Part shown: piece by piece, positions 1 through 64,000 of the stretch
Layout: every line of letters starts with the position of its first letter
How positions within the stretch are numbered: the stretch's first letter is position 1
Assembly: GCF_009834915.1 (NCBI RefSeq)
Contig: NZ_WVHS01000002.1
Span: 62,001-126,000 of the forward strand
Direction: 5' to 3'
DNA from: Hufsiella ginkgonis
GTDB lineage: Bacteria > Bacteroidota > Bacteroidia > Sphingobacteriales > Sphingobacteriaceae
Length of the DNA: 64,000 nucleotides
Program-made: the position numbers and the translations under genes
The notes under the pieces: model-generated
What the model saw: the letters and a program-made list of their open reading frames with translations, nothing else
Told to the model about the DNA's origin: nothing
Databases searched by the model: none

Positions 1-2
1 AA

Positions 3-470
3 GCCGCTATCCGCGAAGGGTTACCGTTGCGTAAAGCCAAACGCCCGCATTACCTGGATTGGGCGGTACGGGCGTTCAGGATCACTGCGGGCGGGGTCAG
101 GGACGAGACACAGATCCACACGCACATGTGCTACAGTGAATTTAATGATATCATCGAACACATCGCAGCCATGGACGCGGATGTGATCACGATCGAGACC
201 TCGCGCTCGCAGATGGAGCTATTACAGGCGTTCGCTCATTTCGAGTACCCGAACGAGATCGGGCCGGGCGTGTACGACATCCACTCGCCGCGTGTGCCCG
301 GCACCGGCGAAATGGTATCGCTCCTGGCCAGGGCGGCCGGCCTGCTGCCTGCACGCAACTTATGGGTGAACCCTGACTGTGGCCTCAAAACGCGTAAATG
401 GCCGGAAACCAAAGCTGCGATAGTAAATATGGTGGCGGCGGCGAAACAAATAAGAGAACTGATCGGGTAG
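3..470 (+). CDS. metE: Cobalamin-independent methionine synthase, C-terminal part (5' end outside window)
   Basis: Transfers the methyl group of 5-methyltetrahydropteroyl-tri-glutamate to homocysteine to make methionine, in the cytosol. Only the last ~155 codons are here; the frame is open to the left edge, so the start lies upstream. The catalytic-zinc ligands of the MetE C-terminal barrel are visible: His and Cys in IHTHMCYS, Glu in ITIETSRS and Cys in NPDCGLKTR. The [15 protein letters not shown] stretch is also typical. A MetF-like gene follows 119 bp downstream on the same strand, consistent with methyl supply. Identification is firm from the motifs. Confidence 0.97.
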
Positions 471-519
471 CAGGAAATCCATGATATAAATAATATCTTA
501 GGAACCTCGAAGAACGGCC

Positions 520-542
520 GGCGGCCCCGATGTCGGGGCGCC
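520..542. terminator. G+C-rich hairpin after metE
   Basis: A stem of about nine pairs (GGC + GCCCCG against CGGGGC + GCC) has one bulged G and a tiny loop. It lies 50 bp after the metE stop. No T-run follows, so it is either a weak terminator or an RNA-stabilising hairpin between metE and the next gene. Confidence 0.35.
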
Positions 543-589
543 GATAAACTATTGACGAATAGCTGTTTATAAGTAGTTCAAGTATTAAC

Positions 590-1522
590 ATGTTTTTAGA
601 AAAGATAAAATCCGGGGAATCAGGCGTGTTGCTTTACGGCATTACCCCGCCAAAAGAGGAAACTGCTCCAGAGCGCGTTGCAGAGATCGCAAGGAAAACA
701 ATTGAGCGCCTGGCCGCCTTAGACATTGATGCCCTGGTAGTATATGATGTGCAGGACGAGTCTGCCCGGACGCAAGAGGAACGGCCTTTCCCGTTTTTAA
801 AAGCGCACGACCCGTTCGATTTTGCTTCCCGATATCTCGGTACTTTAAATGTTCCCAAGATCATTTACCGTCCTGCAGGCAAATTCTCGCCGGAAGAGCT
901 CACCGCATGGCTGGAAGGGCTGCATCAGCATAATTTCTACCCTGTTTTTGTAGGCATACCGGCACCCGATTTCCCGGTAAAAACCAGCCTGGCAGAGGCT
1001 TACAAGATCTGGAGCAGCCACCGGGATACCTCCGTGATCGGGGCGGTAACCATCCCGGAACGGCATGCTGTGCTCAAAGACGAAGATGTACGGATGCTCG
1101 ACAAAATGAGCTGTGGCGTATCCTACTTTATTTCACAATGCGTGTTTAATGTCGGGTATGCAAAGGAGGTGATCGAGGCTTTGGCCAACAGCTGCCAGGC
1201 GCACGACAAAAAATTCCCGACAGTGATTTTTACCCTGACCGCCTGCGGATCGGCGAAGACGCTGCATTTTATGGAGTGGCTGGGCATCCATGTACCCGAT
1301 GAGCTGAAAGAAGACCTGAAAACATCCGATAATATTCTTCAGAAGTCAGTCAATGTTTGTCTCGGAATTGCATCGGAACTTACGGCCTTCTGTACGGAGC
1401 GTTCCATCCCCTTTGGCTTCAACATAGAAAGTGTTGCTATCCGCAAAGAAGAGATCGAAGCTTCCGTTCACATGGCCAATGAGATCGGCCAGATGCTGAA
1501 GACCCGGGGCGTGAGAAAATAG
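590..1522 (+). CDS. Methylenetetrahydrofolate reductase-like TIM-barrel protein
   Basis: A 310-residue soluble protein, close to the length of bacterial MetF (about 290-300). MetF reduces 5,10-methylene-THF to 5-methyl-THF. The N-terminus (YGITPPKEET) matches the position of the MetF FPPK motif. The segment SYFISQCVFN resembles the MetF strand DFFITQ. The middle and the usual folate/FAD motifs are divergent, so the reaction is uncertain. It lies just downstream of metE, whose methyl donor MetF makes. It could instead be a related folate or one-carbon enzyme. The ATG at 590 is the first in frame. Confidence 0.6.
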   Translation: MFLEKIKSGESGVLLYGITPPKEETAPERVAEIARKTIERLAALDIDALVVYDVQDESARTQEERPFPFLKAHDPFDFASRYLGTLNVPKIIYRPAGKFSPEELTAWLEGLHQHNFYPVFVGIPAPDFPVKTSLAEAYKIWSSHRDTSVIGAVTIPERHAVLKDEDVRMLDKMSCGVSYFISQCVFNVGYAKEVIEALANSCQAHDKKFPTVIFTLTACGSAKTLHFMEWLGIHVPDELKEDLKTSDNILQKSVNVCLGIASELTAFCTERSIPFGFNIESVAIRKEEIEASVHMANEIGQMLKTRGVRK

Positions 1523-1613
1523 CGGCGGCAGATGCCCTTAAGCCGATTTTTACGCCCGCCGTATGGAAATTACGCCGGTTAGTTATCCTTATTATGCGGT
1601 ATAAAAGCATAAT

Positions 1614-3989
1614 ATGAATAAACTCGACTTAAAAATAGCAATTCGCACTTTTCTGAACGGTAAATGGTATAACTTTTTAAACCTATCAGGGCTTGCCCTG
1701 GGCTTTGCGGCATTTATGTTTGTAGCGCTGTATGTCGACCACGAGACCGGCTACGATGAATGGAACCGAAACGTCGACCGTATTTTCCTGGTAGAAAGGG
1801 AAACGCCAAACGGGCCTTCGCCATATACTCCCGGTAAGCTTGCGGCGGCCGTCAAAAGTCAGTGCCCGGAAGTAGAAGAGACCGGGCGGATGAATACCGC
1901 ATTATTCCAGCTTCCCTTTTACACTTCAGCAGGAAGGTTCCTGGTAACGAAATGGGTGGGGGCCGATTATTCGATCGCCGGCATGCTGGGTATCAAACCC
2001 GAAGGGTTTAAATTAACGCCGGGCACCGCGCCTGCCATTTTACTGTCGCGGAAAACCGCCGGCGTACTTTTTCCCGGGGAACGCGATATCCGGGATAAGA
2101 CGGTGAACATGCTCAGCCGGTCAGGTATGCCCATGACCGTCGCAGGCGTGGCAGCCGCGGCACCGGGCAATACCAATTTTAGCTTCGACTGTATCGGCTT
2201 CAGCGATGACATCACGGAGGGAAAAGACCAGGGCTATGCCAACCAGATCTACCAAACCTTTTTATTGGTAAAGCCCGGCGCTGACATTGCGTTACTTTCC
2301 AAAAAGATCGACCAGGTATATAAGGAGGCAGCGTTAGCCGACGGCAGCCGGGTTGACCGCGAATCGTTAAGCTCTGCTGCGCCGGCCATTTATTTAGATC
2401 CGTTGGCCAACCTGCACCTGAAACCGCATTACGGTTCGCCGGCAAACAACCAGGTCGTAAAAGGGCTTACCATACTTGCGGTCATTGTCCTGGTGGTTAC
2501 CGGTATCAACTTTACGAACCTTTACGTTGCGCAAGCTAACAGGCGTTCCAAAGAGGTTGGAATAAAGAAAGTGAACGGCATCCTCAAGCGGCAAGTCATC
2601 ACCCAATTCCTGCTGGAGATCTTTTTCCAGTGCCTGCTCGCGCTGGCGTTTGCTTTCGTGATCGTGGTCGTCGGGCTGCCGTATTTTAACCGTTTGCTGG
2701 GAGCCGACCTCCTGGTTGCGGGGATAAACCTCAAGATCATATTACAGCTGGTAGTCAGCCTGGTGACGCTAACCTTATTGGCAGGTGTTTATCCCGCCAT
2801 CGTGATGGCGGGTTTCCGGCCCGTCACCGTATTAAGGGGAGAGCCGCTGGCCAACGGCGGAAAGTTTTCGTGGATCAGCGGCTCCATCACCACCCTCCAG
2901 TTCGCCTTTGCGGCCGGATTTGTGATTGTGCTCGTAGTGATCAACCGGCAGGTGGACTATATGCGGTCTGGAGACCCGGGGTTTAGCGCCAAACAGGTGA
3001 TTTACATTGATAACCTCGGGATCTATAACGATCCGTTGAAGTTCGAACCTGTCCGCCGGCGTATACAAGCCATTCCAGGTGTAAAGCAGGTGACGGTGAC
3101 CTCTCATATCCCGGGAGGTATTATTCCGGGATCATCTGAATATACCACGAGGAATAAAGCGTATCCTATGCATACCATCGCGGTTGATCATGGTTATTTC
3201 GAGATGCTGAACATCGCGCTGAAAGAAGGCCGTTCTTTTTCTTCGCCCGGCGCGTCGGATACCGCAAATGCGGTAATTAATGAGACGGCGGCCAGGCAAA
3301 TGGGCTTAAAGAATGCCATCGGGTCGCAGATAACCGGTTGCGGAGGTACTTACCAGGTGATCGGGGTAACGAAAGACGTGAAAGCGAATGGATTTGAAAC
3401 GCAGATTCAGCCTACGATCTACTTAATGGGAGGCGCCTGCGGTTTGTTGAAAACGCAGATCATGGTCAGTGCCGACGCAAAGGCCATACCCGGCATGCTG
3501 CAAACGCTGAACGCGCAATGGGGCAGCATCAATAAGCTGGATGGGGACAGTTTCAGTTATCATTTCCTCGACGAATTGTACGGGCGTCTCTTTATCAAGC
3601 AGGCGCAATTACGGTCGGTATTGCTCTGTTTTTCGCTATTGGCGATCTTTATTTCCTCGCTGGGCTTTTTTGCTTCGGCGGCAAACACGATCCGCCTTCG
3701 TATGAAAGAAATTGTGATCCGGAAAGTACTGGGGGCCAGCAGCAAGCAGTTAACCGTTACCTTAAGCAAGCCGTTCTTTTATTGCGTAATTATTGCCAAT
3801 GCCATCGCCTGGCCGTTCTCTTTTGTGGTTGCCACTAAGTGGCTGGAGACATTTGCTTACCGGGCGACCCTTTCATTTGCACCTTTTGTGTTTGCACTGG
3901 CAATCTCGCTGCTTATGGTGGCTGTTACGGTGTGTTTGCAGATCGCCAGGGCGGTGAGGTTTAAGGCGGCGGTTAAGTTGAAGGTGTAG
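1614..3989 (+). CDS. FtsX/MacB-type ABC transporter permease (full-length, two-half)
   Basis: A 791-residue inner-membrane permease of the MacB_PCD/FtsX type common in Bacteroidota. It has TM1 around residues 21-41, a large periplasmic core domain, a first FtsX block near 285-410 (ending PAIVMAGFRPVTVLRG), a second periplasmic domain and a second FtsX block near 680-785 (MKEIVIRKVLGAS). The two FtsX halves are fused in one protein. No ATPase or adaptor gene lies next to it, so it must use an ATPase encoded elsewhere. Substrate cannot be told from sequence; relatives move peptides, lipoproteins or drugs. Confidence 0.9.
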   Translation: MNKLDLKIAIRTFLNGKWYNFLNLSGLALGFAAFMFVALYVDHETGYDEWNRNVDRIFLVERETPNGPSPYTPGKLAAAVKSQCPEVEETGRMNTALFQLPFYTSAGRFLVTKWVGADYSIAGMLGIKPEGFKLTPGTAPAILLSRKTAGVLFPGERDIRDKTVNMLSRSGMPMTVAGVAAAAPGNTNFSFDCIGFSDDITEGKDQGYANQIYQTFLLVKPGADIALLSKKIDQVYKEAALADGSRVDRESLSSAAPAIYLDPLANLHLKPHYGSPANNQVVKGLTILAVIVLVVTGINFTNLYVAQANRRSKEVGIKKVNGILKRQVITQFLLEIFFQCLLALAFAFVIVVVGLPYFNRLLGADLLVAGINLKIILQLVVSLVTLTLLAGVYPAIVMAGFRPVTVLRGEPLANGGKFSWISGSITTLQFAFAAGFVIVLVVINRQVDYMRSGDPGFSAKQVIYIDNLGIYNDPLKFEPVRRRIQAIPGVKQVTVTSHIPGGIIPGSSEYTTRNKAYPMHTIAVDHGYFEMLNIALKEGRSFSSPGASDTANAVINETAARQMGLKNAIGSQITGCGGTYQVIGVTKDVKANGFETQIQPTIYLMGGACGLLKTQIMVSADAKAIPGMLQTLNAQWGSINKLDGDSFSYHFLDELYGRLFIKQAQLRSVLLCFSLLAIFISSLGFFASAANTIRLRMKEIVIRKVLGASSKQLTVTLSKPFFYCVIIANAIAWPFSFVVATKWLETFAYRATLSFAPFVFALAISLLMVAVTVCLQIARAVRFKAAVKLKV

Positions 3990-4070
3990 TGGGTAGCTGC
4001 AGGTACTGTGGTAAATACCCGTTTTGCAGCCACCAAAAACCCAGGGGGGACGGTAATTGTGTTATGAGAA

Positions 4071-4820
4071 ATGAATGACCTCCTCCTTGTTCTGCTCCGG
4101 GCCGCTCCCGAAGGCAAAGACCTCGCAACCATTATTACCCCTATCATGAGCGCCCTGGCGCTGATCCTGTCGTGCGCCGCCTTTATATTTTCGGTGTTTA
4201 TCCAGCTCAGGGAACGGAAACGGAATATTCGCCAGACATTGAGCACCACGCTCAGCGAGATTGCCGGTATTAATGTAAAAGTGTTTACGCTCCGGCGGGA
4301 GGAAGAAGAAAAAACGCCTGAACTCGTGGAGGTCATCAACAACTATAATGCGCAGCGAGGTACGCTGGTATCGGCGGCCGATTTCCTGATGGAGCAAAAC
4401 AGCAGGCTCGCCAGCGACGTAGACCTTGCGCTGATGGCAAGGACTTACGACCAGCTCGGTGATACCGGCAAGGCCAACCAATACTGGTGCGAAGCGGTGA
4501 AACGCGCGTCTACGCCCGCCCAAAACCATAAGCAGCAACGCGATTACGCGGCCTTTCTCTTTAAAAAGAACCAGGCGGAAGAAGCCAGGCGAATGTTTGA
4601 ACAATCACTGGCGGCGAACTTCGAGGGGCGCGACGATGAGCTGGCTTACCTGGCGCAGACCTTCGTGTTATGGGCGGGGCTGGAGAAAGACTTCGACAAC
4701 CACGCGGACTTTGAAAGGCTGATGCAGGAAGCGGGTGCAAAATGCCAGCTGATCAAAAACCTAAAGAAGCGAAAAGAGCTGCAGGAGGTGATCGATCGGG
4801 CCAATGGTAAAGGGAAGTAA
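4071..4820 (+). CDS. Membrane-anchored TPR-like protein of unknown function
   Basis: A 249-residue protein. Residues ~20-45 form a hydrophobic membrane segment, followed by a basic stretch (ERKRNIR). The rest is helical with two or three TPR-like repeats (LALMARTYDQLGDTGKANQYW; RDYAAFLFKKNQAEEARRMF). The helical part probably faces the cytosol and binds a protein partner. Large antisense frames overlap it, but this frame has the coherent repeat pattern and the membrane anchor. No function can be assigned. Confidence 0.75.
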   Translation: MNDLLLVLLRAAPEGKDLATIITPIMSALALILSCAAFIFSVFIQLRERKRNIRQTLSTTLSEIAGINVKVFTLRREEEEKTPELVEVINNYNAQRGTLVSAADFLMEQNSRLASDVDLALMARTYDQLGDTGKANQYWCEAVKRASTPAQNHKQQRDYAAFLFKKNQAEEARRMFEQSLAANFEGRDDELAYLAQTFVLWAGLEKDFDNHADFERLMQEAGAKCQLIKNLKKRKELQEVIDRANGKGK

Positions 4821-4914
4821 TAACATACAGTCATCCCCGGTAGCAACAAAACGGCGAAAATACTGTTTAGGAATCAAAGTCCGCCGTCGTTACTTAAAGC
4901 CCCGGGCTCATTTC

Positions 4915-5421
4915 ATGAAAAATAGTTTCCTGGTACTGCTTACACTGGCAGTGTTTTCTTCCTGCAGCACCGGCTCAACCCAGAACGATTCGGTTGATAC
5001 CTCCCAAGTTTCTCAAAACTTATCCGCCGATTCGTTATCGGCCGCGCTTTATATGCCCGATACCGTGCATAGTGGCCAACCGCTGTTGCTAAAGTTCACC
5101 GTGTATAACAAAACCGACAGCTTACGGAAGTTTTGTAAGTGGCATACCCCATTTGAGCCGCTGATGAGCAAGTACCTGGAAGTAAAGAATGAAAAAGGAG
5201 AAGAAGCCGTTTACAAAGGCCCTATGGCAAAACGCATGATGCCGCCGCCGGACGAAAGCTATGTAAGCGTAAATGCGAATGACAGCCTGTCCGTTACCGT
5301 GGAGCTGCTGCGGGGTTATTCCATAACAGATCCGGGGAAATATACCATCACCTATACCGGGCAAGGCTTAAGCGGACTTTCGGTCCCCAAACGTGCATGG
5401 TTTGTTTACCTGGGACAATAA
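4915..5421 (+). CDS. Putative lipoprotein
   Basis: A 168-residue protein with an N-terminal hydrophobic signal and lipobox (LAVFSSC), so it is probably lipidated and surface- or periplasm-facing. The mature part looks like a single beta-sandwich domain (YMPDTVHSGQPLLLKFTVYN ... GKYTITYTG), as in Ig-like or DUF4625-type domains. The start is placed at 4915 because the frame extends upstream but the signal peptide begins here. No function is recognised. An inverted repeat follows downstream. Confidence 0.75.
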   Translation: MKNSFLVLLTLAVFSSCSTGSTQNDSVDTSQVSQNLSADSLSAALYMPDTVHSGQPLLLKFTVYNKTDSLRKFCKWHTPFEPLMSKYLEVKNEKGEEAVYKGPMAKRMMPPPDESYVSVNANDSLSVTVELLRGYSITDPGKYTITYTGQGLSGLSVPKRAWFVYLGQ

Positions 5422-5449
5422 GCGGATTTCGGCACTCTCTACCGCATAC

Positions 5450-5469
5450 AACAGGTGTATTTACCTGTT
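5450..5469. terminator. Inverted repeat after the lipoprotein gene
   Basis: Perfect 7-bp arms AACAGGT/ACCTGTT around a 6-base loop, 28 bp after the stop and followed by TTATTT. It is a weak intrinsic terminator, or an operator ahead of the stressosome operon. Confidence 0.4.
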
Positions 5470-5509
5470 TATTTCGCTATTCCCCACGCTTCCATGCAGC
5501 GAGTAATAA

Positions 5510-5523
5510 ATATTTCGAAATAT
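5510..5523. promoter_or_regulatory. 14-bp perfect palindrome upstream of rsbR
   Basis: ATATTTCGAAATAT is fully palindromic and lies 72 bp upstream of the rsbR ATG in A+T-rich DNA. Its size and place suit a dimeric repressor or activator operator for the stressosome operon. No protein is known to bind it. Confidence 0.4.
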
Positions 5524-5595
5524 AATATCCATTACCTACCTTTCCTTCCTGATTATCTATTAAGACTATAGTTAGTTAACCTACACATTTTCCAC

Positions 5596-6459
5596 ATGTT
5601 ACCTAATACTTACAAATTGCTACAAAAGAAGAAAAAGGCCATCCTGGAGCTTTGGATGAAAAATCAGCTCGCAGATGAGGGACTTCGTGAAGATCTTATC
5701 AGTAATGATGAACTGCGAAGCCAGTCGGAGGAGCTGGTCTCAGCTTTAATTGGCAACCTCAGCTCAGATAGCATTGATGACTTTAACTCCGATCAATGGA
5801 GCCCGGTGATCGAGATCCTGGGAGGTATTGCCATCACGCGTGCGCGGCAGGGCTTCACCCCCCGCGAAACGGGTAATTTCGTGTTTTCGTTAAAAGAAGC
5901 GCTGATCGAAGTGCTCCAGCAGGAATTGCAGGGCGACCTGCAATCGTTGTTCGCAGAATCACTTAAGGTAAACCGTATAATAGATAACCTGACCGTGGTT
6001 ACCTTCGAGACCTTTATTAAAGGCAGGGAAGAAGTGATCTTACGGCAGACGGACGAGATCACCGAGATCTCTACACCGGTGATCCGCGTGTGGGACGGTA
6101 TCCTGGCACTTCCCATTATCGGTACGCTCGACAGCGCGCGTACCCAGGTGGTAATGGAGAACCTGCTCCAGGAGATTGTGGAAACCGGTTCAAGCATTGC
6201 CATCCTGGATATTTCGGGTGTGCCCGCCGTAGATTCGCTGGTGGCACAGCACCTGATAAAAACGGTAAGCGCCACCCGGCTGATGGGTGCAGAATGTATC
6301 ATCAGCGGCATCCGCCCGGAGATCGCACAAACCGTGGTGCACCTGGGGATCGACCTGTCGAACATCATTACCAAGTCAAGCCTGGCGAGCGCATTGGCCT
6401 ATGCGTTTAAGGCAATGAGGCTGGAAGTGAGAAAGATTAATGCTGTACAGAAATTTTAA
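5596..6459 (+). CDS. rsbR: RsbR-type stressosome sensor (N-terminal RsbRD-like domain plus STAS domain)
   Basis: A 287-residue stressosome co-antagonist. Residues 1-~150 form a helical N-terminal domain of the RsbRD type, the signal-sensing turret. Residues ~160-280 form a STAS domain (VIRVWDGILALPIIGTLDS; ILDISGVPAVDS; SGIRPEIAQTVVHLGID). In B. subtilis such proteins assemble with RsbS into a large shell that traps RsbT and releases it on stress. Ser207 in the DISGV loop sits where STAS antagonists carry a phosphorylatable Ser/Thr. It is the first gene of a tight five-gene operon. The family assignment is strong; the signal sensed is unknown. Confidence 0.92.
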   Translation: MLPNTYKLLQKKKKAILELWMKNQLADEGLREDLISNDELRSQSEELVSALIGNLSSDSIDDFNSDQWSPVIEILGGIAITRARQGFTPRETGNFVFSLKEALIEVLQQELQGDLQSLFAESLKVNRIIDNLTVVTFETFIKGREEVILRQTDEITEISTPVIRVWDGILALPIIGTLDSARTQVVMENLLQEIVETGSSIAILDISGVPAVDSLVAQHLIKTVSATRLMGAECIISGIRPEIAQTVVHLGIDLSNIITKSSLASALAYAFKAMRLEVRKINAVQKF

Positions 6460-6467
6460 TACAAGAA

Positions 6468-6875
6468 ATGGATAGAATTCCTATTCTGCGGATGGGGAAC
6501 TTTCTGCTGGTTACTATACAGGTCGACCTATATGACAGGTTGGCACTTACGCTTGAAGCAGACCTTGTCCAGATGGTGAAAAAGACCAGCGCGAAAGGCG
6601 TCCTGATCGATATTTCCGCGGTTACCATCGTCGATTCCTTTATGGGACGTATTATCGGCAATATTGCCAGCATGTCAAAAATCCTCGATTCGGAAACGGT
6701 GGTCGTGGGTATGCAGCCGGCAGTGGCCATCACGTTAATTGAGCTTGGTCTTCCGCTGAAAGGCGTTCATACAGCGCTCGACGTAGAAAGAGGTATGAAT
6801 TTACTAAAGTCTATGATCGATGATTTCGATGATGAGGATATAGAAGAAGATCCGGATGGTTCTCTCGCTGAGTAA
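6468..6875 (+). CDS. rsbS: RsbS-type single STAS domain stressosome scaffold
   Basis: A 135-residue protein that is one STAS domain, the stressosome core partner of RsbR. The conserved block LIDISAVTIVDSFMGR carries Ser50 at the site phosphorylated by RsbT in B. subtilis RsbS, and GMQPAVAITLIELGL is typical of RsbS. It begins 8 bp after rsbR ends. An acidic tail (DDFDDEDIEEDPDGSLAE) extends beyond the usual length. Its last 20 bases overlap the start of rsbT, which suggests translational coupling. Confidence 0.93.
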   Translation: MDRIPILRMGNFLLVTIQVDLYDRLALTLEADLVQMVKKTSAKGVLIDISAVTIVDSFMGRIIGNIASMSKILDSETVVVGMQPAVAITLIELGLPLKGVHTALDVERGMNLLKSMIDDFDDEDIEEDPDGSLAE

Positions 6876-7269
6876 AGACACCATACAGGTAGTAAGAGAA
6901 CAGGATGTGGTTCTTTTACGGAACCGCATTAAAGAGGTGGCTGTAAAGATAAAAATGGGCCTGGTAAACCAAACCAGGCTAATCACGGCAGCCAGCGAGC
7001 TCTTAAGAAATATGCTGCGTTACGGGAATGGCGGTCATTGCGTGGTAGAGATCGTATCGAGCGGTCGGAACAACGGCGTGCGACTTACGTTTACCGACAA
7101 AGGGCCAGGTATCCCTGATATCGCCCTGGCAATGAAAGACGGCTATTCTACGGGGAAAAGCCTCGGGCTTGGGTTACCCGGAACCAAGCGCCTCGTTAAC
7201 GAGTTCGACATTAAAAGTAAAGTAGGAGAGGGCACGACCGTGACCATCATAAAATGGGCCAATGGTTGA
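6856..7269 (+). CDS. rsbT: RsbT-type serine/threonine kinase (switch kinase)
   Basis: A 137-residue GHKL ATPase-fold kinase. It phosphorylates STAS Ser/Thr of RsbR and RsbS and is then freed to activate an output partner. The N box (ELLRNMLRYGNGG), G1 box (DKGPGIPD) and G2 box (GLGLPGTKRL) are all present. It overlaps rsbS by 20 bp and the next gene by 8 bp. In Gram-positive bacteria the free kinase activates the RsbU phosphatase; here no RsbU or sigma-B is nearby, so the natural target is probably one of the next two proteins. Confidence 0.94.
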   Translation: MVLSLSKDTIQVVREQDVVLLRNRIKEVAVKIKMGLVNQTRLITAASELLRNMLRYGNGGHCVVEIVSSGRNNGVRLTFTDKGPGIPDIALAMKDGYSTGKSLGLGLPGTKRLVNEFDIKSKVGEGTTVTIIKWANG

Positions 7270-8272
7270 CGCTACACACATCAGCTTCGCCGCTACAGAC
7301 AGGAGCTACTTTTCCCTGTTAAAAAAGGAGATCCACCGGAGAGCCCAGGATGCCGGGATAAACGCGACCCGCCTGAACGAGATCGACCTGATCGTAGCAG
7401 AAATGACGTCGAACCTGTTTAAATACGGCGATAGCGGAGAGGTGCTCATGGGCGTATTTGCCAATGGCGGGTCACCCTACATCGAGATCATTAGTATCGA
7501 CCATGGCCCGGGCATGGCGAATCCGGCAAGAATGATGCAGGACGGTGTGTCTACCAGCAATACCATGGGACATGGATTAGGCAGCATCAAGCGTTTGTCG
7601 GATGTTTTTGAGCTGTACACGCTACCGGGGTGGGGAACCATCGTGCTGAGTCGCGTTTACGATGATCCGAAAGACATTAAGAGAGAGCGTAAATTGATTG
7701 TCAGGCCGATCGTGGTATCCAAACCCGGGGAAACGGTGAGCGGCGACGGACTAATGATCAAGCAGACAGATAAATACATTAAGCTGATGCTGGCTGACGG
7801 GCTGGGTCATGGTCCGGAAGCTAACAAGGCAATTAATGAGGCTGCCGCCTGTTTTAAGGTATTTCCTGATTATAGCCCGACAGAAACGCTTCGTTTTATC
7901 CACAGCAACATACGCAAAACAAGGGGAGCGGTAGCTGCCGTGATCTGTTACGATTTTGAAACGAAAACATGGGCGTCTGCGGGTATCGGGAATATCGCCG
8001 CGAGAATTGTGGGGGCCGCATCTTTTCGCAACCAGATGTCGTACAACGGTATTGTAGGTCATAACATTCCCGGATCGATGAGCGATCAGCATTATCCTGC
8101 CGACCAGTTCAACCAGGTGATCCTGTGCTCAGACGGAATTAAAACACGCTGGGACCTTACAAAATACCCGATGATATTTAAACATGATCTTACCATATTA
8201 AGCGCTGCCATTTATAAAGACCATGCGCGTAAAACGGATGACATGTCAGTTGTAGTTGCCAAAATAAAGTAA
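7262..8272 (+). CDS. RsbT/RsbW-like GHKL domain fused to an RsbX/SpoIIE-type PP2C phosphatase
   Basis: A 336-residue two-domain protein. Residues 1-~140 are a GHKL ATPase domain (EMTSNLFKYGDSG, DHGPGMANP, GHGLGSIKRLSD). Residues ~145-336 are a PP2C-like domain with the metal motif ADGLGHG near 178-184 and a C-terminal SDGIKTRWDL. RsbX proteins strip phosphates from RsbR/RsbS and reset the stressosome; SpoIIE/RsbU-type enzymes act on anti-sigma antagonists. The fusion puts a kinase-like and a phosphatase domain in one chain. It overlaps rsbT by 8 bp and is 1 bp from the following kinase gene. Confidence 0.88.
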   Translation: MVDATHISFAATDRSYFSLLKKEIHRRAQDAGINATRLNEIDLIVAEMTSNLFKYGDSGEVLMGVFANGGSPYIEIISIDHGPGMANPARMMQDGVSTSNTMGHGLGSIKRLSDVFELYTLPGWGTIVLSRVYDDPKDIKRERKLIVRPIVVSKPGETVSGDGLMIKQTDKYIKLMLADGLGHGPEANKAINEAAACFKVFPDYSPTETLRFIHSNIRKTRGAVAAVICYDFETKTWASAGIGNIAARIVGAASFRNQMSYNGIVGHNIPGSMSDQHYPADQFNQVILCSDGIKTRWDLTKYPMIFKHDLTILSAAIYKDHARKTDDMSVVVAKIK

Positions 8273-8273
8273 C

Positions 8274-9488
8274 ATGATAGAGGTGGTCGCTATATCCCTG
8301 GAGAATGAAATGGACCTGGTGCTTGCGCATAAAAGGTCGATGAGGGTGGCGGAGAAACTGGGGCTGACCACCGCAACCCAAACCACGTTCGCTACGGCCG
8401 TTTCCGAGATCGCACGGACAGTGATAGAGCATACCGATAACGGCAACCTGGTTGTCGGCCTGGAGCAGCATAAGCTTCGCTATAGTTTAAAGGCTTTCAT
8501 TTCCTTCGGGAGCAGCGTACGGTTCACCAAAGCGGACGAAGGTTATTATTATGCACAAAAGCTTGTCCCGGAATTCAGTATGACCGAGAACGCCGGGACG
8601 ACCTTTATCGAAATGAAGATCGGGCTCCCACGGTCGCTGCGCCTCGACCCCTCAAAAATAAACGCGCTGAAGGAATACTTCGTAAGCGAGCCACCTCTTA
8701 ATGCGTACGAAGAAATTAAGCAACGAAACCTGTCGCTAAATAAGCTGGCGGAAGAGCGGGAAGAGGAGATCCGCCGCTCCAAGATCGTTGACGAACAGAA
8801 AACGGAGTTCATCTCCATCGCCAGCCACGAGATCAAGACACCCATTACAATTATCAAGGCATATACCCAGATGGTGAAAAAAGCTTCCGCCGATCAATGC
8901 AGCGATAACGTGAAAAGCATCCTGGAAAAGGTCGACCAGCAATCGACCAAGCTGTTATTGCTCGTACAGCAATTGCTCGACGTTTCTAAAATGGAGAATG
9001 GCAACCTGCTATATGATATGGAAGAGACGGCGCTTAATCCGTTCATTACCGACATGGTTTCGGTAATGAAGAACATCTTGCCCGGCTATACCGTGATCAC
9101 TAACCTTGGTGAGAATGTACAGGTGAATATCGATAAGATCCGTATGGAGCAGGTGTTTTCGAACCTGCTTGGCAATGGGGCTAAGTACTCGGCCCCGAAT
9201 TCTACGATCACCATCAGCTCTGTGCTAACGGACGGCTACGTGGAGATCTGTATCGCCGACCAGGGAATCGGGATGTCTCCCACCAGCATCGCCTCTATCT
9301 TTAAGAAGTTTTACCGCGACAAAGATGTGGTGAAAACGCACGCCGGCCTGGGAATGGGCTTGTACATCGCTTCAAAGATCGTGACGGACCATGGCGGCAG
9401 TATCTGGGCAGAGAGCGAAGAGAGCGTGGGTTCGAAGTTTTTCTTTACCATTCCGCTGGCAAAGCAGGCCGTTGTGCGAAGCGAATAG
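8274..9488 (+). CDS. Sensor histidine kinase with an RsbW/RsbT-like N-terminal domain
   Basis: A 404-residue soluble kinase with no membrane segment. Residues 1-~125 resemble an RsbW/RsbT GHKL fold (TAVSEIARTVIEHTDNGNL) but lack clear G1 and G2 boxes, so that part may bind rather than catalyse. A coiled-coil linker (~140-175) leads to HisKA with His185 (SIASHEIKTP) and HATPase_c (NLLGNGAKYS, DQGIGMSP, GLGMGLYIAS). It is the last gene of the stressosome operon, and no response regulator follows. It is a likely output that converts stressosome state into two-component signalling. Confidence 0.9.
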   Translation: MIEVVAISLENEMDLVLAHKRSMRVAEKLGLTTATQTTFATAVSEIARTVIEHTDNGNLVVGLEQHKLRYSLKAFISFGSSVRFTKADEGYYYAQKLVPEFSMTENAGTTFIEMKIGLPRSLRLDPSKINALKEYFVSEPPLNAYEEIKQRNLSLNKLAEEREEEIRRSKIVDEQKTEFISIASHEIKTPITIIKAYTQMVKKASADQCSDNVKSILEKVDQQSTKLLLLVQQLLDVSKMENGNLLYDMEETALNPFITDMVSVMKNILPGYTVITNLGENVQVNIDKIRMEQVFSNLLGNGAKYSAPNSTITISSVLTDGYVEICIADQGIGMSPTSIASIFKKFYRDKDVVKTHAGLGMGLYIASKIVTDHGGSIWAESEESVGSKFFFTIPLAKQAVVRSE

Positions 9489-9553
9489 TGTCTTTATAAT
9501 TCAGTAAATCGATAAAGCTGTATATTAGGGCCGGACCTGTTATACGCTTAAAC

Positions 9554-11182
9554 ATGCACAGACGCAATTTTGTTAAACTCTCCGCCGCTGCTTTTGCTGC
9601 GGCAATGTATAGCCGCCTTACCTATGCGGCGCCTTTCGCACCGGCCTTGATTAACCAGCCCGATGAGGTTTGGGCGCAGCTGAACGATCAATGGACAAAA
9701 CTTACCGGCAGCGGCGCACTGTTCACCTACCGGGATGTGCGTGTGGAAGTGCGTTCCGGCGGGGATGCACAGTCGGTATATGTTTCGTCGCCGGCCGCCG
9801 ACCTCCAGGCCGTCCGGCTGAAATGGAAATACGATACCGCTTCTTATACCAAAGTGCTGGGCGACCATTGGGAACGCACCTATGGCGATCTCGGCTGGAA
9901 AGCGCCCGACCCTGCGACTAAAAACCCATGGTATGTGCTGTTAAACGATGGGAAGGATACGGCCTGTTTCGGCGTAAAGACCGGCGCGGCATCTATATGC
10001 TGGTGGGCAGTGACCGCCGACGGCCTCGAAGTTACCCTGGACACCCGCTCCGGCGGATCAGGTGTGAAGCTCGGGCAACGGAAATTGCATGCCGCAGACG
10101 TGGTTACCATGCTCAGTAAGAACGGTGAAACCGCGTACGCCGCTCATACCCGTTTTTGCCGGATGATGTGCCCCAGGCCGCGTTTACCCAAAAAACCGGT
10201 ATATGGCATAAACGACTGGTACGTTGTGTATGGTAAAAACTCGTTCGAAACTATAAAAGACCAAACCACCCTGATGGCGGAATTTATGCCGGATAACGGC
10301 AACCGCCCTTTCTCCGTGATCGATGATGGCTGGCAGCAGCCGGATGATTTTGCCATCGCCAACGACAAGTTTAAAGACATGCATAAAATGGGAGAGGTGA
10401 TAAAGGGGCTTGGCATGCGCCCGGGCTTGTGGACCAGGCCGCTCATCGCGCGTAATGGCGATCACCCCGGCATGATAGCGCCGAAGATCAAAGGCCGCAA
10501 CGAGCGGCGCGCCACCATCCTCGATCCCACCATCCCCGAAACCATCGAGCGGGTACAAAACAATATGAAAGTATACCAGCAATGGGGTTACGAGATGGTG
10601 AAGCATGATTATAGCACCTACGATATTTTTGGCCGCTGGGGCTTCCAGATGACCGACGGTATGACCGTGCCCGGCTGGAAGTTTAACGACCAATCTGAAA
10701 CGAATGCAGAGATTATCGGCCACTTGTACCGGTCGATCAGGGAGTCGGCCGGCAGCATGTACATCATTGGCTGCAATACGCTGAGCCATTTGTCGGCGGG
10801 TTTGTTTGAACTGAACCGTACCGGTGACGATACCAGCGGTAAAGAATGGGACCGTACCCGCAAAATGGGGGTGAACACGCTCGGGTTTCGTTTGCCGCAC
10901 CACAACACCTTCTACGCTGCCGACGGCGATTGCGTTGGCCTCACCAAAGACGTGCCCTGGGAGAAAAATAAACAATGGCTGCAGCTGCTGGCAGAAAGCG
11001 GTTCGCCGTTATTCGTGTCGGCGCAGCTGGATTTTCTCGGCGCCGACCAGCGGGCGGCATTAAAACAGGCTTTTGCCCATGCCGCCAGGGTGCAGCCCAC
11101 CGGCGAGCCGCTGGATTGGATGACCAGCCAATGGCCTGCCAAGTGGAAGCTTAATAAGCGCGTGGTAACGTTTAACTGGTAA
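9554..11182 (+). CDS. Secreted alpha-galactosidase-like (GH27/GH36-type) glycosidase
   Basis: A 542-residue protein. The N-terminus MHRRNFVKLSAAAFAAAM has a Tat-type twin-arginine motif before a short hydrophobic stretch. A catalytic TIM barrel follows, with SVIDDGWQQPDDF near residue 255 and MVKHDYSTYDIFGRWG near 350; the second Asp-bearing strand matches the nucleophile strand of clan GH-D (KxDy/f). It probably removes alpha-linked sugars in the periplasm. The linkage is unknown and assignment to one GH family is tentative. The stop abuts the convergent gene exactly. Confidence 0.75.
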   Translation: MHRRNFVKLSAAAFAAAMYSRLTYAAPFAPALINQPDEVWAQLNDQWTKLTGSGALFTYRDVRVEVRSGGDAQSVYVSSPAADLQAVRLKWKYDTASYTKVLGDHWERTYGDLGWKAPDPATKNPWYVLLNDGKDTACFGVKTGAASICWWAVTADGLEVTLDTRSGGSGVKLGQRKLHAADVVTMLSKNGETAYAAHTRFCRMMCPRPRLPKKPVYGINDWYVVYGKNSFETIKDQTTLMAEFMPDNGNRPFSVIDDGWQQPDDFAIANDKFKDMHKMGEVIKGLGMRPGLWTRPLIARNGDHPGMIAPKIKGRNERRATILDPTIPETIERVQNNMKVYQQWGYEMVKHDYSTYDIFGRWGFQMTDGMTVPGWKFNDQSETNAEIIGHLYRSIRESAGSMYIIGCNTLSHLSAGLFELNRTGDDTSGKEWDRTRKMGVNTLGFRLPHHNTFYAADGDCVGLTKDVPWEKNKQWLQLLAESGSPLFVSAQLDFLGADQRAALKQAFAHAARVQPTGEPLDWMTSQWPAKWKLNKRVVTFNW

Positions 11183-12910
11183 TTATCGGTTTCCAAGCAA
11201 GGCGGCAACTATTCTTCCCGACGCTTCTTCGCAGAAGTCGAGACCGGAATAGTCGGGGTTATAGCCGCCGATGTAAGGTACTGCCATGATAAAGATGCGG
11301 TCGCTGGCGTCTCCCTGCGCGTCGACCACCTGGAATTGATCGCTGATGGTGATCCCCGGTACCTCGAGGTAGTAGCGGCCGGTGCGATCGATCTTGACCT
11401 TTTTATTGCCGCCCACCATGGCTTTCCGCCCTTCGTTGTCTGAGCGGAAGCTGATCCGTGCCTGGCTTACCGTGCCGCTTTCCACGAGACTTTTAAAGGG
11501 AAAGTCTTCGCACGAAAGGTGCGGTTGCCCGATGCAGTCAACAAAGGTTTGATAGTGAACTGCTTGCGGCTGACCCTGTCTATCCTGGAAATGGTACACA
11601 ATTCCTCCTTTGTCCTGCGGGTCGACGTGACTGCCGGACCCTACCGGGATAAGGTCCAGTACCCCCGCATCGCGGAGCGCAAGCAATTCTTTAGCCGAGC
11701 TTTGCGGGGCAAATGCGATCACGATCGAGATCAGCGGCATCAGCACCTTCTGCAGACGGACCATGTCTTCGGCCGGGAAATGTTTGGCGGGGTAGTTCAT
11801 CGCAAAGCTGAGTACCGCAAGCATCTCTTTCCAATGGACGGGGCGTTTGTAAGCTATGGACAGTTCCGCTTCGGCAAATTCAGCCCTGAACAGCTGGAAC
11901 GGGTCGAGCTGCCGGCGGGGCTCCATCATTTCATTAACGAAGGTTTCCAGCGACATATGGCGTATGTGCTGGTAAAATTCCGGGTCTTTGTTGCGCAGCG
12001 ACTCTTTAAAGTCCTTTTCAAAGAGGAAATCGAGCGACAGAAAGCCATCGTTTTTTGCAATGTTAGCATCGATCTCTTCGGGAGTGAGCAAGCATTGGTA
12101 GTTAAGATGCGAATCGGCCATATGAAGCCTAATGGCGGGTAACAAGGCGCCTGTAGAGTGCATAACTAATTTAAATCCAGCGCTTTTTGGAGATAATTTA
12201 AAGGATATGTTTCCGTTTTCGTCTTCTTCAAATACCCCGTTATTTCTCGCCAGGGTACGCAGGGCGTCGAACGCCGTAAGCGATGCGCCCCTGATGGCGA
12301 CGGGATGGTCCAGCTGCTGTGCGAGCTTAGCCGGCGGGTAGGGCGAATCATAGTACCCCGGAACCTTCCCTTCATGTGTTAACGGCCAGAAATGCCCGGT
12401 GGCGATGATCACGCGGTCAAAGTTAACCGGGTCTTTTCCCAACAGGTGAACTTCTGCCTGGCGGGTAACCCGGTTGTCGGCAATGTCTGTTACATAGGTA
12501 CACAGGTGCACCCGGGTAACGATCCCGGCTTTATCGGCCCTGTCGCGCAGCAGGGCGAACTGCGCCGAAAGGTACTCGCCGAATAACAGCCTGGGCAATA
12601 CCTGGTAGTCGTTAAATTGATGCGGATCGAGATTGAATTGTGCAAGTAGTTCCGCCGGGGCGATTTTGACCCATTCGGCGACAGTAGTTACCAGCCCGGG
12701 GATCTCGTTACCGGAAACATTAGTAACATGTTCGGTATTGGCGCCCTCGCTGCTGTAAGGCATGCCGGCGCCCGGTTGCGGCTTCTTTTCAAAGATATCT
12801 ACAGACAGACCCGTTATGCCCGATTCGATAAGCCGTTTATATAGGAAAAGGGCGCCCGGGCCAGCTCCTACAATTGCGATCCGGGTATGTTTGTCCTGGT
12901 TTTTGTTCAT
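11183..12910 (-). CDS. FAD/NAD(P)-binding protein (NAD_binding_9 type)
   Basis: A 575-residue flavoprotein-like protein with an N-terminal Rossmann motif (IAIVGAGPGALFLYKRL, residues 12-28) and a second nucleotide site near FDRVIIATGHFWP. No signal peptide is seen, so it is cytosolic. The family (PF13454-like) contains many proteins of unknown reaction. It lies on the minus strand between two plus-strand glycosidase-like genes; its stop abuts the alpha-galactosidase-like gene. The substrate is unknown. Confidence 0.8.
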   Translation of the reverse strand: MNKNQDKHTRIAIVGAGPGALFLYKRLIESGITGLSVDIFEKKPQPGAGMPYSSEGANTEHVTNVSGNEIPGLVTTVAEWVKIAPAELLAQFNLDPHQFNDYQVLPRLLFGEYLSAQFALLRDRADKAGIVTRVHLCTYVTDIADNRVTRQAEVHLLGKDPVNFDRVIIATGHFWPLTHEGKVPGYYDSPYPPAKLAQQLDHPVAIRGASLTAFDALRTLARNNGVFEEDENGNISFKLSPKSAGFKLVMHSTGALLPAIRLHMADSHLNYQCLLTPEEIDANIAKNDGFLSLDFLFEKDFKESLRNKDPEFYQHIRHMSLETFVNEMMEPRRQLDPFQLFRAEFAEAELSIAYKRPVHWKEMLAVLSFAMNYPAKHFPAEDMVRLQKVLMPLISIVIAFAPQSSAKELLALRDAGVLDLIPVGSGSHVDPQDKGGIVYHFQDRQGQPQAVHYQTFVDCIGQPHLSCEDFPFKSLVESGTVSQARISFRSDNEGRKAMVGGNKKVKIDRTGRYYLEVPGITISDQFQVVDAQGDASDRIFIMAVPYIGGYNPDYSGLDFCEEASGRIVAALLGNR

Positions 12911-13226
12911 GAAAACTATAATCTGTTATACTTACGGGGAAATTACGGCACCCGATTGCGCATGCGCGGTAGTTACCACGATGGGTTAAAAATCGTTGCC
13001 CGCACCGCCGCCCGAATTGTCTTCCGCCTAACTTGCCGGTTGGCGGTTCCGCCGGCGTACCGGTACCTGAAAACGATTCGAAGATAATGAGCGATTCCAA
13101 TTATAGGTGCAAATTACGAATGATAATGAATATAGCTCCCGCTATTCTTCATCTAACCGGTCAGCACAGCCCAGCACAGGTAACTATCATCCCGTATCAT
13201 TATATTAACCGCCTTTAAGCCAATAT
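12911..13226. other. 316-bp intergenic region between divergent genes
   Basis: No credible gene. It separates the divergent FAD protein and a secreted glycosidase-like protein, so it should hold both promoters. A G+C-rich patch near 13040-13066 includes GGCGG-TT-CCGCC and the 10-bp palindrome GTACCGGTAC (13057-13066); the rest is A+T-rich. I find no perfect TAnnTTTG element. Confidence 0.5.
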
Positions 13227-15365
13227 ATGACCTGTCGTTTTTTATACACTTTCATCCTTTCTATCTTATTCGTCAACAGCTCGTCCGCTCAAAAAATAGA
13301 TCGCCGGGCGGTGGTGCTGCGTCACAAGGTGATCCTTTCCCGGCCCGATACCCTGGCCTCGCTCACGGTAGGGAATGGCAAATTCGCCTTTACCGTAGAT
13401 GTTACAGGCCTGCAAACCTTCCCAGAATATTATACCCATGGGGTTCCGCTGGGCACGCAATCCGAATGGGGCTGGCACAGCTTCCCCAATAAAAACAATT
13501 ACCTGGTTAGCGAAACCTTAAAGGATTATGATTTTAATAACCTCGGCCCGGCCGGGTACGCGGTCCAGTTTAAAGAAAACGGGCGCAACCAGCAGGCGGT
13601 AAATTACTACCGCCAGAACCCGCACCGCCTGCAGCTCGGCAATGTAGGTTTCTTAATCACTAAACAGGACGGATCGGTGGCCGCTCCCGGCGACCTCCGG
13701 GAAATTCACCAGGAGCTTGACCCCTGGACCGGCGAGATCACCAGCATCTTTACCGTGGAAGGCATCTCCGTAAAAGTGGTTACCTGCGGTCACGCCGGCC
13801 AGGATGTGGTCGGTGTAAAGGTCGTTTCAGCGTTAATTGGGTTGAAAAGGCTGAAAGTTCGGTTCCGGTTCCCGTATCCTACCGACCAATTTGCCGACAT
13901 GGGCACCAACTATGCACGTGCGGCAGACCACCGGACTAAACTAAACATGATTTCGGCCACCCGGGCGCTTTTTGAAAGGACGCTCGACCAGGACCACTAT
14001 TATGTTTCCGGGAACTGGGGTCAGCCGGTTACCGCAGCCAGTCCCGCACCGCACGAGTTCGTGTTTACAGCCTCCAACGGCAGCGAGCTCGACTTCTCCT
14101 TTGGGTTTTCGCCCGTAAAGCCAGTCGCAAAGACACCGGTTTTTGCACAGGTAAAGCTGAGCAGTAACGCCGGGTGGCGGCAATTCTGGCAATCGGGCGG
14201 CGCCATCGACCTGGCAGGAAGCACCGATCCGCGCGCCAATGAGCTCGAGCGTCGCATCGTCCTCTCGGAGTACCTTACCCGGGTGCAATGCGCCGGCAGC
14301 TTTCCCCCGCAGGAAACCGGTCTCACCTACAATTCCTGGTACGGCAAACCGCATATGGAAATGTATTGGTGGCATGCGGCGCATTATGCCCTTTGGGGAC
14401 GTACCGCCCTTCTCGAAAAAGGTATGCAATGGTATTTTAAAGCGTATGACGGAGCGCTCGCCATTGCAAAGCGACAAGGGTATAAAGGCGTAAGGTGGCA
14501 GAAAATGACCGATCACCAGGGAGGAGAGGCGCCGTCCTCGGTCGGCTCTTTCCTGATCTGGCAGCAACCGCACGTAATTTACCAGGCAGAGCTGGTGTAT
14601 CGCAACAACCCGTCGAAAACTGTGCTTGAGAAATACCGTAAACTGGTATTTGCAACGGCCGATTTTATGGCATCGTTCCCCACCTACGATAAAGCAAACG
14701 ATCGCTACAACCTCGGTAAAGGCATTATTCCCGCCCAGGAATGCTATAACCCCGGGGAAACCTTCAACTCTCCGTACGAACTGGCCTATTGGAAATGGGC
14801 CCTGCAGGCGGCTCAGAAATGGAGAACGCGCCTGGGTCTTGCAAAGGAGCCGGCCTGGCAAAAGGTGATCGATAAGCTGGCTAAGCTATCCGTTAAAGAC
14901 GGCCTCTACCGGGCGGCGGAAAGCGTGGAAGATTCATATTCGCCCGACAGTAAATTCACTATCGATCACCCTGCCGTGCTTGCGGCTTTTGCATCACTGC
15001 CGGCTAATAACATGGTCGATCCGTTGATCATGCGGAGCACGTACGAAACTGTGGACATGACCTGGCATTGGGACCATACCTGGGGCTGGGATTTTCCGCT
15101 TATCGCGATGACGGCTACGCGCCTTAACCTGCCCGAAAAAGCCATCGACGGTCTCTTTAAAAACGTAACCACCAATACCTATTTACCCAACGGGCATAAT
15201 TACCAGACGGACCGGCTCACCATCTACCTCCCGGGAAATGGAGGGCTGCTCTCGGCGATCGCCCTGATGTGCGCAGGTTCCGACGATAATAAAACACGTA
15301 CCCCGGGATTCCCGAAGAACGGGAAATGGAAGGTGAAATGGGAAGGGCTTAAACCGATGCCGTAA
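13227..15365 (+). CDS. Secreted six-hairpin (alpha/alpha)6-barrel glycosidase-like protein
   Basis: A 712-residue protein with a cleavable signal peptide (FLYTFILSILFVNSSSAQ). The N-terminal ~270 residues look beta-sandwich-like. A helical region follows with Trp/His-rich motifs (NSWYGKPHMEMYWWHAAHY, ETVDMTWHWDHTWGWDFP) typical of GH65/GH95-like six-hairpin enzymes. It probably acts on oligosaccharides in the periplasm. The exact family and catalytic acid are not certain. Its last 17 bases overlap the end of the convergent kinase gene. Confidence 0.7.
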   Translation: MTCRFLYTFILSILFVNSSSAQKIDRRAVVLRHKVILSRPDTLASLTVGNGKFAFTVDVTGLQTFPEYYTHGVPLGTQSEWGWHSFPNKNNYLVSETLKDYDFNNLGPAGYAVQFKENGRNQQAVNYYRQNPHRLQLGNVGFLITKQDGSVAAPGDLREIHQELDPWTGEITSIFTVEGISVKVVTCGHAGQDVVGVKVVSALIGLKRLKVRFRFPYPTDQFADMGTNYARAADHRTKLNMISATRALFERTLDQDHYYVSGNWGQPVTAASPAPHEFVFTASNGSELDFSFGFSPVKPVAKTPVFAQVKLSSNAGWRQFWQSGGAIDLAGSTDPRANELERRIVLSEYLTRVQCAGSFPPQETGLTYNSWYGKPHMEMYWWHAAHYALWGRTALLEKGMQWYFKAYDGALAIAKRQGYKGVRWQKMTDHQGGEAPSSVGSFLIWQQPHVIYQAELVYRNNPSKTVLEKYRKLVFATADFMASFPTYDKANDRYNLGKGIIPAQECYNPGETFNSPYELAYWKWALQAAQKWRTRLGLAKEPAWQKVIDKLAKLSVKDGLYRAAESVEDSYSPDSKFTIDHPAVLAAFASLPANNMVDPLIMRSTYETVDMTWHWDHTWGWDFPLIAMTATRLNLPEKAIDGLFKNVTTNTYLPNGHNYQTDRLTIYLPGNGGLLSAIALMCAGSDDNKTRTPGFPKNGKWKVKWEGLKPMP

Positions 15366-16659
15366 GCTTAATGGTGAACCGGGTAATGCCGTCCCCGCCC
15401 GTTTTTAAGGAGAATGCGTAACCATGGTTCAGCATAATCTCGCGTACCAGCGTAAGCCCGATTCCCTGGCCGTCTTTTTTGGTGCTGTAAAAAGGAGTGA
15501 ATAGCAGGTTTGCCTCGGCGTCGGTGATCCCCTTTCCGTTGTCGGCGATTACCAGCTCCTGTTTTTCCGCATCCGCGGTGAGTGATACAACCCCGCTGCC
15601 TTCAATCGCTTCGATGCCGTTTTTTACCAGGTTGATCAATGCCTGTTCCAGTTGCTGAACATCCGCCTGGATGATTAACGGCGCCCCGCCGGTTCCATAA
15701 TGAAGCTTTACCCGGCGTTCGGCGGCCCGGATCTGCATCAGCGCCACCACCGACCCGAGCAATGCGTGCAGGTCGACCGGTTTCCTGTTCGCCGCGGGCA
15801 GTTTTACCAGGTCGGCGAAATTCCGCATAAAGTGGTTCAGGTTCTGGTTGCGGTCGAAGGCTACCCGAAGCGCATGGTACAGGGGGTGCCCGGGCTGGTG
15901 CTGCCAGAGCGCTTCTGAGCTCAGCGTAGATTCGAGAATGGAGTTTACCGGCCCGATCGTATTGTTCACCTCGTGGGCCATCATGCGGATCACTTTACCA
16001 TAAGCGTTCTTTTCGGCTGAAAGGATCTCGGCCGTAAGTTCCTCGATCATCAAAAAATTACGCTGGAAACCGCGGTCGATAAAATGTGATTTCTGCAGCT
16101 TATACGTGTTCACGCCATTCAGCTTCACGGTAACAGATTCGCCGGCTTTCAGGTTTACCGCCTGCTGCAGGATGGGGTGGGCGAATGTTTCTATTTCGAC
16201 ACCCGAAAGCGTCTTTCCGCTCATGCCCAGGATCCGGGCGGCCGATGGATTAAGCTGGTGGACGCGGTTGTCATAATCCAGCACCAGGATGCCGGTAGGA
16301 GAGGTGCTGATGAGCTTTTCCAGGAAAAAATGCTGTTCTTCCTGGCGGGTGCGCTCGTCTTTCAATTCATCGATCATGCGGTTGTACACACCGATCAGCT
16401 CATCCACTTCATACTTGCCCGTGGGCAGGAACTTTACGTTAAAGTCCTTGTCTTTTATGGCCTCGATACCCTGCAGCAGCATTTTGATGGGGTGAATGAG
16501 CTGCCGGTAAAGCTGCACCGAGAGTATAGCGGAAATAATTACCAGGATCTCGGCTCCGATGAAATAGATCCTGTTTTCCCGGAAGATAAAGAACGTTAGC
16601 CCCAGCGTCAAAAGGTGCAGGATGCCGATCAGCAACAGGTACTTAGTCCTCAGCTTCAT
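15349..16659 (-). CDS. NtrY-like sensor histidine kinase
   Basis: A 436-residue inner-membrane kinase. TM segments lie near residues 5-24 and 33-50, then a HAMP-like stretch, a PAS domain (~110-200), HisKA with His229 (MMAHEVNNTIG) and HATPase_c (NLVKNGIEAIEG, DNGKGITD, GQGIGLTLVRE). The start at 16659 is chosen because the first TM begins there and it overlaps the regulator stop by 17 bp; the longer frame adds only a non-conserved tail. It is the partner of the upstream NtrC-type regulator and last gene of the efflux operon. Confidence 0.9.
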   Translation of the reverse strand: MKLRTKYLLLIGILHLLTLGLTFFIFRENRIYFIGAEILVIISAILSVQLYRQLIHPIKMLLQGIEAIKDKDFNVKFLPTGKYEVDELIGVYNRMIDELKDERTRQEEQHFFLEKLISTSPTGILVLDYDNRVHQLNPSAARILGMSGKTLSGVEIETFAHPILQQAVNLKAGESVTVKLNGVNTYKLQKSHFIDRGFQRNFLMIEELTAEILSAEKNAYGKVIRMMAHEVNNTIGPVNSILESTLSSEALWQHQPGHPLYHALRVAFDRNQNLNHFMRNFADLVKLPAANRKPVDLHALLGSVVALMQIRAAERRVKLHYGTGGAPLIIQADVQQLEQALINLVKNGIEAIEGSGVVSLTADAEKQELVIADNGKGITDAEANLLFTPFYSTKKDGQGIGLTLVREIMLNHGYAFSLKTGGDGITRFTIKLTASV

Positions 16660-18004
16660 CGTATGGAATGGTGAATTTTTCCAGCCTCCGGTACAGCGCG
16701 CTGCGGGTAAGGCCAAGGGCTGCGGCGGCCTTGGCGATATTATTCTTGTGGTTCGCCAGGGCTCTTTTAATCATTTCGATCTCCATTTCCTCCAGGGTAA
16801 CGTTGTTATAACCCTCCCTGGCCCTCCCGGGCGATAGATCGAGCTGCGACTCAAAGTCGGAAATTTCGAGCACATTCTTACTGCTTACCAGAATAGAGCG
16901 CTCCACCAGGTTCTTGAGCTGACGGATATTTCCCGGCAGGGGAAGTTGCTGAAGCCACCTGGCCGCGCTTTTGGAAACGGCGAGTTCCGGGCGGTTATAT
17001 ACGTTCTTCAGGTTCCTGATAAAAAAATCCACCAGCAGCGGAATGTCTTTTTGACGGTTACGCAGGGCCGGCAGCGTAATGGTAATGAGGTTGATGCGGT
17101 AAAGCAGGTCTTCGCGGAAGGTGCCGTTGCGCACCATGGCGGCTAGGTCCTTGTTGGTGGCGCAAACCACGCGTACGTCAACGGTTTTGGTACGGCTGCT
17201 TCCCAGCACTTCGTATGTACGGTCCTGTAATACACGCAGCAGTTTTACCTGGCTGCCTGCGTCGAGGTCGCCGATCTCGTCGAGGAAAATAGTACCTTTA
17301 TTGGCCGATTCAAAACGTCCCGCGCGATCGAACCGGGCATCGGTAAATGCGCCCCGTACATGACCGAACATCTCACTTTCAAAGAGCGACGTGGAAATAC
17401 CCCCCAGGTTAACTTTGATGAACGGCTTATTTCGCCGTAAGCTGTTTTGATGCACCGCTTCCGCGATCAGTTCCTTGCCGGTACCGCTTTCGCCCATGAT
17501 CAGGATGGACGCCTCGGTGGCAGCCACGCGACCGATGGTTTCGAGGATATTGAGCACCTGCGGGTCTTCGCCGACGATGTTGGTGAAGTTGTACGCCTTA
17601 TCAAGCTGTTTACGTGAGCGTTGTGCAGAGGACTTTCCCTGAAGGTCGAGCAGCGTGTTTACCGACTGCAGGAGGTGCGCGTTATTCCATGGCTTGTTGA
17701 TAAAATCGCTGGCGCCAAGTTTCATTCCCTGTACGGCCAGCTCGATGCTGCCCCAGCCGGTAATAAGGACCACGGGCACGGCCGGATCAATCCGCTTAAT
17801 ATGCTGCAGCACTTCCATGCCTTCGCCGCCAGAGGTTTCTATCGAGAAATTAAGGTCGAGCAAAATTAGTGCTGGACGGTCTTTTTCTATGGTCGCCAAT
17901 GCTTCTTCCGGCGTTTCGGCGCCCGTGGCCGCCAGGCCCGCGTCCCGGAGCAGCAGCAACAGGGAAGTGCGCACAGCTATATCATCGTCAATAACCAGTA
18001 TCAT
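16643..18004 (-). CDS. NtrC-family sigma-54-dependent response regulator
   Basis: A 453-residue regulator with a receiver domain (phospho-acceptor Asp50 in LLDLNF), an AAA+ domain (Walker A GESGTGKE, Walker B TIFLDEIGD) and a C-terminal Fis-type helix-turn-helix (NNIAKAAAALGLTRSALYRRL). It drives sigma-54 RNA polymerase. The sigma-54 contact loop reads GAFTDA (residues 218-223) instead of GAFTGA. The start is set at 18004 where the receiver begins (MILVIDDD). It sits between the permeases and the kinase, so it probably controls its own efflux operon. Confidence 0.93.
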   Translation of the reverse strand: MILVIDDDIAVRTSLLLLLRDAGLAATGAETPEEALATIEKDRPALILLDLNFSIETSGGEGMEVLQHIKRIDPAVPVVLITGWGSIELAVQGMKLGASDFINKPWNNAHLLQSVNTLLDLQGKSSAQRSRKQLDKAYNFTNIVGEDPQVLNILETIGRVAATEASILIMGESGTGKELIAEAVHQNSLRRNKPFIKVNLGGISTSLFESEMFGHVRGAFTDARFDRAGRFESANKGTIFLDEIGDLDAGSQVKLLRVLQDRTYEVLGSSRTKTVDVRVVCATNKDLAAMVRNGTFREDLLYRINLITITLPALRNRQKDIPLLVDFFIRNLKNVYNRPELAVSKSAARWLQQLPLPGNIRQLKNLVERSILVSSKNVLEISDFESQLDLSPGRAREGYNNVTLEEMEIEMIKRALANHKNNIAKAAAALGLTRSALYRRLEKFTIPYDEAED

Positions 18005-18024
18005 AAGCGGGTCAATATCGCAGT

Positions 18025-19200
18025 TTATTCCTCGTGCAGGGCAATGGCCGGGTAAATTGCGGCGGCCTGCTTGCCGGGATACAGGGAACAAGCCAATATC
18101 AGCAAATAAATGAACACTACCGAGAGCAGGATAGCGGTAACATATACGCCCGATTGCAGGTCGAATACGTTGAGCAACGGAAACTGTGCCGCAAAGAACG
18201 AGCCGATGACCAGCGAAATGGTCGCCAGGATAACCGACTCGGTAACCAGTTGTGCCGACACGTTTTTACCCGTTGCGCCGATCGCCCTGCGTAAACCGAT
18301 CTCGCTCCTGCGGCTGTTTATATTGTACCAGAGCACACCGAAAAGGCCCAGGGCCACATTAATGATGAGAAACCCGGCTACTATGAGCAAAATGATCATA
18401 GGAATAAGCGTTTGCTTGTTAATGTCCTCCAGTTTTGCCGTGAGATGGTTGATGTCGATGTTCGAGTTTTTGAACGAGTTGCTCATGGCGCGGTACAGGC
18501 GCGACTCGAACGCGGGGTCGGCCTTGGCGGAGACCCGCACCAGCAGCTTGTTCACCCAGCCTAAGTTGCTGGTATCTAACCGCTGGTACATCCCGTTGCC
18601 GGGAGAGCTGAAGTCGCCTTTATCTTTTATATCGTTCACCACGCCTACCACCCGGAACCGTTGCTCTTCGCCGATCCGCTCGCCGAGCGCCTTGCCGGCG
18701 CCGAACAGCTCGTTGCGGAGCTGCTGGTTGATCACTACGGGCTTTACGGTGGCGGCATCGTCCTGCTTGCCAAACCAGCGCCCTTCCAGCACCTTTACTT
18801 TCATGGTATTCGGGTAGCCGGAGTCGGCATCATACCAGTTTACCGAGCGGGCGTGCTGTTTTTTGTAGTCGACGTTACTTTGCCGGGTGTTAGCGGTAAA
18901 CGGAGAGTTGTCGCTAACGAAGGTAATGCCCTCGATCTCGGGCATGCCGTTTAATTTGTTTCGCAGGTTGTCATAAAAAACCACGAGCGAATCTTTCGTT
19001 TTAAAGCTTACGCCGGGCCGGTACTCTACAGACCAAACCCGGTCGTATTCGAATCCCATGGGTTTTCGATAGTTCATATAGTAATTTACAAGAAGCGAGA
19101 ACACGGCAAAGATGACCATGAACGATACCAGGATCTCTGTCATCAGCAGGAAATTCTGCCGTTTTTTATTCCAGATCAGTTTAAACAGGTGCTTAAGCAT
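18025..19200 (-). CDS. FtsX/MacB-type ABC permease (half-size)
   Basis: A 391-residue inner-membrane protein. TM1 is near residues 20-42 (FLLMTEILVSFMVIFAVFSL), then a periplasmic core, then three C-terminal TMs with the FtsX signature (RRSEIGLRRAIGATG). It works with the neighbouring ATPase and the second permease. It lies 25 bp after that permease and 20 bp before the regulator, within one leftward operon. The two half-size permeases differ and probably form a heterodimer. Confidence 0.9.
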   Translation of the reverse strand: MLKHLFKLIWNKKRQNFLLMTEILVSFMVIFAVFSLLVNYYMNYRKPMGFEYDRVWSVEYRPGVSFKTKDSLVVFYDNLRNKLNGMPEIEGITFVSDNSPFTANTRQSNVDYKKQHARSVNWYDADSGYPNTMKVKVLEGRWFGKQDDAATVKPVVINQQLRNELFGAGKALGERIGEEQRFRVVGVVNDIKDKGDFSSPGNGMYQRLDTSNLGWVNKLLVRVSAKADPAFESRLYRAMSNSFKNSNIDINHLTAKLEDINKQTLIPMIILLIVAGFLIINVALGLFGVLWYNINSRRSEIGLRRAIGATGKNVSAQLVTESVILATISLVIGSFFAAQFPLLNVFDLQSGVYVTAILLSVVFIYLLILACSLYPGKQAAAIYPAIALHEE

Positions 19201-19225
19201 GTCGATGATTTTAATAGGTTGTTAA

Positions 19226-20464
19226 TTAGCGTGCTTTTAACGCGGTGACTACGTTTAGCCGCGACATCCGCCATGCGGGATACACCCCCGAAAGCAGCCC
19301 GAAGAACAGGCACACCACCAGGCTGTACAGCAGCACGAGATAATTTAAAGTGAGTTCCAGGTTGGGTATCACGTTAGACGCGTTAACGAACGCGATCGCC
19401 AGGAGCGAAAAGCCGATGCCGATTACGCCCCCCAGTAGGGTGAGAATAATATTTTCGACCACGAATTGGTACACCAGCGTTTTGGAAGAGGCGCCAAAAG
19501 CTTTACGTACCCCGATCTCCGACGAGCGTTCCATAATGCGTGTGATATTTACGTTCACCAGGTTAATGGCCGGAAGCATCAGGAAGAGCACGACAAAGAT
19601 GAACAGACCGAGGTAAAAGGTAGTGATCCCCGAATCAGAGCCCCTGCCCAGCACAATCCGTACGAAGCCGGTAAAATACGGATCTGCAAAGCTGTAAAGC
19701 TTATCGTAGTCTTTGCTTTCGACCTTGATCTTGGATACCGCGGTGGCATATTCTGCCGCCATTTTAGGCACATCGCTAGCCGAGGCCGCCATTAATACGG
19801 CGGTGTAACTTCCGCCTAAGGCCTTGCTGCGGTAATCTTCTTTTGACAAGGTGTAGGGAAGGTACATGTCGCCATAAAAAGTGAACATAGTAATGGGGAC
19901 ATTCTTTACCACTCCCACTACTTTGTACCTGATGTTATCTACCTCCACGTATTTACCCAGGGCGTGCTGGTTGGCACCAAAATAGGCCGTGCGTGTGTCC
20001 TCGGAGATGACGGCGACTTTCGCCGCCTGGTCTACCTGTACTTTACTGAACGGTTTCCCTTCAAGAAAGTCGTATTCGGCGATATCCCAGTAATCTGCAT
20101 TGGTATACTTGAAGTTGATGGCGATCTTTTTATCGTTTACATATGCACTCGAAAAATTGAACATAGACGAGATCCCCACCTTTACGGGCGTCTTTAAACT
20201 GCCGGCATATTTGTTCAGGAAATAATAGGAAGACGGCCCGCGGCTGGTGTAGCCGTTCTTTTCGCCCCTTTCTTCGAGCTGCACGATGTACAGCGAACGG
20301 TCGCGGTTCTTATCGGGATATTTTGAATTGCCCACTTTATCTATAAAAGCGGTAAGTACCATTAATATGGTCAGGGTAAAGCTGATGCCGAATAAGCTGA
20401 TGAAGGTGAAGAACTTCCTCCGCCTGAGCACGGCTATGGCGATCTTAAAGTAATTCTTAAGCAT
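19226..20464 (-). CDS. FtsX/MacB-type ABC permease (half-size)
   Basis: A 412-residue inner-membrane protein with TM1 near residues 20-40, a periplasmic core domain and three C-terminal TMs with RSSEIGVRKAFGASSK and YPAWRMSRLNVVTALKAR. It is the second half-permease of the efflux system, 22 bp downstream of the ATPase gene. With the ATPase, HlyD-type adaptor and TolC-type channel it can form a MacAB-TolC-like tripartite pump powered by ATP. The substrate is unknown. Confidence 0.9.
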   Translation of the reverse strand: MLKNYFKIAIAVLRRRKFFTFISLFGISFTLTILMVLTAFIDKVGNSKYPDKNRDRSLYIVQLEERGEKNGYTSRGPSSYYFLNKYAGSLKTPVKVGISSMFNFSSAYVNDKKIAINFKYTNADYWDIAEYDFLEGKPFSKVQVDQAAKVAVISEDTRTAYFGANQHALGKYVEVDNIRYKVVGVVKNVPITMFTFYGDMYLPYTLSKEDYRSKALGGSYTAVLMAASASDVPKMAAEYATAVSKIKVESKDYDKLYSFADPYFTGFVRIVLGRGSDSGITTFYLGLFIFVVLFLMLPAINLVNVNITRIMERSSEIGVRKAFGASSKTLVYQFVVENIILTLLGGVIGIGFSLLAIAFVNASNVIPNLELTLNYLVLLYSLVVCLFFGLLSGVYPAWRMSRLNVVTALKAR

Positions 20465-20486
20465 GTTTACTTGTTTTAGAGAGTGA

Positions 20487-21152
20487 TTACTGCACCTGCG
20501 ACCCGTCGAAAAGGCGTACCAGGCGATGGGTCTTCTCGGCCATGTTGGGATCGTGCGTTACCATGACGATGGTGGTGCCATCTTCCCGGTTCAATTGCAG
20601 CAGGATGTCCATGATTTCGTTTCCCATGGCACTGTCGAGGTTGCCGGTAGGCTCGTCGGCGAGGATGATCTCGGGTTTGCCCACGATGGCCCGCGCAATG
20701 GCCACACGCTGTCGCTGCCCGCCCGAGAGCTGGCTGGGAAAATGTTTTACCCGGTTCGAGAGCCCTACTTTTTCGAGCGCAGCCGTGGCAAGCTGCCTAC
20801 GTTCTTTGGCGGTGGTATCACGATAAAGCAGCGGAAGCTCTACATTATCCAGCACCTGTAAGTCGTTGATCAGGTGATAGCTCTGGAAAATAAACCCTAG
20901 CTTTTGGTTGCGCAGCCGGGCAAGCTGTTTATCGGAAAGGTTGCCGGTAGGTTGTGCGTCGATGTTTATGCTGCCCTTTGAAGGAAGGTCCAGCAGGCCG
21001 ATGATATTAAGCAGCGTGCTTTTCCCGCAGCCTGAAGGACCCATAATGGAGAGGAATTCGCCTTTTTCTACTTCGAGGTTGATGCGGTTGAGCGCCAGTG
21101 TCTGGATGGTGTCGGTACGGTATACCTTTTCGATGTTTTGTAAACTGATCAT
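20487..21152 (-). CDS. MacB/LolD-type ABC transporter ATPase
   Basis: A 221-residue ATP-binding subunit. It has Walker A (GPSGCGKST), the Q loop (FIFQSYHLI), signature LSGGQRQRVAIARA, Walker B (IILADEPTGNLDS) and the H loop (VMVTHDP). It energises the two half-permeases encoded just downstream. The ATG lies 18 bp after the TolC-like gene. Motifs are complete, so it should be active. Confidence 0.95.
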   Translation of the reverse strand: MISLQNIEKVYRTDTIQTLALNRINLEVEKGEFLSIMGPSGCGKSTLLNIIGLLDLPSKGSINIDAQPTGNLSDKQLARLRNQKLGFIFQSYHLINDLQVLDNVELPLLYRDTTAKERRQLATAALEKVGLSNRVKHFPSQLSGGQRQRVAIARAIVGKPEIILADEPTGNLDSAMGNEIMDILLQLNREDGTTIVMVTHDPNMAEKTHRLVRLFDGSQVQ

Positions 21153-21170
21153 CTGGTTAATTTTATATTG

Positions 21171-22625
21171 TTAATAAACTATTTTACGGTTGAGCTCGAA
21201 ATCATATAGCGACAGGTAGCGCAGCTGGTAGTAGGCCGCCCAGAAGTCGCGGAGCGAAGACACGTAATCGCGCTTTGCCTGGTCGTTCTCGCGGAAAGCG
21301 ATGCCAAGGTCGGTAATGCTCAGGTCGCCAAGCACGTAGCGCTCGCGCGCGATCTGGTACTTCTCCGAGGCGATGCTGTCTGCCTCTTTGGTATAAACGA
21401 GTTGTTCTTTCATCACGGTGAACAGCGATACCTGCGTAATGATCTGCTGTTTAAACGTCTGCTTGTCCTGTTCTACCGCGTATTCGGTGAACTGTTTATT
21501 GGCTTCGGCCGTTTTGGCGCGCGACTTTGACCGGCCCCAGTCCATCAGCGGGATGGATAACTGCACCTGCAGCAGTTGCTGGTTCTGCGGGCTGCGGTAC
21601 ACGCCCGGGATACTGCCGGCCGAATTGGAGGAGCCCAGGTTGGCATTCAACGTGGCTGTTAACCCATTCTGTCCTTTTGCACGGGCCACGTCGCGTTGCG
21701 CTTCTGCCAGGCGGCGCGAAAAAGCGATCGCGTCCGAACGGTTGGCGAAGGCTTCGGTGAGTACCTTGTCTGGAGATACTTCCATCTGGCTGATAGCCGA
21801 CGGAACCAGCAGCACGATCTTTCCCTCACCCTCCTGACCCGTATAGCTGCGCAGGTTCAGCGTAGCGATCTCCATATCCCGCTTTGCCGTGCCTACGGCT
21901 TTTTTCGCGTTGATCTGTTCCAGCTGGAGCTGCAGGATCTCGTTTTTTGAAATTTTGCCCAGCTCGAATTTCACATTGGCAATGTCCATGATCTTTTGGG
22001 TGTTGGCAAGGTTGGTTTCCGCGATCTGGAGGTTTACCTGCGCCAGCAGCAGGTCGAAGAAAAAGCCTTCAACGGTTACGGCGATCTTTTCCTGCGACTC
22101 GATAAATGCCTGCCTGCTTTCGTTGTACTTAAGCGGTTCTATCCGCTTGTCCCATTTAAGACCGTTGTACTGGAAAAGCGGCTGCGTGTAGCCGATCCCG
22201 TAGGGAATGCCGTTGTACAACACGTTGTGCCGGTCGAAATCGCTGAACCGCTGCAGCTGTGTGGTGCCATAGATCGATCCCCCGGTGGCGGTAATGCTTT
22301 GACTGAAATTAAGCTCGAGCGAGGAATTGTCGTAATGGATGGGCTGGAAACGAATGGTACCGTCTGGCTGCAGCACCTGTGTAAAGGTTTTGCTGTAACC
22401 CGGCAGGATCCCGTTCAGCGAGAGCTGGGGCTGGTAGTTCGACTTAAAGGTACGGTATTCCCAATACTTGGTTTCGCGCACGGTGGCAGCCTGTTTAGCT
22501 GCGATAGAGTTACTTTTGGCAAGGTCTACCACCTGCTGTAACGACAGCTTTAACGTATCGGCAGCCTCTTTACCAAAGCCGGGTTTTGCTATAAGTAGCA
22601 GGATGAACAGGGGACGGAGTTTCAT
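21171..22625 (-). CDS. TolC-family outer-membrane efflux channel
   Basis: A 484-residue outer-membrane factor with a signal peptide (LRPLFILLLIAKPGFG). Two OEP repeats with long helical hairpins follow (LSLQQVVDLAKSNSIAAKQA ...; SDAIAFSRRLAEAQRDVARA). It provides the exit duct for the ABC pump of the same operon. The start lies 4 bp after the adaptor gene, so the two are probably translated together. Confidence 0.93.
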   Translation of the reverse strand: MKLRPLFILLLIAKPGFGKEAADTLKLSLQQVVDLAKSNSIAAKQAATVRETKYWEYRTFKSNYQPQLSLNGILPGYSKTFTQVLQPDGTIRFQPIHYDNSSLELNFSQSITATGGSIYGTTQLQRFSDFDRHNVLYNGIPYGIGYTQPLFQYNGLKWDKRIEPLKYNESRQAFIESQEKIAVTVEGFFFDLLLAQVNLQIAETNLANTQKIMDIANVKFELGKISKNEILQLQLEQINAKKAVGTAKRDMEIATLNLRSYTGQEGEGKIVLLVPSAISQMEVSPDKVLTEAFANRSDAIAFSRRLAEAQRDVARAKGQNGLTATLNANLGSSNSAGSIPGVYRSPQNQQLLQVQLSIPLMDWGRSKSRAKTAEANKQFTEYAVEQDKQTFKQQIITQVSLFTVMKEQLVYTKEADSIASEKYQIARERYVLGDLSITDLGIAFRENDQAKRDYVSSLRDFWAAYYQLRYLSLYDFELNRKIVY

Positions 22626-22629
22626 GGTC

Positions 22630-23877
22630 TTAGTTTTTTACCGTTAGCTCCTTGGCATGTTTAAACTCGCTCATGTCTGAGGTGATCACCACGTCACCAG
22701 GTTTCAGGCCGTCCTTGATCTCCACGAAATCGAAGTTGGAAAGACCGGTATGTACGGTGCGTCTTTCGGCTTTGCCGGACCGGAGAACGAATACATCCTG
22801 TTCTGAAGGGCCCTTAAATGCAGCCCCGTCGGCCACACGCGTTACATTGTCGTGTACGTCGGTCACCAGGAACACGTCGACCTTCATGTTTGGCCGGAGC
22901 TGTTTGTTGTTGCGCTCATCTAGCTGCACGTCAAACGTAGCGATACCGTTCTGTACCGAGGGATAAACGTTTACCACGCGTCCTTTTACCGGGTGTTCGT
23001 TAATGCGTACGATGACGGGCATGCCGTTGCGAAGCTGTTCGAGGTAATTGTCAGAAATGCTTCCGTGTACTTTAAAACTGCCGAGATCGGCAATACGCGC
23101 CAGCGGTTCGCCCTCCGAGATGGCGGCACCAATGTTTTTGTTCACCCACGTAACCACCCCGCTGCGGGTGGCCACAATGCTCGCAAGGCGCAGCTTACGT
23201 CCGAGCTCGTGGAAATCGTTTTGCTGGATGGCCAGCGAGATCTGGGCTTCCCTGATCTCGATCTGCATGGTTTGCTGTTTGCTCCTGATCTCGTTTTCGA
23301 GCTGTTTTTTTTCGAGCTGCGCCACCCTCAGGTTTAGTTCGGCCTGCTCGATGCCTTCGCGGGTGCCGCCTCCGGCTTTAAAGAGACGTTTGGCGTTCTC
23401 CACCGCGTCCGCCAGGCTGCTGATGCGCAGCTGCTTGATTTCGTTGTTAGACTTGATGTCGTAAAAGCTCTTGTCGAGGTCGAGCCTCAGCTTACTGATC
23501 TCGTTGCGTTTTGATTGCAGCTGGAAGTTCAGCTTCCCGAATTCCGTTTCCACCGCCGACTTATCCAGCGTGAGGATCGACTGGCCGGGTCTTACCGGGT
23601 TACCTGCATCCATCACCACGTTTTTGATCGATGCGGTGATGGGGCTGGTCAGGATCTCTTCGAACTCAGGCAACACCTCGCCGGTAGCGGTAAGGGTGTT
23701 CTCTACGCTGCCTTTTTCGACTACGGCGGTAATGATATCCGCCCTGTTAATTGTTGGCTTAAAGATACTTCTGAACCACCAGGTAGCGCTTACCAGCACA
23801 ACCAGGGCGATGATCCCTATCACGACGCCCTTTTTTCTTTTGCGGGCGGTTACTTCTGCTTCTATGATCTGATCCAT
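22630..23877 (-). CDS. HlyD/MacA-type periplasmic adaptor protein
   Basis: A 415-residue membrane-fusion protein with one N-terminal TM (~residues 17-38), a long coiled-coil hairpin (~105-225), a lipoyl-like domain (ILTSPITASIKNV ... LASIVATRSGVVTWVN) and C-terminal beta-barrel and membrane-proximal domains. It joins the permease to the TolC-like channel. It is the first gene of the seven-gene leftward operon, with a candidate sigma-54 promoter 27 bp upstream of its ATG. Confidence 0.93.
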   Translation of the reverse strand: MDQIIEAEVTARKRKKGVVIGIIALVVLVSATWWFRSIFKPTINRADIITAVVEKGSVENTLTATGEVLPEFEEILTSPITASIKNVVMDAGNPVRPGQSILTLDKSAVETEFGKLNFQLQSKRNEISKLRLDLDKSFYDIKSNNEIKQLRISSLADAVENAKRLFKAGGGTREGIEQAELNLRVAQLEKKQLENEIRSKQQTMQIEIREAQISLAIQQNDFHELGRKLRLASIVATRSGVVTWVNKNIGAAISEGEPLARIADLGSFKVHGSISDNYLEQLRNGMPVIVRINEHPVKGRVVNVYPSVQNGIATFDVQLDERNNKQLRPNMKVDVFLVTDVHDNVTRVADGAAFKGPSEQDVFVLRSGKAERRTVHTGLSNFDFVEIKDGLKPGDVVITSDMSEFKHAKELTVKN

Positions 23878-23903
23878 TCCTGTTAAGGTTACAGACCAGG
23901 GTT

Positions 23904-23925
23904 TACAAGCGAAATGCCAAAGATA
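23904..23925 (-). promoter_or_regulatory. Candidate sigma-54 promoter, overlapping a TAnnTTTG -7 element, of the efflux operon
   Basis: On the minus strand TTGGCATTTCGCTTGTA (23920 down to 23904) fits the sigma-54 consensus (GG at -24, TTG at -12, right spacing), differing by T for C at the -12 end. The predicted start is about 15-20 bp before the adaptor ATG. The same stretch also contains TATCTTTG (23918-23925), a perfect housekeeping -7 element. The operon itself encodes a sigma-54 activator, which favours the first reading. Confidence 0.5.
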
Positions 23926-23977
23926 TATTATTGGTAATAAGATAGTTACTTAAAAAATGTGGTCATGAAAGTGTCCG

Positions 23978-24622
23978 TTATCGGACAAGCTCCCCGATAA
24001 CGGACAAATAACGCCCGGCAAGAAGGCTCCAGCAGGCATAGCCGGCCACGAAAAGACGAAACCCGGTAAGGTGAATGATTGCCGTGACCGAAAATAGCGA
24101 TACACATGCAATTGCACTTAACAGGAAGCCAAAATTTCCGAGCCATTTCGGAAGCGCACCTGTTTTAACGATCGCTACGGACCAAAGCGACATAGCCACG
24201 CAGATGCCAGCTATGAGTATAAAATCGCAGGCATGGTTAAACGTGGTGTTATAGTTAAGTATCAGTTTAACGATCTTAATCGTTTCGGGATCGGCATCAC
24301 TGTAGTTGTTGATAAACATAGGCAGCACCAGCCCATTCGCTGAAGCAGCAAATAAAGCGGCTATCATGGCAAACAGGAACGTGATAAAAGCGAATTGTGA
24401 GAACAGCGTATGCTTTTTTAATAATTCATTGAGCCCGTAAAAGCCAAAAGCGGTAACGGGCAGCGAGATGATAGCGATGACGTGCGCGATACTGATCATG
24501 CGCGACATGCGTAACAGGTGTTCAAACGTGCCGCCGGCGGGGTGAAGGGCCATGGTAATGATCATTAAAAAAGAACCGGCGATTATTGCGGTGCCGTAGT
24601 AGAAATTGGTTGTTTTGTTCAT
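23978..24622 (-). CDS. Multi-pass membrane protein (DUF4386-like)
   Basis: A 214-residue protein with about six TM helices (SFLMIITMALHPAGG; AHVIAIISLPVTAFGFYGL; FAFITFLFAMIAALFAASAN; and others). It resembles small DUF4386-type membrane proteins but I do not recognise a function. It lies 60 bp downstream of the Crp/Fnr regulator on the same strand, with an FNR-like dyad between, so that regulator may control it. Confidence 0.75.
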   Translation of the reverse strand: MNKTTNFYYGTAIIAGSFLMIITMALHPAGGTFEHLLRMSRMISIAHVIAIISLPVTAFGFYGLNELLKKHTLFSQFAFITFLFAMIAALFAASANGLVLPMFINNYSDADPETIKIVKLILNYNTTFNHACDFILIAGICVAMSLWSVAIVKTGALPKWLGNFGFLLSAIACVSLFSVTAIIHLTGFRLFVAGYACWSLLAGRYLSVIGELVR

Positions 24623-24672
24623 GCTGCTTTGTTTAGAAGCACGAAAGTAGGGAGGGGGCGCAGTTGCGGCGC

Positions 24673-24686
24673 TTGACTTAAATCAA
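24673..24686. promoter_or_regulatory. FNR/CRP-like dyad (TTGAC-TTAA-ATCAA)
   Basis: TTGACTTAAATCAA fits the FNR-type pattern TTGAT-N4-ATCAA with one mismatch. It straddles the stop codon of the Crp/Fnr gene; its centre is ~57 bp before the ATG of the downstream membrane protein. That is a plausible activator position. Confidence 0.45.
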
Positions 24687-25252
24687 GAAATCACTTTGGC
24701 ACGCACCCGGCTCAGTGTTTCGGGTGCGATTTTCAGGTACGATGCCAATGTTTTCAACGGAAATTTTAACAGCAAGCGGGGCTTATTACGCATCAGCTGC
24801 TCGTACTTACCGGCGGGAGAAAGATCCGTGCCCGCGAAATCGGGATAATTCATCACGCCCAGGAGTTTTCCGAGCACAAAAAATTGCTGTTTTTGAAGGA
24901 TGAGGTGATGCAGCTCCAAAATGCCCAGCTCCGCGATCTCGCAGTCTTCAAAAGCCTGGATAAAATAAGCGGAAGGTTTTTGTAAAGTGAAACTGTTGAA
25001 TTCTGTGAACCAATCGTGTTCGAGGTATAAATTGGCGATGGTTTCCGCATTGTTATTGTCTACCGAAAAGTGCCGTAAACTTCCGCTTTGCAGGAACCAT
25101 ATTGCCTGGCAGGTGGCGCCGGGTTTCAGCAACACGTCATTTTTTTTGAGCGAGCGGAACTTTAGCCGGCTCCCGAAGAGTGCCAGGTCTTCGTCGGTGA
25201 ACTGACCGAACGGCCGGATAGAATCCAAGACTGGCTGCAGCGGTAACAACAT
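24683..25252 (-). CDS. Crp/Fnr-family transcriptional regulator
   Basis: A 189-residue regulator. The cyclic-nucleotide-binding-type beta-barrel covers ~15-130 (LLKPGATCQAIWFLQSGSLRHF). A C-terminal helix-turn-helix ends FPLKTLASYLKIAPETLSRVR, the short form usual in Bacteroidota. No Cys cluster for an FeS centre is seen, so the effector is unlikely to be oxygen through FNR chemistry. The start at 25252 is chosen because the conserved domain begins there; the longer frame adds 33 non-conserved residues. It follows modC by 76 bp. Confidence 0.88.
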   Translation of the reverse strand: MLLPLQPVLDSIRPFGQFTDEDLALFGSRLKFRSLKKNDVLLKPGATCQAIWFLQSGSLRHFSVDNNNAETIANLYLEHDWFTEFNSFTLQKPSAYFIQAFEDCEIAELGILELHHLILQKQQFFVLGKLLGVMNYPDFAGTDLSPAGKYEQLMRNKPRLLLKFPLKTLASYLKIAPETLSRVRAKVIS

Positions 25253-25328
25253 GGGGCAATTTAACGATTTTCGCCCGGAAGGGTTATCATGATGTGAAAC
25301 TACGGAGGTGGTTACCGGTTTTAAAGGT

Positions 25329-25946
25329 TCAGGTAAGCTCAAACAGCTCATCGGCGAACCCCTCCGTTTCGAACGGGTAATGCGTGGCGATCAGGCAGGT
25401 GATCTTCCTATCGGTGATTAGTTTCTTTAAGTCGGCCATTAAGCTCATTTTTAGCTTGTTATCCATCGCCGAAAATGGTTCGTCCATTAACAGCAGCCTG
25501 GGTTTAAGCGCCAGGGCACGCAGGATTGCGAGTCGTTGTTGTTGCCCGCCGGATAACTGGCGCGGCAAATGTTTCCTGAAAGCTTCCATTTTCCCGATGG
25601 AAAGCAGCTGCTCCAGGTAAGGCCCGTCTGCACCGGCATATTCCAGGTGCTTCGTTACGTTCATGGTTTGAAACAGCGCGTAGTCCTGGAACACAAAGCC
25701 CGTACGGCGTTGCTGCGGTGATAAGGAGAGCGATGCACGGGTATCCAGCCACGTCGCGCCCTGTACGCGCACGGTTCCTTCATCAGGAGTTGCCAGGCCC
25801 GCCAGGATGCGCAGGAAAGTGGTTTTTCCTACCCCTGACGGCCCGGACAGTGCCGTGACCCGGTGGTCGGTAAACGAATGGTTTACTTCCAGGAAACCGG
25901 GTCCATCGTAGCGGTTCAGGCTTTTTTTTATAGCGACTTCGATCAT
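25329..25946 (-). CDS. modC: Molybdate ABC transporter ATPase (short form)
   Basis: A 205-residue ATP-binding protein with Walker A (GPSGVGKTT), signature LSGGQQQRLAILRA and Walker B (LLLMDEPFSAMD). It powers molybdate (or tungstate) uptake with ModB and ModA. At about 205 residues it lacks the C-terminal TOBE/Mop domain of longer ModC proteins, which in some transporters binds molybdate and inhibits transport. It overlaps modB by 4 bp (ATGA). Confidence 0.88.
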   Translation of the reverse strand: MIEVAIKKSLNRYDGPGFLEVNHSFTDHRVTALSGPSGVGKTTFLRILAGLATPDEGTVRVQGATWLDTRASLSLSPQQRRTGFVFQDYALFQTMNVTKHLEYAGADGPYLEQLLSIGKMEAFRKHLPRQLSGGQQQRLAILRALALKPRLLLMDEPFSAMDNKLKMSLMADLKKLITDRKITCLIATHYPFETEGFADELFELT

Positions 25947-26614
25947 CCGAGCGGGCTTTTAGCAGGTTTTCGGTTGATGATAAAGACCGCCGTTACGATC
26001 ACGAAGGTGATGGCGAACAACACCAGCGAGTAGTTATTCGCGTGGGCATAGTTCATGCTCTCCACGGAATCGTAAATAGCGATAGAAGCCACTTTGGTAA
26101 CCCCAGGGATGCTGCCGCCGATCATAAGCACCACCCCGAACTCGCCCAGGGTATGCGCGAATGTAAGGACAACTGCGGTGAGAATGGCAGGCCTGATCGC
26201 TGGCAGCAGCACCTTCCATAAGGTTTCGCGTACCGACTTACCCATGGTGTACGAGGCTTCGGCCATCGAGGGCGGCAGGTGCACGAACGCCGATTTTACG
26301 GGGCTTACCATAAAAGGTAAACTATAAATAATAGAAGCGAGGATGAGGCCACCGAAGGAGAATACAAAGTGAAGGTCGAGCTTTTCGTGGAGCCATTTAC
26401 CGAAAGCGTTTTGCGGGCTAAAAGCGAGCAACAGGTAAAACCCGAGTACCGAAGGAGGAAGCACCAGCGGCATAGTGATAAGCGCCTCCAGGAGGAGCCG
26501 CGGTACCGAGTTTTTTCTCGATAACCACCATGCCAGCGGCACGCCCGTTACCAGCAGGATAAGCGTGGTAATAGCGGAAAGCTTCAGGCTGAGCCAAACC
26601 GGGGTCCAGTCCAT
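25943..26614 (-). CDS. modB: Molybdate ABC transporter permease
   Basis: A 223-residue inner-membrane protein with five or six TM helices and the ABC permease EAA-like loop (EASYTMGKSVRETLWKVLLPA). It sits between modA and modC and matches ModB in length and order. It forms the channel dimer. The start is 18 bp downstream of the modA stop. Confidence 0.92.
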   Translation of the reverse strand: MDWTPVWLSLKLSAITTLILLVTGVPLAWWLSRKNSVPRLLLEALITMPLVLPPSVLGFYLLLAFSPQNAFGKWLHEKLDLHFVFSFGGLILASIIYSLPFMVSPVKSAFVHLPPSMAEASYTMGKSVRETLWKVLLPAIRPAILTAVVLTFAHTLGEFGVVLMIGGSIPGVTKVASIAIYDSVESMNYAHANNYSLVLFAITFVIVTAVFIINRKPAKSPLG

Positions 26615-26632
26615 CAGCTGCCGGAATAAGGA

Positions 26633-27379
26633 TTAGGGAACCTGGTAGCCATTTTTCTTTAAGATCTGCTTAGCGGAGGTGGAGGAAAGATACTTTAAAA
26701 ATCTTATTGCACGGGTATAATTTCTCTTCCGCGAATGGCTTAATACGATCATTCCCTGGCTGATCCGGTCGTATACTTTCGGATCGATGCGTATCCAGGT
26801 AAGCTTCGTTTTATCGGTGTATTCGTAAATAAGCGATTCGGTAGTAAATCCGATGGGAACGGAACCTGTAGTAATATAGGTGTTCACCTGCGAAATACTT
26901 TCGCCGGGCACTATCTTGGCGCTTACCTTATCCCATAACTGGTAGTTACGCAGCGCCTGTTCTGCAGCTTTGCCATATGGCGCAAGTACGGGATTGGCTA
27001 TGGCGATGTTTTTTACCCTGGGATCCAGCAGGTAAGCCTGCCAGTCCCTGAGATCGACGGTGCCGGCGCCGCATAAGATGAGGCTTCCCGATGCATATTC
27101 AACCGGCCTGGTAACGCCAAATCCTTCTTTGAAAAGAGCTGTTGGGAACTCCATGTCGGCAGAGAGGAACAGGTCATATGGTGCACCGTTCCGGATTTGT
27201 GCGGCGAGCTTGCCGGAGGAACCGACGATGGCTTCAGTCTCGATGCCAGTCTTCTTCTTAAAATCGGCCTGCAGGATTTTGATCACGAATTGGGCGTTGG
27301 CCGCTACCGCGATACGCAAAGGTTGTGCGAAACAGGGCAGGGTAAGCAGGCAAATCAGGAGAACGGTTAGTTTTTTCAT
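26633..27379 (-). CDS. modA: Periplasmic molybdate-binding protein
   Basis: A 248-residue solute-binding protein with a signal peptide (KKLTVLLICLLTLPCFAQ). The mature part follows the ModA pattern: RIAVAANAQFVIKIL at the start, GSSGKLAAQIRNGAPYDLFLSAD, and IGFTTESLIYEYTD. It catches molybdate in the periplasm. The start at 27379 is set by the signal peptide; the longer frame would overlap the divergent cytochrome gene. Only 53 bp separate it from that gene. Confidence 0.92.
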   Translation of the reverse strand: MKKLTVLLICLLTLPCFAQPLRIAVAANAQFVIKILQADFKKKTGIETEAIVGSSGKLAAQIRNGAPYDLFLSADMEFPTALFKEGFGVTRPVEYASGSLILCGAGTVDLRDWQAYLLDPRVKNIAIANPVLAPYGKAAEQALRNYQLWDKVSAKIVPGESISQVNTYITTGSVPIGFTTESLIYEYTDKTKLTWIRIDPKVYDRISQGMIVLSHSRKRNYTRAIRFLKYLSSTSAKQILKKNGYQVP

Positions 27380-27412
27380 AGATAATATCGAAATTGCCAC
27401 ATATAACAAATG

Positions 27413-27420
27413 CAAATATA
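27413..27420 (-). promoter_or_regulatory. -7 element of modA
   Basis: TATATTTG on the minus strand is a perfect match to TAnnTTTG, 33 bases before the modA ATG. No clear -33 TTTG is seen. It lies in the 53-bp divergent region shared with the cytochrome peroxidase gene. Confidence 0.45.
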
Positions 27421-27432
27421 GGCAGGAAACGC

Positions 27433-28551
27433 ATGAGGGACCGGAAAAAAAGCAACGTGCGGGTGGTGCCGGCCATCCTTTGCCTGGCCGTATGCGCTGC
27501 CGGTTTTGTCGACGGTACCCGGCCGCCTGCACCATACCGCCTGGATTACCCGCCGGGTTTCGGCAACCGTATTAATATCCCGGCAAATAATCCGACCACG
27601 CAGGCAGGGGTGCTCGTTGGACGATGGTTGTTTTATGAGAAAGCGCTTTCGGTTAACAACCGGGTTTCCTGCGGTTCTTGCCACGTCCAGGAAAAAGCGT
27701 TTAGCGATGGACTGGCGTTCAGTACCGGAGTAGGCGGCACGCCCGTAGCACGAAACAGCATGTCGCTGGCCAACCTGTTGTGGAGCCGCAGGTTTTTTTG
27801 GGACGGCCGGGCTGCCGGGCTCGAGCAGCAGGCTGTATTCCCGTTGACCGATCCGCATGAAATGGGGCAATCGTTAGCGATATCTGCCCGTAAGATCAGC
27901 ATGATGCCGCGTTACGCGCTCCTGTTTAAACAGGCTTATGGTGACGTTCGGGTTACCGGTGAACGGATCGTAAAGGCGATCGCCCAATTCGAGCGCACGC
28001 TGATCTCCGCCAACTCTCCCTACGACCGCTATCTTGACGGACGTTACCGGCCAACCGCGGAAGAACAAAAAGGGTTGCTGCTTTTTAATGCGGCGCCCGA
28101 ACCGACCCGGGCGATACGCGGTGCGAACTGCGCCCGATGTCATGGCGGTGTTAAAACCTATATGGAACTTTTTCACAACAACGGGCTAGACAGCCTTCCC
28201 GGCGATGCGGGGATAGAAAAGCTTACCGGGCTTCCCGGCGATCGTGGTCGTTTTAAGGCGCCTACCCTGCGGAATATTGCGCTTACAGCTCCATATATGC
28301 ACGACGGCCGGTTTAACACCCTGGATGAGGTGCTCGATCACTACAGCGAACATGTTAAGCAATCGCCGTCGCTCAGCCCGGTTTTCCGCGATGCATCCAA
28401 CGAGCCAGCGGGCAGGAATCTCGCTTTGCGGCCGGAAGAAAAAAAACAGGTGATCGCCTTCTTACATATGCTTACAGATTCTACTTTTACAACGGATCCG
28501 CGTTTTTCGGATCCGCGTACCATTCCCCGAAAACCGAAAGCAGCTAAATAA
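27433..28551 (+). CDS. Dihaem cytochrome c peroxidase (MauG/CcpA family)
   Basis: A 372-residue periplasmic protein with an N-terminal membrane/signal segment (VVPAILCLAVCAAGFVDG). Two haem c motifs are visible, CGSCH near residue 80 and CARCH near 233. The downstream ALTAPYMHDGRFNTLDEVL with Met is typical of CcpA/MauG. It reduces H2O2 or modifies a protein using haem c. The ATG at 27433 follows a short SD-like stretch; the frame extends upstream but lacks conserved residues. The stop overlaps the next start (TAATG). Confidence 0.9.
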   Translation: MRDRKKSNVRVVPAILCLAVCAAGFVDGTRPPAPYRLDYPPGFGNRINIPANNPTTQAGVLVGRWLFYEKALSVNNRVSCGSCHVQEKAFSDGLAFSTGVGGTPVARNSMSLANLLWSRRFFWDGRAAGLEQQAVFPLTDPHEMGQSLAISARKISMMPRYALLFKQAYGDVRVTGERIVKAIAQFERTLISANSPYDRYLDGRYRPTAEEQKGLLLFNAAPEPTRAIRGANCARCHGGVKTYMELFHNNGLDSLPGDAGIEKLTGLPGDRGRFKAPTLRNIALTAPYMHDGRFNTLDEVLDHYSEHVKQSPSLSPVFRDASNEPAGRNLALRPEEKKQVIAFLHMLTDSTFTTDPRFSDPRTIPRKPKAAK

Positions 28552-29048
28552 TGAAAAAGTACTTCTTCGCGCTCTGTCTCGTATTTGCCGGCCTGGCAAA
28601 CGCCGTTGCGCAAACTACCGAAAAACCGGCTTCTGTAAAGATCAGCGGCGAGGCCACCGCGCCGTTCGAGCTTAAATATCCTGAAGCCGGGCTGTTGCCA
28701 CACACCACGGTTATCCGTAAAGACCGTGACGGAAAAGATCACCGGTATGGCGGCATAATCGTTTCTGACCTGTTGCTGAAGGCTGGTGTAACCCTTGGCA
28801 AGGACCTGAAAGGAGAAAACCTTACCAAGTATGTAATGGTGGAAGCCAGCGACGGGTACCAGGTGATCTTCGCGCTGGCAGAACTGGATAAGGAGTTCAC
28901 AGACCGCGCCATTATCCTGGCCGACGAAATGGATGGAAAGCCGTTACCGGCAGGCGACGGTCCGTTTCGCATCATCGTTCAGGATGAGAAAAAGCCGGCC
29001 CGTTGTGTAAAACAGGTCACAGGGATCAGGATCCTCTTCGCCAGGTAA
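28551..29048 (+). CDS. Secreted molybdopterin-domain (SUOX-fold)-like protein
   Basis: A 165-residue protein with a signal peptide ending LANAVAQ. The rest resembles a shortened oxidoreductase molybdopterin-binding domain (VKISGEATAPFELKYPEAG, DGYQVIFALAELD, PFRIIVQDEKKPARCVKQVTGI). The Cys that ligates Mo in sulphite-oxidase-type enzymes is not present in its usual place, so it may be a cofactor-less relative. It is translationally coupled to the MauG-type gene and close to modABC. Confidence 0.75.
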   Translation: MKKYFFALCLVFAGLANAVAQTTEKPASVKISGEATAPFELKYPEAGLLPHTTVIRKDRDGKDHRYGGIIVSDLLLKAGVTLGKDLKGENLTKYVMVEASDGYQVIFALAELDKEFTDRAIILADEMDGKPLPAGDGPFRIIVQDEKKPARCVKQVTGIRILFAR

Positions 29049-29240
29049 GGGGGAGGGAGAAGCTCATGATTTCTTCACCGGAGGAAAAATGTGATATCGT
29101 GGTTACTCCAAAGGCCGTAGCCTCGCCTATACATGTGGCTTAATACGGGTTATGCGATAGAGCGTTAATATTACAGGGGAACCTGGTCATTCTGCGCTAT
29201 ACGCAGTGTTAACATAATCTTAAGTACAGGCTAACTCAAT

Positions 29241-29257
29241 ATTAACAAATTGTTAAT
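29241..29257. promoter_or_regulatory. 17-bp palindrome upstream of a small gene
   Basis: ATTAACAA-A-TTGTTAAT has perfect 8-bp arms around a single A. It lies 63 bp upstream of the 76-residue gene and ~37 bp before a possible -7 element (TACTTTTA, 29294-29301), which suits an operator. Confidence 0.35.
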
Positions 29258-29320
29258 TGTGGTTTAAGGTAGTGTGAATGTCAGGGGAGTCGATACTTTT
29301 ACAGCTCTAAATGATCAGCC

Positions 29321-29551
29321 ATGGAAAATAATACTTTGTTGGGAGCGCTCACAAAGCTCCCGGAACTACTGGCCGCATTTGACAAACGTGTTGGACCATA
29401 TTGCGGCCATACCAGTACCACGAAAGGTATCACATTAAAAACTCCCGGTGGAAGCCTTTTTCTTTATCACTCTTTTATCCACAAGCTAATTCACCAGCCC
29501 GAAGAGGTGAACAACGAGGAACTGAAGAGCCTGTTGGTTCATTTTCATTAA
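29321..29551 (+). CDS. Small protein of unknown function
   Basis: A 76-residue soluble protein with two Cys-free helices and a Gly-rich turn (KTPGGSLFLYHSFIHKL). Support for coding: an ATG, a sensible composition, and a 270-bp upstream region with a promoter-like stretch and a palindrome. I recognise no family. It could be a regulated small stress protein. Confidence 0.55.
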   Translation: MENNTLLGALTKLPELLAAFDKRVGPYCGHTSTTKGITLKTPGGSLFLYHSFIHKLIHQPEEVNNEELKSLLVHFH

Positions 29552-29623
29552 GTTTGACGGTATAAAGCACGGGGCCCGAAGATCCGGGGCTACCGCATCA
29601 TGCTAAAGAGCGCCCCACGGGTG

Positions 29624-30196
29624 TTACCTGGCCCGTTTCTTCCGCATGGCGAACGCCACGATGATCACCGTAAGCGCCACCGAGCAGGCGGGATAGAACC
29701 GCTCCTCAATAGTCCACGAGCGCCCGGCGAACAGCGAAAGCAGATTGGCAGCCAGGAAAACCAGGTAAGGAGTTACCGGTGTGGTGGCGGGCTTTTTCCA
29801 GGTATCGGCCATTTGGGGAATACTCGCGGTAAACACGGCGAGGCTGCTGGCGATAATACCCGCCTGGCCGCCGGCCGCGTACCAGGTAACGAGACAGATC
29901 ACCACCAGCACGGACGTGGCGGTTTCGATCTTCGACCACGAAACCTGCTTCTTTATAACCAGTATCGCCGTAATGGTGCCCGAGCCCAGCATGTTCGAAA
30001 AAGCCAGCCAAAAGTTGCCGCCCTCGATCAGGGTGGCCACCGCCGCAATCCCGTCAAGCATCGCCCAAAGCAGGAACGCCGCGAAGCTTTGCTCCACATG
30101 CGACCGCAGGATGCCGATAAGTAAAAGCGTATAGGCTGCAAGCCCGATGGCCCCCGCCAGGGGTTGCAGGATATGATCTATAGGGATGTTAAACAC
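29624..30196 (-). CDS. Multi-pass membrane protein of unknown function
   Basis: A 190-residue protein with about five or six TM helices (LAGAIGLAAYTLLLIGIL; FLLWAMLDGIAAVATLI; TSVLVVICLVTWYAAGG; VTPYLVFLAANLLSLFAG). No family is recognised. It starts with GTG; a -7-like TAACTTGC ends 4 bases before the GTG, so the mRNA may be leaderless. Confidence 0.7.
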   Translation of the reverse strand: MFNIPIDHILQPLAGAIGLAAYTLLLIGILRSHVEQSFAAFLLWAMLDGIAAVATLIEGGNFWLAFSNMLGSGTITAILVIKKQVSWSKIETATSVLVVICLVTWYAAGGQAGIIASSLAVFTASIPQMADTWKKPATTPVTPYLVFLAANLLSLFAGRSWTIEERFYPACSVALTVIIVAFAMRKKRAR

Positions 30197-30200
30197 TCCC

Positions 30201-30235
30201 GCAAGTTATCGGTTTTAAACGGCACTTTCAGCAAA
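30201..30235 (-). promoter_or_regulatory. Promoter of the 29624 membrane protein gene (TTTG, N23, TAACTTGC)
   Basis: Minus strand: TTTG (30232-30235) and TAACTTGC (30201-30208) are separated by 23 bases, in the range for Bacteroidota -33/-7 promoters, though the -7 element departs from TAnnTTTG. The element ends 4 bases before the start codon. Confidence 0.35.
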
Positions 30236-30395
30236 CGATCGTTTTAACACTTTTTAACAAAAGAAGCATTAAACTAATGGTTGGCCTGCCATGTCGAATA
30301 ATCAAAATGTAAGCGGAAACCGGGTGGACAGGCCGCCGACACAAGGAATGTTAACCCGGACTTGTTGAACATTAAAACACCTAATTTGAAAGAAA

Positions 30396-30947
30396 ATGAA
30401 ACGATTATTGATACTGTCTGCGTTGGTGATCACCAGCTTTGTATACAAAGCAGCAGATGCACAGGTAAGGGTTAACGTAAACATTGGCAACCAGCCTGAG
30501 TGGGGTCCTTACGGGTATGACCGTGCGGAATATTATTACCTGCCCGACATTGACGTTTATTACCACGTGCCGAGCCGGATGTATACCTACCTGGATGGCC
30601 GGGCATGGGTAAGCCGTAATTACCTCCCGGTGAGATACCGCAACTATGATCTCTACCGTGGCTATAAAGTGGTGGTTAACGACCGGAACCCCTGGTTGAG
30701 CGGGAATGATTACCGTAACAAGTATGCAAACTACAGGAACCGGTACGATCAGCGCAATATCCGCGATTACCGTTACGGCCAGGTTTATGCACGGAATAAC
30801 GAGAGGCGCGACTACCGAAACGATCGCCGGGATGATCGCGACGACCGCAGGGACGATCATCGCGGCGATAACCAGAACGACGATCACCGCTACGAAGGAA
30901 ATGACAAAAACAACGGCCAGTCAAGACCACAGAGAGGAAACTGGTAA
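30396..30947 (+). CDS. Secreted Tyr/Arg/Asp-rich protein
   Basis: A 183-residue protein with a signal peptide (LLILSALVITSFVYKAADA). A Tyr-rich folded part follows (~25-125: EYYYLPDIDVYYHVPSRMYTYL). The tail (~135-183) is low-complexity, built of Arg/Asp/Asn/His repeats (DRRDDRDDRRDDH). Such proteins are common in Bacteroidota envelopes and have no known role. A -7-like TAATTTG lies at 30382 and a strong terminator follows. Confidence 0.8.
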   Translation: MKRLLILSALVITSFVYKAADAQVRVNVNIGNQPEWGPYGYDRAEYYYLPDIDVYYHVPSRMYTYLDGRAWVSRNYLPVRYRNYDLYRGYKVVVNDRNPWLSGNDYRNKYANYRNRYDQRNIRDYRYGQVYARNNERRDYRNDRRDDRDDRRDDHRGDNQNDDHRYEGNDKNNGQSRPQRGNW

Positions 30948-30982
30948 ATAACGTGCATGAAGATAAGTGGTTGGGTTTAGTG

Positions 30983-31010
30983 AAAAGCCGGGAGAGATCC
31001 CGGCTTTTTT
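30983..31010 (+). terminator. Intrinsic terminator
   Basis: Hairpin AAAAGCCGGGA/TCCCGGCTTTT with a 4-6 base loop and a T-run, 35 bp after the Tyr-rich gene. The A-run upstream means it can also stop transcription from the convergent side. Confidence 0.85.
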
Positions 31011-31073
31011 ATAAGTGATTACCGGCCATCATCAATGGACCTTTACGCCAACTTGCGCGAAATATCCGGTTGT

Positions 31074-32249
31074 TTATTGGGTAACTGTATTTGTTTTTAC
31101 CTCTTTAAACTGGTTATTTTCTATCTTATTGTCGTACGGCGCTACACTTTGTATTACCGGCGACGGATATCGTTTCGTGTCGAATTTGCCCGTCCAGTCC
31201 GCGTCTTTCTGGTCGCCTACCAGGATACCAATAGTGGCATGGGTGATCTGGTTGCCGGTAATGGTGCAGTTGCCGGGAGCTACGTAAAAACCGGTTTCTA
31301 TTTTTCCTTTCGTCATGCCGTACATCAGCCTGATGGCGGTCTTAACACCGGTGATCTTGTTGTTGGTGATGGTATGACCGCTCCCGTTAACACGGATGCC
31401 GCCGCTGCCTCCCTCAAAGGTATTGCCTGAAATAATGCAGTCGTGGCCGCCGCGCATCACCAGCTCGCCGTCGTTATCGCCAAAGTAGTTATCGATATAA
31501 CTGTTCCTGCTGCTTTTATTGCTGATCACTTCGGGCTCGCCATCACAATGCGTAAAGCGGTTATTCTTTACCGTGGTGTTCGACTCCCTGGTACCCAGCA
31601 GCACAGGGTCCTGGCCCACCTGGATGCATTCGCCGCCGTTGTTATTGCTCCAGCTAACCTTGGCTTTGTCTTTAAAAACGTTGCTTTCGATAAGCGTGAA
31701 CTGAGGGTTACTGTCGCCGGTGATCTTTACCTGGAAATCCTGGCTGTCGGTATTCGCTGTTACCGTGCAGTGATCGATCTTGTTGGAGGTGCCGTTTCCG
31801 GAAACGATTATCAACGGCATAAATTGAACTTTTGCCACGTTATGTGTAAAAACGCATTGCGTGATCCGGCAATAGCTGCTGTTTTTAAGCTCTGCCAGCA
31901 CGCCGCTCTTCCCATCGGCCTTACCCAGCACACATTCTTTAAAAGTAATGCCGCTCAGTACCGTGTATTTGCCGGTTAATACGAAGAGGGGTTTGTTTAC
32001 TTCACCCGAGAAGATCACGCCGCCGGTGGATGCCCCCCTGATGACCACCGGTTTTTGGGCGGTACCCACGGCGGCGATCTCCACCGACCAGTTACCGTAA
32101 TTCCCGTCGGCGATCACCACTTCATCGCCCGCGGCAAGTTTAGGCAGTACGTTTTTAAGCTCCTGCTCATTGCCGACCTGGTAAATGGTCGCAAACGCAG
32201 GATCCGCATATAGCATAACGAACAGGATGGACAGGATGAGTTTTTTCAT
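31074..32249 (-). CDS. Polysaccharide lyase family 6-like protein (alginate lyase/chondroitinase B type)
   Basis: A 391-residue secreted protein with a signal peptide (KKLILSILFVMLYADPAFA) and a right-handed parallel beta-helix of ~25-residue coils. PL6 motifs are clear: GGECIQVGQ, CDGEPEVISNKSSRNSY (catalytic Lys) and MRGGHDC (catalytic Arg). PL6 enzymes cut alginate or dermatan/chondroitin by beta-elimination. No SusCD pair or other alginate genes lie nearby. The ATG at 32249 is used because an upstream in-frame TTG lies inside the -7 element. Confidence 0.85.
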   Translation of the reverse strand: MKKLILSILFVMLYADPAFATIYQVGNEQELKNVLPKLAAGDEVVIADGNYGNWSVEIAAVGTAQKPVVIRGASTGGVIFSGEVNKPLFVLTGKYTVLSGITFKECVLGKADGKSGVLAELKNSSYCRITQCVFTHNVAKVQFMPLIIVSGNGTSNKIDHCTVTANTDSQDFQVKITGDSNPQFTLIESNVFKDKAKVSWSNNNGGECIQVGQDPVLLGTRESNTTVKNNRFTHCDGEPEVISNKSSRNSYIDNYFGDNDGELVMRGGHDCIISGNTFEGGSGGIRVNGSGHTITNNKITGVKTAIRLMYGMTKGKIETGFYVAPGNCTITGNQITHATIGILVGDQKDADWTGKFDTKRYPSPVIQSVAPYDNKIENNQFKEVKTNTVTQ

Positions 32250-32255
32250 GAGGAT

Positions 32256-32263
32256 CAAAATTA
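32256..32263 (-). promoter_or_regulatory. -7 element of the PL6 gene
   Basis: TAATTTTG on the minus strand matches TAnnTTTG perfectly and ends only 6 bases before the ATG, so the mRNA is probably leaderless. Confidence 0.5.
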
Positions 32264-32378
32264 GGATAAATTTGATTAGGCCATCCCCGCCGTCACTGAT
32301 AAACCGGTTTCATAAAATAAGCGTTAAGAAAACCAGGTGCCACCAGGTGCCTGGCAGTTACCAAATGTGGGGTAACAG

Positions 32379-32837
32379 TTAAACCCCGAACTGTATTAAG
32401 TGGTGGTTTAAGTGTTTATAAAACATGTTGTTCCATTCAGTTACAGAAAGCGGCCCAAAGGAATGCGATTCGCGGCCGTCAAAAGCCGCGGCCCCCAATT
32501 CCTGTGTTTTTAGCAGGTAGGCAATAAGCCGGGCTTTCTCTGTTTCCAAATCCCGCGCATCGGTGATAATGAACGCCGGGGCGGTCTTGCTATGCTTTTT
32601 ATAAGGTGTTTCGCTTACCACGGTGTTCTTTACCAACAGCTTCAGGATAAATTTCATGAATGCCCCCGGTTTGGGGTGCTTGTTTTCAAAGGTCATTTCG
32701 TAAGCTACATTTACGTGTGCGAGCATTTGTGCCACGCTCATTTTGCCCCATCCGGGTGCAGAAGCAGGAGTAAGTTTGTTGATCCGTTCGATGAGGTCGT
32801 TGGTAACCGGTGCGGAGAAAATGTCGGGGAGGGCCAT
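32379..32837 (-). CDS. DUF1569 (DinB-like) protein
   Basis: A 152-residue cytosolic protein with a four-helix DinB-like pattern: PGWGKMSVAQMLAHVNVAYEMTF near residue 28, and SFGPLSVTEWNNMFYKHLNHHLIQFGV at the C-terminus with His residues for a metal site. DinB-fold enzymes often act as thiol-dependent transferases, but DUF1569 has no defined reaction. It is flanked by the PL6 gene and an M28 peptidase. Confidence 0.85.
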   Translation of the reverse strand: MALPDIFSAPVTNDLIERINKLTPASAPGWGKMSVAQMLAHVNVAYEMTFENKHPKPGAFMKFILKLLVKNTVVSETPYKKHSKTAPAFIITDARDLETEKARLIAYLLKTQELGAAAFDGRESHSFGPLSVTEWNNMFYKHLNHHLIQFGV

Positions 32838-32923
32838 TATTTTGGGTTTAGGGCTGCAATTTAGGATATGTGCCTTAAATTACCTGTTTTACCTGTGTTA
32901 ACTTTCACCGGAAGTGCCATCGC

Positions 32924-34390
32924 TTAAGGCCCGGGGTTGTCCAGTGCCGGTTTTGCGGCAGCCTGCGAGATAAGCCAACCTGTGGCATACATCCATTTTG
33001 TCATCTTCGCCAGCTTGGCGATGTTGATCCTGGCGGGTTCGTCTTTGGGAGTATGATAATCCGGGTGCAGCAGCGAGGTGAAAAAGATCGCCGGGATCCC
33101 GGCCTGTGCATAGGGCGCGTGATCGCTCCGGAAATACCAGCCTTCCGGGTGTCGGGCGTCGTCCCAGGAGAAATCGACCTTAAATTTTGTTACCTGCTGG
33201 TTGGCTGTCATCGCCAGGCCGACCAGTGCCGACGAATTTTTATGCGAGGTAGTGCCCAGCAGCGCCGCCGAATCAACGGAGTTGCGGCCAATCATGTCGC
33301 CGTTGAGCACTGCCGCGATGGCCTGTTTTGGAACGGTAGGGTGAGCTACGAACCATTTGGAGCCGAGCAGGCCGCGTTCTTCTGCGCCGTGCCAAACGAA
33401 CAGGGCCGACCGTTTTCCGGGTTTTGTGGTCCATGCGCGTGCAATGGCGAGCATGCCCACGGTAACCGAAGCATTGTCATCGGCGCCGTTCCATATCGAG
33501 TCGCCTTCCACCGGGTTACCGTCGCCGTCATGATCGTGGTGGCCGCTGTAAAGCACGTATTCCTCCTTTAGTTTCGGGTCGGTGCCCGGAGCTTTGGCCA
33601 CTACGTTTACCGAGGGGTACTGGAATGTTTCCGCCTGGAAATCAGCTTTAACCCTGGCCCCCGCGGTCTTTAAGACCGCTTCAAACGCCGACCGCACTAA
33701 AATAACCGGCGCGGTACGTTGCCGGCTGCCGCCGTTACCCCTGATCGCGCCTTCCAACTGGTATGATCCTTCTTCATAATTATGCCCGGTAAAGGCGATG
33801 GCAGACTCGACGGTTTCATCGGCAACCAGGATCACGGCCAGCGCCCCCCTGCGTGCCAGCAGTGCACTTTGCTGGCGTATGGCGGAAGATGTATAGCGAA
33901 AGCCCCATAAGCTCATCCCTGCCGCCGGTAATGGCTTGGGCGCCACGATCTTCATGGCTACGATCTTGCCCTGGAGGTCTGTTGCAGTATCAGCGGCCGT
34001 GCTGAGCCAGGTGACCGCACCATCGAGATGTGTATCCAACGCCTGTGTAGGGAAGACCTGCTTCCAAAGCGCAAGTGGTTGGCCGTTAATAACAAAAGTG
34101 CCCCGGTTGGCGGTACGCGTACGGTTGATGTTAAAAAACTGGAAATAAGTGCCATCTTCCCCTGCAGGTTTTAGCCCGGCTTCCTGTGCTTTTTGCGCCA
34201 CCCAGACCGCGGCGCGCATTTCATCCGCTGTGCCCGCTCTTCGTCCGCGGAAAGCATCGCCGGCGAGCTCAAAAATATCTCTTTTAAGATCAGCATCTTT
34301 AATAGACAGGAGGGCAGGAGGTTGGTTGGCCTGGGCATAAACGCTTCCCGCGAAAGCGGTTGTGAAAAACAGGGTTAAGATCAGCTTCAT
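32924..34390 (-). CDS. M28-family zinc metallopeptidase, secreted
   Basis: A 488-residue peptidase with a signal peptide (KLILTLFFTTAFAGSVYA). A PA-like insert comes first, then the M28 catalytic domain with the two-zinc ligands in order: HHDHDGDG (His), NGADDNAS (Asp), HGAEERGLLGS (catalytic Glu and ligand), NGDMIGR (Asp) and RSDHAPYAQAG (His). It likely acts as an aminopeptidase in the periplasm. It lies 16 bp after the AraC/DJ-1 regulator gene, so they probably share a transcript. Confidence 0.92.
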   Translation of the reverse strand: MKLILTLFFTTAFAGSVYAQANQPPALLSIKDADLKRDIFELAGDAFRGRRAGTADEMRAAVWVAQKAQEAGLKPAGEDGTYFQFFNINRTRTANRGTFVINGQPLALWKQVFPTQALDTHLDGAVTWLSTAADTATDLQGKIVAMKIVAPKPLPAAGMSLWGFRYTSSAIRQQSALLARRGALAVILVADETVESAIAFTGHNYEEGSYQLEGAIRGNGGSRQRTAPVILVRSAFEAVLKTAGARVKADFQAETFQYPSVNVVAKAPGTDPKLKEEYVLYSGHHDHDGDGNPVEGDSIWNGADDNASVTVGMLAIARAWTTKPGKRSALFVWHGAEERGLLGSKWFVAHPTVPKQAIAAVLNGDMIGRNSVDSAALLGTTSHKNSSALVGLAMTANQQVTKFKVDFSWDDARHPEGWYFRSDHAPYAQAGIPAIFFTSLLHPDYHTPKDEPARINIAKLAKMTKWMYATGWLISQAAAKPALDNPGP

Positions 34391-34406
34391 AATGTGATGA
34401 TTGAGA

Positions 34407-35396
34407 TTAAGCGGAAGCCAGTTCCTGGTATTCCGGGTTGTATTTGTTCCGGTATTTTAGCGGCGACATCCCGGTGATCCGTTTAAACGTTGTCCTGAAG
34501 GCTTTTGTATCGGTATACCCGACCTTATACATTACTTCGTTCACATTCTCGCGGGAAGATTCCAGTGATATTTTTGCGGCCTCGATCTTTACGCGCTGGA
34601 TGTATTCGACCACGGTATTGGAGGTTGCCTTTTTAAACCGCCGCTCCAGGTTGCGGCGCCCGAGCGAAAACATCGATGCCAGCTGATCTACGGTGATCTT
34701 TTCGGGGAAATTCTTTTCAATAAACACCTGCGCTTTCTTGATCGGTTCGTCTTCATGCTCCTTCTGTCCCTGGAATATAGTGAACGAAAGCTGGTTGTCT
34801 CGCTCGATCTCGATGGCGAACACCTTAGCCGCCAGTACCGCCATCTCGCGGCCGGCGTATTTTTCTATGAGGTATAAGATCAGGTTCAGGTAAGAAAAAG
34901 CGCCGCCGCTCGAGTACAGGCCGTGTTCGTCGGTAATGATCTTTTCGGTAACGAGCTCCACCTCCGGGAACATTTTACGGAAGGCATTGGTCGCCATCCA
35001 ATGTGTAGCCAGCTTGCGCCCGTTGGCCAGGCCGGTGGAAGCCAGTATAAAAGCCCCCAGGCATAAGCTTGCCACTTCTGCGCCGCTGTGGTAATGTTTC
35101 GTGATCCATGGCAAAAACGCACTGTTTTTCTCCAGCGCTTCCTGCAGATCGCCATCTACCGCCGGGATAATGACCAGGTCGGTTTTTATAACGTCGTCGA
35201 TCAGCACATCTGAATGTGCCGTGAATGAGCCGCCGGATAAGGGGGTTTCGGGCATCAGCCCTACCAACTGAACCTTAAATATAGGCGCCATATCTTTCAT
35301 TTTGAAGAAGGTGTTCACCTGCGTAAATAGCTGCCGTGTGCCTTCCAGACTGCCTAAAATAGCTCCCTTAGGAACCAGGATCGATATATGCTTCAT
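34407..35396 (-). CDS. GlxA-type regulator (DJ-1/PfpI domain plus AraC helix-turn-helix)
   Basis: A 329-residue regulator. Residues ~1-190 are a DJ-1/PfpI domain (TDLVIIPAVDGDLQEAL; Cys in ASLCLGAFILASTG). Residues ~215-320 are the AraC/XylS DNA-binding domain (FSLGRRNLERRFKKATSNTVVEY; VGYTDTKAFRTTFKRITGMSPLKYRNKY). It is likely a transcriptional activator responding to a small molecule. The M28 gene directly downstream is its obvious companion. Confidence 0.93.
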   Translation of the reverse strand: MKHISILVPKGAILGSLEGTRQLFTQVNTFFKMKDMAPIFKVQLVGLMPETPLSGGSFTAHSDVLIDDVIKTDLVIIPAVDGDLQEALEKNSAFLPWITKHYHSGAEVASLCLGAFILASTGLANGRKLATHWMATNAFRKMFPEVELVTEKIITDEHGLYSSGGAFSYLNLILYLIEKYAGREMAVLAAKVFAIEIERDNQLSFTIFQGQKEHEDEPIKKAQVFIEKNFPEKITVDQLASMFSLGRRNLERRFKKATSNTVVEYIQRVKIEAAKISLESSRENVNEVMYKVGYTDTKAFRTTFKRITGMSPLKYRNKYNPEYQELASA

Positions 35397-35508
35397 ATTT
35401 CGAATGTAAAACTAATCGTTCATACGAGCAATACATTGTCGCAAATCACCCTTATAATGCCGGAATTACCCCCATGTGCGGGACACGGGGACGGGTAAAT
35501 TTGTAGCC

Positions 35509-35640
35509 AGTTATCGGTGGTCAGTAGTCAGTAGTCAGTTATCAGTAGTCAGTTTCTGTTAACCGTGGCTAAAGGATTTCGTGGCGGGTGAATTAGGGTT
35601 TTACGAAGAAGCTGACTACTGACGGCTGAGCACTGACAGC
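35509..35640. repeat. Intergenic CAGT-rich repeats with inverted halves
   Basis: Tandem units of the form (R)TCAGTAG/TTATCAGT fill 35509-35553. The inverted half lies at 35611-35640 (GCTGACTACTGACGGCTGAG...). The two halves can pair over ~12-13 bp. AGTTATCGGTGGTCAGT recurs inverted at 39729-39745 (16 of 17 bases), so it is a dispersed repeat family. Confidence 0.7.
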
Positions 35641-35646
35641 TAAAAT

Positions 35647-35865
35647 ATGATCGAAGTATTTAAAACCAACGTGCATTGCCTCAAAGAAGCTGCGAGGCTG
35701 CTCGACCGTATCCACGGGGAGTTTGATGGTTACTGCGCCAATTTCGACCTGGATGATTGCGACAGGATATTGCGCGTAAAAAGCGCGAACGGTTTCGTAC
35801 GCGCCGGCTGTCTTATCAGCCTGCTGAACGAATGCGGGTTTAATGCCGAAGTGCTGGCCGATTAG
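35647..35865 (+). CDS. Small ferredoxin-like-fold (HMA-like) protein
   Basis: A 72-residue protein with a beta-alpha-beta pattern (MIEVFKTNVHCLKEAARLLDRIH ... FDLDDCDRILRVKSA). It resembles the small HMA-fold proteins of Bacteroidota but lacks the CxxC metal motif. It lies just upstream of the VOC gene and just after a repeat block. Function unknown. Confidence 0.6.
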   Translation: MIEVFKTNVHCLKEAARLLDRIHGEFDGYCANFDLDDCDRILRVKSANGFVRAGCLISLLNECGFNAEVLAD

Positions 35866-35885
35866 TACCTTAGGATGAGGAGTGC

Positions 35886-36281
35886 ATGATACAAATTGTC
35901 GCCTATCTTAACTTTAACGGGAACTGCCGCGAGGCGATGACTTTTTACCAGCGATGTTTTGGCGGAACGCTTGAAATGGTGGCTGTTAAAGACTCGCCTG
36001 ATGCCCGTAAGTGGCCAAAAAAGGTGCAGAACGACATCCTCCATGCCGGGCTGATCAGCGATGACTTTACGCTGCTCGCCTCAGACATGGCCGGCGACGA
36101 CGCCGGCTGGGGGAGCGCCATCACCCTCTCGTTTATGTGTACCACCGAAGACGAAATTACCAGCGCGTTCTCCCGTCTTTCAGAAGGCGCCACGGTAAGT
36201 CACCCGCTTCACAAGTTTTTTTCGGGAACCATCGGGTCGCTTACAGACCGGTACGGGATACATTGGATCTTTAAGTTGTGA
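35886..36281 (+). CDS. VOC-superfamily (PhnB-like) protein
   Basis: A 131-residue protein with the beta-alpha-beta-beta-beta VOC repeats (IVAYLNFNGNCREAMTFYQRCFGG; GTIGSLTDRYGIHWIF). This matches the PhnB/3-demethylubiquinone methyltransferase-like branch, whose members may bind a metal. No substrate is known. It is 20 bp after the small HMA-like gene and may share its transcript. Confidence 0.85.
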   Translation: MIQIVAYLNFNGNCREAMTFYQRCFGGTLEMVAVKDSPDARKWPKKVQNDILHAGLISDDFTLLASDMAGDDAGWGSAITLSFMCTTEDEITSAFSRLSEGATVSHPLHKFFSGTIGSLTDRYGIHWIFKL

Positions 36282-36363
36282 TAGGCCGTCGGCAGTTAGC
36301 TGATTGTAACATAACTACTATAAAACGCTATTCCTGTACATTCATTCGGCTGTGCGCGGCTGG

Positions 36364-36377
36364 TATTCTTAAGAATA
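36364..36377. promoter_or_regulatory. 14-bp perfect palindrome upstream of the sugar-oxidation operon
   Basis: TATTCTTAAGAATA is fully palindromic and lies 43 bp before the first ATG of the operon. A dimeric regulator could bind here. No regulator gene lies in the operon. Confidence 0.45.
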
Positions 36378-36420
36378 TTTAGTAGTATTACCGCACTAAA
36401 CCAACTAATCTGAATTGATA

Positions 36421-37011
36421 ATGGACAGAAGAGCAGCGGTGAAGAATATGGCCCTTTTAATGGGGAGCGCTATTTCTGCAACCACCCTTGGTTTCATACT
36501 GGATGGTTGTAATAACGGCCCGAAAGCTACTTCCACCACGTTTACCCCTGGCCAGGAAAACATGGTTGCCGAAATTGCAGAGATCATTATTCCTAAAACC
36601 AGTACTCCCGGTGCAAAAGAGGCGGGAGTGGGTGCATTTATCGTGATGATGATCAATGAATGCTACCCGGAAGAGGCACAGCAGGATTTTATCGGCGGTC
36701 TTGATTATGCCGACAAGATCACTAAGGGTAAATTTAGCAAGACTTTCCTGGAGGCCGACGGTAAACAGCGCATCGCAGTGATACAGCAGCTGGCGGAAGA
36801 AACGAAGGAATTTACCGACAAGGAAAAAGACCTGAAGCCGGAAGAGCAATCGAAAAAGGTTCCTTTCTTTAAACAAGTTAAAGAGCTCACGATGTTGGGA
36901 TACTTCACCTCCGAGGCAGGCGCCACCAAAGCGTTAAACTACGTAGCTATTCCCGGAAGGTACGATGCCTGCATCACCATTAAGCCTGGTGAAAAAGCCT
37001 GGGCGTTGTAA
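36421..37011 (+). CDS. Gluconate 2-dehydrogenase subunit 3-like protein, Tat-type lipoprotein signal
   Basis: A 196-residue small subunit of FAD-dependent sugar/alcohol dehydrogenases. The N-terminus (DRRAAVKNMALLMGSAISATT) has a twin-Arg motif and a hydrophobic stretch, and DGC suggests a lipobox. The conserved part is EIAEIIIPKTSTPGAKEAGVG. In the family this subunit carries the Tat signal that exports the signal-less GMC partner by hitchhiking, and the GMC gene follows at once. The ATG at 36421 fits best; the frame also reads back to a TTG at 36415. Confidence 0.9.
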   Translation: MDRRAAVKNMALLMGSAISATTLGFILDGCNNGPKATSTTFTPGQENMVAEIAEIIIPKTSTPGAKEAGVGAFIVMMINECYPEEAQQDFIGGLDYADKITKGKFSKTFLEADGKQRIAVIQQLAEETKEFTDKEKDLKPEEQSKKVPFFKQVKELTMLGYFTSEAGATKALNYVAIPGRYDACITIKPGEKAWAL

Positions 37012-37042
37012 GCCCCACCGCTAACCAAAATATAAACCAGAT

Positions 37043-38743
37043 ATGTACCTGAATACAGAAGCTGACAAACAGAATACCTACGACGCGATTGTGGTAGGCT
37101 CGGGGATCAGCGGCGGTTGGGCAGCCAAAGAGCTCACAGAAAAAGGATTAAAAGTGTTGCTCCTGGAAAGAGGCCGCAATATAGAACATGTGAAGGGTTA
37201 TGATACCGCGCTGAAGGCTCCCTGGGAGTTTAAGCACCGCGGCAGGCTTACCCAGGAACAGGTATTGAGCCACCCGGTACAGGTACGCGATTACCCGTAT
37301 TCAGAATTTAACGCGTCATACTGGGTGAACGATAAAGAATGCCCGTACACGGAAGTGAAGCGGTTCGACTGGTACCGCGGTTTCCACGTGGGCGGTAAAT
37401 CGCTTATGTGGGGACGCCAGAGCTATCGCCTGAGTGACCTGGATTTTGAAGCGAACGTTAAGGACGGCATTGCCATCGACTGGCCGATCCGTTACAAAGA
37501 TATTGCGCCCTGGTACAGCTATGCGGAGAAATTTGCCGGTATCAGCGGCCAGCGCGAAGGGATCCCTAATTTGCCTGATGGCGAATTCCTGCCCCCCATG
37601 GACATGAATTGCGTGGAAAAAGACGTTAAGAAACGCATCGAGGCGCATTATAAAAATAACCGGCGCATGACCATCGGACGTGTAGCCAACCTTACCCAGC
37701 CGCATAACGGCAGGGGGAATTGCCAGTACCGTAACCTTTGCAGCCGCGGTTGCCCGTTTGGCGCCTATTTTAGTACGCAATCGGCCACGTTGCCGGCGGC
37801 GATGGCTACAGGAAACCTTACCATGCGTCCGTTTTCTATCGTGAATGCCATTCTTTACGATAAAGACAAAAAGCGTGCAAGCGGCGTACGGGTGATCGAC
37901 GCCGAAACGAACGAGGTGGTAGAGTTCCATTCAAAGATCATCTTCCTGAACGGCTCTACGCTCGGCTCGACCTTTGTATTGCTCAATTCTACGTCAGACA
38001 CCTTCCCCGACGGATTGGGTAACAGCAGCGGCCAGCTCGGCCATAACCTGATGGACCATCATTTCCGCACCGGCGCTTCCGGCGAAAGCGAAGATTATGG
38101 AGATAAATACTATTACGGACGCCGCGCAAACGGGATCTATATTCCCCGCTACCGAAACCTGAACGGCGATAAACGCGATTATATCCGTGGCTTTGGCTAC
38201 CAGGGCAGTGCGAGCCGCTCCGGATGGGCACGCGGCGTGGCAGAAATGGCTTTCGGCGCCGACTTTAAAGAAGAGGTGTCAGCCCCGGGTCCATGGAGTA
38301 TGGGACTTGGCGGTTTTGGCGAAACATTGCCGTATTTCGAAAATAAAGTAACGCTGGACAGGTCGCAAAAAGATAAATGGGGCCAGCCCGTAATTTCTAT
38401 CGATTGCGAGTTTAAGGACAACGAACGGAAAATGCGCGTAGACATGATGAACGACGCCGCCGAAATGCTTGAGGTAGCGGGCATGAAAAACATCACCACC
38501 TTTGATAAAGGTTGCTTCCCCGGTATGGCCATCCACGAGATGGGTACCGCACGCATGGGCAACGACCCGAAGACTTCGGTGCTGAACAAGTGGAACCAGA
38601 TGCATGATGTGAAGAACGTATTCATTACCGATGGTTCTTGTATGACGTCTGCGGCATGCCAGAACCCGTCGCTCACCTACATGGCGCTAACCGCCCGGGC
38701 CTGCGATTACGCCGTATCCGAACTGAAGAAAATGAATATCTGA
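37043..38743 (+). CDS. GMC-family FAD-dependent oxidoreductase
   Basis: A 566-residue flavoprotein with the N-terminal dinucleotide fold (DAIVVGSGISGGWAAKEL, ~15-32), a Cys-rich middle (NLCSRGCPFGAYF) and the GMC C-terminal motifs (HEMGTARMGNDP; DGSCMTSAACQNPSLTYMALTARA). It oxidises a sugar or alcohol at the active-site His. It has no signal of its own, so it probably crosses the membrane with the subunit-3 protein encoded just upstream. No cytochrome c subunit is present in the cluster. Confidence 0.93.
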   Translation: MYLNTEADKQNTYDAIVVGSGISGGWAAKELTEKGLKVLLLERGRNIEHVKGYDTALKAPWEFKHRGRLTQEQVLSHPVQVRDYPYSEFNASYWVNDKECPYTEVKRFDWYRGFHVGGKSLMWGRQSYRLSDLDFEANVKDGIAIDWPIRYKDIAPWYSYAEKFAGISGQREGIPNLPDGEFLPPMDMNCVEKDVKKRIEAHYKNNRRMTIGRVANLTQPHNGRGNCQYRNLCSRGCPFGAYFSTQSATLPAAMATGNLTMRPFSIVNAILYDKDKKRASGVRVIDAETNEVVEFHSKIIFLNGSTLGSTFVLLNSTSDTFPDGLGNSSGQLGHNLMDHHFRTGASGESEDYGDKYYYGRRANGIYIPRYRNLNGDKRDYIRGFGYQGSASRSGWARGVAEMAFGADFKEEVSAPGPWSMGLGGFGETLPYFENKVTLDRSQKDKWGQPVISIDCEFKDNERKMRVDMMNDAAEMLEVAGMKNITTFDKGCFPGMAIHEMGTARMGNDPKTSVLNKWNQMHDVKNVFITDGSCMTSAACQNPSLTYMALTARACDYAVSELKKMNI

Positions 38744-38777
38744 TCATAAGACCAGGAATATAAAAACAGTAAAGCAC

Positions 38778-39659
38778 ATGAAACAAGGATTGAGCAGGAG
38801 AACTGCATTAAAAAATATTGTGGCTGGTACAGCTGCATTGGGCGTTTCGTCCTCAATTCCGGCCATGGCCGGCGAAGGCTTGCAGCCTGCGGCGCTGAAA
38901 GGCAACATTAACCACTCGGTTTGCCGCTGGTGTTTTAGCGGGATGTCGGTAGAAGAGCTTTGTATAGCCGCCAAAGAGATCGGTTTGATCGGCATCGACC
39001 TCGTAGGCCCCGCAGATTGGCCAACTTTAAAGAAATACGGGTTGTTGTCTACCATGTGTAACGGCGCCGAGATCAGCATCCCCGAAGGCTGGAATAAGGT
39101 AGAGAACCACGCCAGGCTGGTTAAGCAGTATTCGGAAATGATCCCGAAAGTAGCTGAGGCCGGTTACAGGAACCTGATCTGCTTTAGTGGGAACAGGCGT
39201 GGCATGGACGACGAAACCGGGTTTAAGAATTGCGTAGACGGCTTAAAGCAGGTCATGCCGCTTGCTGAAAAACACGGCGTGGTGATCGTAATGGAACTGC
39301 TTAACAGCAAAGTGAACCACAAAGATTATATGTGCGACCGCACCTGGTGGGGCGCCGAGCTTTGCAAACGCCTCGGTTCGCAGAATTTTAAGCTGCTCTA
39401 TGATATCTACCACATGCAGATCGACGAAGGTGACGTGATTCACAATATCCGCGATTTTAACCAGTACATTGCACATTACCATACCGCCGGCGTACCCGGA
39501 AGGCATGAAATAGACGAAAGCCAGGAGCTTTATTACCCGGCCATCATGAAAGCCATCATCGCCACCGGCTTTAAAGGTTACGTGGCCCAGGAGTTTATCC
39601 CGGCCAAACCGGATAAAATCGCTTCGCTGCGGGAGGCGATTAAGATTTGTGATGTGTAG
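38778..39659 (+). CDS. Tat-exported hydroxypyruvate isomerase-like TIM barrel
   Basis: A 293-residue AP-endonuclease-2-type TIM barrel. The N-terminus SRRTALKNIVAGTAALG carries a Tat motif and hydrophobic core, predicting periplasmic location. The barrel matches the hydroxypyruvate isomerase branch: VMELLNSKVNHKDYMCD, LLYDIYHMQIDEGDV, HYHTAGVPGRHEIDE. These enzymes isomerise or epimerise keto sugars or acids with one metal ion. It follows the GMC oxidoreductase by 34 bp, so it may act on its product. Confidence 0.88.
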   Translation: MKQGLSRRTALKNIVAGTAALGVSSSIPAMAGEGLQPAALKGNINHSVCRWCFSGMSVEELCIAAKEIGLIGIDLVGPADWPTLKKYGLLSTMCNGAEISIPEGWNKVENHARLVKQYSEMIPKVAEAGYRNLICFSGNRRGMDDETGFKNCVDGLKQVMPLAEKHGVVIVMELLNSKVNHKDYMCDRTWWGAELCKRLGSQNFKLLYDIYHMQIDEGDVIHNIRDFNQYIAHYHTAGVPGRHEIDESQELYYPAIMKAIIATGFKGYVAQEFIPAKPDKIASLREAIKICDV

Positions 39660-39669
39660 TGAGCGGTAA

Positions 39670-39755
39670 ACAGTGATCAGTTGTCAGTAATCAGTTACGG
39701 TATATCGCCTGATAGCTGGTAGCTCAAGACTGATCACCGATAACTCAAAACTCAT
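39670..39755. repeat. Second copy of the CAGT-rich repeat family
   Basis: Left half GATCAGTTGTCAGTAATCAG; right half ACTGATCACCGATAACTCAA. ACTGATCACCGATAACT (39729-39745) is the reverse complement, at 16 of 17 bases, of 35509-35525. It lies between the isomerase-like and Gfo/Idh genes. Confidence 0.65.
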
Positions 39756-40914
39756 GAGTACGAAATTAAGACTGGGAATGGTTGGAGGCGGGCAGGGCGC
39801 ATTTATCGGCGCTGTACACCGCATTGCCGCCCGCATCGATGATGAATACGAATTGGTATGCGGCGCATTTAGCAGTGATCCGGAGAAATCGAAATTAAGT
39901 GGCGCCCAACTGGGCATCCCTGCATCAAGGACTTATGGTTCCTACCAGGAGATGTACGAGAACGAGCTGCTGCTTCCCGAAGCAGAACGTGTGCAGGTGA
40001 TCAGTATCGTAACGCCTAACCACGTGCATTTCGGGCCGGCTAAGATGGCCATGGAAAGCGGTTTCAGCGTGATCCTCGATAAGCCGATCGCGTTTTCGCT
40101 GGCCGAAGCCCTGGAGCTGAAAAAGATCAGCGGGCATACCGGAAAGCGGCTGGCATTGACCCATACTTATACCGGTTACCCGATGGTAAAAGAAGCCAGG
40201 CAATTGGTCGCTTCCGGCAAGCTGGGCGAGATCAGGAAGGTGTATGCGGAATACCCGCAGGGCTGGCTGAGCACTTTTGAGGAGGGCGGTACCAATAAAC
40301 AGGCGAGCTGGCGTACGGACCCGTCGCAGAGCGGTATTGCCGGCGCCATGGGCGATATCGGTACGCATGCCTTTAACCTGGCGGAATATGTAACCGGTTT
40401 GCAGGTGGCCAGGTTATGCGCGGATATTAACATCGTAGTAGCCGGCCGGAAACTGGACGACGACGGTACGGCCATGCTGAAATTTAATAACGGGGCTTCG
40501 GGCGTGCTTTTCGCCACCCAGGTGGCTGCAGGAGAGGAGAACAACGTAAAGATCCGGGTATACGGCGAAAAGGGAGGGCTGGAGTGGCAGCAATCTGATG
40601 CGAACACACTCGTGGTGAAATCGCTGACGGGACCTGCCGAGATCTACCGCACCGGCGGAAAATACCTGGGCTCTTTTGCCACGCACAATACCCGCACCCC
40701 CGGGGGCCACCCGGAAGGCTACCTTGAGGCATTCGCGAATATTTACCGGAACTTCGCACTCACCGTGCGCGCCGACCTGGACCACGAACGGCCCGCCCCC
40801 GAATGCCTGGATTTCCCGGGTATTGAAGAGGGAATCCGCGGTATGGCGTTCATCGAGCGCGTAATCGAGTCGGGAAAATCAGATAATAAATGGATTGATC
40901 TAAAAATCGAATAA
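39754..40914 (+). CDS. Gfo/Idh/MocA-family NAD(P)-dependent sugar dehydrogenase
   Basis: A 386-residue cytosolic dehydrogenase. The N-terminal Rossmann motif is LRLGMVGGGQGAFIGAVH, followed by SIVTPNHVHFGPAKMAMESG and the catalytic-loop DKPIAF. The C-terminal domain has GDIGTHAFNLAEYVTG. It reversibly oxidises a sugar at one carbon (often C3) with NAD(P). It has no signal peptide. It probably works on sugar imported after the periplasmic steps. The repeat element lies just upstream of its start. Confidence 0.92.
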   Translation: MSTKLRLGMVGGGQGAFIGAVHRIAARIDDEYELVCGAFSSDPEKSKLSGAQLGIPASRTYGSYQEMYENELLLPEAERVQVISIVTPNHVHFGPAKMAMESGFSVILDKPIAFSLAEALELKKISGHTGKRLALTHTYTGYPMVKEARQLVASGKLGEIRKVYAEYPQGWLSTFEEGGTNKQASWRTDPSQSGIAGAMGDIGTHAFNLAEYVTGLQVARLCADINIVVAGRKLDDDGTAMLKFNNGASGVLFATQVAAGEENNVKIRVYGEKGGLEWQQSDANTLVVKSLTGPAEIYRTGGKYLGSFATHNTRTPGGHPEGYLEAFANIYRNFALTVRADLDHERPAPECLDFPGIEEGIRGMAFIERVIESGKSDNKWIDLKIE

Positions 40915-40919
40915 TCACA

Positions 40920-41972
40920 ATGGTAACAATTAAAGGCCCGGCGATCTTCCTGGCACAGTTTGCGGGCGACGAACCGCCGTTCAATACGTTAGAAAATTGC
41001 TGTAAATGGGCAAAAAGCCTCGGCTACGAAGGTATACAGGTCCCAACCTGGGATACCCGGCTGATAGACCTCAAACAGGCGGCCGAAAGCCAGACCTATG
41101 CCGACGAGCTGAAAGGCATAGCGGCGAGCCATGGTATCCAAATTACCGAACTTTCTACCCATTTGCAGGGACAACTGGTAGCGGTAAACCCGGCATATAA
41201 CGAGCTTTTTGACGGCTTTGCGCCGGAAGCTTACCGAAATAACCCTGCCGCAAGGACCGAATGGGCCGTTCAGCAGCTCAAATATGCCGCTAAAGCCTCT
41301 CAAAACCTCGGCCTCACCGCGCATGCCACGTTTAGCGGTGCGCTGCTGTGGCAGACCGTTTACCCGTGGCCGCAGCGCCCGGCAGGTTTAGTGGAAGCCG
41401 GTTTTACCGAACTGGCGAAACGCTGGACCCCGATCCTGGACGTGTTCGACAGCTGCGGCGTGGACGTTTGCTACGAGATCCATCCCGGCGAAGACCTGCA
41501 CGATGGGGTGACCTACGAGATGTTCCTGGAAAAGGTAAATAACCATTCCCGGGCATGCCTGCTGTATGATCCTTCGCACTTTGTGCTTCAATGCCTTGAT
41601 TACCTGGCGTATATAGATCATTACCATGAGCGGATCAGGATGTTCCATGTAAAGGATGCGGAATTTAACCCTACCGGGAAGCAGGGTGTTTATGGCGGTT
41701 ACCAGGGTTGGGTAGACAGGGCAGGCCGTTTCCGCTCCCTGGGCGACGGGCAGGTAGACTTTAAAGCGATTTTCAGCAAATTAACCGCGTACGACTTCCC
41801 CGGATGGGCAGTGTTGGAATGGGAATGCGCCCTCAAGCACCCGGAAGACGGCGCGAAAGAAGGTGCAGCCTTTATCCGCGACCATATTATCCGTGTAACG
41901 GAAAAAACATTCGACGATTTCGCCAGCTCCGGTGCCGATGAAGTAATGAACAGGAGGATATTGGGAATATGA
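40920..41972 (+). CDS. Sugar phosphate isomerase/epimerase-family TIM barrel (cytosolic)
   Basis: A 350-residue AP-endonuclease-2-type TIM barrel without signal peptide. Metal-ligand strands are seen: VCYEIHPGEDLHDG (Glu), LLYDPSHFVLQ (Asp, His), MFHVKDAEFNP (His, Asp) and AVLEWECAL (Glu). It is 5 bp after the Gfo/Idh gene, so it probably acts on the keto sugar made by it. Its stop overlaps the next ATG (ATGA). Confidence 0.9.
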   Translation: MVTIKGPAIFLAQFAGDEPPFNTLENCCKWAKSLGYEGIQVPTWDTRLIDLKQAAESQTYADELKGIAASHGIQITELSTHLQGQLVAVNPAYNELFDGFAPEAYRNNPAARTEWAVQQLKYAAKASQNLGLTAHATFSGALLWQTVYPWPQRPAGLVEAGFTELAKRWTPILDVFDSCGVDVCYEIHPGEDLHDGVTYEMFLEKVNNHSRACLLYDPSHFVLQCLDYLAYIDHYHERIRMFHVKDAEFNPTGKQGVYGGYQGWVDRAGRFRSLGDGQVDFKAIFSKLTAYDFPGWAVLEWECALKHPEDGAKEGAAFIRDHIIRVTEKTFDDFASSGADEVMNRRILGI

Positions 41973-42169
41973 GAAATATAATTATTGTGATTGGATTGCT
42001 GCTGGGCCTGGGCGCCTGCGGCAGCGGCGATAAAGCCAGGGAAAACCAGGATACCACCACCAACCTGGAGCAAACAGGGAACGACAACCGAAACATGGCC
42101 GATACGCTGGGAACCAACGCTGCGTCTGCGGACAGCGCGGCCACAGATACGATTAATCAAAAAAAGTAG
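41969..42169 (+). CDS. Small lipoprotein, Ser/Thr/Asp-rich
   Basis: A 66-residue protein with a short hydrophobic segment and lipobox (IIVIGLLLGLGAC), then a polar tail rich in Thr, Asn, Asp and Ala. It overlaps the preceding stop by 4 bp and lies ahead of the Tat-exported isomerase-like gene. It is probably a membrane-anchored accessory; no family is recognised. Confidence 0.7.
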   Translation: MRNIIIVIGLLLGLGACGSGDKARENQDTTTNLEQTGNDNRNMADTLGTNAASADSAATDTINQKK

Positions 42170-42188
42170 TTATACTAAAAAACAAAGA

Positions 42189-43064
42189 ATGACAACCAGG
42201 AGAGACTTTTTAAAACAGGCGGGCATTGCATCCGCAAGCGCCCTCGTACTTCCGCAACTTGCTTTCAGGGCAGACAAGGCGGTTGGCCTCCAGCTCTATT
42301 CACTGCGTGAGTATATCGGTAAAGACGTAAAAGGCGTGTTGGCCAAAGTTGCGGCGGCCGGCTACCGCGAAGTAGAGACTTATGGCTATTCCGCAAAAGG
42401 CGGTTTCTGGGGGCTTCCCGCCAAGGAATTCGCCAAGGTGTTGAAAGATAACGGTTTGAAATCGCCAAGCGGCCATTACGATATGGGGCCTTACCTGGCA
42501 TCGAACGGAACGGACGATTCAACCATCAAAGCCTACATCGAGGCTGCGCACATCCTCGGCAGCCCGTATGTAACCATTCCCTGGTTTGGCGGAGAGCTGA
42601 CCAAAAGCGCCGATGGTTTCAAAAAAGCCGCGGCCATGTTCAGCAAGGCAGCGGAGCTTTGTAAAAAATCAGGACTGCAAATGGCCTACCACAACCATGA
42701 TTTCGAATTTAAACAGTTCGGTGATGTGAATGGTTACGACATCCTGCTGAAAGAAACCGACGCTTCGCTACTCAAAATGGAAGCTGACCTCTACTGGGTG
42801 GTCCGTGCAGGGAAAGATCCGCTTGCATTGTTCTCCGCAAATCCCGGAAGGTATGTGATGTGGCACATCAAGGACATGGATAAAACCAATAATTCACGAA
42901 ATACCGAGGTGGGAAATGGGCAGGTAGACTTTAAAAAGATCTTTGCGCATGCGAAACATGCCGGTGTAAAGCACTTTTTCGTAGAACAGGAGAACTTTAC
43001 AGACATCGACCCTTACGTGAGTATTACGAAGAGCGCGCAGTACGTGAAGAAGAGCTTATTTTAA
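42189..43064 (+). CDS. Tat-exported sugar phosphate isomerase/epimerase-like TIM barrel
   Basis: A 291-residue TIM barrel of the same superfamily as its neighbours. The N-terminus TTRRDFLKQAGIASASALVL is a textbook Tat signal. Metal-ligand strands: MAYHNHDFEF, KMEADLYWV, WHIKDMD, FVEQENF. It is probably periplasmic and metal dependent. A longer upstream frame exists, but the Tat motif fixes the ATG at 42189. Its stop codon overlaps the edge of a bidirectional terminator. Confidence 0.88.
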   Translation: MTTRRDFLKQAGIASASALVLPQLAFRADKAVGLQLYSLREYIGKDVKGVLAKVAAAGYREVETYGYSAKGGFWGLPAKEFAKVLKDNGLKSPSGHYDMGPYLASNGTDDSTIKAYIEAAHILGSPYVTIPWFGGELTKSADGFKKAAAMFSKAAELCKKSGLQMAYHNHDFEFKQFGDVNGYDILLKETDASLLKMEADLYWVVRAGKDPLALFSANPGRYVMWHIKDMDKTNNSRNTEVGNGQVDFKKIFAHAKHAGVKHFFVEQENFTDIDPYVSITKSAQYVKKSLF

Positions 43065-43101
43065 CAGGAAAGGGAGCGATTAGGTCGCTCCCTTTCCTGT
43101 T
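43063..43101. terminator. Bidirectional intrinsic terminator
   Basis: Perfect 17-bp stem, AACAGGAAAGGGAGCGA against its complement, with the 5-base loop TTAGG. The A- and T-rich ends serve both strands. It spans from the stop codon of the isomerase-like gene to the stop codon of the convergent four-helix-bundle gene. Confidence 0.9.
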
Positions 43102-43553
43102 TAGGCATATTGATGTTCCAGGTTTTCCACATTTTGCAGAGACTGGGTAATACCCGATCGCTGGCTAACCAGCAGCTGCCTCTGGACCGAACTCAACTGG
43201 TCGTTGTCCAGCGCTTTATCATAAGCTTCAATTGCCGCTTTTTCGCCGGTAACGCAGGCATCAAGCACCGCTTTATTGTCATTGATCGTAAAAGCGGTTT
43301 TAATATCGATCCACGCGCGGTGTAAAGCGCCAAGAGGCCCGCCGTCACTGTTGTCAGGGTCGCCGCCTGCCTGCCGGATGCTGGTCTTCAGCGCGTCCGC
43401 GTATTCGGCTCGCTGCAGCGAGTAAGTAGTTAGTAAGACCTTTAGCTCCGGTGCATCCACATTTTCGGCCGCATTGCGATATCCTTCCTTGCCGTCATTA
43501 CAGATCGACAGCAAATGCTTTAATGAAGGAATGAGATTTTCGTTCGTTTCCAT
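43101..43553 (-). CDS. DUF2383/PA2169-type four-helix-bundle protein
   Basis: A 150-residue helical protein matching the PA2169 family: IPSLKHLLSICNDGKEGYRNAAENVDAP, LQRAEYADALKTSIRQAGGDP and GALHRAWIDIKTAFTIND. Glu/His positions suggest a ferritin-like metal site. Such genes are often stress-induced. It is divergent from the large hybrid kinase. Confidence 0.88.
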   Translation of the reverse strand: METNENLIPSLKHLLSICNDGKEGYRNAAENVDAPELKVLLTTYSLQRAEYADALKTSIRQAGGDPDNSDGGPLGALHRAWIDIKTAFTINDNKAVLDACVTGEKAAIEAYDKALDNDQLSSVQRQLLVSQRSGITQSLQNVENLEHQYA

Positions 43554-43721
43554 GATATGTTCCTCCTGGTTGATTGTTCGTTCGTATCTATAACTGAATC
43601 GGAAGAGGAATGTTTTTTGGAATGGGTCTGATATTTGCAGGGAGCGGTGGGGATTGGACGTTCGAGGTAGCGCCCGGGCGACGTGCCGGAAACGTATAAC
43701 GCCAAACGTCCGACAAGACTG

Positions 43722-43742
43722 GTACTACGACAAGAGTAGTAC
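43722..43742. promoter_or_regulatory. Inverted repeat upstream of the hybrid kinase
   Basis: GTACTAC-gacaaga-GTAGTAC has perfect 7-bp arms and ends 36 bp before the kinase start. It is a candidate operator for the CheR/CheB kinase operon. Confidence 0.35.
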
Positions 43743-43778
43743 TAACTAAATTGATTTGAGCTATATTGGTCGATTAAT

Positions 43779-46700
43779 ATGAAGAAGTTTTCGTTTCAAC
43801 AGCAGGTCCTTGCGGGCTTTGCCACTACACTGATATTTATTTTCGCGTTAGCGGGTGTTTCGTACCTCAGCATCCGCAACAGGATCATTAACCTGCAGGA
43901 GGCTAACGGGTGGGTTTACCACACGCAGCACGTTCAGGACGACATCAATTCGATCCAGAATCACCTGCGCGATGCAGAAACAAACCTTCAATCGTACATC
44001 ATTACCAATAACCGGGAGTTTGTAAAACCTTATAACCTGGCGATCACCAATGTACAGATCGAGTTCGGACGGTTGGAGAAGCTGCTGGGCAAAGAGACGA
44101 CGATGGACTCGCTGAGCATTTACAACACCAACTACCTGACTGAGATGCAGCGGGTAAAATCTGCATTCGATCTCGGCGGGTTTGAGGCGGCAAAGTCGAT
44201 CATCGAAACCAACGCGGTGGCCAAAGCAAAGGCTGATGTGGTGCGGTATCTCGGCGTGGTGAAAGAAGCGAGGTATGTATTCCTTACGGCGAAGATCAAT
44301 GCGGCCGGGAACGCCGATGGAAGCGACCGTACACTGATGGTGGTACTATCGGGCTCGGCCATCATTTTATGCCTGGTATTGGTGCTGCTGCTTTATATCC
44401 TCCGTACCTTTCAACAGCAAAAGCAAACGGAAGACAACGTACGGACCATCAACCTGAAGCTGGAGGAAGTGTCGGAACAGAACCAGATCAAGAACTGGTT
44501 CCTTACCGGTACGTCAACCATGGACAGTGCGATGCGCGGCGTACAGGATATCAAAGACCTGGCGCAGAACATCATCCAGGAGCTGGCCATTTACACGGGC
44601 GCACAACTGGGCGCGATTTACCTGGTGAGTGAACGGCGCCTGCACCTCTCAGGAAGTTACGCATTCGAATCCCCGGCCAATGTAAAACAAACGATCCAGA
44701 TCGGCGAGGGGTTGGTAGGACAGGCCGCAAGGGATAAAAAACGACTGATCTTTTATGATGTGCCGGACAATTATGTGAAAGTACGGTCGGCCATAGGCGA
44801 GAGCACCCCTAAAAGTATCCTGGTACAGCCGCTGATCCATGAGAACGAGTTAAAAGGCGTGATCGAGCTGGCCTATTTATCCGACCTGAACGAGATGAAG
44901 ATCCAGTTCATTACCACGGTAATGGATAACATCGCAATCGCCCTGGAAACATCCGAAGCGAGAACGAAGCTGCAGCAATTGTTCCATAAAACCCAGCAGC
45001 AGGCGGAAGAGCTCGAAAGCCAGCAGGAAGAGCTGAAGACCACCAACGAGGAGCTGGTCCGCAAAACGGAAGCGCTCCAGGCCTCGGAAGAAGAGCTGCA
45101 TGTACAGCAGGAAGAGCTCAGGCAGATCAATTTCGAGCTGGAAGAGAAAGCCGCGCTCCTCGAAGAGCGTAACAAGGCAGTAGTACAGGCGCGCGAAGCC
45201 ATTACGAACAAAGCGCAGGAATTGGAACAGATCAGCAAATATAAGTCGGAGTTCCTGGCCAATATGAGCCACGAGCTGCGTACGCCGCTTAATAGTATCC
45301 TCATCCTGGCCAGGATCCTGAAGGAAAACAAAACGGATAATCTTACGGCAGAGCAGATCAAGTACGCTTCGGTGATCCACAACGCGGGCAGCGACCTGCT
45401 TACACTGATCAACGACATTCTCGACCTTTCGAAGATCGAATCGGGTAAGCTGGAGCTAAGCATCGAGACCGTGAAAATCCAAGAGATCCAGTACGACCTC
45501 GACCTGCTCTTCCGGGAAGTTGCCGTTAACAAACGGATCAGCTACAACATCAGCGTCGACGACAACGTTCCCAGGAACATAGTGACAGACCGCCTGCGGC
45601 TGGAGCAGATCCTCAAAAACCTGCTTTCCAATGCGTTTAAGTTCACTCCGGAAAAAGGATCCGTATCGGTTTCGATCAGCAGGTCGCAGCTTGACCAGGA
45701 ATTCCAGCACGAGCGGCTTAAGGAAGCAGGTCATGCCGTGATCGCGTTCACCGTAAAGGATACCGGCATCGGCATCCCGCAGGATAAGCAAAAAGCCATC
45801 TTCGAGGCGTTCCAGCAAGCCGATGGTTCTACCAGCCGCAAATACGGCGGCACCGGGCTCGGTCTTTCCATCAGCCGGGAGCTGTCTAATATCCTTGGCG
45901 GGCAGATCGGCATTTCGAGCGAGCCGGGATCGGGAAGCTCGTTTACGCTCTACATCCCTGAAACGTACGTGGGCGAGGGAGCCATCCCGTTAACTGAGTC
46001 GCCAGCACCGGCGGAGGTGGTAACGGTGGAAGATATTTCTATACCGGAAAATACACCGGCAGCTAATGTTCAGCCTGTTAAGCTGCCGAAAAAAAAGAAC
46101 GGCAAACACGTGCTGCTGATCGTTGAGGACGATGAGAACTTCGCGAGCGTGCTAAGCGACTACGCTTTTGAGCGGGGTTTCGACCCGTTGGTGGCTTACC
46201 AGGGCGATACCGGCCTGGAAATGGCCCTGAAACACCACCCGGACGCCATCATTCTTGACATTATGCTGCCGGTAATGGACGGATGGCAAGTGCTTAAAAA
46301 ACTGAAAGATAATGCCCTTACGCACGATATCCCGGTTCACATGATGTCGGCCGGCGACGAACGGCCAATGGAAGCGAGGCTGAACGGCGCCATCGGCTTC
46401 CTGAAGAAACCAGTTGTGAAGGAAAAGCTGGATGAGGCGTTCGACCTGCTGATTAAAACGAACAGCTTCGAGCTGAACAAAGTGCTGATCATCGAAGACC
46501 ACGAGATCCAGAGCGAGAACCTGCGTAAACAACTGATAGAAAGCGGCATAGAGGTTAAGCAGGCGTTTGACGGCGCACAGGCGCTCAGCGTGCTGGAGGA
46601 AGATGAACAGTTCGACTGCATTATTCTCGACCTGAACCTGCCGGATATTTCGGGTCTCGACCTGCTTGATAAGATCAAGGATAACCCCGGGGTCGCTCAT

Positions 46701-47300
46701 ATCCCGGTGGTGATCAACACAGCCATGGAACTTACCCAGGAGAACGTTTCCAGGGTAATGAAGCACACACACGCCATGGTGCTTAAGAACAACAAATCGA
46801 ACGACAGGCTGCTTGACGAGGTGAACCTGTTCATGAACAAGATCCAGGAAGAAGACGGGATCCGGCCCGCCATGCGGCAGAATTCACCGGGCGGCTCGCT
46901 TAAAAAGGCGGCGACGCTGGAGAAAGCGCTGAAAGATAAATCGGTGCTTATCGTCGACGATGATATGCGTAACGTGTTTGCGATCACCAGCGTACTGCAG
47001 CCATATAACCTGAAAATAGATATCGCCAATGATGGCAGGGAAGCGCTTAAAAAGCTCGATGAAAAACCCGACACTGATATTGTGCTGATGGATATCATGA
47101 TGCCGGAGATGGACGGTTATGAGGCCATGCGCGAAATCAGGCTGCAGAAACGTTTCGCTAAGCTTCCCATCCTGGCATTAACGGCCAAAGCAATGAAAGC
47201 CGACCGCGAAAAATGCATCGAGGCCGGTGCAAATGATTATATTTCGAAACCCGTAGACGTAGATAAGCTCTTATCGTTAATGAGGGTGTGGGTGAGTTAA
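43779..47300 (+). CDS. Hybrid sensor kinase: CHASE3, GAF, coiled coil, HisKA/HATPase, three receivers
   Basis: A 1173-residue kinase. TM1 ~11-32 and TM2 ~187-207 flank a CHASE3-like periplasmic helix bundle. A GAF domain follows (~235-385), then a Glu/Gln-rich coiled coil (~395-495: QQEELKTTNEEL, EEELHVQQEEL), HisKA with His498 (MSHELRTP), HATPase_c (NAFKFTPEKG, DTGIGIPQD, GGTGLGLSIS) and three receivers with phospho-acceptors Asp827, Asp951 and Asp1105. It is a multi-step phosphorelay hub. CheR and CheB genes follow. The coiled coil resembles those in CheB-CheR fusion kinases. Confidence 0.93.
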   Translation: MKKFSFQQQVLAGFATTLIFIFALAGVSYLSIRNRIINLQEANGWVYHTQHVQDDINSIQNHLRDAETNLQSYIITNNREFVKPYNLAITNVQIEFGRLEKLLGKETTMDSLSIYNTNYLTEMQRVKSAFDLGGFEAAKSIIETNAVAKAKADVVRYLGVVKEARYVFLTAKINAAGNADGSDRTLMVVLSGSAIILCLVLVLLLYILRTFQQQKQTEDNVRTINLKLEEVSEQNQIKNWFLTGTSTMDSAMRGVQDIKDLAQNIIQELAIYTGAQLGAIYLVSERRLHLSGSYAFESPANVKQTIQIGEGLVGQAARDKKRLIFYDVPDNYVKVRSAIGESTPKSILVQPLIHENELKGVIELAYLSDLNEMKIQFITTVMDNIAIALETSEARTKLQQLFHKTQQQAEELESQQEELKTTNEELVRKTEALQASEEELHVQQEELRQINFELEEKAALLEERNKAVVQAREAITNKAQELEQISKYKSEFLANMSHELRTPLNSILILARILKENKTDNLTAEQIKYASVIHNAGSDLLTLINDILDLSKIESGKLELSIETVKIQEIQYDLDLLFREVAVNKRISYNISVDDNVPRNIVTDRLRLEQILKNLLSNAFKFTPEKGSVSVSISRSQLDQEFQHERLKEAGHAVIAFTVKDTGIGIPQDKQKAIFEAFQQADGSTSRKYGGTGLGLSISRELSNILGGQIGISSEPGSGSSFTLYIPETYVGEGAIPLTESPAPAEVVTVEDISIPENTPAANVQPVKLPKKKNGKHVLLIVEDDENFASVLSDYAFERGFDPLVAYQGDTGLEMALKHHPDAIILDIMLPVMDGWQVLKKLKDNALTHDIPVHMMSAGDERPMEARLNGAIGFLKKPVVKEKLDEAFDLLIKTNSFELNKVLIIEDHEIQSENLRKQLIESGIEVKQAFDGAQALSVLEEDEQFDCIILDLNLPDISGLDLLDKIKDNPGVAHIPVVINTAMELTQENVSRVMKHTHAMVLKNNKSNDRLLDEVNLFMNKIQEEDGIRPAMRQNSPGGSLKKAATLEKALKDKSVLIVDDDMRNVFAITSVLQPYNLKIDIANDGREALKKLDEKPDTDIVLMDIMMPEMDGYEAMREIRLQKRFAKLPILALTAKAMKADREKCIEAGANDYISKPVDVDKLLSLMRVWVS

Positions 47301-47301
47301 G

Positions 47302-48126
47302 ATGTCGAACAATTTTGCCATTTCATTTGAGCAACTCGAGGAGCTGATCGGCCTGGTGAACCAGGTACATGGCTTCAGCTTTAACGGGTATACGCGCGCC
47401 TCGCTGAAACGCAGGATCACGCGGATCATGCAGCTTTACAACCTTTCGTTCTTCGACCTGAAAGCGCTGCTGATCAATAAACAGGATTTCTTCGAAGAAT
47501 TTCTTACTGAGATTACCGTCAACGTAACCGAGATGTTCCGTGATCCGCATTTTTTCTCGGCTGTGCGGAAAAAAGTATTTCCCTATCTTGCTTCTTACCA
47601 GCGCATTAAGATCTGGAATGCGGGCTGCTCGAGCGGGGAGGAGCTGTATTCTTTCGCCATCATGCTCGAGGAGGAAGATCTTTACAGCCGGTCGTTCCTA
47701 TATGGTACGGATATCAATTCAAAGGTGCTTGATTTCGCCAAAAAAGGCATCTACGATCTGCGTAAGATGAAACAGAACTCGGAGAACTACCAGCAGGCCG
47801 GCGCCTCCAGCTCGCTGTCTGATTACTATACCGCGGTATACGATGCTGCTTCCATACAGCACCGGCTGAAACAAAACACCTTGTTTTCGGTGCATAACCT
47901 TGTTTCCGACGGCGTTTTTAACGAATTCCAGCTGATTTCCTGCCGCAACGTGCTGATCTATTTCAACGCGGAACTGCAGCGGAAGGTGATCAGGCTCTTT
48001 TATGACAGTTTATGCCCGCTGGGCTTTCTCTGCCTGGGCTCAAAGGAAACGCTGCGTGGTGACGAACTTGCGAGCCGTTTCAGGGTAGTGGACCAGTTTG
48101 AAAATATTTACCAGAAAATTGCTTAA
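47302..48126 (+). CDS. cheR: CheR-type SAM-dependent protein-glutamate methyltransferase
   Basis: A 274-residue enzyme with the short N-terminal helical domain (KRRITRIMQLYNLSFFDL) and the SAM-binding domain (IWNAGCSSGEELYSFAIML; ISCRNVLIYFN). CheR methylates glutamates of chemoreceptors; no receptor gene is present here. It begins 1 bp after the hybrid kinase and its end overlaps the cheB frame, so the three are translationally linked. The likely target is a kinase coiled coil. Confidence 0.93.
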   Translation: MSNNFAISFEQLEELIGLVNQVHGFSFNGYTRASLKRRITRIMQLYNLSFFDLKALLINKQDFFEEFLTEITVNVTEMFRDPHFFSAVRKKVFPYLASYQRIKIWNAGCSSGEELYSFAIMLEEEDLYSRSFLYGTDINSKVLDFAKKGIYDLRKMKQNSENYQQAGASSSLSDYYTAVYDAASIQHRLKQNTLFSVHNLVSDGVFNEFQLISCRNVLIYFNAELQRKVIRLFYDSLCPLGFLCLGSKETLRGDELASRFRVVDQFENIYQKIA

Positions 48127-48730
48127 TCTCCCGCTTCATACGGCCGCAAAAGTGCGCGGGGCGGGCATCATGGTCATCGGTGCTTCGGCAGGAGGGTTCA
48201 ACCTGATTTTCGACCTGGTGCTTTCGCTGCCCGCCACCTTCCCGGTCCCGGTAATCGTGATCATTCACCGCAACCGGCGCTACCAGTCGGCTATCGAAGA
48301 ACTGCTCGACCAGAAGGCCGCTGTGCGCGTAAAAATGGCGGCCGAGAAGGATACGCTCAACCCCGGCTGCGTGTATTTCGCACCGCCCGACTACCACTTG
48401 CTAATCGAACCCGACGGCACGCTCTCGCTCGACTATTCTGAGCCGGTATGGTATTGCCGTCCATCCATTGATGTGACCTTTGAAAGTGCCTCGGATGTGT
48501 ACGCCCGTAATGCTATTGGCATCCTGCTTTCGGGGGCGAACGAGGATGGTGCAGAGGGACTGGCGTACATCGAAAATAATCATGGCCTTGTAATTGCACA
48601 GGATCCGGTAGATGCAGAGGTTAAAACTATGCCGCAGGCTGCGATCAATAAATGCAGGCGGTGTATGGTTTTATCGAATGAGCATCTATTTCAGTTTGTG
48701 AACCAGGTGGCTCTTTTACATGTTAAATAA
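48098..48730 (+). CDS. cheB: CheB-type methylesterase without receiver domain
   Basis: A protein of up to 210 residues that is only the CheB catalytic domain. Catalytic Ser is in GASAGG, His in VIIHRNRRY and Asp in LSGANEDGAEG. The usual N-terminal receiver is absent, so its activity is not set by direct phosphorylation. The start is uncertain: TTG at 48098 or 48119, GTG at 48152, or ATG at 48170. The early starts overlap cheR. It ends directly at the next kinase start. Confidence 0.88.
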   Translation: MKIFTRKLLNLPLHTAAKVRGAGIMVIGASAGGFNLIFDLVLSLPATFPVPVIVIIHRNRRYQSAIEELLDQKAAVRVKMAAEKDTLNPGCVYFAPPDYHLLIEPDGTLSLDYSEPVWYCRPSIDVTFESASDVYARNAIGILLSGANEDGAEGLAYIENNHGLVIAQDPVDAEVKTMPQAAINKCRRCMVLSNEHLFQFVNQVALLHVK

Positions 48731-50325
48731 TGGATAACCAAATTAATCTTTTAATAGTAGACGACAAGGAGGAGAATATTATCGCGTTGGAGGCGTTGCT
48801 TCGCCGTCCGGATATCAACCTCGTATCTACTACCTCCCCAAATGAAGCGTTGCGCATTTGCTGGGAAAAAGACATCGCCGTTGCGCTGATCGACGTGCAA
48901 ATGCCTGAAATGGACGGCTTTGAACTGGTAGAGATCCTCAAAAGCAACCCGCGTACCTGCGACATGCTTATCATCTTCGTTACAGCGATTTCCAAGGAAA
49001 CCAAGTTCGCCGTGAAGGGATATTCAACCGGCGCGGTAGATTATTTATATAAACCGCTCGATCCGTATGTAACCTCCGCGAAGGTAGATTCCTTTATCCA
49101 GCTGGTGAGAACGCAGCGCGACCTGAAAAGAAAGAACATCGAGCTGGAGAACTACCAGAAAGACCTGATCAAGGCCAAGAACCAGGCTGAGCAGGCGAAA
49201 CGCATTAAGGAAAACTTCCTGGCCAACATGAGCCACGAGATCCGTACCCCTATCAACGGCATTATCGGCCTGGCCCACCTGCTGAAAAGTACGGAACTGG
49301 ACGATTACCAGCAGGGAATATTGGAGATGCTCGACAGCTCGTCGCAGTCGCTACTCGGCGTGATCAACGACATTTTGGATATTTCGAAGATCGAAGCGGG
49401 GAAATTTAAGATCGTGAGATCTGAGACAAATATTGCCCATCTTTCCCAATCTGTGATTTCTCTTCTACAGTTTAAGGCGAAGGAAAAAAATATAGAATTA
49501 AAATTAGAGGTCGCTCCGGAACTTCCTTATTTAGTTTTAGCAGATTCCTTGCGGCTTAACCAGATCCTGATGAACCTCATCAGTAACGGGATAAAATTCA
49601 CCGAAGAGGGGTATGTAAAACTTGAATTGAAAGTACTTGCCTGGAAAGGCAATAACGCACAGATCGCGTTTACGGTAAGCGATTCGGGGATAGGCATCGC
49701 CGAAGATAAGATCCGCCTGGTGTTCGATTCGTTCGAGCAGGCCGAAGATACCACGGCGCAGCGATTCGGCGGGACCGGTCTCGGGTTGTCTATCGTGAAG
49801 AAATTGTCAGAGCTGAAAGGCGGATTACTATCCGTAACCAGCGAAATGGGCAAGGGCAGCACCTTTACCTTTACGAACTGGTACCAGATCATTCTCCAGA
49901 TAAACGACGACCAGGAGGTTAAAAAGACCGCTGCCGAGCTCCCTAAGTTCGAAAAGCTCTCGATCCTGGTAGCGGAAGATAATGCGGTGAACCTGTTTAT
50001 GATCAAAAAGATCCTCAACCAGTGGAATATACAGGTGGACTCGGCAGATGACGGCACTAAGGTGCTCGACAAGGTGAACGAAAATGATTACGACCTCATC
50101 CTGATGGATACGCACATGCCGGTAATGAGCGGTTTCGAAGCTACCCGCCGCATCCGCTCGGAGATGTTTGGCTTTAAACGTGATATCCCGATCATTTCCC
50201 TTTCTGCCGCCGTGCTCGAAGAAGAACAAAAAGCAGCACTTGCAGCAGGCGTGAACGATGTACTGAGCAAGCCGTTTGATCCGGTGACGTTGTACTATAA
50301 AATTGAGAAGCTGGTTAGGAAGTAA
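48730..50325 (+). CDS. Hybrid kinase: receiver, HisKA/HATPase, receiver
   Basis: A 531-residue soluble kinase. The first receiver has phospho-acceptor Asp55 (LIDVQMPEMDG), then HisKA with His169 (MSHEIRTP), HATPase_c (NLISNGIKFT, DSGIGIAED, GGTGLGLSIV) and a second receiver with Asp460 (LMDTHMPVMSG). It can take phosphate from the large upstream kinase at its N-terminal receiver. It overlaps cheB at the start. A patch near 49400-49560 is markedly more A+T-rich than the rest. Confidence 0.93.
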   Translation: MDNQINLLIVDDKEENIIALEALLRRPDINLVSTTSPNEALRICWEKDIAVALIDVQMPEMDGFELVEILKSNPRTCDMLIIFVTAISKETKFAVKGYSTGAVDYLYKPLDPYVTSAKVDSFIQLVRTQRDLKRKNIELENYQKDLIKAKNQAEQAKRIKENFLANMSHEIRTPINGIIGLAHLLKSTELDDYQQGILEMLDSSSQSLLGVINDILDISKIEAGKFKIVRSETNIAHLSQSVISLLQFKAKEKNIELKLEVAPELPYLVLADSLRLNQILMNLISNGIKFTEEGYVKLELKVLAWKGNNAQIAFTVSDSGIGIAEDKIRLVFDSFEQAEDTTAQRFGGTGLGLSIVKKLSELKGGLLSVTSEMGKGSTFTFTNWYQIILQINDDQEVKKTAAELPKFEKLSILVAEDNAVNLFMIKKILNQWNIQVDSADDGTKVLDKVNENDYDLILMDTHMPVMSGFEATRRIRSEMFGFKRDIPIISLSAAVLEEEQKAALAAGVNDVLSKPFDPVTLYYKIEKLVRK

Positions 50326-50411
50326 AGCATCCTTTCCTGCAGGTATCAACCGTTCGTTAAGATTTTATTACCGATTTTAAAAAAACTCCTGCTGTTCAGC
50401 GTGATAACGGT

Positions 50412-50429
50412 ACCTACTGTTAGGTTTTT
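50412..50429 (+). terminator. Weak terminator after the kinase operon
   Basis: Short stem ACCTA/TAGGT with a 4-base loop and TTTT. It lies ~87 bp after the hybrid kinase and ahead of the citrate synthase promoter. Confidence 0.3.
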
Positions 50430-50482
50430 GTAACTATTGCATCAGGAATCCAAAAATCCCTTCCATAAAAGGCAGATTTAGT

Positions 50483-50490
50483 TATTTTTG
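50483..50490 (+). promoter_or_regulatory. -7 element of citrate synthase
   Basis: TATTTTTG, a perfect TAnnTTTG match, 18 bases before the ATG at 50509. A -33 box is not evident. Confidence 0.55.
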
Positions 50491-50508
50491 TTGGATAAGA
50501 TCAATTAT

Positions 50509-51795
50509 ATGTCGGAAACAGCTTCTTTAAAATTAGGTGAAAAAACGTACGAACTGCCAATAATAACGGGCACGGAAGACGAACAAGCCGTGGATATTTC
50601 AAAACTACGTGATCTGAGCGGGTTTGTGACATTGGATACCGGGTACAAGAATACAGGCTGCACTAAAAGCGCCATCACCTTTCTCGATGGAGAGAAAGGC
50701 ATCTTAAAATACAGGGGTTACGGCATTGAGGAACTGGCTGAGAAGTCTTCATTTATTGAAGTGGCTTACCTGCTCATATACGGTTCGCTGCCTACTGCCG
50801 ATCAGCTGAAAGATTTCCAGTTCCAGATAAGCCGCCATACGCTGGTGCACGAGGATATGAAGAAATTTTTTGACGGGTTCCCGTCAAAATCACATCCCAT
50901 GGGCCAATTGTGCTCGCTGGTATGCTCCCTTTCGGCGTTTTACCCTGAGAGCCTGTCGCCACATCCCACTAAAGAAGAGCAGAACCTGACTATTATCAAG
51001 CTGCTGGCTAAGATGCCGACGATCGTATCATGGATCTATAAAAAATCACTGGGGCATCCCATCGTGTACCCGCAGAATAAGCTCGATTATGTGAGTAACT
51101 ACCTGAATATGACTTTCGGTCAGCGTACCGAGGAAGTAGAGATCGACCCGGTAGTGGTAAGTGCCATGAATACCTTACTGATCCTGCATGCAGACCACGA
51201 GCAGAATTGCTCTACCTCCACCGTGAGAATTGTAGGATCTTCGGAATGTAACCTGTATGCTTCCATTTCCGCAGGGATCTCCGCCCTTTGGGGGCCTCTT
51301 CACGGAGGCGCTAACCAGGCGGTGATCGAGATGCTTGAGAAGATCAAGAATGACGGCGGCGATACCGAAAAATGGATCGCCAAAGCAAAAGATAAAAATG
51401 ATCCGTTCCGCCTGATGGGGTTTGGTCACCGGGTGTACAAGAATTTCGATCCGCGTGCCAAGATCATCAAAAAGGCTTGCGACGATATTCTAGATAAACT
51501 GGGCATCGACGACCCGGTTCTCGATATCGCCAAGAAGCTGGAAGAGGTGGCCTTAAGCGATCCATATTTTGTGGAACGCAAATTATACCCGAACGTAGAT
51601 TTCTATTCCGGTATCATCTACCGTGCGCTGGGCTTCCCGACTGATATGTTTACCGTACTGTTCGCGCTCGGCCGCCTGCCGGGATGGATTGCCCAGTGGA
51701 AAGAAATGAGAGAGAACAAAGAGCCGATCGGCCGACCGAGACAGATCTATATCGGGGAAACTGACAGGGCGTTTGTCGGGATCGGGGATCGCTAA
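50509..51795 (+). CDS. gltA: Citrate synthase
   Basis: A 428-residue enzyme of the type II (hexameric) class. It condenses acetyl-CoA and oxaloacetate to citrate, the entry to the TCA cycle. Motifs: HADHEQNCSTSTVR, GALWGPLHGGANQAVIEML-like region (ALWGPLHGGANQ) and MGFGHRVYKNFDPRAK with catalytic His. The C-terminal FYSGIIYRALGFPTDMFTVL is complete. The start is placed at 50509 (MSETAS), after the -7 element. A terminator follows. Confidence 0.97.
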   Translation: MSETASLKLGEKTYELPIITGTEDEQAVDISKLRDLSGFVTLDTGYKNTGCTKSAITFLDGEKGILKYRGYGIEELAEKSSFIEVAYLLIYGSLPTADQLKDFQFQISRHTLVHEDMKKFFDGFPSKSHPMGQLCSLVCSLSAFYPESLSPHPTKEEQNLTIIKLLAKMPTIVSWIYKKSLGHPIVYPQNKLDYVSNYLNMTFGQRTEEVEIDPVVVSAMNTLLILHADHEQNCSTSTVRIVGSSECNLYASISAGISALWGPLHGGANQAVIEMLEKIKNDGGDTEKWIAKAKDKNDPFRLMGFGHRVYKNFDPRAKIIKKACDDILDKLGIDDPVLDIAKKLEEVALSDPYFVERKLYPNVDFYSGIIYRALGFPTDMFTVLFALGRLPGWIAQWKEMRENKEPIGRPRQIYIGETDRAFVGIGDR

Positions 51796-51824
51796 ACGGG
51801 TTTAAGATTCGAAGTTAAAAGTTT

Positions 51825-51859
51825 AGGGTTGGGAGCTTACAGGGTTCCCAACCTTTTTA
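51825..51859 (+). terminator. Intrinsic terminator of gltA
   Basis: GGTTGGGA/TCCCAACC stem with an 11-base loop followed by TTTTTATTT, 31 bp after the citrate synthase stop. It may also serve the convergent transporter gene. Confidence 0.75.
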
Positions 51860-51889
51860 TTTAAACCTTCGACCTGAACCTTCTCAACC

Positions 51890-53137
51890 TTAATGCGCTA
51901 CCGGGCCCCTTACCGCGTTCCTGTCATGCTTGTACTTAAATATCAGCGGGAAAGCGATGGCCAGCACCAGGGCGTACCCGGCAAAAGTGAACCAGATATT
52001 TTGCCAGTTCCTTATGCCATTGGGGCTGGTAAAGAAATCGACGACCCAGCCGCTCAGGATCCCGCCGAAAAAGGCCCCTAAACCGTTCGTCATAAGCATG
52101 AAAAGACCTTGTGCGCTGGCCCTCATTTTAATGTCGGCTTCCTTTTCTACGAAGAGCGACCCGGAAATATTAAAGAAATCGAAAGCCATCCCGTAAATGA
52201 TCATCGAAAGAACCAGCAGGAACAATCCTTTATCCGGATCGCCGATCCCAAACAGGCCGAACCGGAACACCCAGGCTACGATACTGAAAAGCATCACTTT
52301 CTTGATGCCGAATTTCTGCAGGAAAAAAGGAATGGTAAGGATAAACAGGGTCTCGGAGATCTGCGAGATAGAGAGCAGGAGGTTTGGGTGTTGCACGCCG
52401 AATGAATCGGGGAAGCGGCCTTTAAAGTCGTCGAGAAAGGAACCGCCGAACAGGTTAGTTACCTGCAGGGCTGCGCCAAGGAACATGGAGAAGATAAAAA
52501 ATACCGCCATCTTTTTAGACCTGAACAGGATAAACGCATCCAGTCCGAGCGTAGTGGCGAAACTCCTGGCGTCGCCGGGTTTGAGCGGCGGGCGCTTGGG
52601 CATGGTGAATGAATACAGCCCCAGTAAGATTGCCGAGCCGCCGGCGATATAAAGCTGTACGGGGCTTTTGGTAGCGCCCATGAAATCGACCATCCACATG
52701 GCGCAAATAAAACCGATGGTGCCCCACACGCGAATGGGGGGGAAGGACTTCATAATATCGAGGCCGCTTTTTTCGAGCGCGTTATAAGACACCGTGTTGG
52801 CCAGCGCAATGGTTGGCATATAAGCCATCGAGTTAAACAGCATGATGATGTATAGCGAGGGGTAGTCCTTTATCCCCGAAGCGGTAAACAGCAGCAGCCC
52901 GCCCACGATGTGACTGATGCCCAGCACCTTCTCCGCATTCACGAACCTGTCTGAAATGATCCCCATCACCGCGGGCATAAACAGCGAGGCGATACCCATC
53001 GTTGCGAAGATGCTTCCCACTTCAACCCCGGTGAACTTTAGCGTAACGATCATGTAACCGCCCAGGGAAATGAGCCACGAGCCCCAGATAAAGAACTGCA
53101 GGAAATTCATCGCCACTAAACGAAGCTTAATATTCAT
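51890..53137 (-). CDS. NupG-type MFS nucleoside/H+ symporter
   Basis: A 415-residue inner-membrane transporter with 12 predicted TM helices. The N-terminus MNIKLRLVAMNFLQFFIWGSW and the NFSAMW-like middle match the NHS (nucleoside:H+ symporter) family that includes NupG and XapB. The substrate is probably a nucleoside, but related Bacteroidota proteins lie in sugar-catabolism loci. The ATG at 53137 is used; upstream in-frame TTG is not needed. An inverted repeat lies just upstream. Confidence 0.88.
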   Translation of the reverse strand: MNIKLRLVAMNFLQFFIWGSWLISLGGYMIVTLKFTGVEVGSIFATMGIASLFMPAVMGIISDRFVNAEKVLGISHIVGGLLLFTASGIKDYPSLYIIMLFNSMAYMPTIALANTVSYNALEKSGLDIMKSFPPIRVWGTIGFICAMWMVDFMGATKSPVQLYIAGGSAILLGLYSFTMPKRPPLKPGDARSFATTLGLDAFILFRSKKMAVFFIFSMFLGAALQVTNLFGGSFLDDFKGRFPDSFGVQHPNLLLSISQISETLFILTIPFFLQKFGIKKVMLFSIVAWVFRFGLFGIGDPDKGLFLLVLSMIIYGMAFDFFNISGSLFVEKEADIKMRASAQGLFMLMTNGLGAFFGGILSGWVVDFFTSPNGIRNWQNIWFTFAGYALVLAIAFPLIFKYKHDRNAVRGPVAH

Positions 53138-53150
53138 ATACAAACCTGAT

Positions 53151-53169
53151 TTAACTGTTCAGCAGTTAA
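53151..53169. promoter_or_regulatory. Inverted repeat upstream of the NupG-type gene
   Basis: TTAACTG-ttcag-CAGTTAA has perfect 7-bp arms, 14 bp before the transporter ATG. It may be an operator or an RNA hairpin near the start. Confidence 0.4.
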
Positions 53170-53211
53170 TATATGGATTTTTATAACAACTTAGATTTAG
53201 CGGCTATTTTT

Positions 53212-53820
53212 TTAGGACGATTTGCGGCGTGAAAGCTCATCGCGGATGCGGGCGGCTTTTTCATAAGCTTCTTCGGCGATGGCGTGGACGAGCTTATCGC
53301 GAAGCTCATCGATGGTAAGTGAGGTATAGCTTTCGGTTACGGGAGCGGCCGGGGGCGTTTTCTCCTCCGCGGCAGGTGCGTCGATGTTTTCCAGGAATAC
53401 AAAGTCGTTCCCTTCGATCACGATGCCTGCGCTGGCGAGGATGAATTCGTAGGTGTAGATGGGACATTCGAAGCGCACGGCGAGCGCGATCGCATCGGAA
53501 GTGCGTGCGTCGATCTCCGTGGTTTTTTTGCCGTCGCTGCACATCAGCTTGGCATAAAAGATACCATCGACGAGGTTATAGATGATCACTTCCTGTACAT
53601 CGATGTGATAGTTTTGCGCGAATGACTTAAAAAGATCGTGCGTAAGCGGCCTGCTCGGCGTCATTTTCTCGATCTCGATGGCAATTGCCTGCGCCTCGAA
53701 CCCGCCGATAATGATCGGGAGTCTCCTGCGTCCGCTTACCTCGCCAAGCACCAGGGCGTACGCGCCGGATTGTGTCTGGCTATAAGACAGCCCTACGATA
53801 TCTAATTTTATCTTTTTCAC
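53212..53820 (-). CDS. Bifunctional nuclease-family (DUF151) protein with UVR motif
   Basis: A 202-residue protein. Residues ~1-135 are the bifunctional nuclease domain (YALVLGEVSGRRRLPIIIGGFEAQAIAIEIE; IDARTSDAIALAVRFECPIY). Residues ~165-200 are a UVR motif (LVHAIAEEAYEKAARIRDELSRRK) as in UvrB/UvrC and McsA. This pairing is common in Bacteroidota. Its role is unclear; nuclease activity is reported for the plant relatives. It lies 10 bp after etfA in the same operon. Confidence 0.9.
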   Translation of the reverse strand: MKKIKLDIVGLSYSQTQSGAYALVLGEVSGRRRLPIIIGGFEAQAIAIEIEKMTPSRPLTHDLFKSFAQNYHIDVQEVIIYNLVDGIFYAKLMCSDGKKTTEIDARTSDAIALAVRFECPIYTYEFILASAGIVIEGNDFVFLENIDAPAAEEKTPPAAPVTESYTSLTIDELRDKLVHAIAEEAYEKAARIRDELSRRKSS

Positions 53821-53830
53821 GCTGCTGCTA

Positions 53831-54805
53831 TTAAATCCCTTTGTATGCTTTAATCGCTTCAGTTAATTTGGGTACGATTTCGAAGGCATCACCTACGATG
53901 CCATAGTCGGCTACTTTAAAGAACGGCGCCTCCGGGTCTTTGTTGATCACCACGATGGTTTTCGATGAGCTAACGCCTGCCAGGTGCTGGATAGCCCCAG
54001 ATATGCCGATGGCGATGTACAGGTTAGGGCTTACGGCGATGCCCGTCTGCCCAACGTGTTCTTCGTGCGGGCGCCAGCCGGCATCAGACACCGGTTTAGA
54101 GCACGCTGTGGCCGCTCCCAAAGCGTTGGCGAGATCCTCGATCATTCCCCAGTTTTCGGGACCTTTTAAACCGCGCCCGGCAGATACCACCAGCTCCGCT
54201 TCCGGCAGGGAGACCTTCCCCGAAGCGCGGATGATCTCTTTTACAAGCGTACCCAGATCTGATTCTTTTACCGCCGGGCTGAATTCTTCGATAGCCGGCG
54301 TTACCGCGTTTTCCGTGGCGGGATAAGCATTCGGGTTTAGCGTGATCACCTTTTTGTCGGAAAGCAGGGTGACGAAAGAAAACGCTTTTCCTGAAAATGC
54401 GCTCCGCTTTACGGTAAATTTTCTATCCCCGGTTTCTGGGAGCGCAACCGCGCCCGCAACCAGCCCGGCGCCAAGCCTGGCGGCAAGGCGGGGAGCGAGC
54501 CCTTTTCCGCTGAAAGAGTTCGTCATCACCACGATTGCGGCGTCCGCTTTTGCTGCCGCTTCGGCCAGGAGTGAGGCATAAGCCTGGTTTACAAAGCTGC
54601 TAAGCTGTGTATTGCCGGTGAACAGGACCGTAGAAGCACCATAAGTTCCAAGCTTTTCGAGCTCCGCTTTATCGCCGTTCCCGATCACCACTGCCGTGAG
54701 GCCGGTGGATAACTGGTCTGCTATCGCTTTGGCATAGGAAACTACTTCAAAAGCAGATTTCCTGAACTTACCTTCAGCGTGCTCAACATATACTAGTACC
54801 GACAT
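53831..54805 (-). CDS. etfA: Electron transfer flavoprotein alpha subunit
   Basis: A 324-residue subunit. The N-terminal half is Rossmann-like; the C-terminal half binds FAD (SAGRGLKGPENW, SDAGWRPHEEHVGQTG, YIAIGISGAIQHLAGV, NKDPEAPFF). With EtfB it accepts electrons from acyl-CoA dehydrogenases and passes them to the quinone pool. It follows etfB by 12 bp. Confidence 0.96.
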   Translation of the reverse strand: MSVLVYVEHAEGKFRKSAFEVVSYAKAIADQLSTGLTAVVIGNGDKAELEKLGTYGASTVLFTGNTQLSSFVNQAYASLLAEAAAKADAAIVVMTNSFSGKGLAPRLAARLGAGLVAGAVALPETGDRKFTVKRSAFSGKAFSFVTLLSDKKVITLNPNAYPATENAVTPAIEEFSPAVKESDLGTLVKEIIRASGKVSLPEAELVVSAGRGLKGPENWGMIEDLANALGAATACSKPVSDAGWRPHEEHVGQTGIAVSPNLYIAIGISGAIQHLAGVSSSKTIVVINKDPEAPFFKVADYGIVGDAFEIVPKLTEAIKAYKGI

Positions 54806-54817
54806 ATTTGATTTCGT

Positions 54818-55555
54818 CTAAATAACTTTTGCTTCAGTATGCAGCAGGCCGACCAGTTTAGCAACGTCGTCTGCAGCTACCATTTTAACCGCACCGCGGG
54901 GTACGGGTGTTTCATATTTTTCTATGGAAGTAAGCACCGGGGCTTCCGTAACGGTAACTACGCTAAGCGGTTTGGTGCGGGCCGACATAATTCCGCGCAT
55001 GTTGGGGATCTTTGGCTCTGCCACTCCTTCCGCACAGCTGGCTATGAACGGCAGCGGAACATGCACGATCTCTTTCCCGCCTTCAATCTCCCGCTCGAGG
55101 ATACCGGTAGTACCGTCGATCACCAGCTTTTTGATGATCGAAACGGAAGGGATCCCGAGCAGCTCTCCGATCATCGCCGGTACCTGTGCGCCATTATGGT
55201 CGATGGATTCCCTGCCCGTAAGAACCAGGTCGAAACCCTTGTCTTTAGCATAAGCGGCTACCTGTGAAGCGGTAAAGAACGCGTCGATCGCGGGGGAGTC
55301 TATCCGCACGGCATCATCTGCACCTATGGCCAGGGCTTTGCGGATCGTGGGGTCGCTGGATGCTTCACCCACGTGGATCACCGTTACCGTACCTTTTCCG
55401 CCTTCAGTAAGCTCTATGGCCCTGGCCAGCGCCAGCTCGTCATACGGGTTCAGGATGAACTGAACGCCGGCAGCGTTAAACTGTTTATGATCGCTGGTAA
55501 AGGTTATTTTGGTTGTGGTATCAGGGACATTGCTCATACACACCAGGATCTTCAT
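54818..55555 (-). CDS. etfB: Electron transfer flavoprotein beta subunit
   Basis: A 245-residue subunit that binds AMP and the dehydrogenase. Motifs: MKILVCMSNVPDTTTKI at the start, ILNPYDELALARAIELTEG, GRESIDHNGAQVPAMIGELLG and MRGIMSARTKPLSVV. The start is either 55561 (MPMKIL) or 55555 (MKIL); the shorter is chosen. A perfect -7 element lies upstream. It heads the operon etfB-etfA-nuclease-transporter. Confidence 0.95.
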   Translation of the reverse strand: MKILVCMSNVPDTTTKITFTSDHKQFNAAGVQFILNPYDELALARAIELTEGGKGTVTVIHVGEASSDPTIRKALAIGADDAVRIDSPAIDAFFTASQVAAYAKDKGFDLVLTGRESIDHNGAQVPAMIGELLGIPSVSIIKKLVIDGTTGILEREIEGGKEIVHVPLPFIASCAEGVAEPKIPNMRGIMSARTKPLSVVTVTEAPVLTSIEKYETPVPRGAVKMVAADDVAKLVGLLHTEAKVI

Positions 55556-55591
55556 CGGCATAGGTTTTAGTAACGGTTTCGGGTTCGTTTA

Positions 55592-55599
55592 CAAAAATA
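55592..55599 (-). promoter_or_regulatory. -7 element of etfB
   Basis: TATTTTTG on the minus strand, a perfect TAnnTTTG, 30-36 bases before the start codon. Confidence 0.55.
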
Positions 55600-55613
55600 G
55601 ATAAAAAAGCTAT

Positions 55614-55621
55614 TACCTTCG
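55614..55621 (+). promoter_or_regulatory. -7-like element of the GtrA gene
   Basis: TACCTTCG, one base off TAnnTTTG, ends 7 bases before the ATG at 55629. This implies a very short or absent leader. Confidence 0.4.
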
Positions 55622-55628
55622 CACCCTT

Positions 55629-56129
55629 ATGCGAAAACAGCACGAGTACACACGGCGCACGGCGCTCCGGATCATCGACTTTTTCTACCCTCTTTTTCGT
55701 AAGGTCATGCCCTTGCAAACCTTTCGTTATGCGGCATGCGGCAGCTTTAACGTCGCGCTAGATAACACCTTATACTTTATTCTTTACAACTTTGTTTTGG
55801 TGAAGCGGAACCTTGTACTGCCTTTTTTTACGCTGAGCCCGCATATCGCTGCCTTGTTTATCAGCATGTCTGTTTGTACACCCATCGGGTTCTACCTGAG
55901 CCGGTACGTGGTGTTCCAGGAAACCGCAAAGCAAATGAGGCAGCAGTTTATTATGTACATGACGGTGGTTTTATGCTGTATCCTCATTAATTACGCGTTC
56001 CTGAAGCTGTTCGTCGATCAATGGGGCTGGTACCCCACGCCGTCGCGGATGTTCATTACTATTTTTGTGGTCATCTTTAGCTACCTCACCCAGCGATTTA
56101 TCACCTTTAAACCGGGAATAAAAAATTAA
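55629..56129 (+). CDS. GtrA-family membrane protein
   Basis: A 166-residue protein with four TM helices (FRYAACGSFNVALDNTLYFIL; IAALFISMSVCTPIGFYLS; QFIMYMTVVLCCILINYAFL; MFITIFVVIFSYLTQRFI). GtrA-like proteins help move lipid-linked sugars or assist cell-wall glycan modification. A shorter start at 55708 is possible. It is divergent from etfB. Confidence 0.85.
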   Translation: MRKQHEYTRRTALRIIDFFYPLFRKVMPLQTFRYAACGSFNVALDNTLYFILYNFVLVKRNLVLPFFTLSPHIAALFISMSVCTPIGFYLSRYVVFQETAKQMRQQFIMYMTVVLCCILINYAFLKLFVDQWGWYPTPSRMFITIFVVIFSYLTQRFITFKPGIKN

Positions 56130-56132
56130 GGT

Positions 56133-56140
56133 TATTTTTG
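56133..56140 (+). promoter_or_regulatory. -7 element of the TPR gene
   Basis: TATTTTTG, a perfect TAnnTTTG match, ends 4 bases before the ATG at 56145. Transcription would begin at or next to the ATG, giving a leaderless mRNA. It overlaps the end of the region after the GtrA stop. Confidence 0.5.
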
Positions 56141-56144
56141 ACGC

Positions 56145-56480
56145 ATGCAGAGAAACCGATTGCAGAAATTACTCGAATTCCTCGAACAGGAACCCAGCGA
56201 TCCTTTCCTTAAATACGCCCTCGCCACCGAATACCTGCGTTTAAACGAAGCGGATACCGCGCTTACTTATTACGAAGACCTGGTGAATAACCATCCCGCT
56301 TACGTAGGCACTTATTACCACCTGGGTAAGTTGTACGAGGCGATGGAACGCAAAGCGGATGCGATAAGGACCTATGAAAATGGCATGGCTGCGGCCCGTG
56401 ATGCCGGAGATAATCATGCGCTTTCTGAGTTGCGTGCTGTTTACCAGTCGGCCATCGGCCTTAATTACGAGGACGATTGA
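56145..56480 (+). CDS. Small TPR protein
   Basis: A 111-residue protein made of about two tetratricopeptide repeats (DPFLKYALATEYLRLNEADTA; VGTYYHLGKLYEAMERKADA). It is soluble and probably binds a protein partner. The stop TGA overlaps the TTG start of the chromate-transporter gene. No function can be assigned. Confidence 0.85.
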   Translation: MQRNRLQKLLEFLEQEPSDPFLKYALATEYLRLNEADTALTYYEDLVNNHPAYVGTYYHLGKLYEAMERKADAIRTYENGMAAARDAGDNHALSELRAVYQSAIGLNYEDD

Positions 56481-57682
56481 GCTTGAAAGCCAAACAGGTC
56501 CTTTTCCTGAGGGACACCTTATGGTTCACCCTTACGTCGTTTGGCGGCGCCCAGGCGCATATGGGTATTATGCTGCGCGATTTCGTGCACAAACGGCGCT
56601 ATATCACCGAAGAAGAGCTGCTTGAACTGAGCGCGCTCGCACAGGTGCTGCCGGGACCTTCGTCTACCCAAACCCTGGTGGGCGTCGCCTATAAAGTAGG
56701 AGGGATTCCGCTGTCGCTGATCACGTTTTTATTGTGGATCCTGCCTTCCGCGGCGCTGATGTCGTTCTTCGCGATCAGCTATGAAGAGCTCGATAAGATA
56801 AAGCAGTTCGGCCAGATCATGCAATTTGTACAGCCTATAGCGCTGGGAATTGTAGCGTACGCCGGTTATAGCCTGGCGCGGCGGATATTGGTGACAAAAA
56901 CCAGCATGTGGCTGGCCTTTGCGGCGGTAATCGTGACGATGATCCTCCGTAACGCCTACGTATTTCCCATCCTGATCTTATTGGGCGGGATCATTACGTC
57001 GGCCTTAGACACACCGGAAGAGGAGAACAGGCTTAAGTTCAACCTCTTCTCTAATATTAACAGGAGTAAGGTGCTGTATTTCATCGGCATCCTGCTGTTT
57101 TTCGCGGTACTTGGCGCGATCATCAACCGCACCTCACCGTTTAGTTTGCCTGTGCGGTTATTTGAAAATTTTTACCGTAACGGGATCATCATTTTTGGTG
57201 GCGGGCAGGTGCTGGTGCCCTTAATGTCGACCGAGTTCGTGGAGATGAAGCACTATCTGACGGCTTCTGAATTTATGGCCGGCTACGCTTTACAGCAAGC
57301 GATTCCGGGCCCTACATTTTCGTTCACTTCCTTTGTAGGGGCGATGGCGCTCAAGAACGACCATGCCAACATCGGCGGGCAGATTGCAGGGAGTGTGGTC
57401 GCCACGCTCGGCATTAACCTCCCGGGATTGATCCTGGTGCTGTTTATCGTCCCTTTCTGGAACGATCTCAAAAAGATCACCCGTATTAAAAACTCGTTGC
57501 TTGGCATCAACGCGGTGGCGGTAGGCTTTATTATCGCGGCGCTCCTATTCCTGGCCAGGCCGATCGGTTTTCACCTGCTCCCGCTTTGCATTTTTGCGGC
57601 CACTTTCCTGCTCCTGAACTTTACGAAGATAAGGACGCCGTTGCTGATCCTGGCGGGAATTGCCGCCGGATATTTTTTTTAA
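56477..57682 (+). CDS. chrA: ChrA-type chromate/anion transporter (two CHR domains)
   Basis: A 401-residue inner-membrane protein with two homologous CHR domains. Each has the family motifs: FGGAQAHMGIMLRDFV with LPGPSSTQ, and FGGGQVLVPLMSTEFV with IPGPTFSFTSFVG. ChrA exports chromate; without further context the natural substrate could be another anion. The start is a TTG at 56477 overlapping the TPR stop; the next in-frame TTG is two codons on. Confidence 0.9.
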   Translation: MSLKAKQVLFLRDTLWFTLTSFGGAQAHMGIMLRDFVHKRRYITEEELLELSALAQVLPGPSSTQTLVGVAYKVGGIPLSLITFLLWILPSAALMSFFAISYEELDKIKQFGQIMQFVQPIALGIVAYAGYSLARRILVTKTSMWLAFAAVIVTMILRNAYVFPILILLGGIITSALDTPEEENRLKFNLFSNINRSKVLYFIGILLFFAVLGAIINRTSPFSLPVRLFENFYRNGIIIFGGGQVLVPLMSTEFVEMKHYLTASEFMAGYALQQAIPGPTFSFTSFVGAMALKNDHANIGGQIAGSVVATLGINLPGLILVLFIVPFWNDLKKITRIKNSLLGINAVAVGFIIAALLFLARPIGFHLLPLCIFAATFLLLNFTKIRTPLLILAGIAAGYFF

Positions 57683-57691
57683 CATAATGCT

Positions 57692-59257
57692 TTAGAACGG
57701 TGGCGGTTCGTCGTCCATATCGTCCATTCTCGACGGACGGATGATGAAGTTATTAGGCTTTTCGAAATCAGCGGACGGGGCCATTCCCGCAAACGGGTTG
57801 CTGCTGCCTGCTCCCGGCCCGGCCGAGAAATCCTCTTCCAGGTCGGCGAACTTCACGTATTTACCGATGAACCGTAGCGGTACGGTGCCCGTTTCACCGT
57901 TACGGTGCTTGGCGATGATCACCTCGCCGATCCCGATGGTCGAGCGGCCTTCCTCATCCTCTGTGAGCCCGTAATATTCCGGTCGGTAGAGGAACAATAC
58001 CATATCGGCATCCTGCTCGATGGAGCCTGATTCCCTCAAATCCGAGAGCATCGGCTTTTTCGAGCCGCCGGGCCTGTTCTCAACTGCCCGGCTCAGCTGT
58101 GAAAGCGCCAGTACCGGCACGTTCAGCTCCTTGGCCACGGATTTCAATGCACGTGAGATGCTGCCGATTTCCTGCTCGCGGTTGCCACCCTTGCCTTCGC
58201 CTTTGCCGTGCATCAGCTGCAGGTAATCTACAATTACCATCTGGATATCGTATTGTGATTTGAGCCGCCGGCATTTAGCGCGGAACTCGAAAATATTAAG
58301 GGCAGGCGTATCGTCGATAAACAAGGGAGCTTCGGTAAGTTTCCCGATCTTGGAATGCAGCTGCGCCCATTCCCATTCCGCGAGGCTCCCTTTACGGATC
58401 TTTTCCTGTTCGATCTCGGTTTCGCCGGAAATAAGGCGGTTTACAAGCTGAACAGACGACATCTCGAGCGAGAACACCACCACCGGTTTATTAAATTGTA
58501 CCGCGGCATTGCGGGCGCAGCTTAACACGAAGGCGGTTTTTCCCATCGCTGGTCGTGCCGCAATGATCACCAGGTCGGAAGGTTGCCACCCGGAGGTCAT
58601 CCGGTCGAGCGCCGTAAAGCCGGAGGGAACCCCGGTAAGGCCATCTACCTTGTCTTTAAGGGCTTCGAGCGTTTCCAGCGACTCCCGGATAATGTCGTCC
58701 ATTTTCCGCGAATCCCGGCGCAGGTTGTTTTGGGCAATATCGAACAGGTTTTTCTCTGCATGATCGAGCAAATCGAAGATATCGGTGGTATCTTCATATG
58801 CATTGCTGATGATCTCCGTGGAGATCCGGATCAGTTCCCGCTGGATAAACTTTTGGGAAATGATGCGTGCATGGTACTCGATATTGGCGGCCGAAGCGAC
58901 GCGGTTGGTTAGCTCGGTGATATAATAGGCGCCACCGATCATTTCAAGATCGCCTTGCTGACGCAGCTGCGCCGTAACGGTAAGTATATCGATCGGGCTC
59001 GACTTCTGGAATAGCAGCGCAATCGCTTCAAATATTTTCTGGTGGCTGTCTTTATAAAAGACCTCCGGTTTAAGGATATCGATCACGGCAGAGAGCGCAT
59101 CCTTCTCGAGCATCAGGGCACCAAGCACGGCTTCTTCAAGATCGATAGCCTGCGGAGGTAGTTTTCCAAGACCGGTAACCAGGTTGTTCAGGCGGGTCCG
59201 TTTCTCAAAAGCGGCTGGTTTGGTTCGGCTATAATCTGGTTCGTTCTCTGAATTCAT
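57692..59257 (-). CDS. dnaB: Replicative DNA helicase
   Basis: A 521-residue hexameric helicase that unwinds the fork 5' to 3'. N-terminal domain ~25-130 (PPQAIDLEEAVLGALMLEKDA), then the RecA-like ATPase domain with Walker A (ARPAMGKTAF), motif with LSQLSRAVENR and arginine-finger region. The C-terminal tail is short and acidic. The ATG at 59257 lies 7 bases after a perfect -7 element. Identification is firm. Confidence 0.97.
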   Translation of the reverse strand: MNSENEPDYSRTKPAAFEKRTRLNNLVTGLGKLPPQAIDLEEAVLGALMLEKDALSAVIDILKPEVFYKDSHQKIFEAIALLFQKSSPIDILTVTAQLRQQGDLEMIGGAYYITELTNRVASAANIEYHARIISQKFIQRELIRISTEIISNAYEDTTDIFDLLDHAEKNLFDIAQNNLRRDSRKMDDIIRESLETLEALKDKVDGLTGVPSGFTALDRMTSGWQPSDLVIIAARPAMGKTAFVLSCARNAAVQFNKPVVVFSLEMSSVQLVNRLISGETEIEQEKIRKGSLAEWEWAQLHSKIGKLTEAPLFIDDTPALNIFEFRAKCRRLKSQYDIQMVIVDYLQLMHGKGEGKGGNREQEIGSISRALKSVAKELNVPVLALSQLSRAVENRPGGSKKPMLSDLRESGSIEQDADMVLFLYRPEYYGLTEDEEGRSTIGIGEVIIAKHRNGETGTVPLRFIGKYVKFADLEEDFSAGPGAGSSNPFAGMAPSADFEKPNNFIIRPSRMDDMDDEPPPF

Positions 59258-59264
59258 AGTCCGA

Positions 59265-59272
59265 CAAAAATA
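59265..59272 (-). promoter_or_regulatory. -7 element of dnaB
   Basis: TATTTTTG on the minus strand ends 7 bases before the dnaB ATG, so the mRNA leader is only a few bases or absent. Confidence 0.5.
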
Positions 59273-59362
59273 GGTAAAATATGCCCCTAACCTTTGGCGA
59301 AGTTGTTAACAGCGTAAAATTTTAGTAAAATACACTAATTGATTTCGTGGAAATCAGGCAAT

Positions 59363-59464
59363 TTATCCACTAACATCTCATGTTAATATCTTGTTAGTTA
59401 GCAAAAAAAATGCCCTTAGCAAGCTTATAACATGGTGTTAATAACTTTTCCCGCTGTTAATAAC
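59363..59464. promoter_or_regulatory. A+T-rich dnaB-rlmB intergenic region with DnaA-box-like site and repeated GTTAATAWC
   Basis: TTATCCACT (59363-59371) matches the DnaA box at 8 of 9 positions. GTTAATATC (59382-59390) and GTTAATAAC (59437-59445; 59456-59464) are repeated; the last two are 19 bp apart. These lie between the divergent dnaB and rlmB genes and may be regulatory. Confidence 0.3.
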
Positions 59465-59548
59465 GCAAATAAACAAATAATCGGCATGTGTGTTAGTGAG
59501 CCTGAAACATGAAATAATCCCTACCTTGCGGCAAAAAATAATCGGGTG

Positions 59549-60310
59549 ATGAACACTAACTCTTTTGCTGAAAAAAATGTGATGGTATTTGGGATCCGTG
59601 CGGTGATAGAAGCCATAAAAAGCGGCAAGGAGATGGAGTCGGTGTACATTCAGCGCGGACTTACCGGGAGCATTTTCTCTGAACTGCGCGTGTTACTGAA
59701 AGAGGGTAATATCGGTTTCCAAATAGTGCCGGTAGAAAAACTTAACCGAATGACCGCCAGGAACCATCAGGGTGTGGTGGCTTTCATATCACCGATCATT
59801 TACCAGAAGATCGAAAATATCATTCCCCAGGTTTACGAAGAAGGTAAGGTGCCGCTGATCCTGGTGCTCGACGGAATTACGGATGTACGTAACATGGGCG
59901 CTATCGTACGTACAGCAGAATGTGCCGGCGTGCAGGCGGTGATTGTGCCCCTGAAAGGCTCGGCCCAGGTCAATCCCGATGCCATTAAAACATCGGCCGG
60001 CGCCCTGTACAAGTTGCCGGTTTGCCGGCACGAAAGCCTGTTAAAAGTCTGCCGTTTCCTCCAGGAATCAGGCTTACAGCTGGTAGCCTGCACCGAAAAA
60101 ACCAATGACTTTCTATACCAGCCTGATTATACTGCGCCCACGGCGATCATCCTGGGCTCGGAAGAGAGCGGGATTTCCAACGAACTGATCCGCATTTCCG
60201 ATCACCTGGCGAAAATCCCGATGAGCGGGGAAATAGAGTCGCTCAACGTTTCGGTATCGGCCGGCGTGATCCTGTACGAGGCGGTGCGGCAGCGTTTGGT
60301 CGCTGAATAA
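59549..60310 (+). CDS. rlmB: 23S rRNA 2'-O-ribose methyltransferase (RlmB/SpoU family)
   Basis: A 253-residue SPOUT methyltransferase. It methylates the 2'-O of G2251 in 23S rRNA in E. coli. The N-terminal substrate-binding domain (~1-80) is followed by the knotted domain: ITDVRNMGAIVRTAECAG, LGSEESGISNELI and PMSGEIESLNVSVSAGVILYEAVR. The ATG at 59549 is used although the frame extends to a GTG three bases upstream. A terminator follows. Confidence 0.93.
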   Translation: MNTNSFAEKNVMVFGIRAVIEAIKSGKEMESVYIQRGLTGSIFSELRVLLKEGNIGFQIVPVEKLNRMTARNHQGVVAFISPIIYQKIENIIPQVYEEGKVPLILVLDGITDVRNMGAIVRTAECAGVQAVIVPLKGSAQVNPDAIKTSAGALYKLPVCRHESLLKVCRFLQESGLQLVACTEKTNDFLYQPDYTAPTAIILGSEESGISNELIRISDHLAKIPMSGEIESLNVSVSAGVILYEAVRQRLVAE

Positions 60311-60311
60311 T

Positions 60312-60356
60312 AAGAGGCCGGACGTTCAGGGGAATCCCGCACGTCCAGCCTCTTTT
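60312..60356 (+). terminator. Intrinsic terminator of rlmB
   Basis: Long stem AAGAGGC-c-GGACGT against ACGTCC-a-GCCTCTT, followed by TTTT. It lies just after the rlmB stop and before the end of the convergent mannose gene, so it may serve both. Confidence 0.85.
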
Positions 60357-60369
60357 GAATGAACCGTTA

Positions 60370-61452
60370 TCAGATAAACTCTACACCGAATTTCGACTTA
60401 ACGTCTGCAACTACCTGCTTCACGTTTTGTTCCTGGTCTTTAGGGCAGATCATCAGCGTGTTGTTGGCTTCTACCACGATGTAGTCATGCAATCCTTTCA
60501 GGATCACCAATTTATTAGAAGGGACATTCACCATGCAGTTCGATGAATCGTACATGATCACCTTATCTGACGGGATCACGGCATTGCCCACATAATCTTT
60601 TTCTGTGAGTTCATATACCGATGCCCAGGTGCCCAGGTCAGACCAGCCGAAATCGGTCGGGAGTACATATACATTGTCTGCTTTCTCCATGATACCATAA
60701 TCGATAGAGATATTAGTACACTGGTAATAAGCGTTTTGTATAAAGGTTTGCTCGTTAGGAGTGTTATAAGAGCCTTCGCCTTCTTTAAAGATATCGTTCA
60801 TCTCCGGCAGGTAATTTTCGAAAGCCTTCAGGATCGCTTTTACCGACCATACGAAAATACCTGCGTTCCAAAGAAAGTCGCCGCTTTGGATAAACGTTTT
60901 AGCCAGCTCGATACCCGGTTTCTCTGTAAAGGTCTTTACTTTATGGAAGTTTTCATTTAATGTTTTGCTGGCATATTGAATGTAACCGTAGCCGGTGTCT
61001 GGACGTGAAGGCTTGATTCCCAATGTGATGAGGCAATTATGCTCAATCGCTGCTTCAAGCGAAGCGCTGATGTTTTTAAGGAATTCTTCCGGATCGGTGA
61101 TCAGGTGGTCGGAGGGGGCAACCACGATAGCCGCATCCGGGTTACTCACGTAGATCTTATGGCAGGCGTAGGCGATACAGGGCGCTGTATTGCGCATCAC
61201 CGGTTCCGCCAGGATCTGCTGATCGGTAATGCCCGGCAGCTGTTCTTTAATAATACCGGTATAGATCTCGTTGGTAACGATATAGATATTCTCTTCCGGG
61301 ATCAACTTTTTAAAACGATCATACGTGCTTTGGATCAATGTTCGTCCTGTTCCAAGGATGTCGATAAACTGTTTAGGATGGGAGGTGCGGCTAATTGGCC
61401 AGAACCGGCTTCCGATGCCGCCGGCCATAATTACTGCGAATACGTTTTTCAT
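60370..61452 (-). CDS. manC: Mannose-1-phosphate guanylyltransferase
   Basis: A 360-residue nucleotidyltransferase making GDP-mannose from mannose-1-phosphate and GTP, for surface glycans. Motifs: AGGIGSRFWPISRTSHPKQF at the N-terminus (GTP-binding loop), VVAPSDHLI and FTEKPG. It lacks the C-terminal isomerase domain of longer bifunctional ManC proteins. It lies 29 bp after the KdsD-type gene and is probably co-transcribed. Confidence 0.93.
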   Translation of the reverse strand: MKNVFAVIMAGGIGSRFWPISRTSHPKQFIDILGTGRTLIQSTYDRFKKLIPEENIYIVTNEIYTGIIKEQLPGITDQQILAEPVMRNTAPCIAYACHKIYVSNPDAAIVVAPSDHLITDPEEFLKNISASLEAAIEHNCLITLGIKPSRPDTGYGYIQYASKTLNENFHKVKTFTEKPGIELAKTFIQSGDFLWNAGIFVWSVKAILKAFENYLPEMNDIFKEGEGSYNTPNEQTFIQNAYYQCTNISIDYGIMEKADNVYVLPTDFGWSDLGTWASVYELTEKDYVGNAVIPSDKVIMYDSSNCMVNVPSNKLVILKGLHDYIVVEANNTLMICPKDQEQNVKQVVADVKSKFGVEFI

Positions 61453-61481
61453 TTATTCTTGTTGATCTTGTAAGTTTTGTG

Positions 61482-62447
61482 TTAAATTATACCCTCTTTT
61501 AACAGATCGTGCAGGTGGACGATCCCGAAATAACGGCCAGAGTCTGTAACTGGCAACTGGGTGATATTGTTTGCACGCATCAGCTCCAGGGCGTTCACCG
61601 CCAGCTCATCTTTCGCGATGGTGCGTGGGTTTTTCCCCATAACGTCATGGGCAGTAATTCCTTCCAGCGAATCATATTTTTCCAGCATTCTGCGGATATC
61701 GCCATCAGTGATAATGCCGGTCACCTTATCTTCTTCCAATACAGCTACCGCACCCAACCGGTTCCGGGTAATTTCCACCAGCACGCTCCTGATCGAAGCG
61801 GTGGGGAGAACTTTCGGCTTTTCGTTATTTACCGCCAGGTCGGCAACTTTCAGGTATAAGCGTTTGCCTAACGAACCGCCCGGGTGAAACCTCGCAAAAT
61901 CGGCGCTGCTAAATTCACGGCATTCCAGCAGGCAAACCGCCAGGGCGTCACCTAACGCAAGCTGCGCCGTAGTGCTGGTGGTAGGGGCAAGGTTGTTGGG
62001 ACATGCCTCGCTCTGGATGGTGGTATTCATGATAAAGTCGGCTTGTTTGGCGAGGGTCGATTCCAGGTCGCCCACCATCGCCACCAGCGTATTGCCGGAC
62101 TGTCTTAAGAAGGGAATAAGTACCTTAATTTCAGGGGTGTTGCCGCTATTGGAAATGCAGATTACCAGGTCGTCCCGCTGGATAATGCCTAAATCGCCAT
62201 GAATGGCATCTCCGGCATGCATGTAAACGGAAGGTGTGCCAGTGGAATTTAAGGTAGCGACGATCTTTTGGGCGATGATGGCACTTTTGCCGACACCGGT
62301 AATGATCACCCTTCCTTTAAGATCCAGGATCGTTTCAACGATCACTGCAAAGTCATTTTTTAAGAGGGGAATAAGGCCGGAAATTCCGTCGGCCTCTATA
62401 CGAAGCGTATTATGGGCGATCGCTAGAATTTCAAAGGAGCTCTTCAA
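61482..62447 (-). CDS. kdsD: KpsF/GutQ-type arabinose-5-phosphate isomerase (KdsD)
   Basis: A 321-residue enzyme with an N-terminal SIS domain (GVGKSAIIAQKIVATLNSTGTPS; HAGDAIHGDLGI; SNSGNTPEI) and two C-terminal CBS domains. It converts ribulose-5-phosphate to arabinose-5-phosphate for the Kdo sugar of LPS. The open frame begins at a TTG (62447). An ATG at 62467-62469 is one base out of frame because of an A8 tract; with A7 it would give a natural N-terminus. Confidence 0.93.
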   Translation of the reverse strand: MKSSFEILAIAHNTLRIEADGISGLIPLLKNDFAVIVETILDLKGRVIITGVGKSAIIAQKIVATLNSTGTPSVYMHAGDAIHGDLGIIQRDDLVICISNSGNTPEIKVLIPFLRQSGNTLVAMVGDLESTLAKQADFIMNTTIQSEACPNNLAPTTSTTAQLALGDALAVCLLECREFSSADFARFHPGGSLGKRLYLKVADLAVNNEKPKVLPTASIRSVLVEITRNRLGAVAVLEEDKVTGIITDGDIRRMLEKYDSLEGITAHDVMGKNPRTIAKDELAVNALELMRANNITQLPVTDSGRYFGIVHLHDLLKEGII

Positions 62448-62452
62448 CCAGA

Positions 62453-62460
62453 TTTTTTTT
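62453..62460 (-). repeat. A8 homopolymer tract at the kdsD start
   Basis: Eight A on the minus strand between a candidate ATG (62467-62469) and the TTG start used for kdsD. One A fewer puts them in one frame. It is a possible slippage site or a sequencing error. Confidence 0.6.
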
Positions 62461-62481
62461 AAGATTCATACTAAATCACGG

Positions 62482-62489
62482 CAAAAATA
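62482..62489 (-). promoter_or_regulatory. -7 element of kdsD
   Basis: TATTTTTG on the minus strand, a perfect TAnnTTTG, 12 bases before the out-of-frame ATG and 34 before the TTG. Confidence 0.55.
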
Positions 62490-62542
62490 TGTTATTTTGA
62501 AACTTTATTTACCCTTTTTCTACAATTTTTCCAGTTACACAC

Positions 62543-64000
62543 ATGGAGATTAAAAAGTCCTTATTCGATAACTTACAAAATTTCTTTGGGTTCGATAACT
62601 TCAAAGGAGAACAGGAAGCTATCATCACCAGCATATTACAGAAAAAAGATACGTTCGTTATAATGCCCACGGGAGGGGGCAAATCCATTTGTTACCAGCT
62701 TCCCGCGTTGATGAGCGACGGCACCGCCATCGTCATTTCTCCGCTTATCGCTTTAATGAAAAACCAGGTAGACCAGTTAAGAGCATTTGGTGGTACGGAA
62801 AGCATCGCACATTTTCTTAACTCTTCGCTAAATAAGGCAGAGATAACAAAAGTCAGGCAAGATGTACTGAGCGGAGAAACCAAGCTTCTGTACGTAGCGC
62901 CCGAATCACTGACGAAAACCGAAAACGTAGATTTTTTAAGGCTCATCAAAGTTTCATTTGTAGCGGTAGACGAAGCGCATTGTATTTCGGAGTGGGGCCA
63001 TGATTTCAGGCCCGAGTACCGGAAGATCCGGCAGGTGATCAATAACATCGGGGATAACATCCCGATCATTGCCCTCACCGCAACCGCAACGCCGAAAGTT
63101 CAGCAGGATATCCAGAAGAACCTGCAAATGAACAATGCCACCTTGTTTAAATCTTCCTTTAACCGCCCGAACTTATATTACGAAGTACGTCCCAAGCGGA
63201 ACGTGCTGAAGGAGATCATTAAGTTCATTAAAGGGAATATGGGCAAATCCGGGATCGTGTATTGCCTCAGCCGGAAAAAGGTAGAAGAAGTAGCAGAAGC
63301 GCTGAACCTGAACGGCATCAAGGCCCTGCCTTACCACGCCGGGTTGGACGCAAAAGTGCGCGCCGATACGCAGGACGCTTTCCTGATGGAGGATGTGGAA
63401 GTGATCGTTGCCACCATCGCCTTCGGAATGGGCATCGACAAGCCGGATGTCCGTTACGTGATCCACCACGATATCCCCAAAAGCATGGAAGGCTATTACC
63501 AGGAAACCGGTCGCGCCGGCAGGGACGGCGGCGAAGGTATTTGCCTGGCGTTCTACTCTGAAAAAGACATTGAAAAGCTGACGAAATTTATGAAGGACAA
63601 ACCGGTCTCTGAACGCGAGATCGGTACGCAGATCCTGAAAGAAGTGATCGACTACGCCGAGTCGTCCGTTTGCCGGAGAAAACAGATCCTGCATTATTTT
63701 GGCGAAAACTTTAACGAAGCAGGCTGCAACAGCATGTGCGACAATTGTTCGCATCCGAAAACATATTTTGATGCCACGGAAAAGCTTCGCACTACCTTGT
63801 CGCTGATCGATGTTCTGGGAGAGAAATTCGACGATCACTACTTTATCAACATCTTGATAGGGGTAGACAACCAGCAGATCTCTTCGTACGAGCACGATAA
63901 GCTGCGGGAGTTTGGAAGTGGGAAACAGGATGGTATCGACCTGTGGAAATCATTGATGAGGCAGGCACTTCTTAACAATTATATCGCCAAAGACACTGAT
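62543..64000 (+). CDS. recQ: ATP-dependent DNA helicase RecQ (3' end outside window)
   Basis: The frame is open from ATG 62543 to the window edge (486 codons), so the C-terminus is missing. Helicase motifs: Walker A PTGGGKSICYQ, DEAHCISEWGHDFRPEY and QETGRAGRDG. The zinc-binding Cys cluster of RecQ follows (VCRRKQILHYFGE, CDNCSHP). The HRDC domain, if present, lies beyond the edge. It unwinds DNA 3' to 5' in recombination repair. It is divergent from kdsD. Confidence 0.96.
   Translation, partial: MEIKKSLFDNLQNFFGFDNFKGEQEAIITSILQKKDTFVIMPTGGGKSICYQLPALMSDGTAIVISPLIALMKNQVDQLRAFGGTESIAHFLNSSLNKAEITKVRQDVLSGETKLLYVAPESLTKTENVDFLRLIKVSFVAVDEAHCISEWGHDFRPEYRKIRQVINNIGDNIPIIALTATATPKVQQDIQKNLQMNNATLFKSSFNRPNLYYEVRPKRNVLKEIIKFIKGNMGKSGIVYCLSRKKVEEVAEALNLNGIKALPYHAGLDAKVRADTQDAFLMEDVEVIVATIAFGMGIDKPDVRYVIHHDIPKSMEGYYQETGRAGRDGGEGICLAFYSEKDIEKLTKFMKDKPVSEREIGTQILKEVIDYAESSVCRRKQILHYFGENFNEAGCNSMCDNCSHPKTYFDATEKLRTTLSLIDVLGEKFDDHYFINILIGVDNQQISSYEHDKLREFGSGKQDGIDLWKSLMRQALLNNYIAKDTD

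Follow-up and report, generated by a model that had tools for sequence, protein, structure and literature searches.

Background

Leaderless mRNAs have been detected in Bacteroidetes by 5'-end mapping. In B. thetaiotaomicron about 3.7% of 5' UTRs are shorter than 10 nt (PMC7366714), and in F. psychrophilum, where the promoter box lies at -12 to -5, leaderless mRNAs make up 5.5% (PMC9723704). Both belong to the same phylum as Hufsiella ginkgonis, the host of the DNA analyzed here, and have the same TAnnTTTG promoter. A box for an alternative sigma factor, SM5, has also been described in F. psychrophilum and reads TAnnTTGY (PMC9723704). A survey of F. johnsoniae gave the promoter as TAHHTTTG, with transcription starting 4-5 nt after it, a -33 box that is much less evident, and A/T-rich tracts upstream; the TAHHTTTG element and the A/T-rich tracts are shared with the host. 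Leaders longer than 10 nt were found in 87% of the predicted F. johnsoniae transcripts, and the authors concluded that leaderless translation cannot account for the missing Shine-Dalgarno sequences; the passages on promoters and leaders do not go further into the transcripts with short leaders (PMC6847099).

Two surveys resemble the present analysis in that leaderless genes were inferred from promoter-like signals just before starts, but differ in that their accounts of these signals make no use of the Bacteroidota -7 box. Zheng 2011 considered only Pribnow-like boxes, a limitation named by the authors themselves, and of 37 Bacteroidetes/Chlorobi genomes only one was recognized as having leaderless genes (PMC3160421). 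Nakagawa 2017 suggested leaderless mRNAs as one cause of the A/T bias before Bacteroidetes starts, and cites reports of a high leaderless fraction in the group (PMC5397173). The article texts covered do not describe dnaB or guaA of any Bacteroidota as leaderless; supplementary start-site tables may well list them as such. Among the papers searched, none brought leaderless mRNAs together with dnaB in Bacteroidetes or with transcription starts in Sphingobacteri-, and those joining leaderless, guaA and promoter concern, judged by their titles, other organisms. The relevant sections of PMC10783764 and PMC3155529 contain nothing on dnaB, guaA or a box placed next to the start. Leaderless mRNAs are thus already known in the phylum, and their conserved, gene-specific use looks new.

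Results

Boxes in the window

The window, a stretch of 64,000 nucleotides, belongs to a 5.2-Mb genome. An earlier note on this DNA had described -7-like elements a few bases before the start codons of five genes, and all five are present where it placed them, with the letters confirmed (Table 1). The elements at the TPR, PL6-like and dnaB genes match TAHHTTTG exactly, and those at the GtrA and 29624 genes do not. Across the window as a whole TANNTTTG shows no excess (30 occurrences against 35.7 expected from shuffles), so that any meaning must come from where it lies with respect to start codons.

Table 1. Elements and genes discussed in the text; positions are those of the window, except in the last row.
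Feature	Position	Strand	Remarks
TAACTTGC before the 29624 gene	30201-30208	-	gap 4 to GTG 30196; fits TAnnTTGY
Predicted 190-aa protein, GTG start	29624-30196	-	
TAATTTTG, -7 element of PL6-like gene	32256-32263	-	gap 6 to ATG 32249
Chondroitinase-B-like (PL6-type) beta-helix protein	31074-32249	-	Pfam PF14592 Chondroitinas_B (profile run on 31074-32246)
TATTTTTG of etfB-type gene (ETF domain)	55592-55599	-	gap 30; ordinary leadered layout, contrast case
TACCTTCG, variant -7 element of GtrA gene	55614-55621	+	gap 7; TTCG variant
GtrA-like membrane protein	55629-56129	+	Pfam PF04138; between etfB and TPR
TATTTTTG, -7-like element of TPR gene	56133-56140	+	followed by ACGC and ATG 56145; gap 4
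TPR-repeat protein, 111 aa	56145-56480	+	Pfam TPR_6, TPR_14
Replicative DNA helicase dnaB	57692-59257	-	Pfam DnaB, DnaB_C
TATTTTTG, -7 element of dnaB	59265-59272	-	gap 7 to ATG 59257
Candidate upstream dnaB box	59300-59311	-	also in e.g. L110-L128, L169-L173; by eye and loose pattern
246-aa gene near dnaB	starts near 8.8 kb and beyond	-	loci L180, L185, L189, L191

The PL6-like gene, whose family label PL6 comes from the earlier note, has an exact box at gap 6 and its upstream neighbor 129 bases away; a leaderless message is plausible here. The element of the 29624 gene matches the SM5 box TAnnTTGY of F. psychrophilum letter for letter, better than it matches TAnnTTTG (PMC9723704). This likeness concerns one locus here, with a GTG start, and the genome-wide excess of the pattern is weak (below). 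The 29624-30196 protein has no Pfam match at E 0.001.

Distances between boxes and start codons in the genome

The earlier note had proposed, as a check, a genome-wide count of box-to-start distances. Our sample of 2.064 Mb was made up of the window and 100 other stretches of the host genome, each 20 kb long. Genes were called by codon usage, and starts were picked by codon usage and start-codon type, blind to the DNA upstream. The caller found 1412 genes, fewer than expected, and missed GtrA; 1409 were analyzed after three that lay too close to stretch ends were excluded.

The exact motif TAHHTTTG lies 3-8 bases before the start of 41 of the 1409 genes (10, 8, 3, 9, 6 and 5 genes at gaps 3 to 8, respectively). 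It occurs twice at gaps 0-2, once at gaps 9-11 and three times at gap 12, beyond which there is a broad leadered spread; the fall from gaps 3-8 to gaps 9-11 is significant (P ~3e-8). Five permuted motifs gave 3, 0, 4, 4 and 6 matches at gaps 3-8 (mean 3.4), and a sixth control, AAHHTTTG, gave 1. The Poisson probability of 41 matches against 3.4 is about 7e-30, indicating that the excess is not due to chance. For comparison, only 5 of 9625 internal in-frame ATGs are preceded by the box. The two middle positions avoid G at these distances (3 matches with G, 41 without). Apart from the genes treated below, the layout was found at lepA, queG, mtaB, ribBA, yicC, rnhA and aroQ, all identified by models scoring above their cut-offs.

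Related motifs show weaker excesses at gaps 3-8: 12 matches against ~2.2 expected for TAHHTTCG (from its rate at 51-160), 10 against ~3.5 for TAHHTTGY and 28 against ~12 for TAHHTTTH. The elements that the earlier note had called imperfect, at GtrA and the 29624 gene, exist as described but come from weaker groups, TAHHTTCG and TAHHTTGY, respectively. The TAHHTTCG excess is confined to the leaderless distance (16 against ~14 expected at gaps 12-50). TTCG also stands in place of TTTG in several guaA loci (L300, L301, L317, L318, L320-L322, L326) and in three class-level dnaB loci.

Among consensus promoters within 100 bases of a start, and after subtraction of the permuted background, the leaderless share in the host is 21% (15-28). 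When bases were counted at the 41 leaderless and 116 leadered sites, no TTTG was conspicuous at -33. A stricter pattern that required an upstream TTG was dropped, since it gave 11 matches against 6 for its reversed control.

Operon context and start codons

Sorted by upstream context, the layout was found at 21 of the 406 genes whose upstream neighbor is divergent, at 14 of 452 separated from a same-strand neighbor by over 60 bases, at 2 of 152 with a separation of 21-60 bases, and at 4 of 111 with no neighbor within the stretch. Where the same-strand neighbor is 20 bases away or less, it was found at none of 288 genes (0.8 expected from permuted motifs). Because the caller missed GtrA, TPR is counted among the 21 divergent cases; the corrected figures are 20 of 405 divergent genes and 1 of 289 at 20 bases or less. 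The absence of the layout from operon-internal genes argues for a promoter and against a translation signal. All 41 exact cases start with ATG, compared with 1305 of the 1409 genes overall. The GTG gene at 29624, which the earlier note had included as a leaderless case, fits this pattern poorly.

Conservation at dnaB

An exact box 4-7 bases before an in-frame ATG, and at no other gap, was found at 77 of 138 distinct dnaB loci (78 of 139 before L110 and L170, which are the same DNA, were merged). By set, counted over the 139 loci, the layout is present in 25 of 30 family loci (host included), in 22 of the 27 named loci from Sphingobacteriales and 26 of the 53 from other Bacteroidota, in none of one further family member, and in 5 of the 13 class members in the phylum sample, with TTCG in 3 more; none of the 15 loci outside the class has it. 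Six permuted motifs together gave a single match. The exact layout is thus missing from 5 loci of the family, from G016, from 27 of the named loci outside Sphingobacteriales and from 8 class members of the phylum sample. The 80 named loci were the best among at least 589 candidates, and the phylum sample comprised 60 genomes, from which loci were taken in the 30 best-matching, the host's among them. In the named collection the relatives of the host DnaB include a Sphingobacteriales metagenome bin (91% identity), Pedobacter sp. BS3 (89%) and a Daejeonella (88%), which places the host in the Bacteroidota and most probably in Sphingobacteriaceae.

The near-empty zone at gaps 9-11 in the host is not universal, since 5 matches fall there among the 27 named Sphingobacteriales loci and 2 in the second genome described below; the 53 other named loci have none. 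When eight dnaB rows were removed from the scan of the named loci, 9 of 12 matches remained in Sphingobacteriales and 12 of 17 in the others.

Three further observations were made at the dnaB loci. In many Sphingobacteriaceae a box like TGTTAACAACTT, TGTTCACAAAG or TGTGTACAA lies ~27-28 or 37-39 bases before the -7 element; the two spacings are about one helical turn apart, and these boxes are possibly an operator, DnaA-box-like or other. The dnaB open frames of G062, G067, G088 and G093 are 748-1245 aa long, and their DnaB matches are broken into separate pieces, as if inteins were present. In four Sphingobacterium species a 246-aa gene near dnaB has the leaderless layout each time, at gap 4-5.

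Conservation at guaA

The host guaA has the layout at gap 3. TAnnTTTG or TAnnTTCG stands 3 bases before the ATG (4 in one) in all 30 family loci, host included, which are the best 30 from 61 genomes searched, and 19 of the 30 carry TATCTTTGCCCATG. Farther upstream, by eye, little DNA is shared except among close relatives. The conserved protein starts directly at the boxed ATG (host MQEKIIILDFGSQ).

Across the class, a looser pattern matched in 78 of 148 genomes. In 73 of these, 68 being from outside the family, the match reads like the beginning of guaA, with TTTG at 3-8 bases from the ATG; since the pattern requires TTTG, and a GAY no farther than 24 bases from the ATG, the count is neither complete nor error-free. 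G223 (MFFFDFGSQ), one of the 73, may be a chance match. At gaps 9-14 the pattern occurs in 9 genomes, 8 of which have no match at 3-8, and G232 is apparently one more. The spacer is C-rich, its first base being C in 60 of the 73 and its last base in 51; this composition may additionally tune the choice of start site.

A second genome

In 400 kb of G005, a family member with a small genome, 312 genes were called, with 20 matches at gaps 3-8, where the controls average 1. Among 113 reciprocal best matches, 4 of the 6 host leaderless genes are also leaderless in G005, compared with 4 of 107 others (Fisher p 1.5e-4); the other 2 testable host genes are not. The conservation at dnaB, at guaA and between these orthologues indicates that the trait goes with particular genes.

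The leaderless share of background-subtracted consensus promoters within 100 bases is 35% (22-50) in G005. Both this value and the 21% of the host are higher than the mapped 3.7% and 5.5%, but our measure omits long leaders and non-consensus promoters while the mapped values count all mRNAs, long leaders included, so that a difference between lineages is only suggested (PMC7366714, PMC9723704).

The TPR locus

The TPR gene was the headline example of the earlier note, and it ranks among the weakest examples of the layout. In the host it starts 15 bases 3' of GtrA on the same strand, and three bases separate its element from the GtrA stop codon; leaderless genes are expected to be first in their transcript, and judged by the distance to its same-strand neighbor TPR is not. 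Of 29 family relatives one, L162, has the layout (TATGTTTG, gap 4, with G in one middle position), and a comparable box is absent from the other 28. In 21 of the 29 relatives TPR and etfB are divergent, their matched starts lying 37-127 bases apart; the remaining eight have no etfB inside the TPR locus examined. The gtrA gene was found in one of the 30 TPR loci, that of the host, where it lies between etfB and TPR.

Discussion

As a class in this genome, and strongly at dnaB, the leaderless or near-leaderless mRNAs that the earlier note proposed are well supported; its headline case is not. For TPR we lean slightly toward a chance match in A/T-rich DNA just after the GtrA stop, with the gene transcribed from the GtrA promoter. 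The proximity of GtrA speaks for this, as do the 0 of 288 genes in a comparable same-strand context, the relatives that lack the layout and those in which TPR is divergent from etfB. It is weakened by the rarity of an exact consensus at such a spacing before ATG (41 cases against 3.4 by chance), by the element of L162, and by the intervening GtrA, since TPR must then be either reached by readthrough or served by its own promoter. Leaderless transcription of TPR itself, to which readthrough from GtrA is the alternative, has in our estimate a little less than an even chance. A new leaderless promoter at TPR is possible, but a chance match combined with readthrough is no less likely.

For the class as a whole two other accounts deserve consideration, and both appear very improbable. 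If TAnnTTTG near the AUG were a translation-enhancing signal inside leadered mRNAs and no promoter, it should also appear at operon-internal genes, where none was found, and its letters would not be expected to match the -7 box down to the scarcity of G in the two middle positions. If instead the start codons were misplaced, the true start being a later in-frame codon, the leaders would be ordinary. This is hardly more credible: the DnaB N-terminus is poorly conserved and L114, L120 and L123 have a second ATG 12 bases on, but residues 2-30 of the host DnaB include no Met, the conserved GuaA protein begins right at the boxed ATG, and starts chosen without regard to the motif nonetheless place it at 3-8 bases.

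We consider it likely, with a probability of about 0.85, that boxes 3-8 bases before starts serve as the -7 elements of Bacteroidia housekeeping promoters (sigma-ABfr type) that give leaderless or near-leaderless mRNAs, conserved in a gene-specific manner. By the published geometry RNA polymerase would begin 4-5 bases past the box, and the mRNA would begin at the A of the AUG or at most about 4 bases before it; combined with gaps of 3-8, this spacing implies leaders of ~0-4 nt. The 10 of 41 cases at gap 3 count against this explanation, being one base closer than the published spacing, and so do the missing -33 signal, the matches at gaps 9-11 in relatives, the dnaB loci that lack the exact layout, the two host genes that are not leaderless in G005 and the rarity of the layout at TPR. 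A message with no room for a leader would be translated through its terminal AUG by the leaderless route, that is, by initiator-tRNA-loaded 30S or 70S ribosomes. The genes concerned would form a separate, promoter-proximal minority class, 41 of 1409 genes and roughly a fifth of the consensus promoters that can be detected up to 100 bases from a start, and particular genes, dnaB and guaA foremost, would belong to it in a conserved manner. The earlier note had also argued that the spacing leaves no room for a ribosome-binding site. The short spacing is real, but the argument carries little weight because the phylum naturally lacks Shine-Dalgarno sequences anyway (PMC6847099).

A broader proposal, which we advance tentatively and hold to be somewhat doubtful, is that leaderlessness is an old, selected mode of expression in the class Bacteroidia. 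An essential core including dnaB and guaA would have kept its promoter against the AUG while other upstream DNA turned over, and its output would follow the leaderless initiation route. If so, the output of these genes would depend on, say, 70S ribosomes or the balance of IF2 and IF3, and not on ordinary leader-based control.

The way in which ribosomes choose starts in Bacteroidota is still being worked out. A defined group of genes whose layout looks leaderless by design and is conserved across the class, with the replicative helicase and GMP synthase among them, offers natural substrates for tests of initiation at a terminal AUG. The result fits the limitation stated by the Pribnow-box survey, which saw almost no leaderless genes in the phylum, and the layout helps to place the start codons of such genes.
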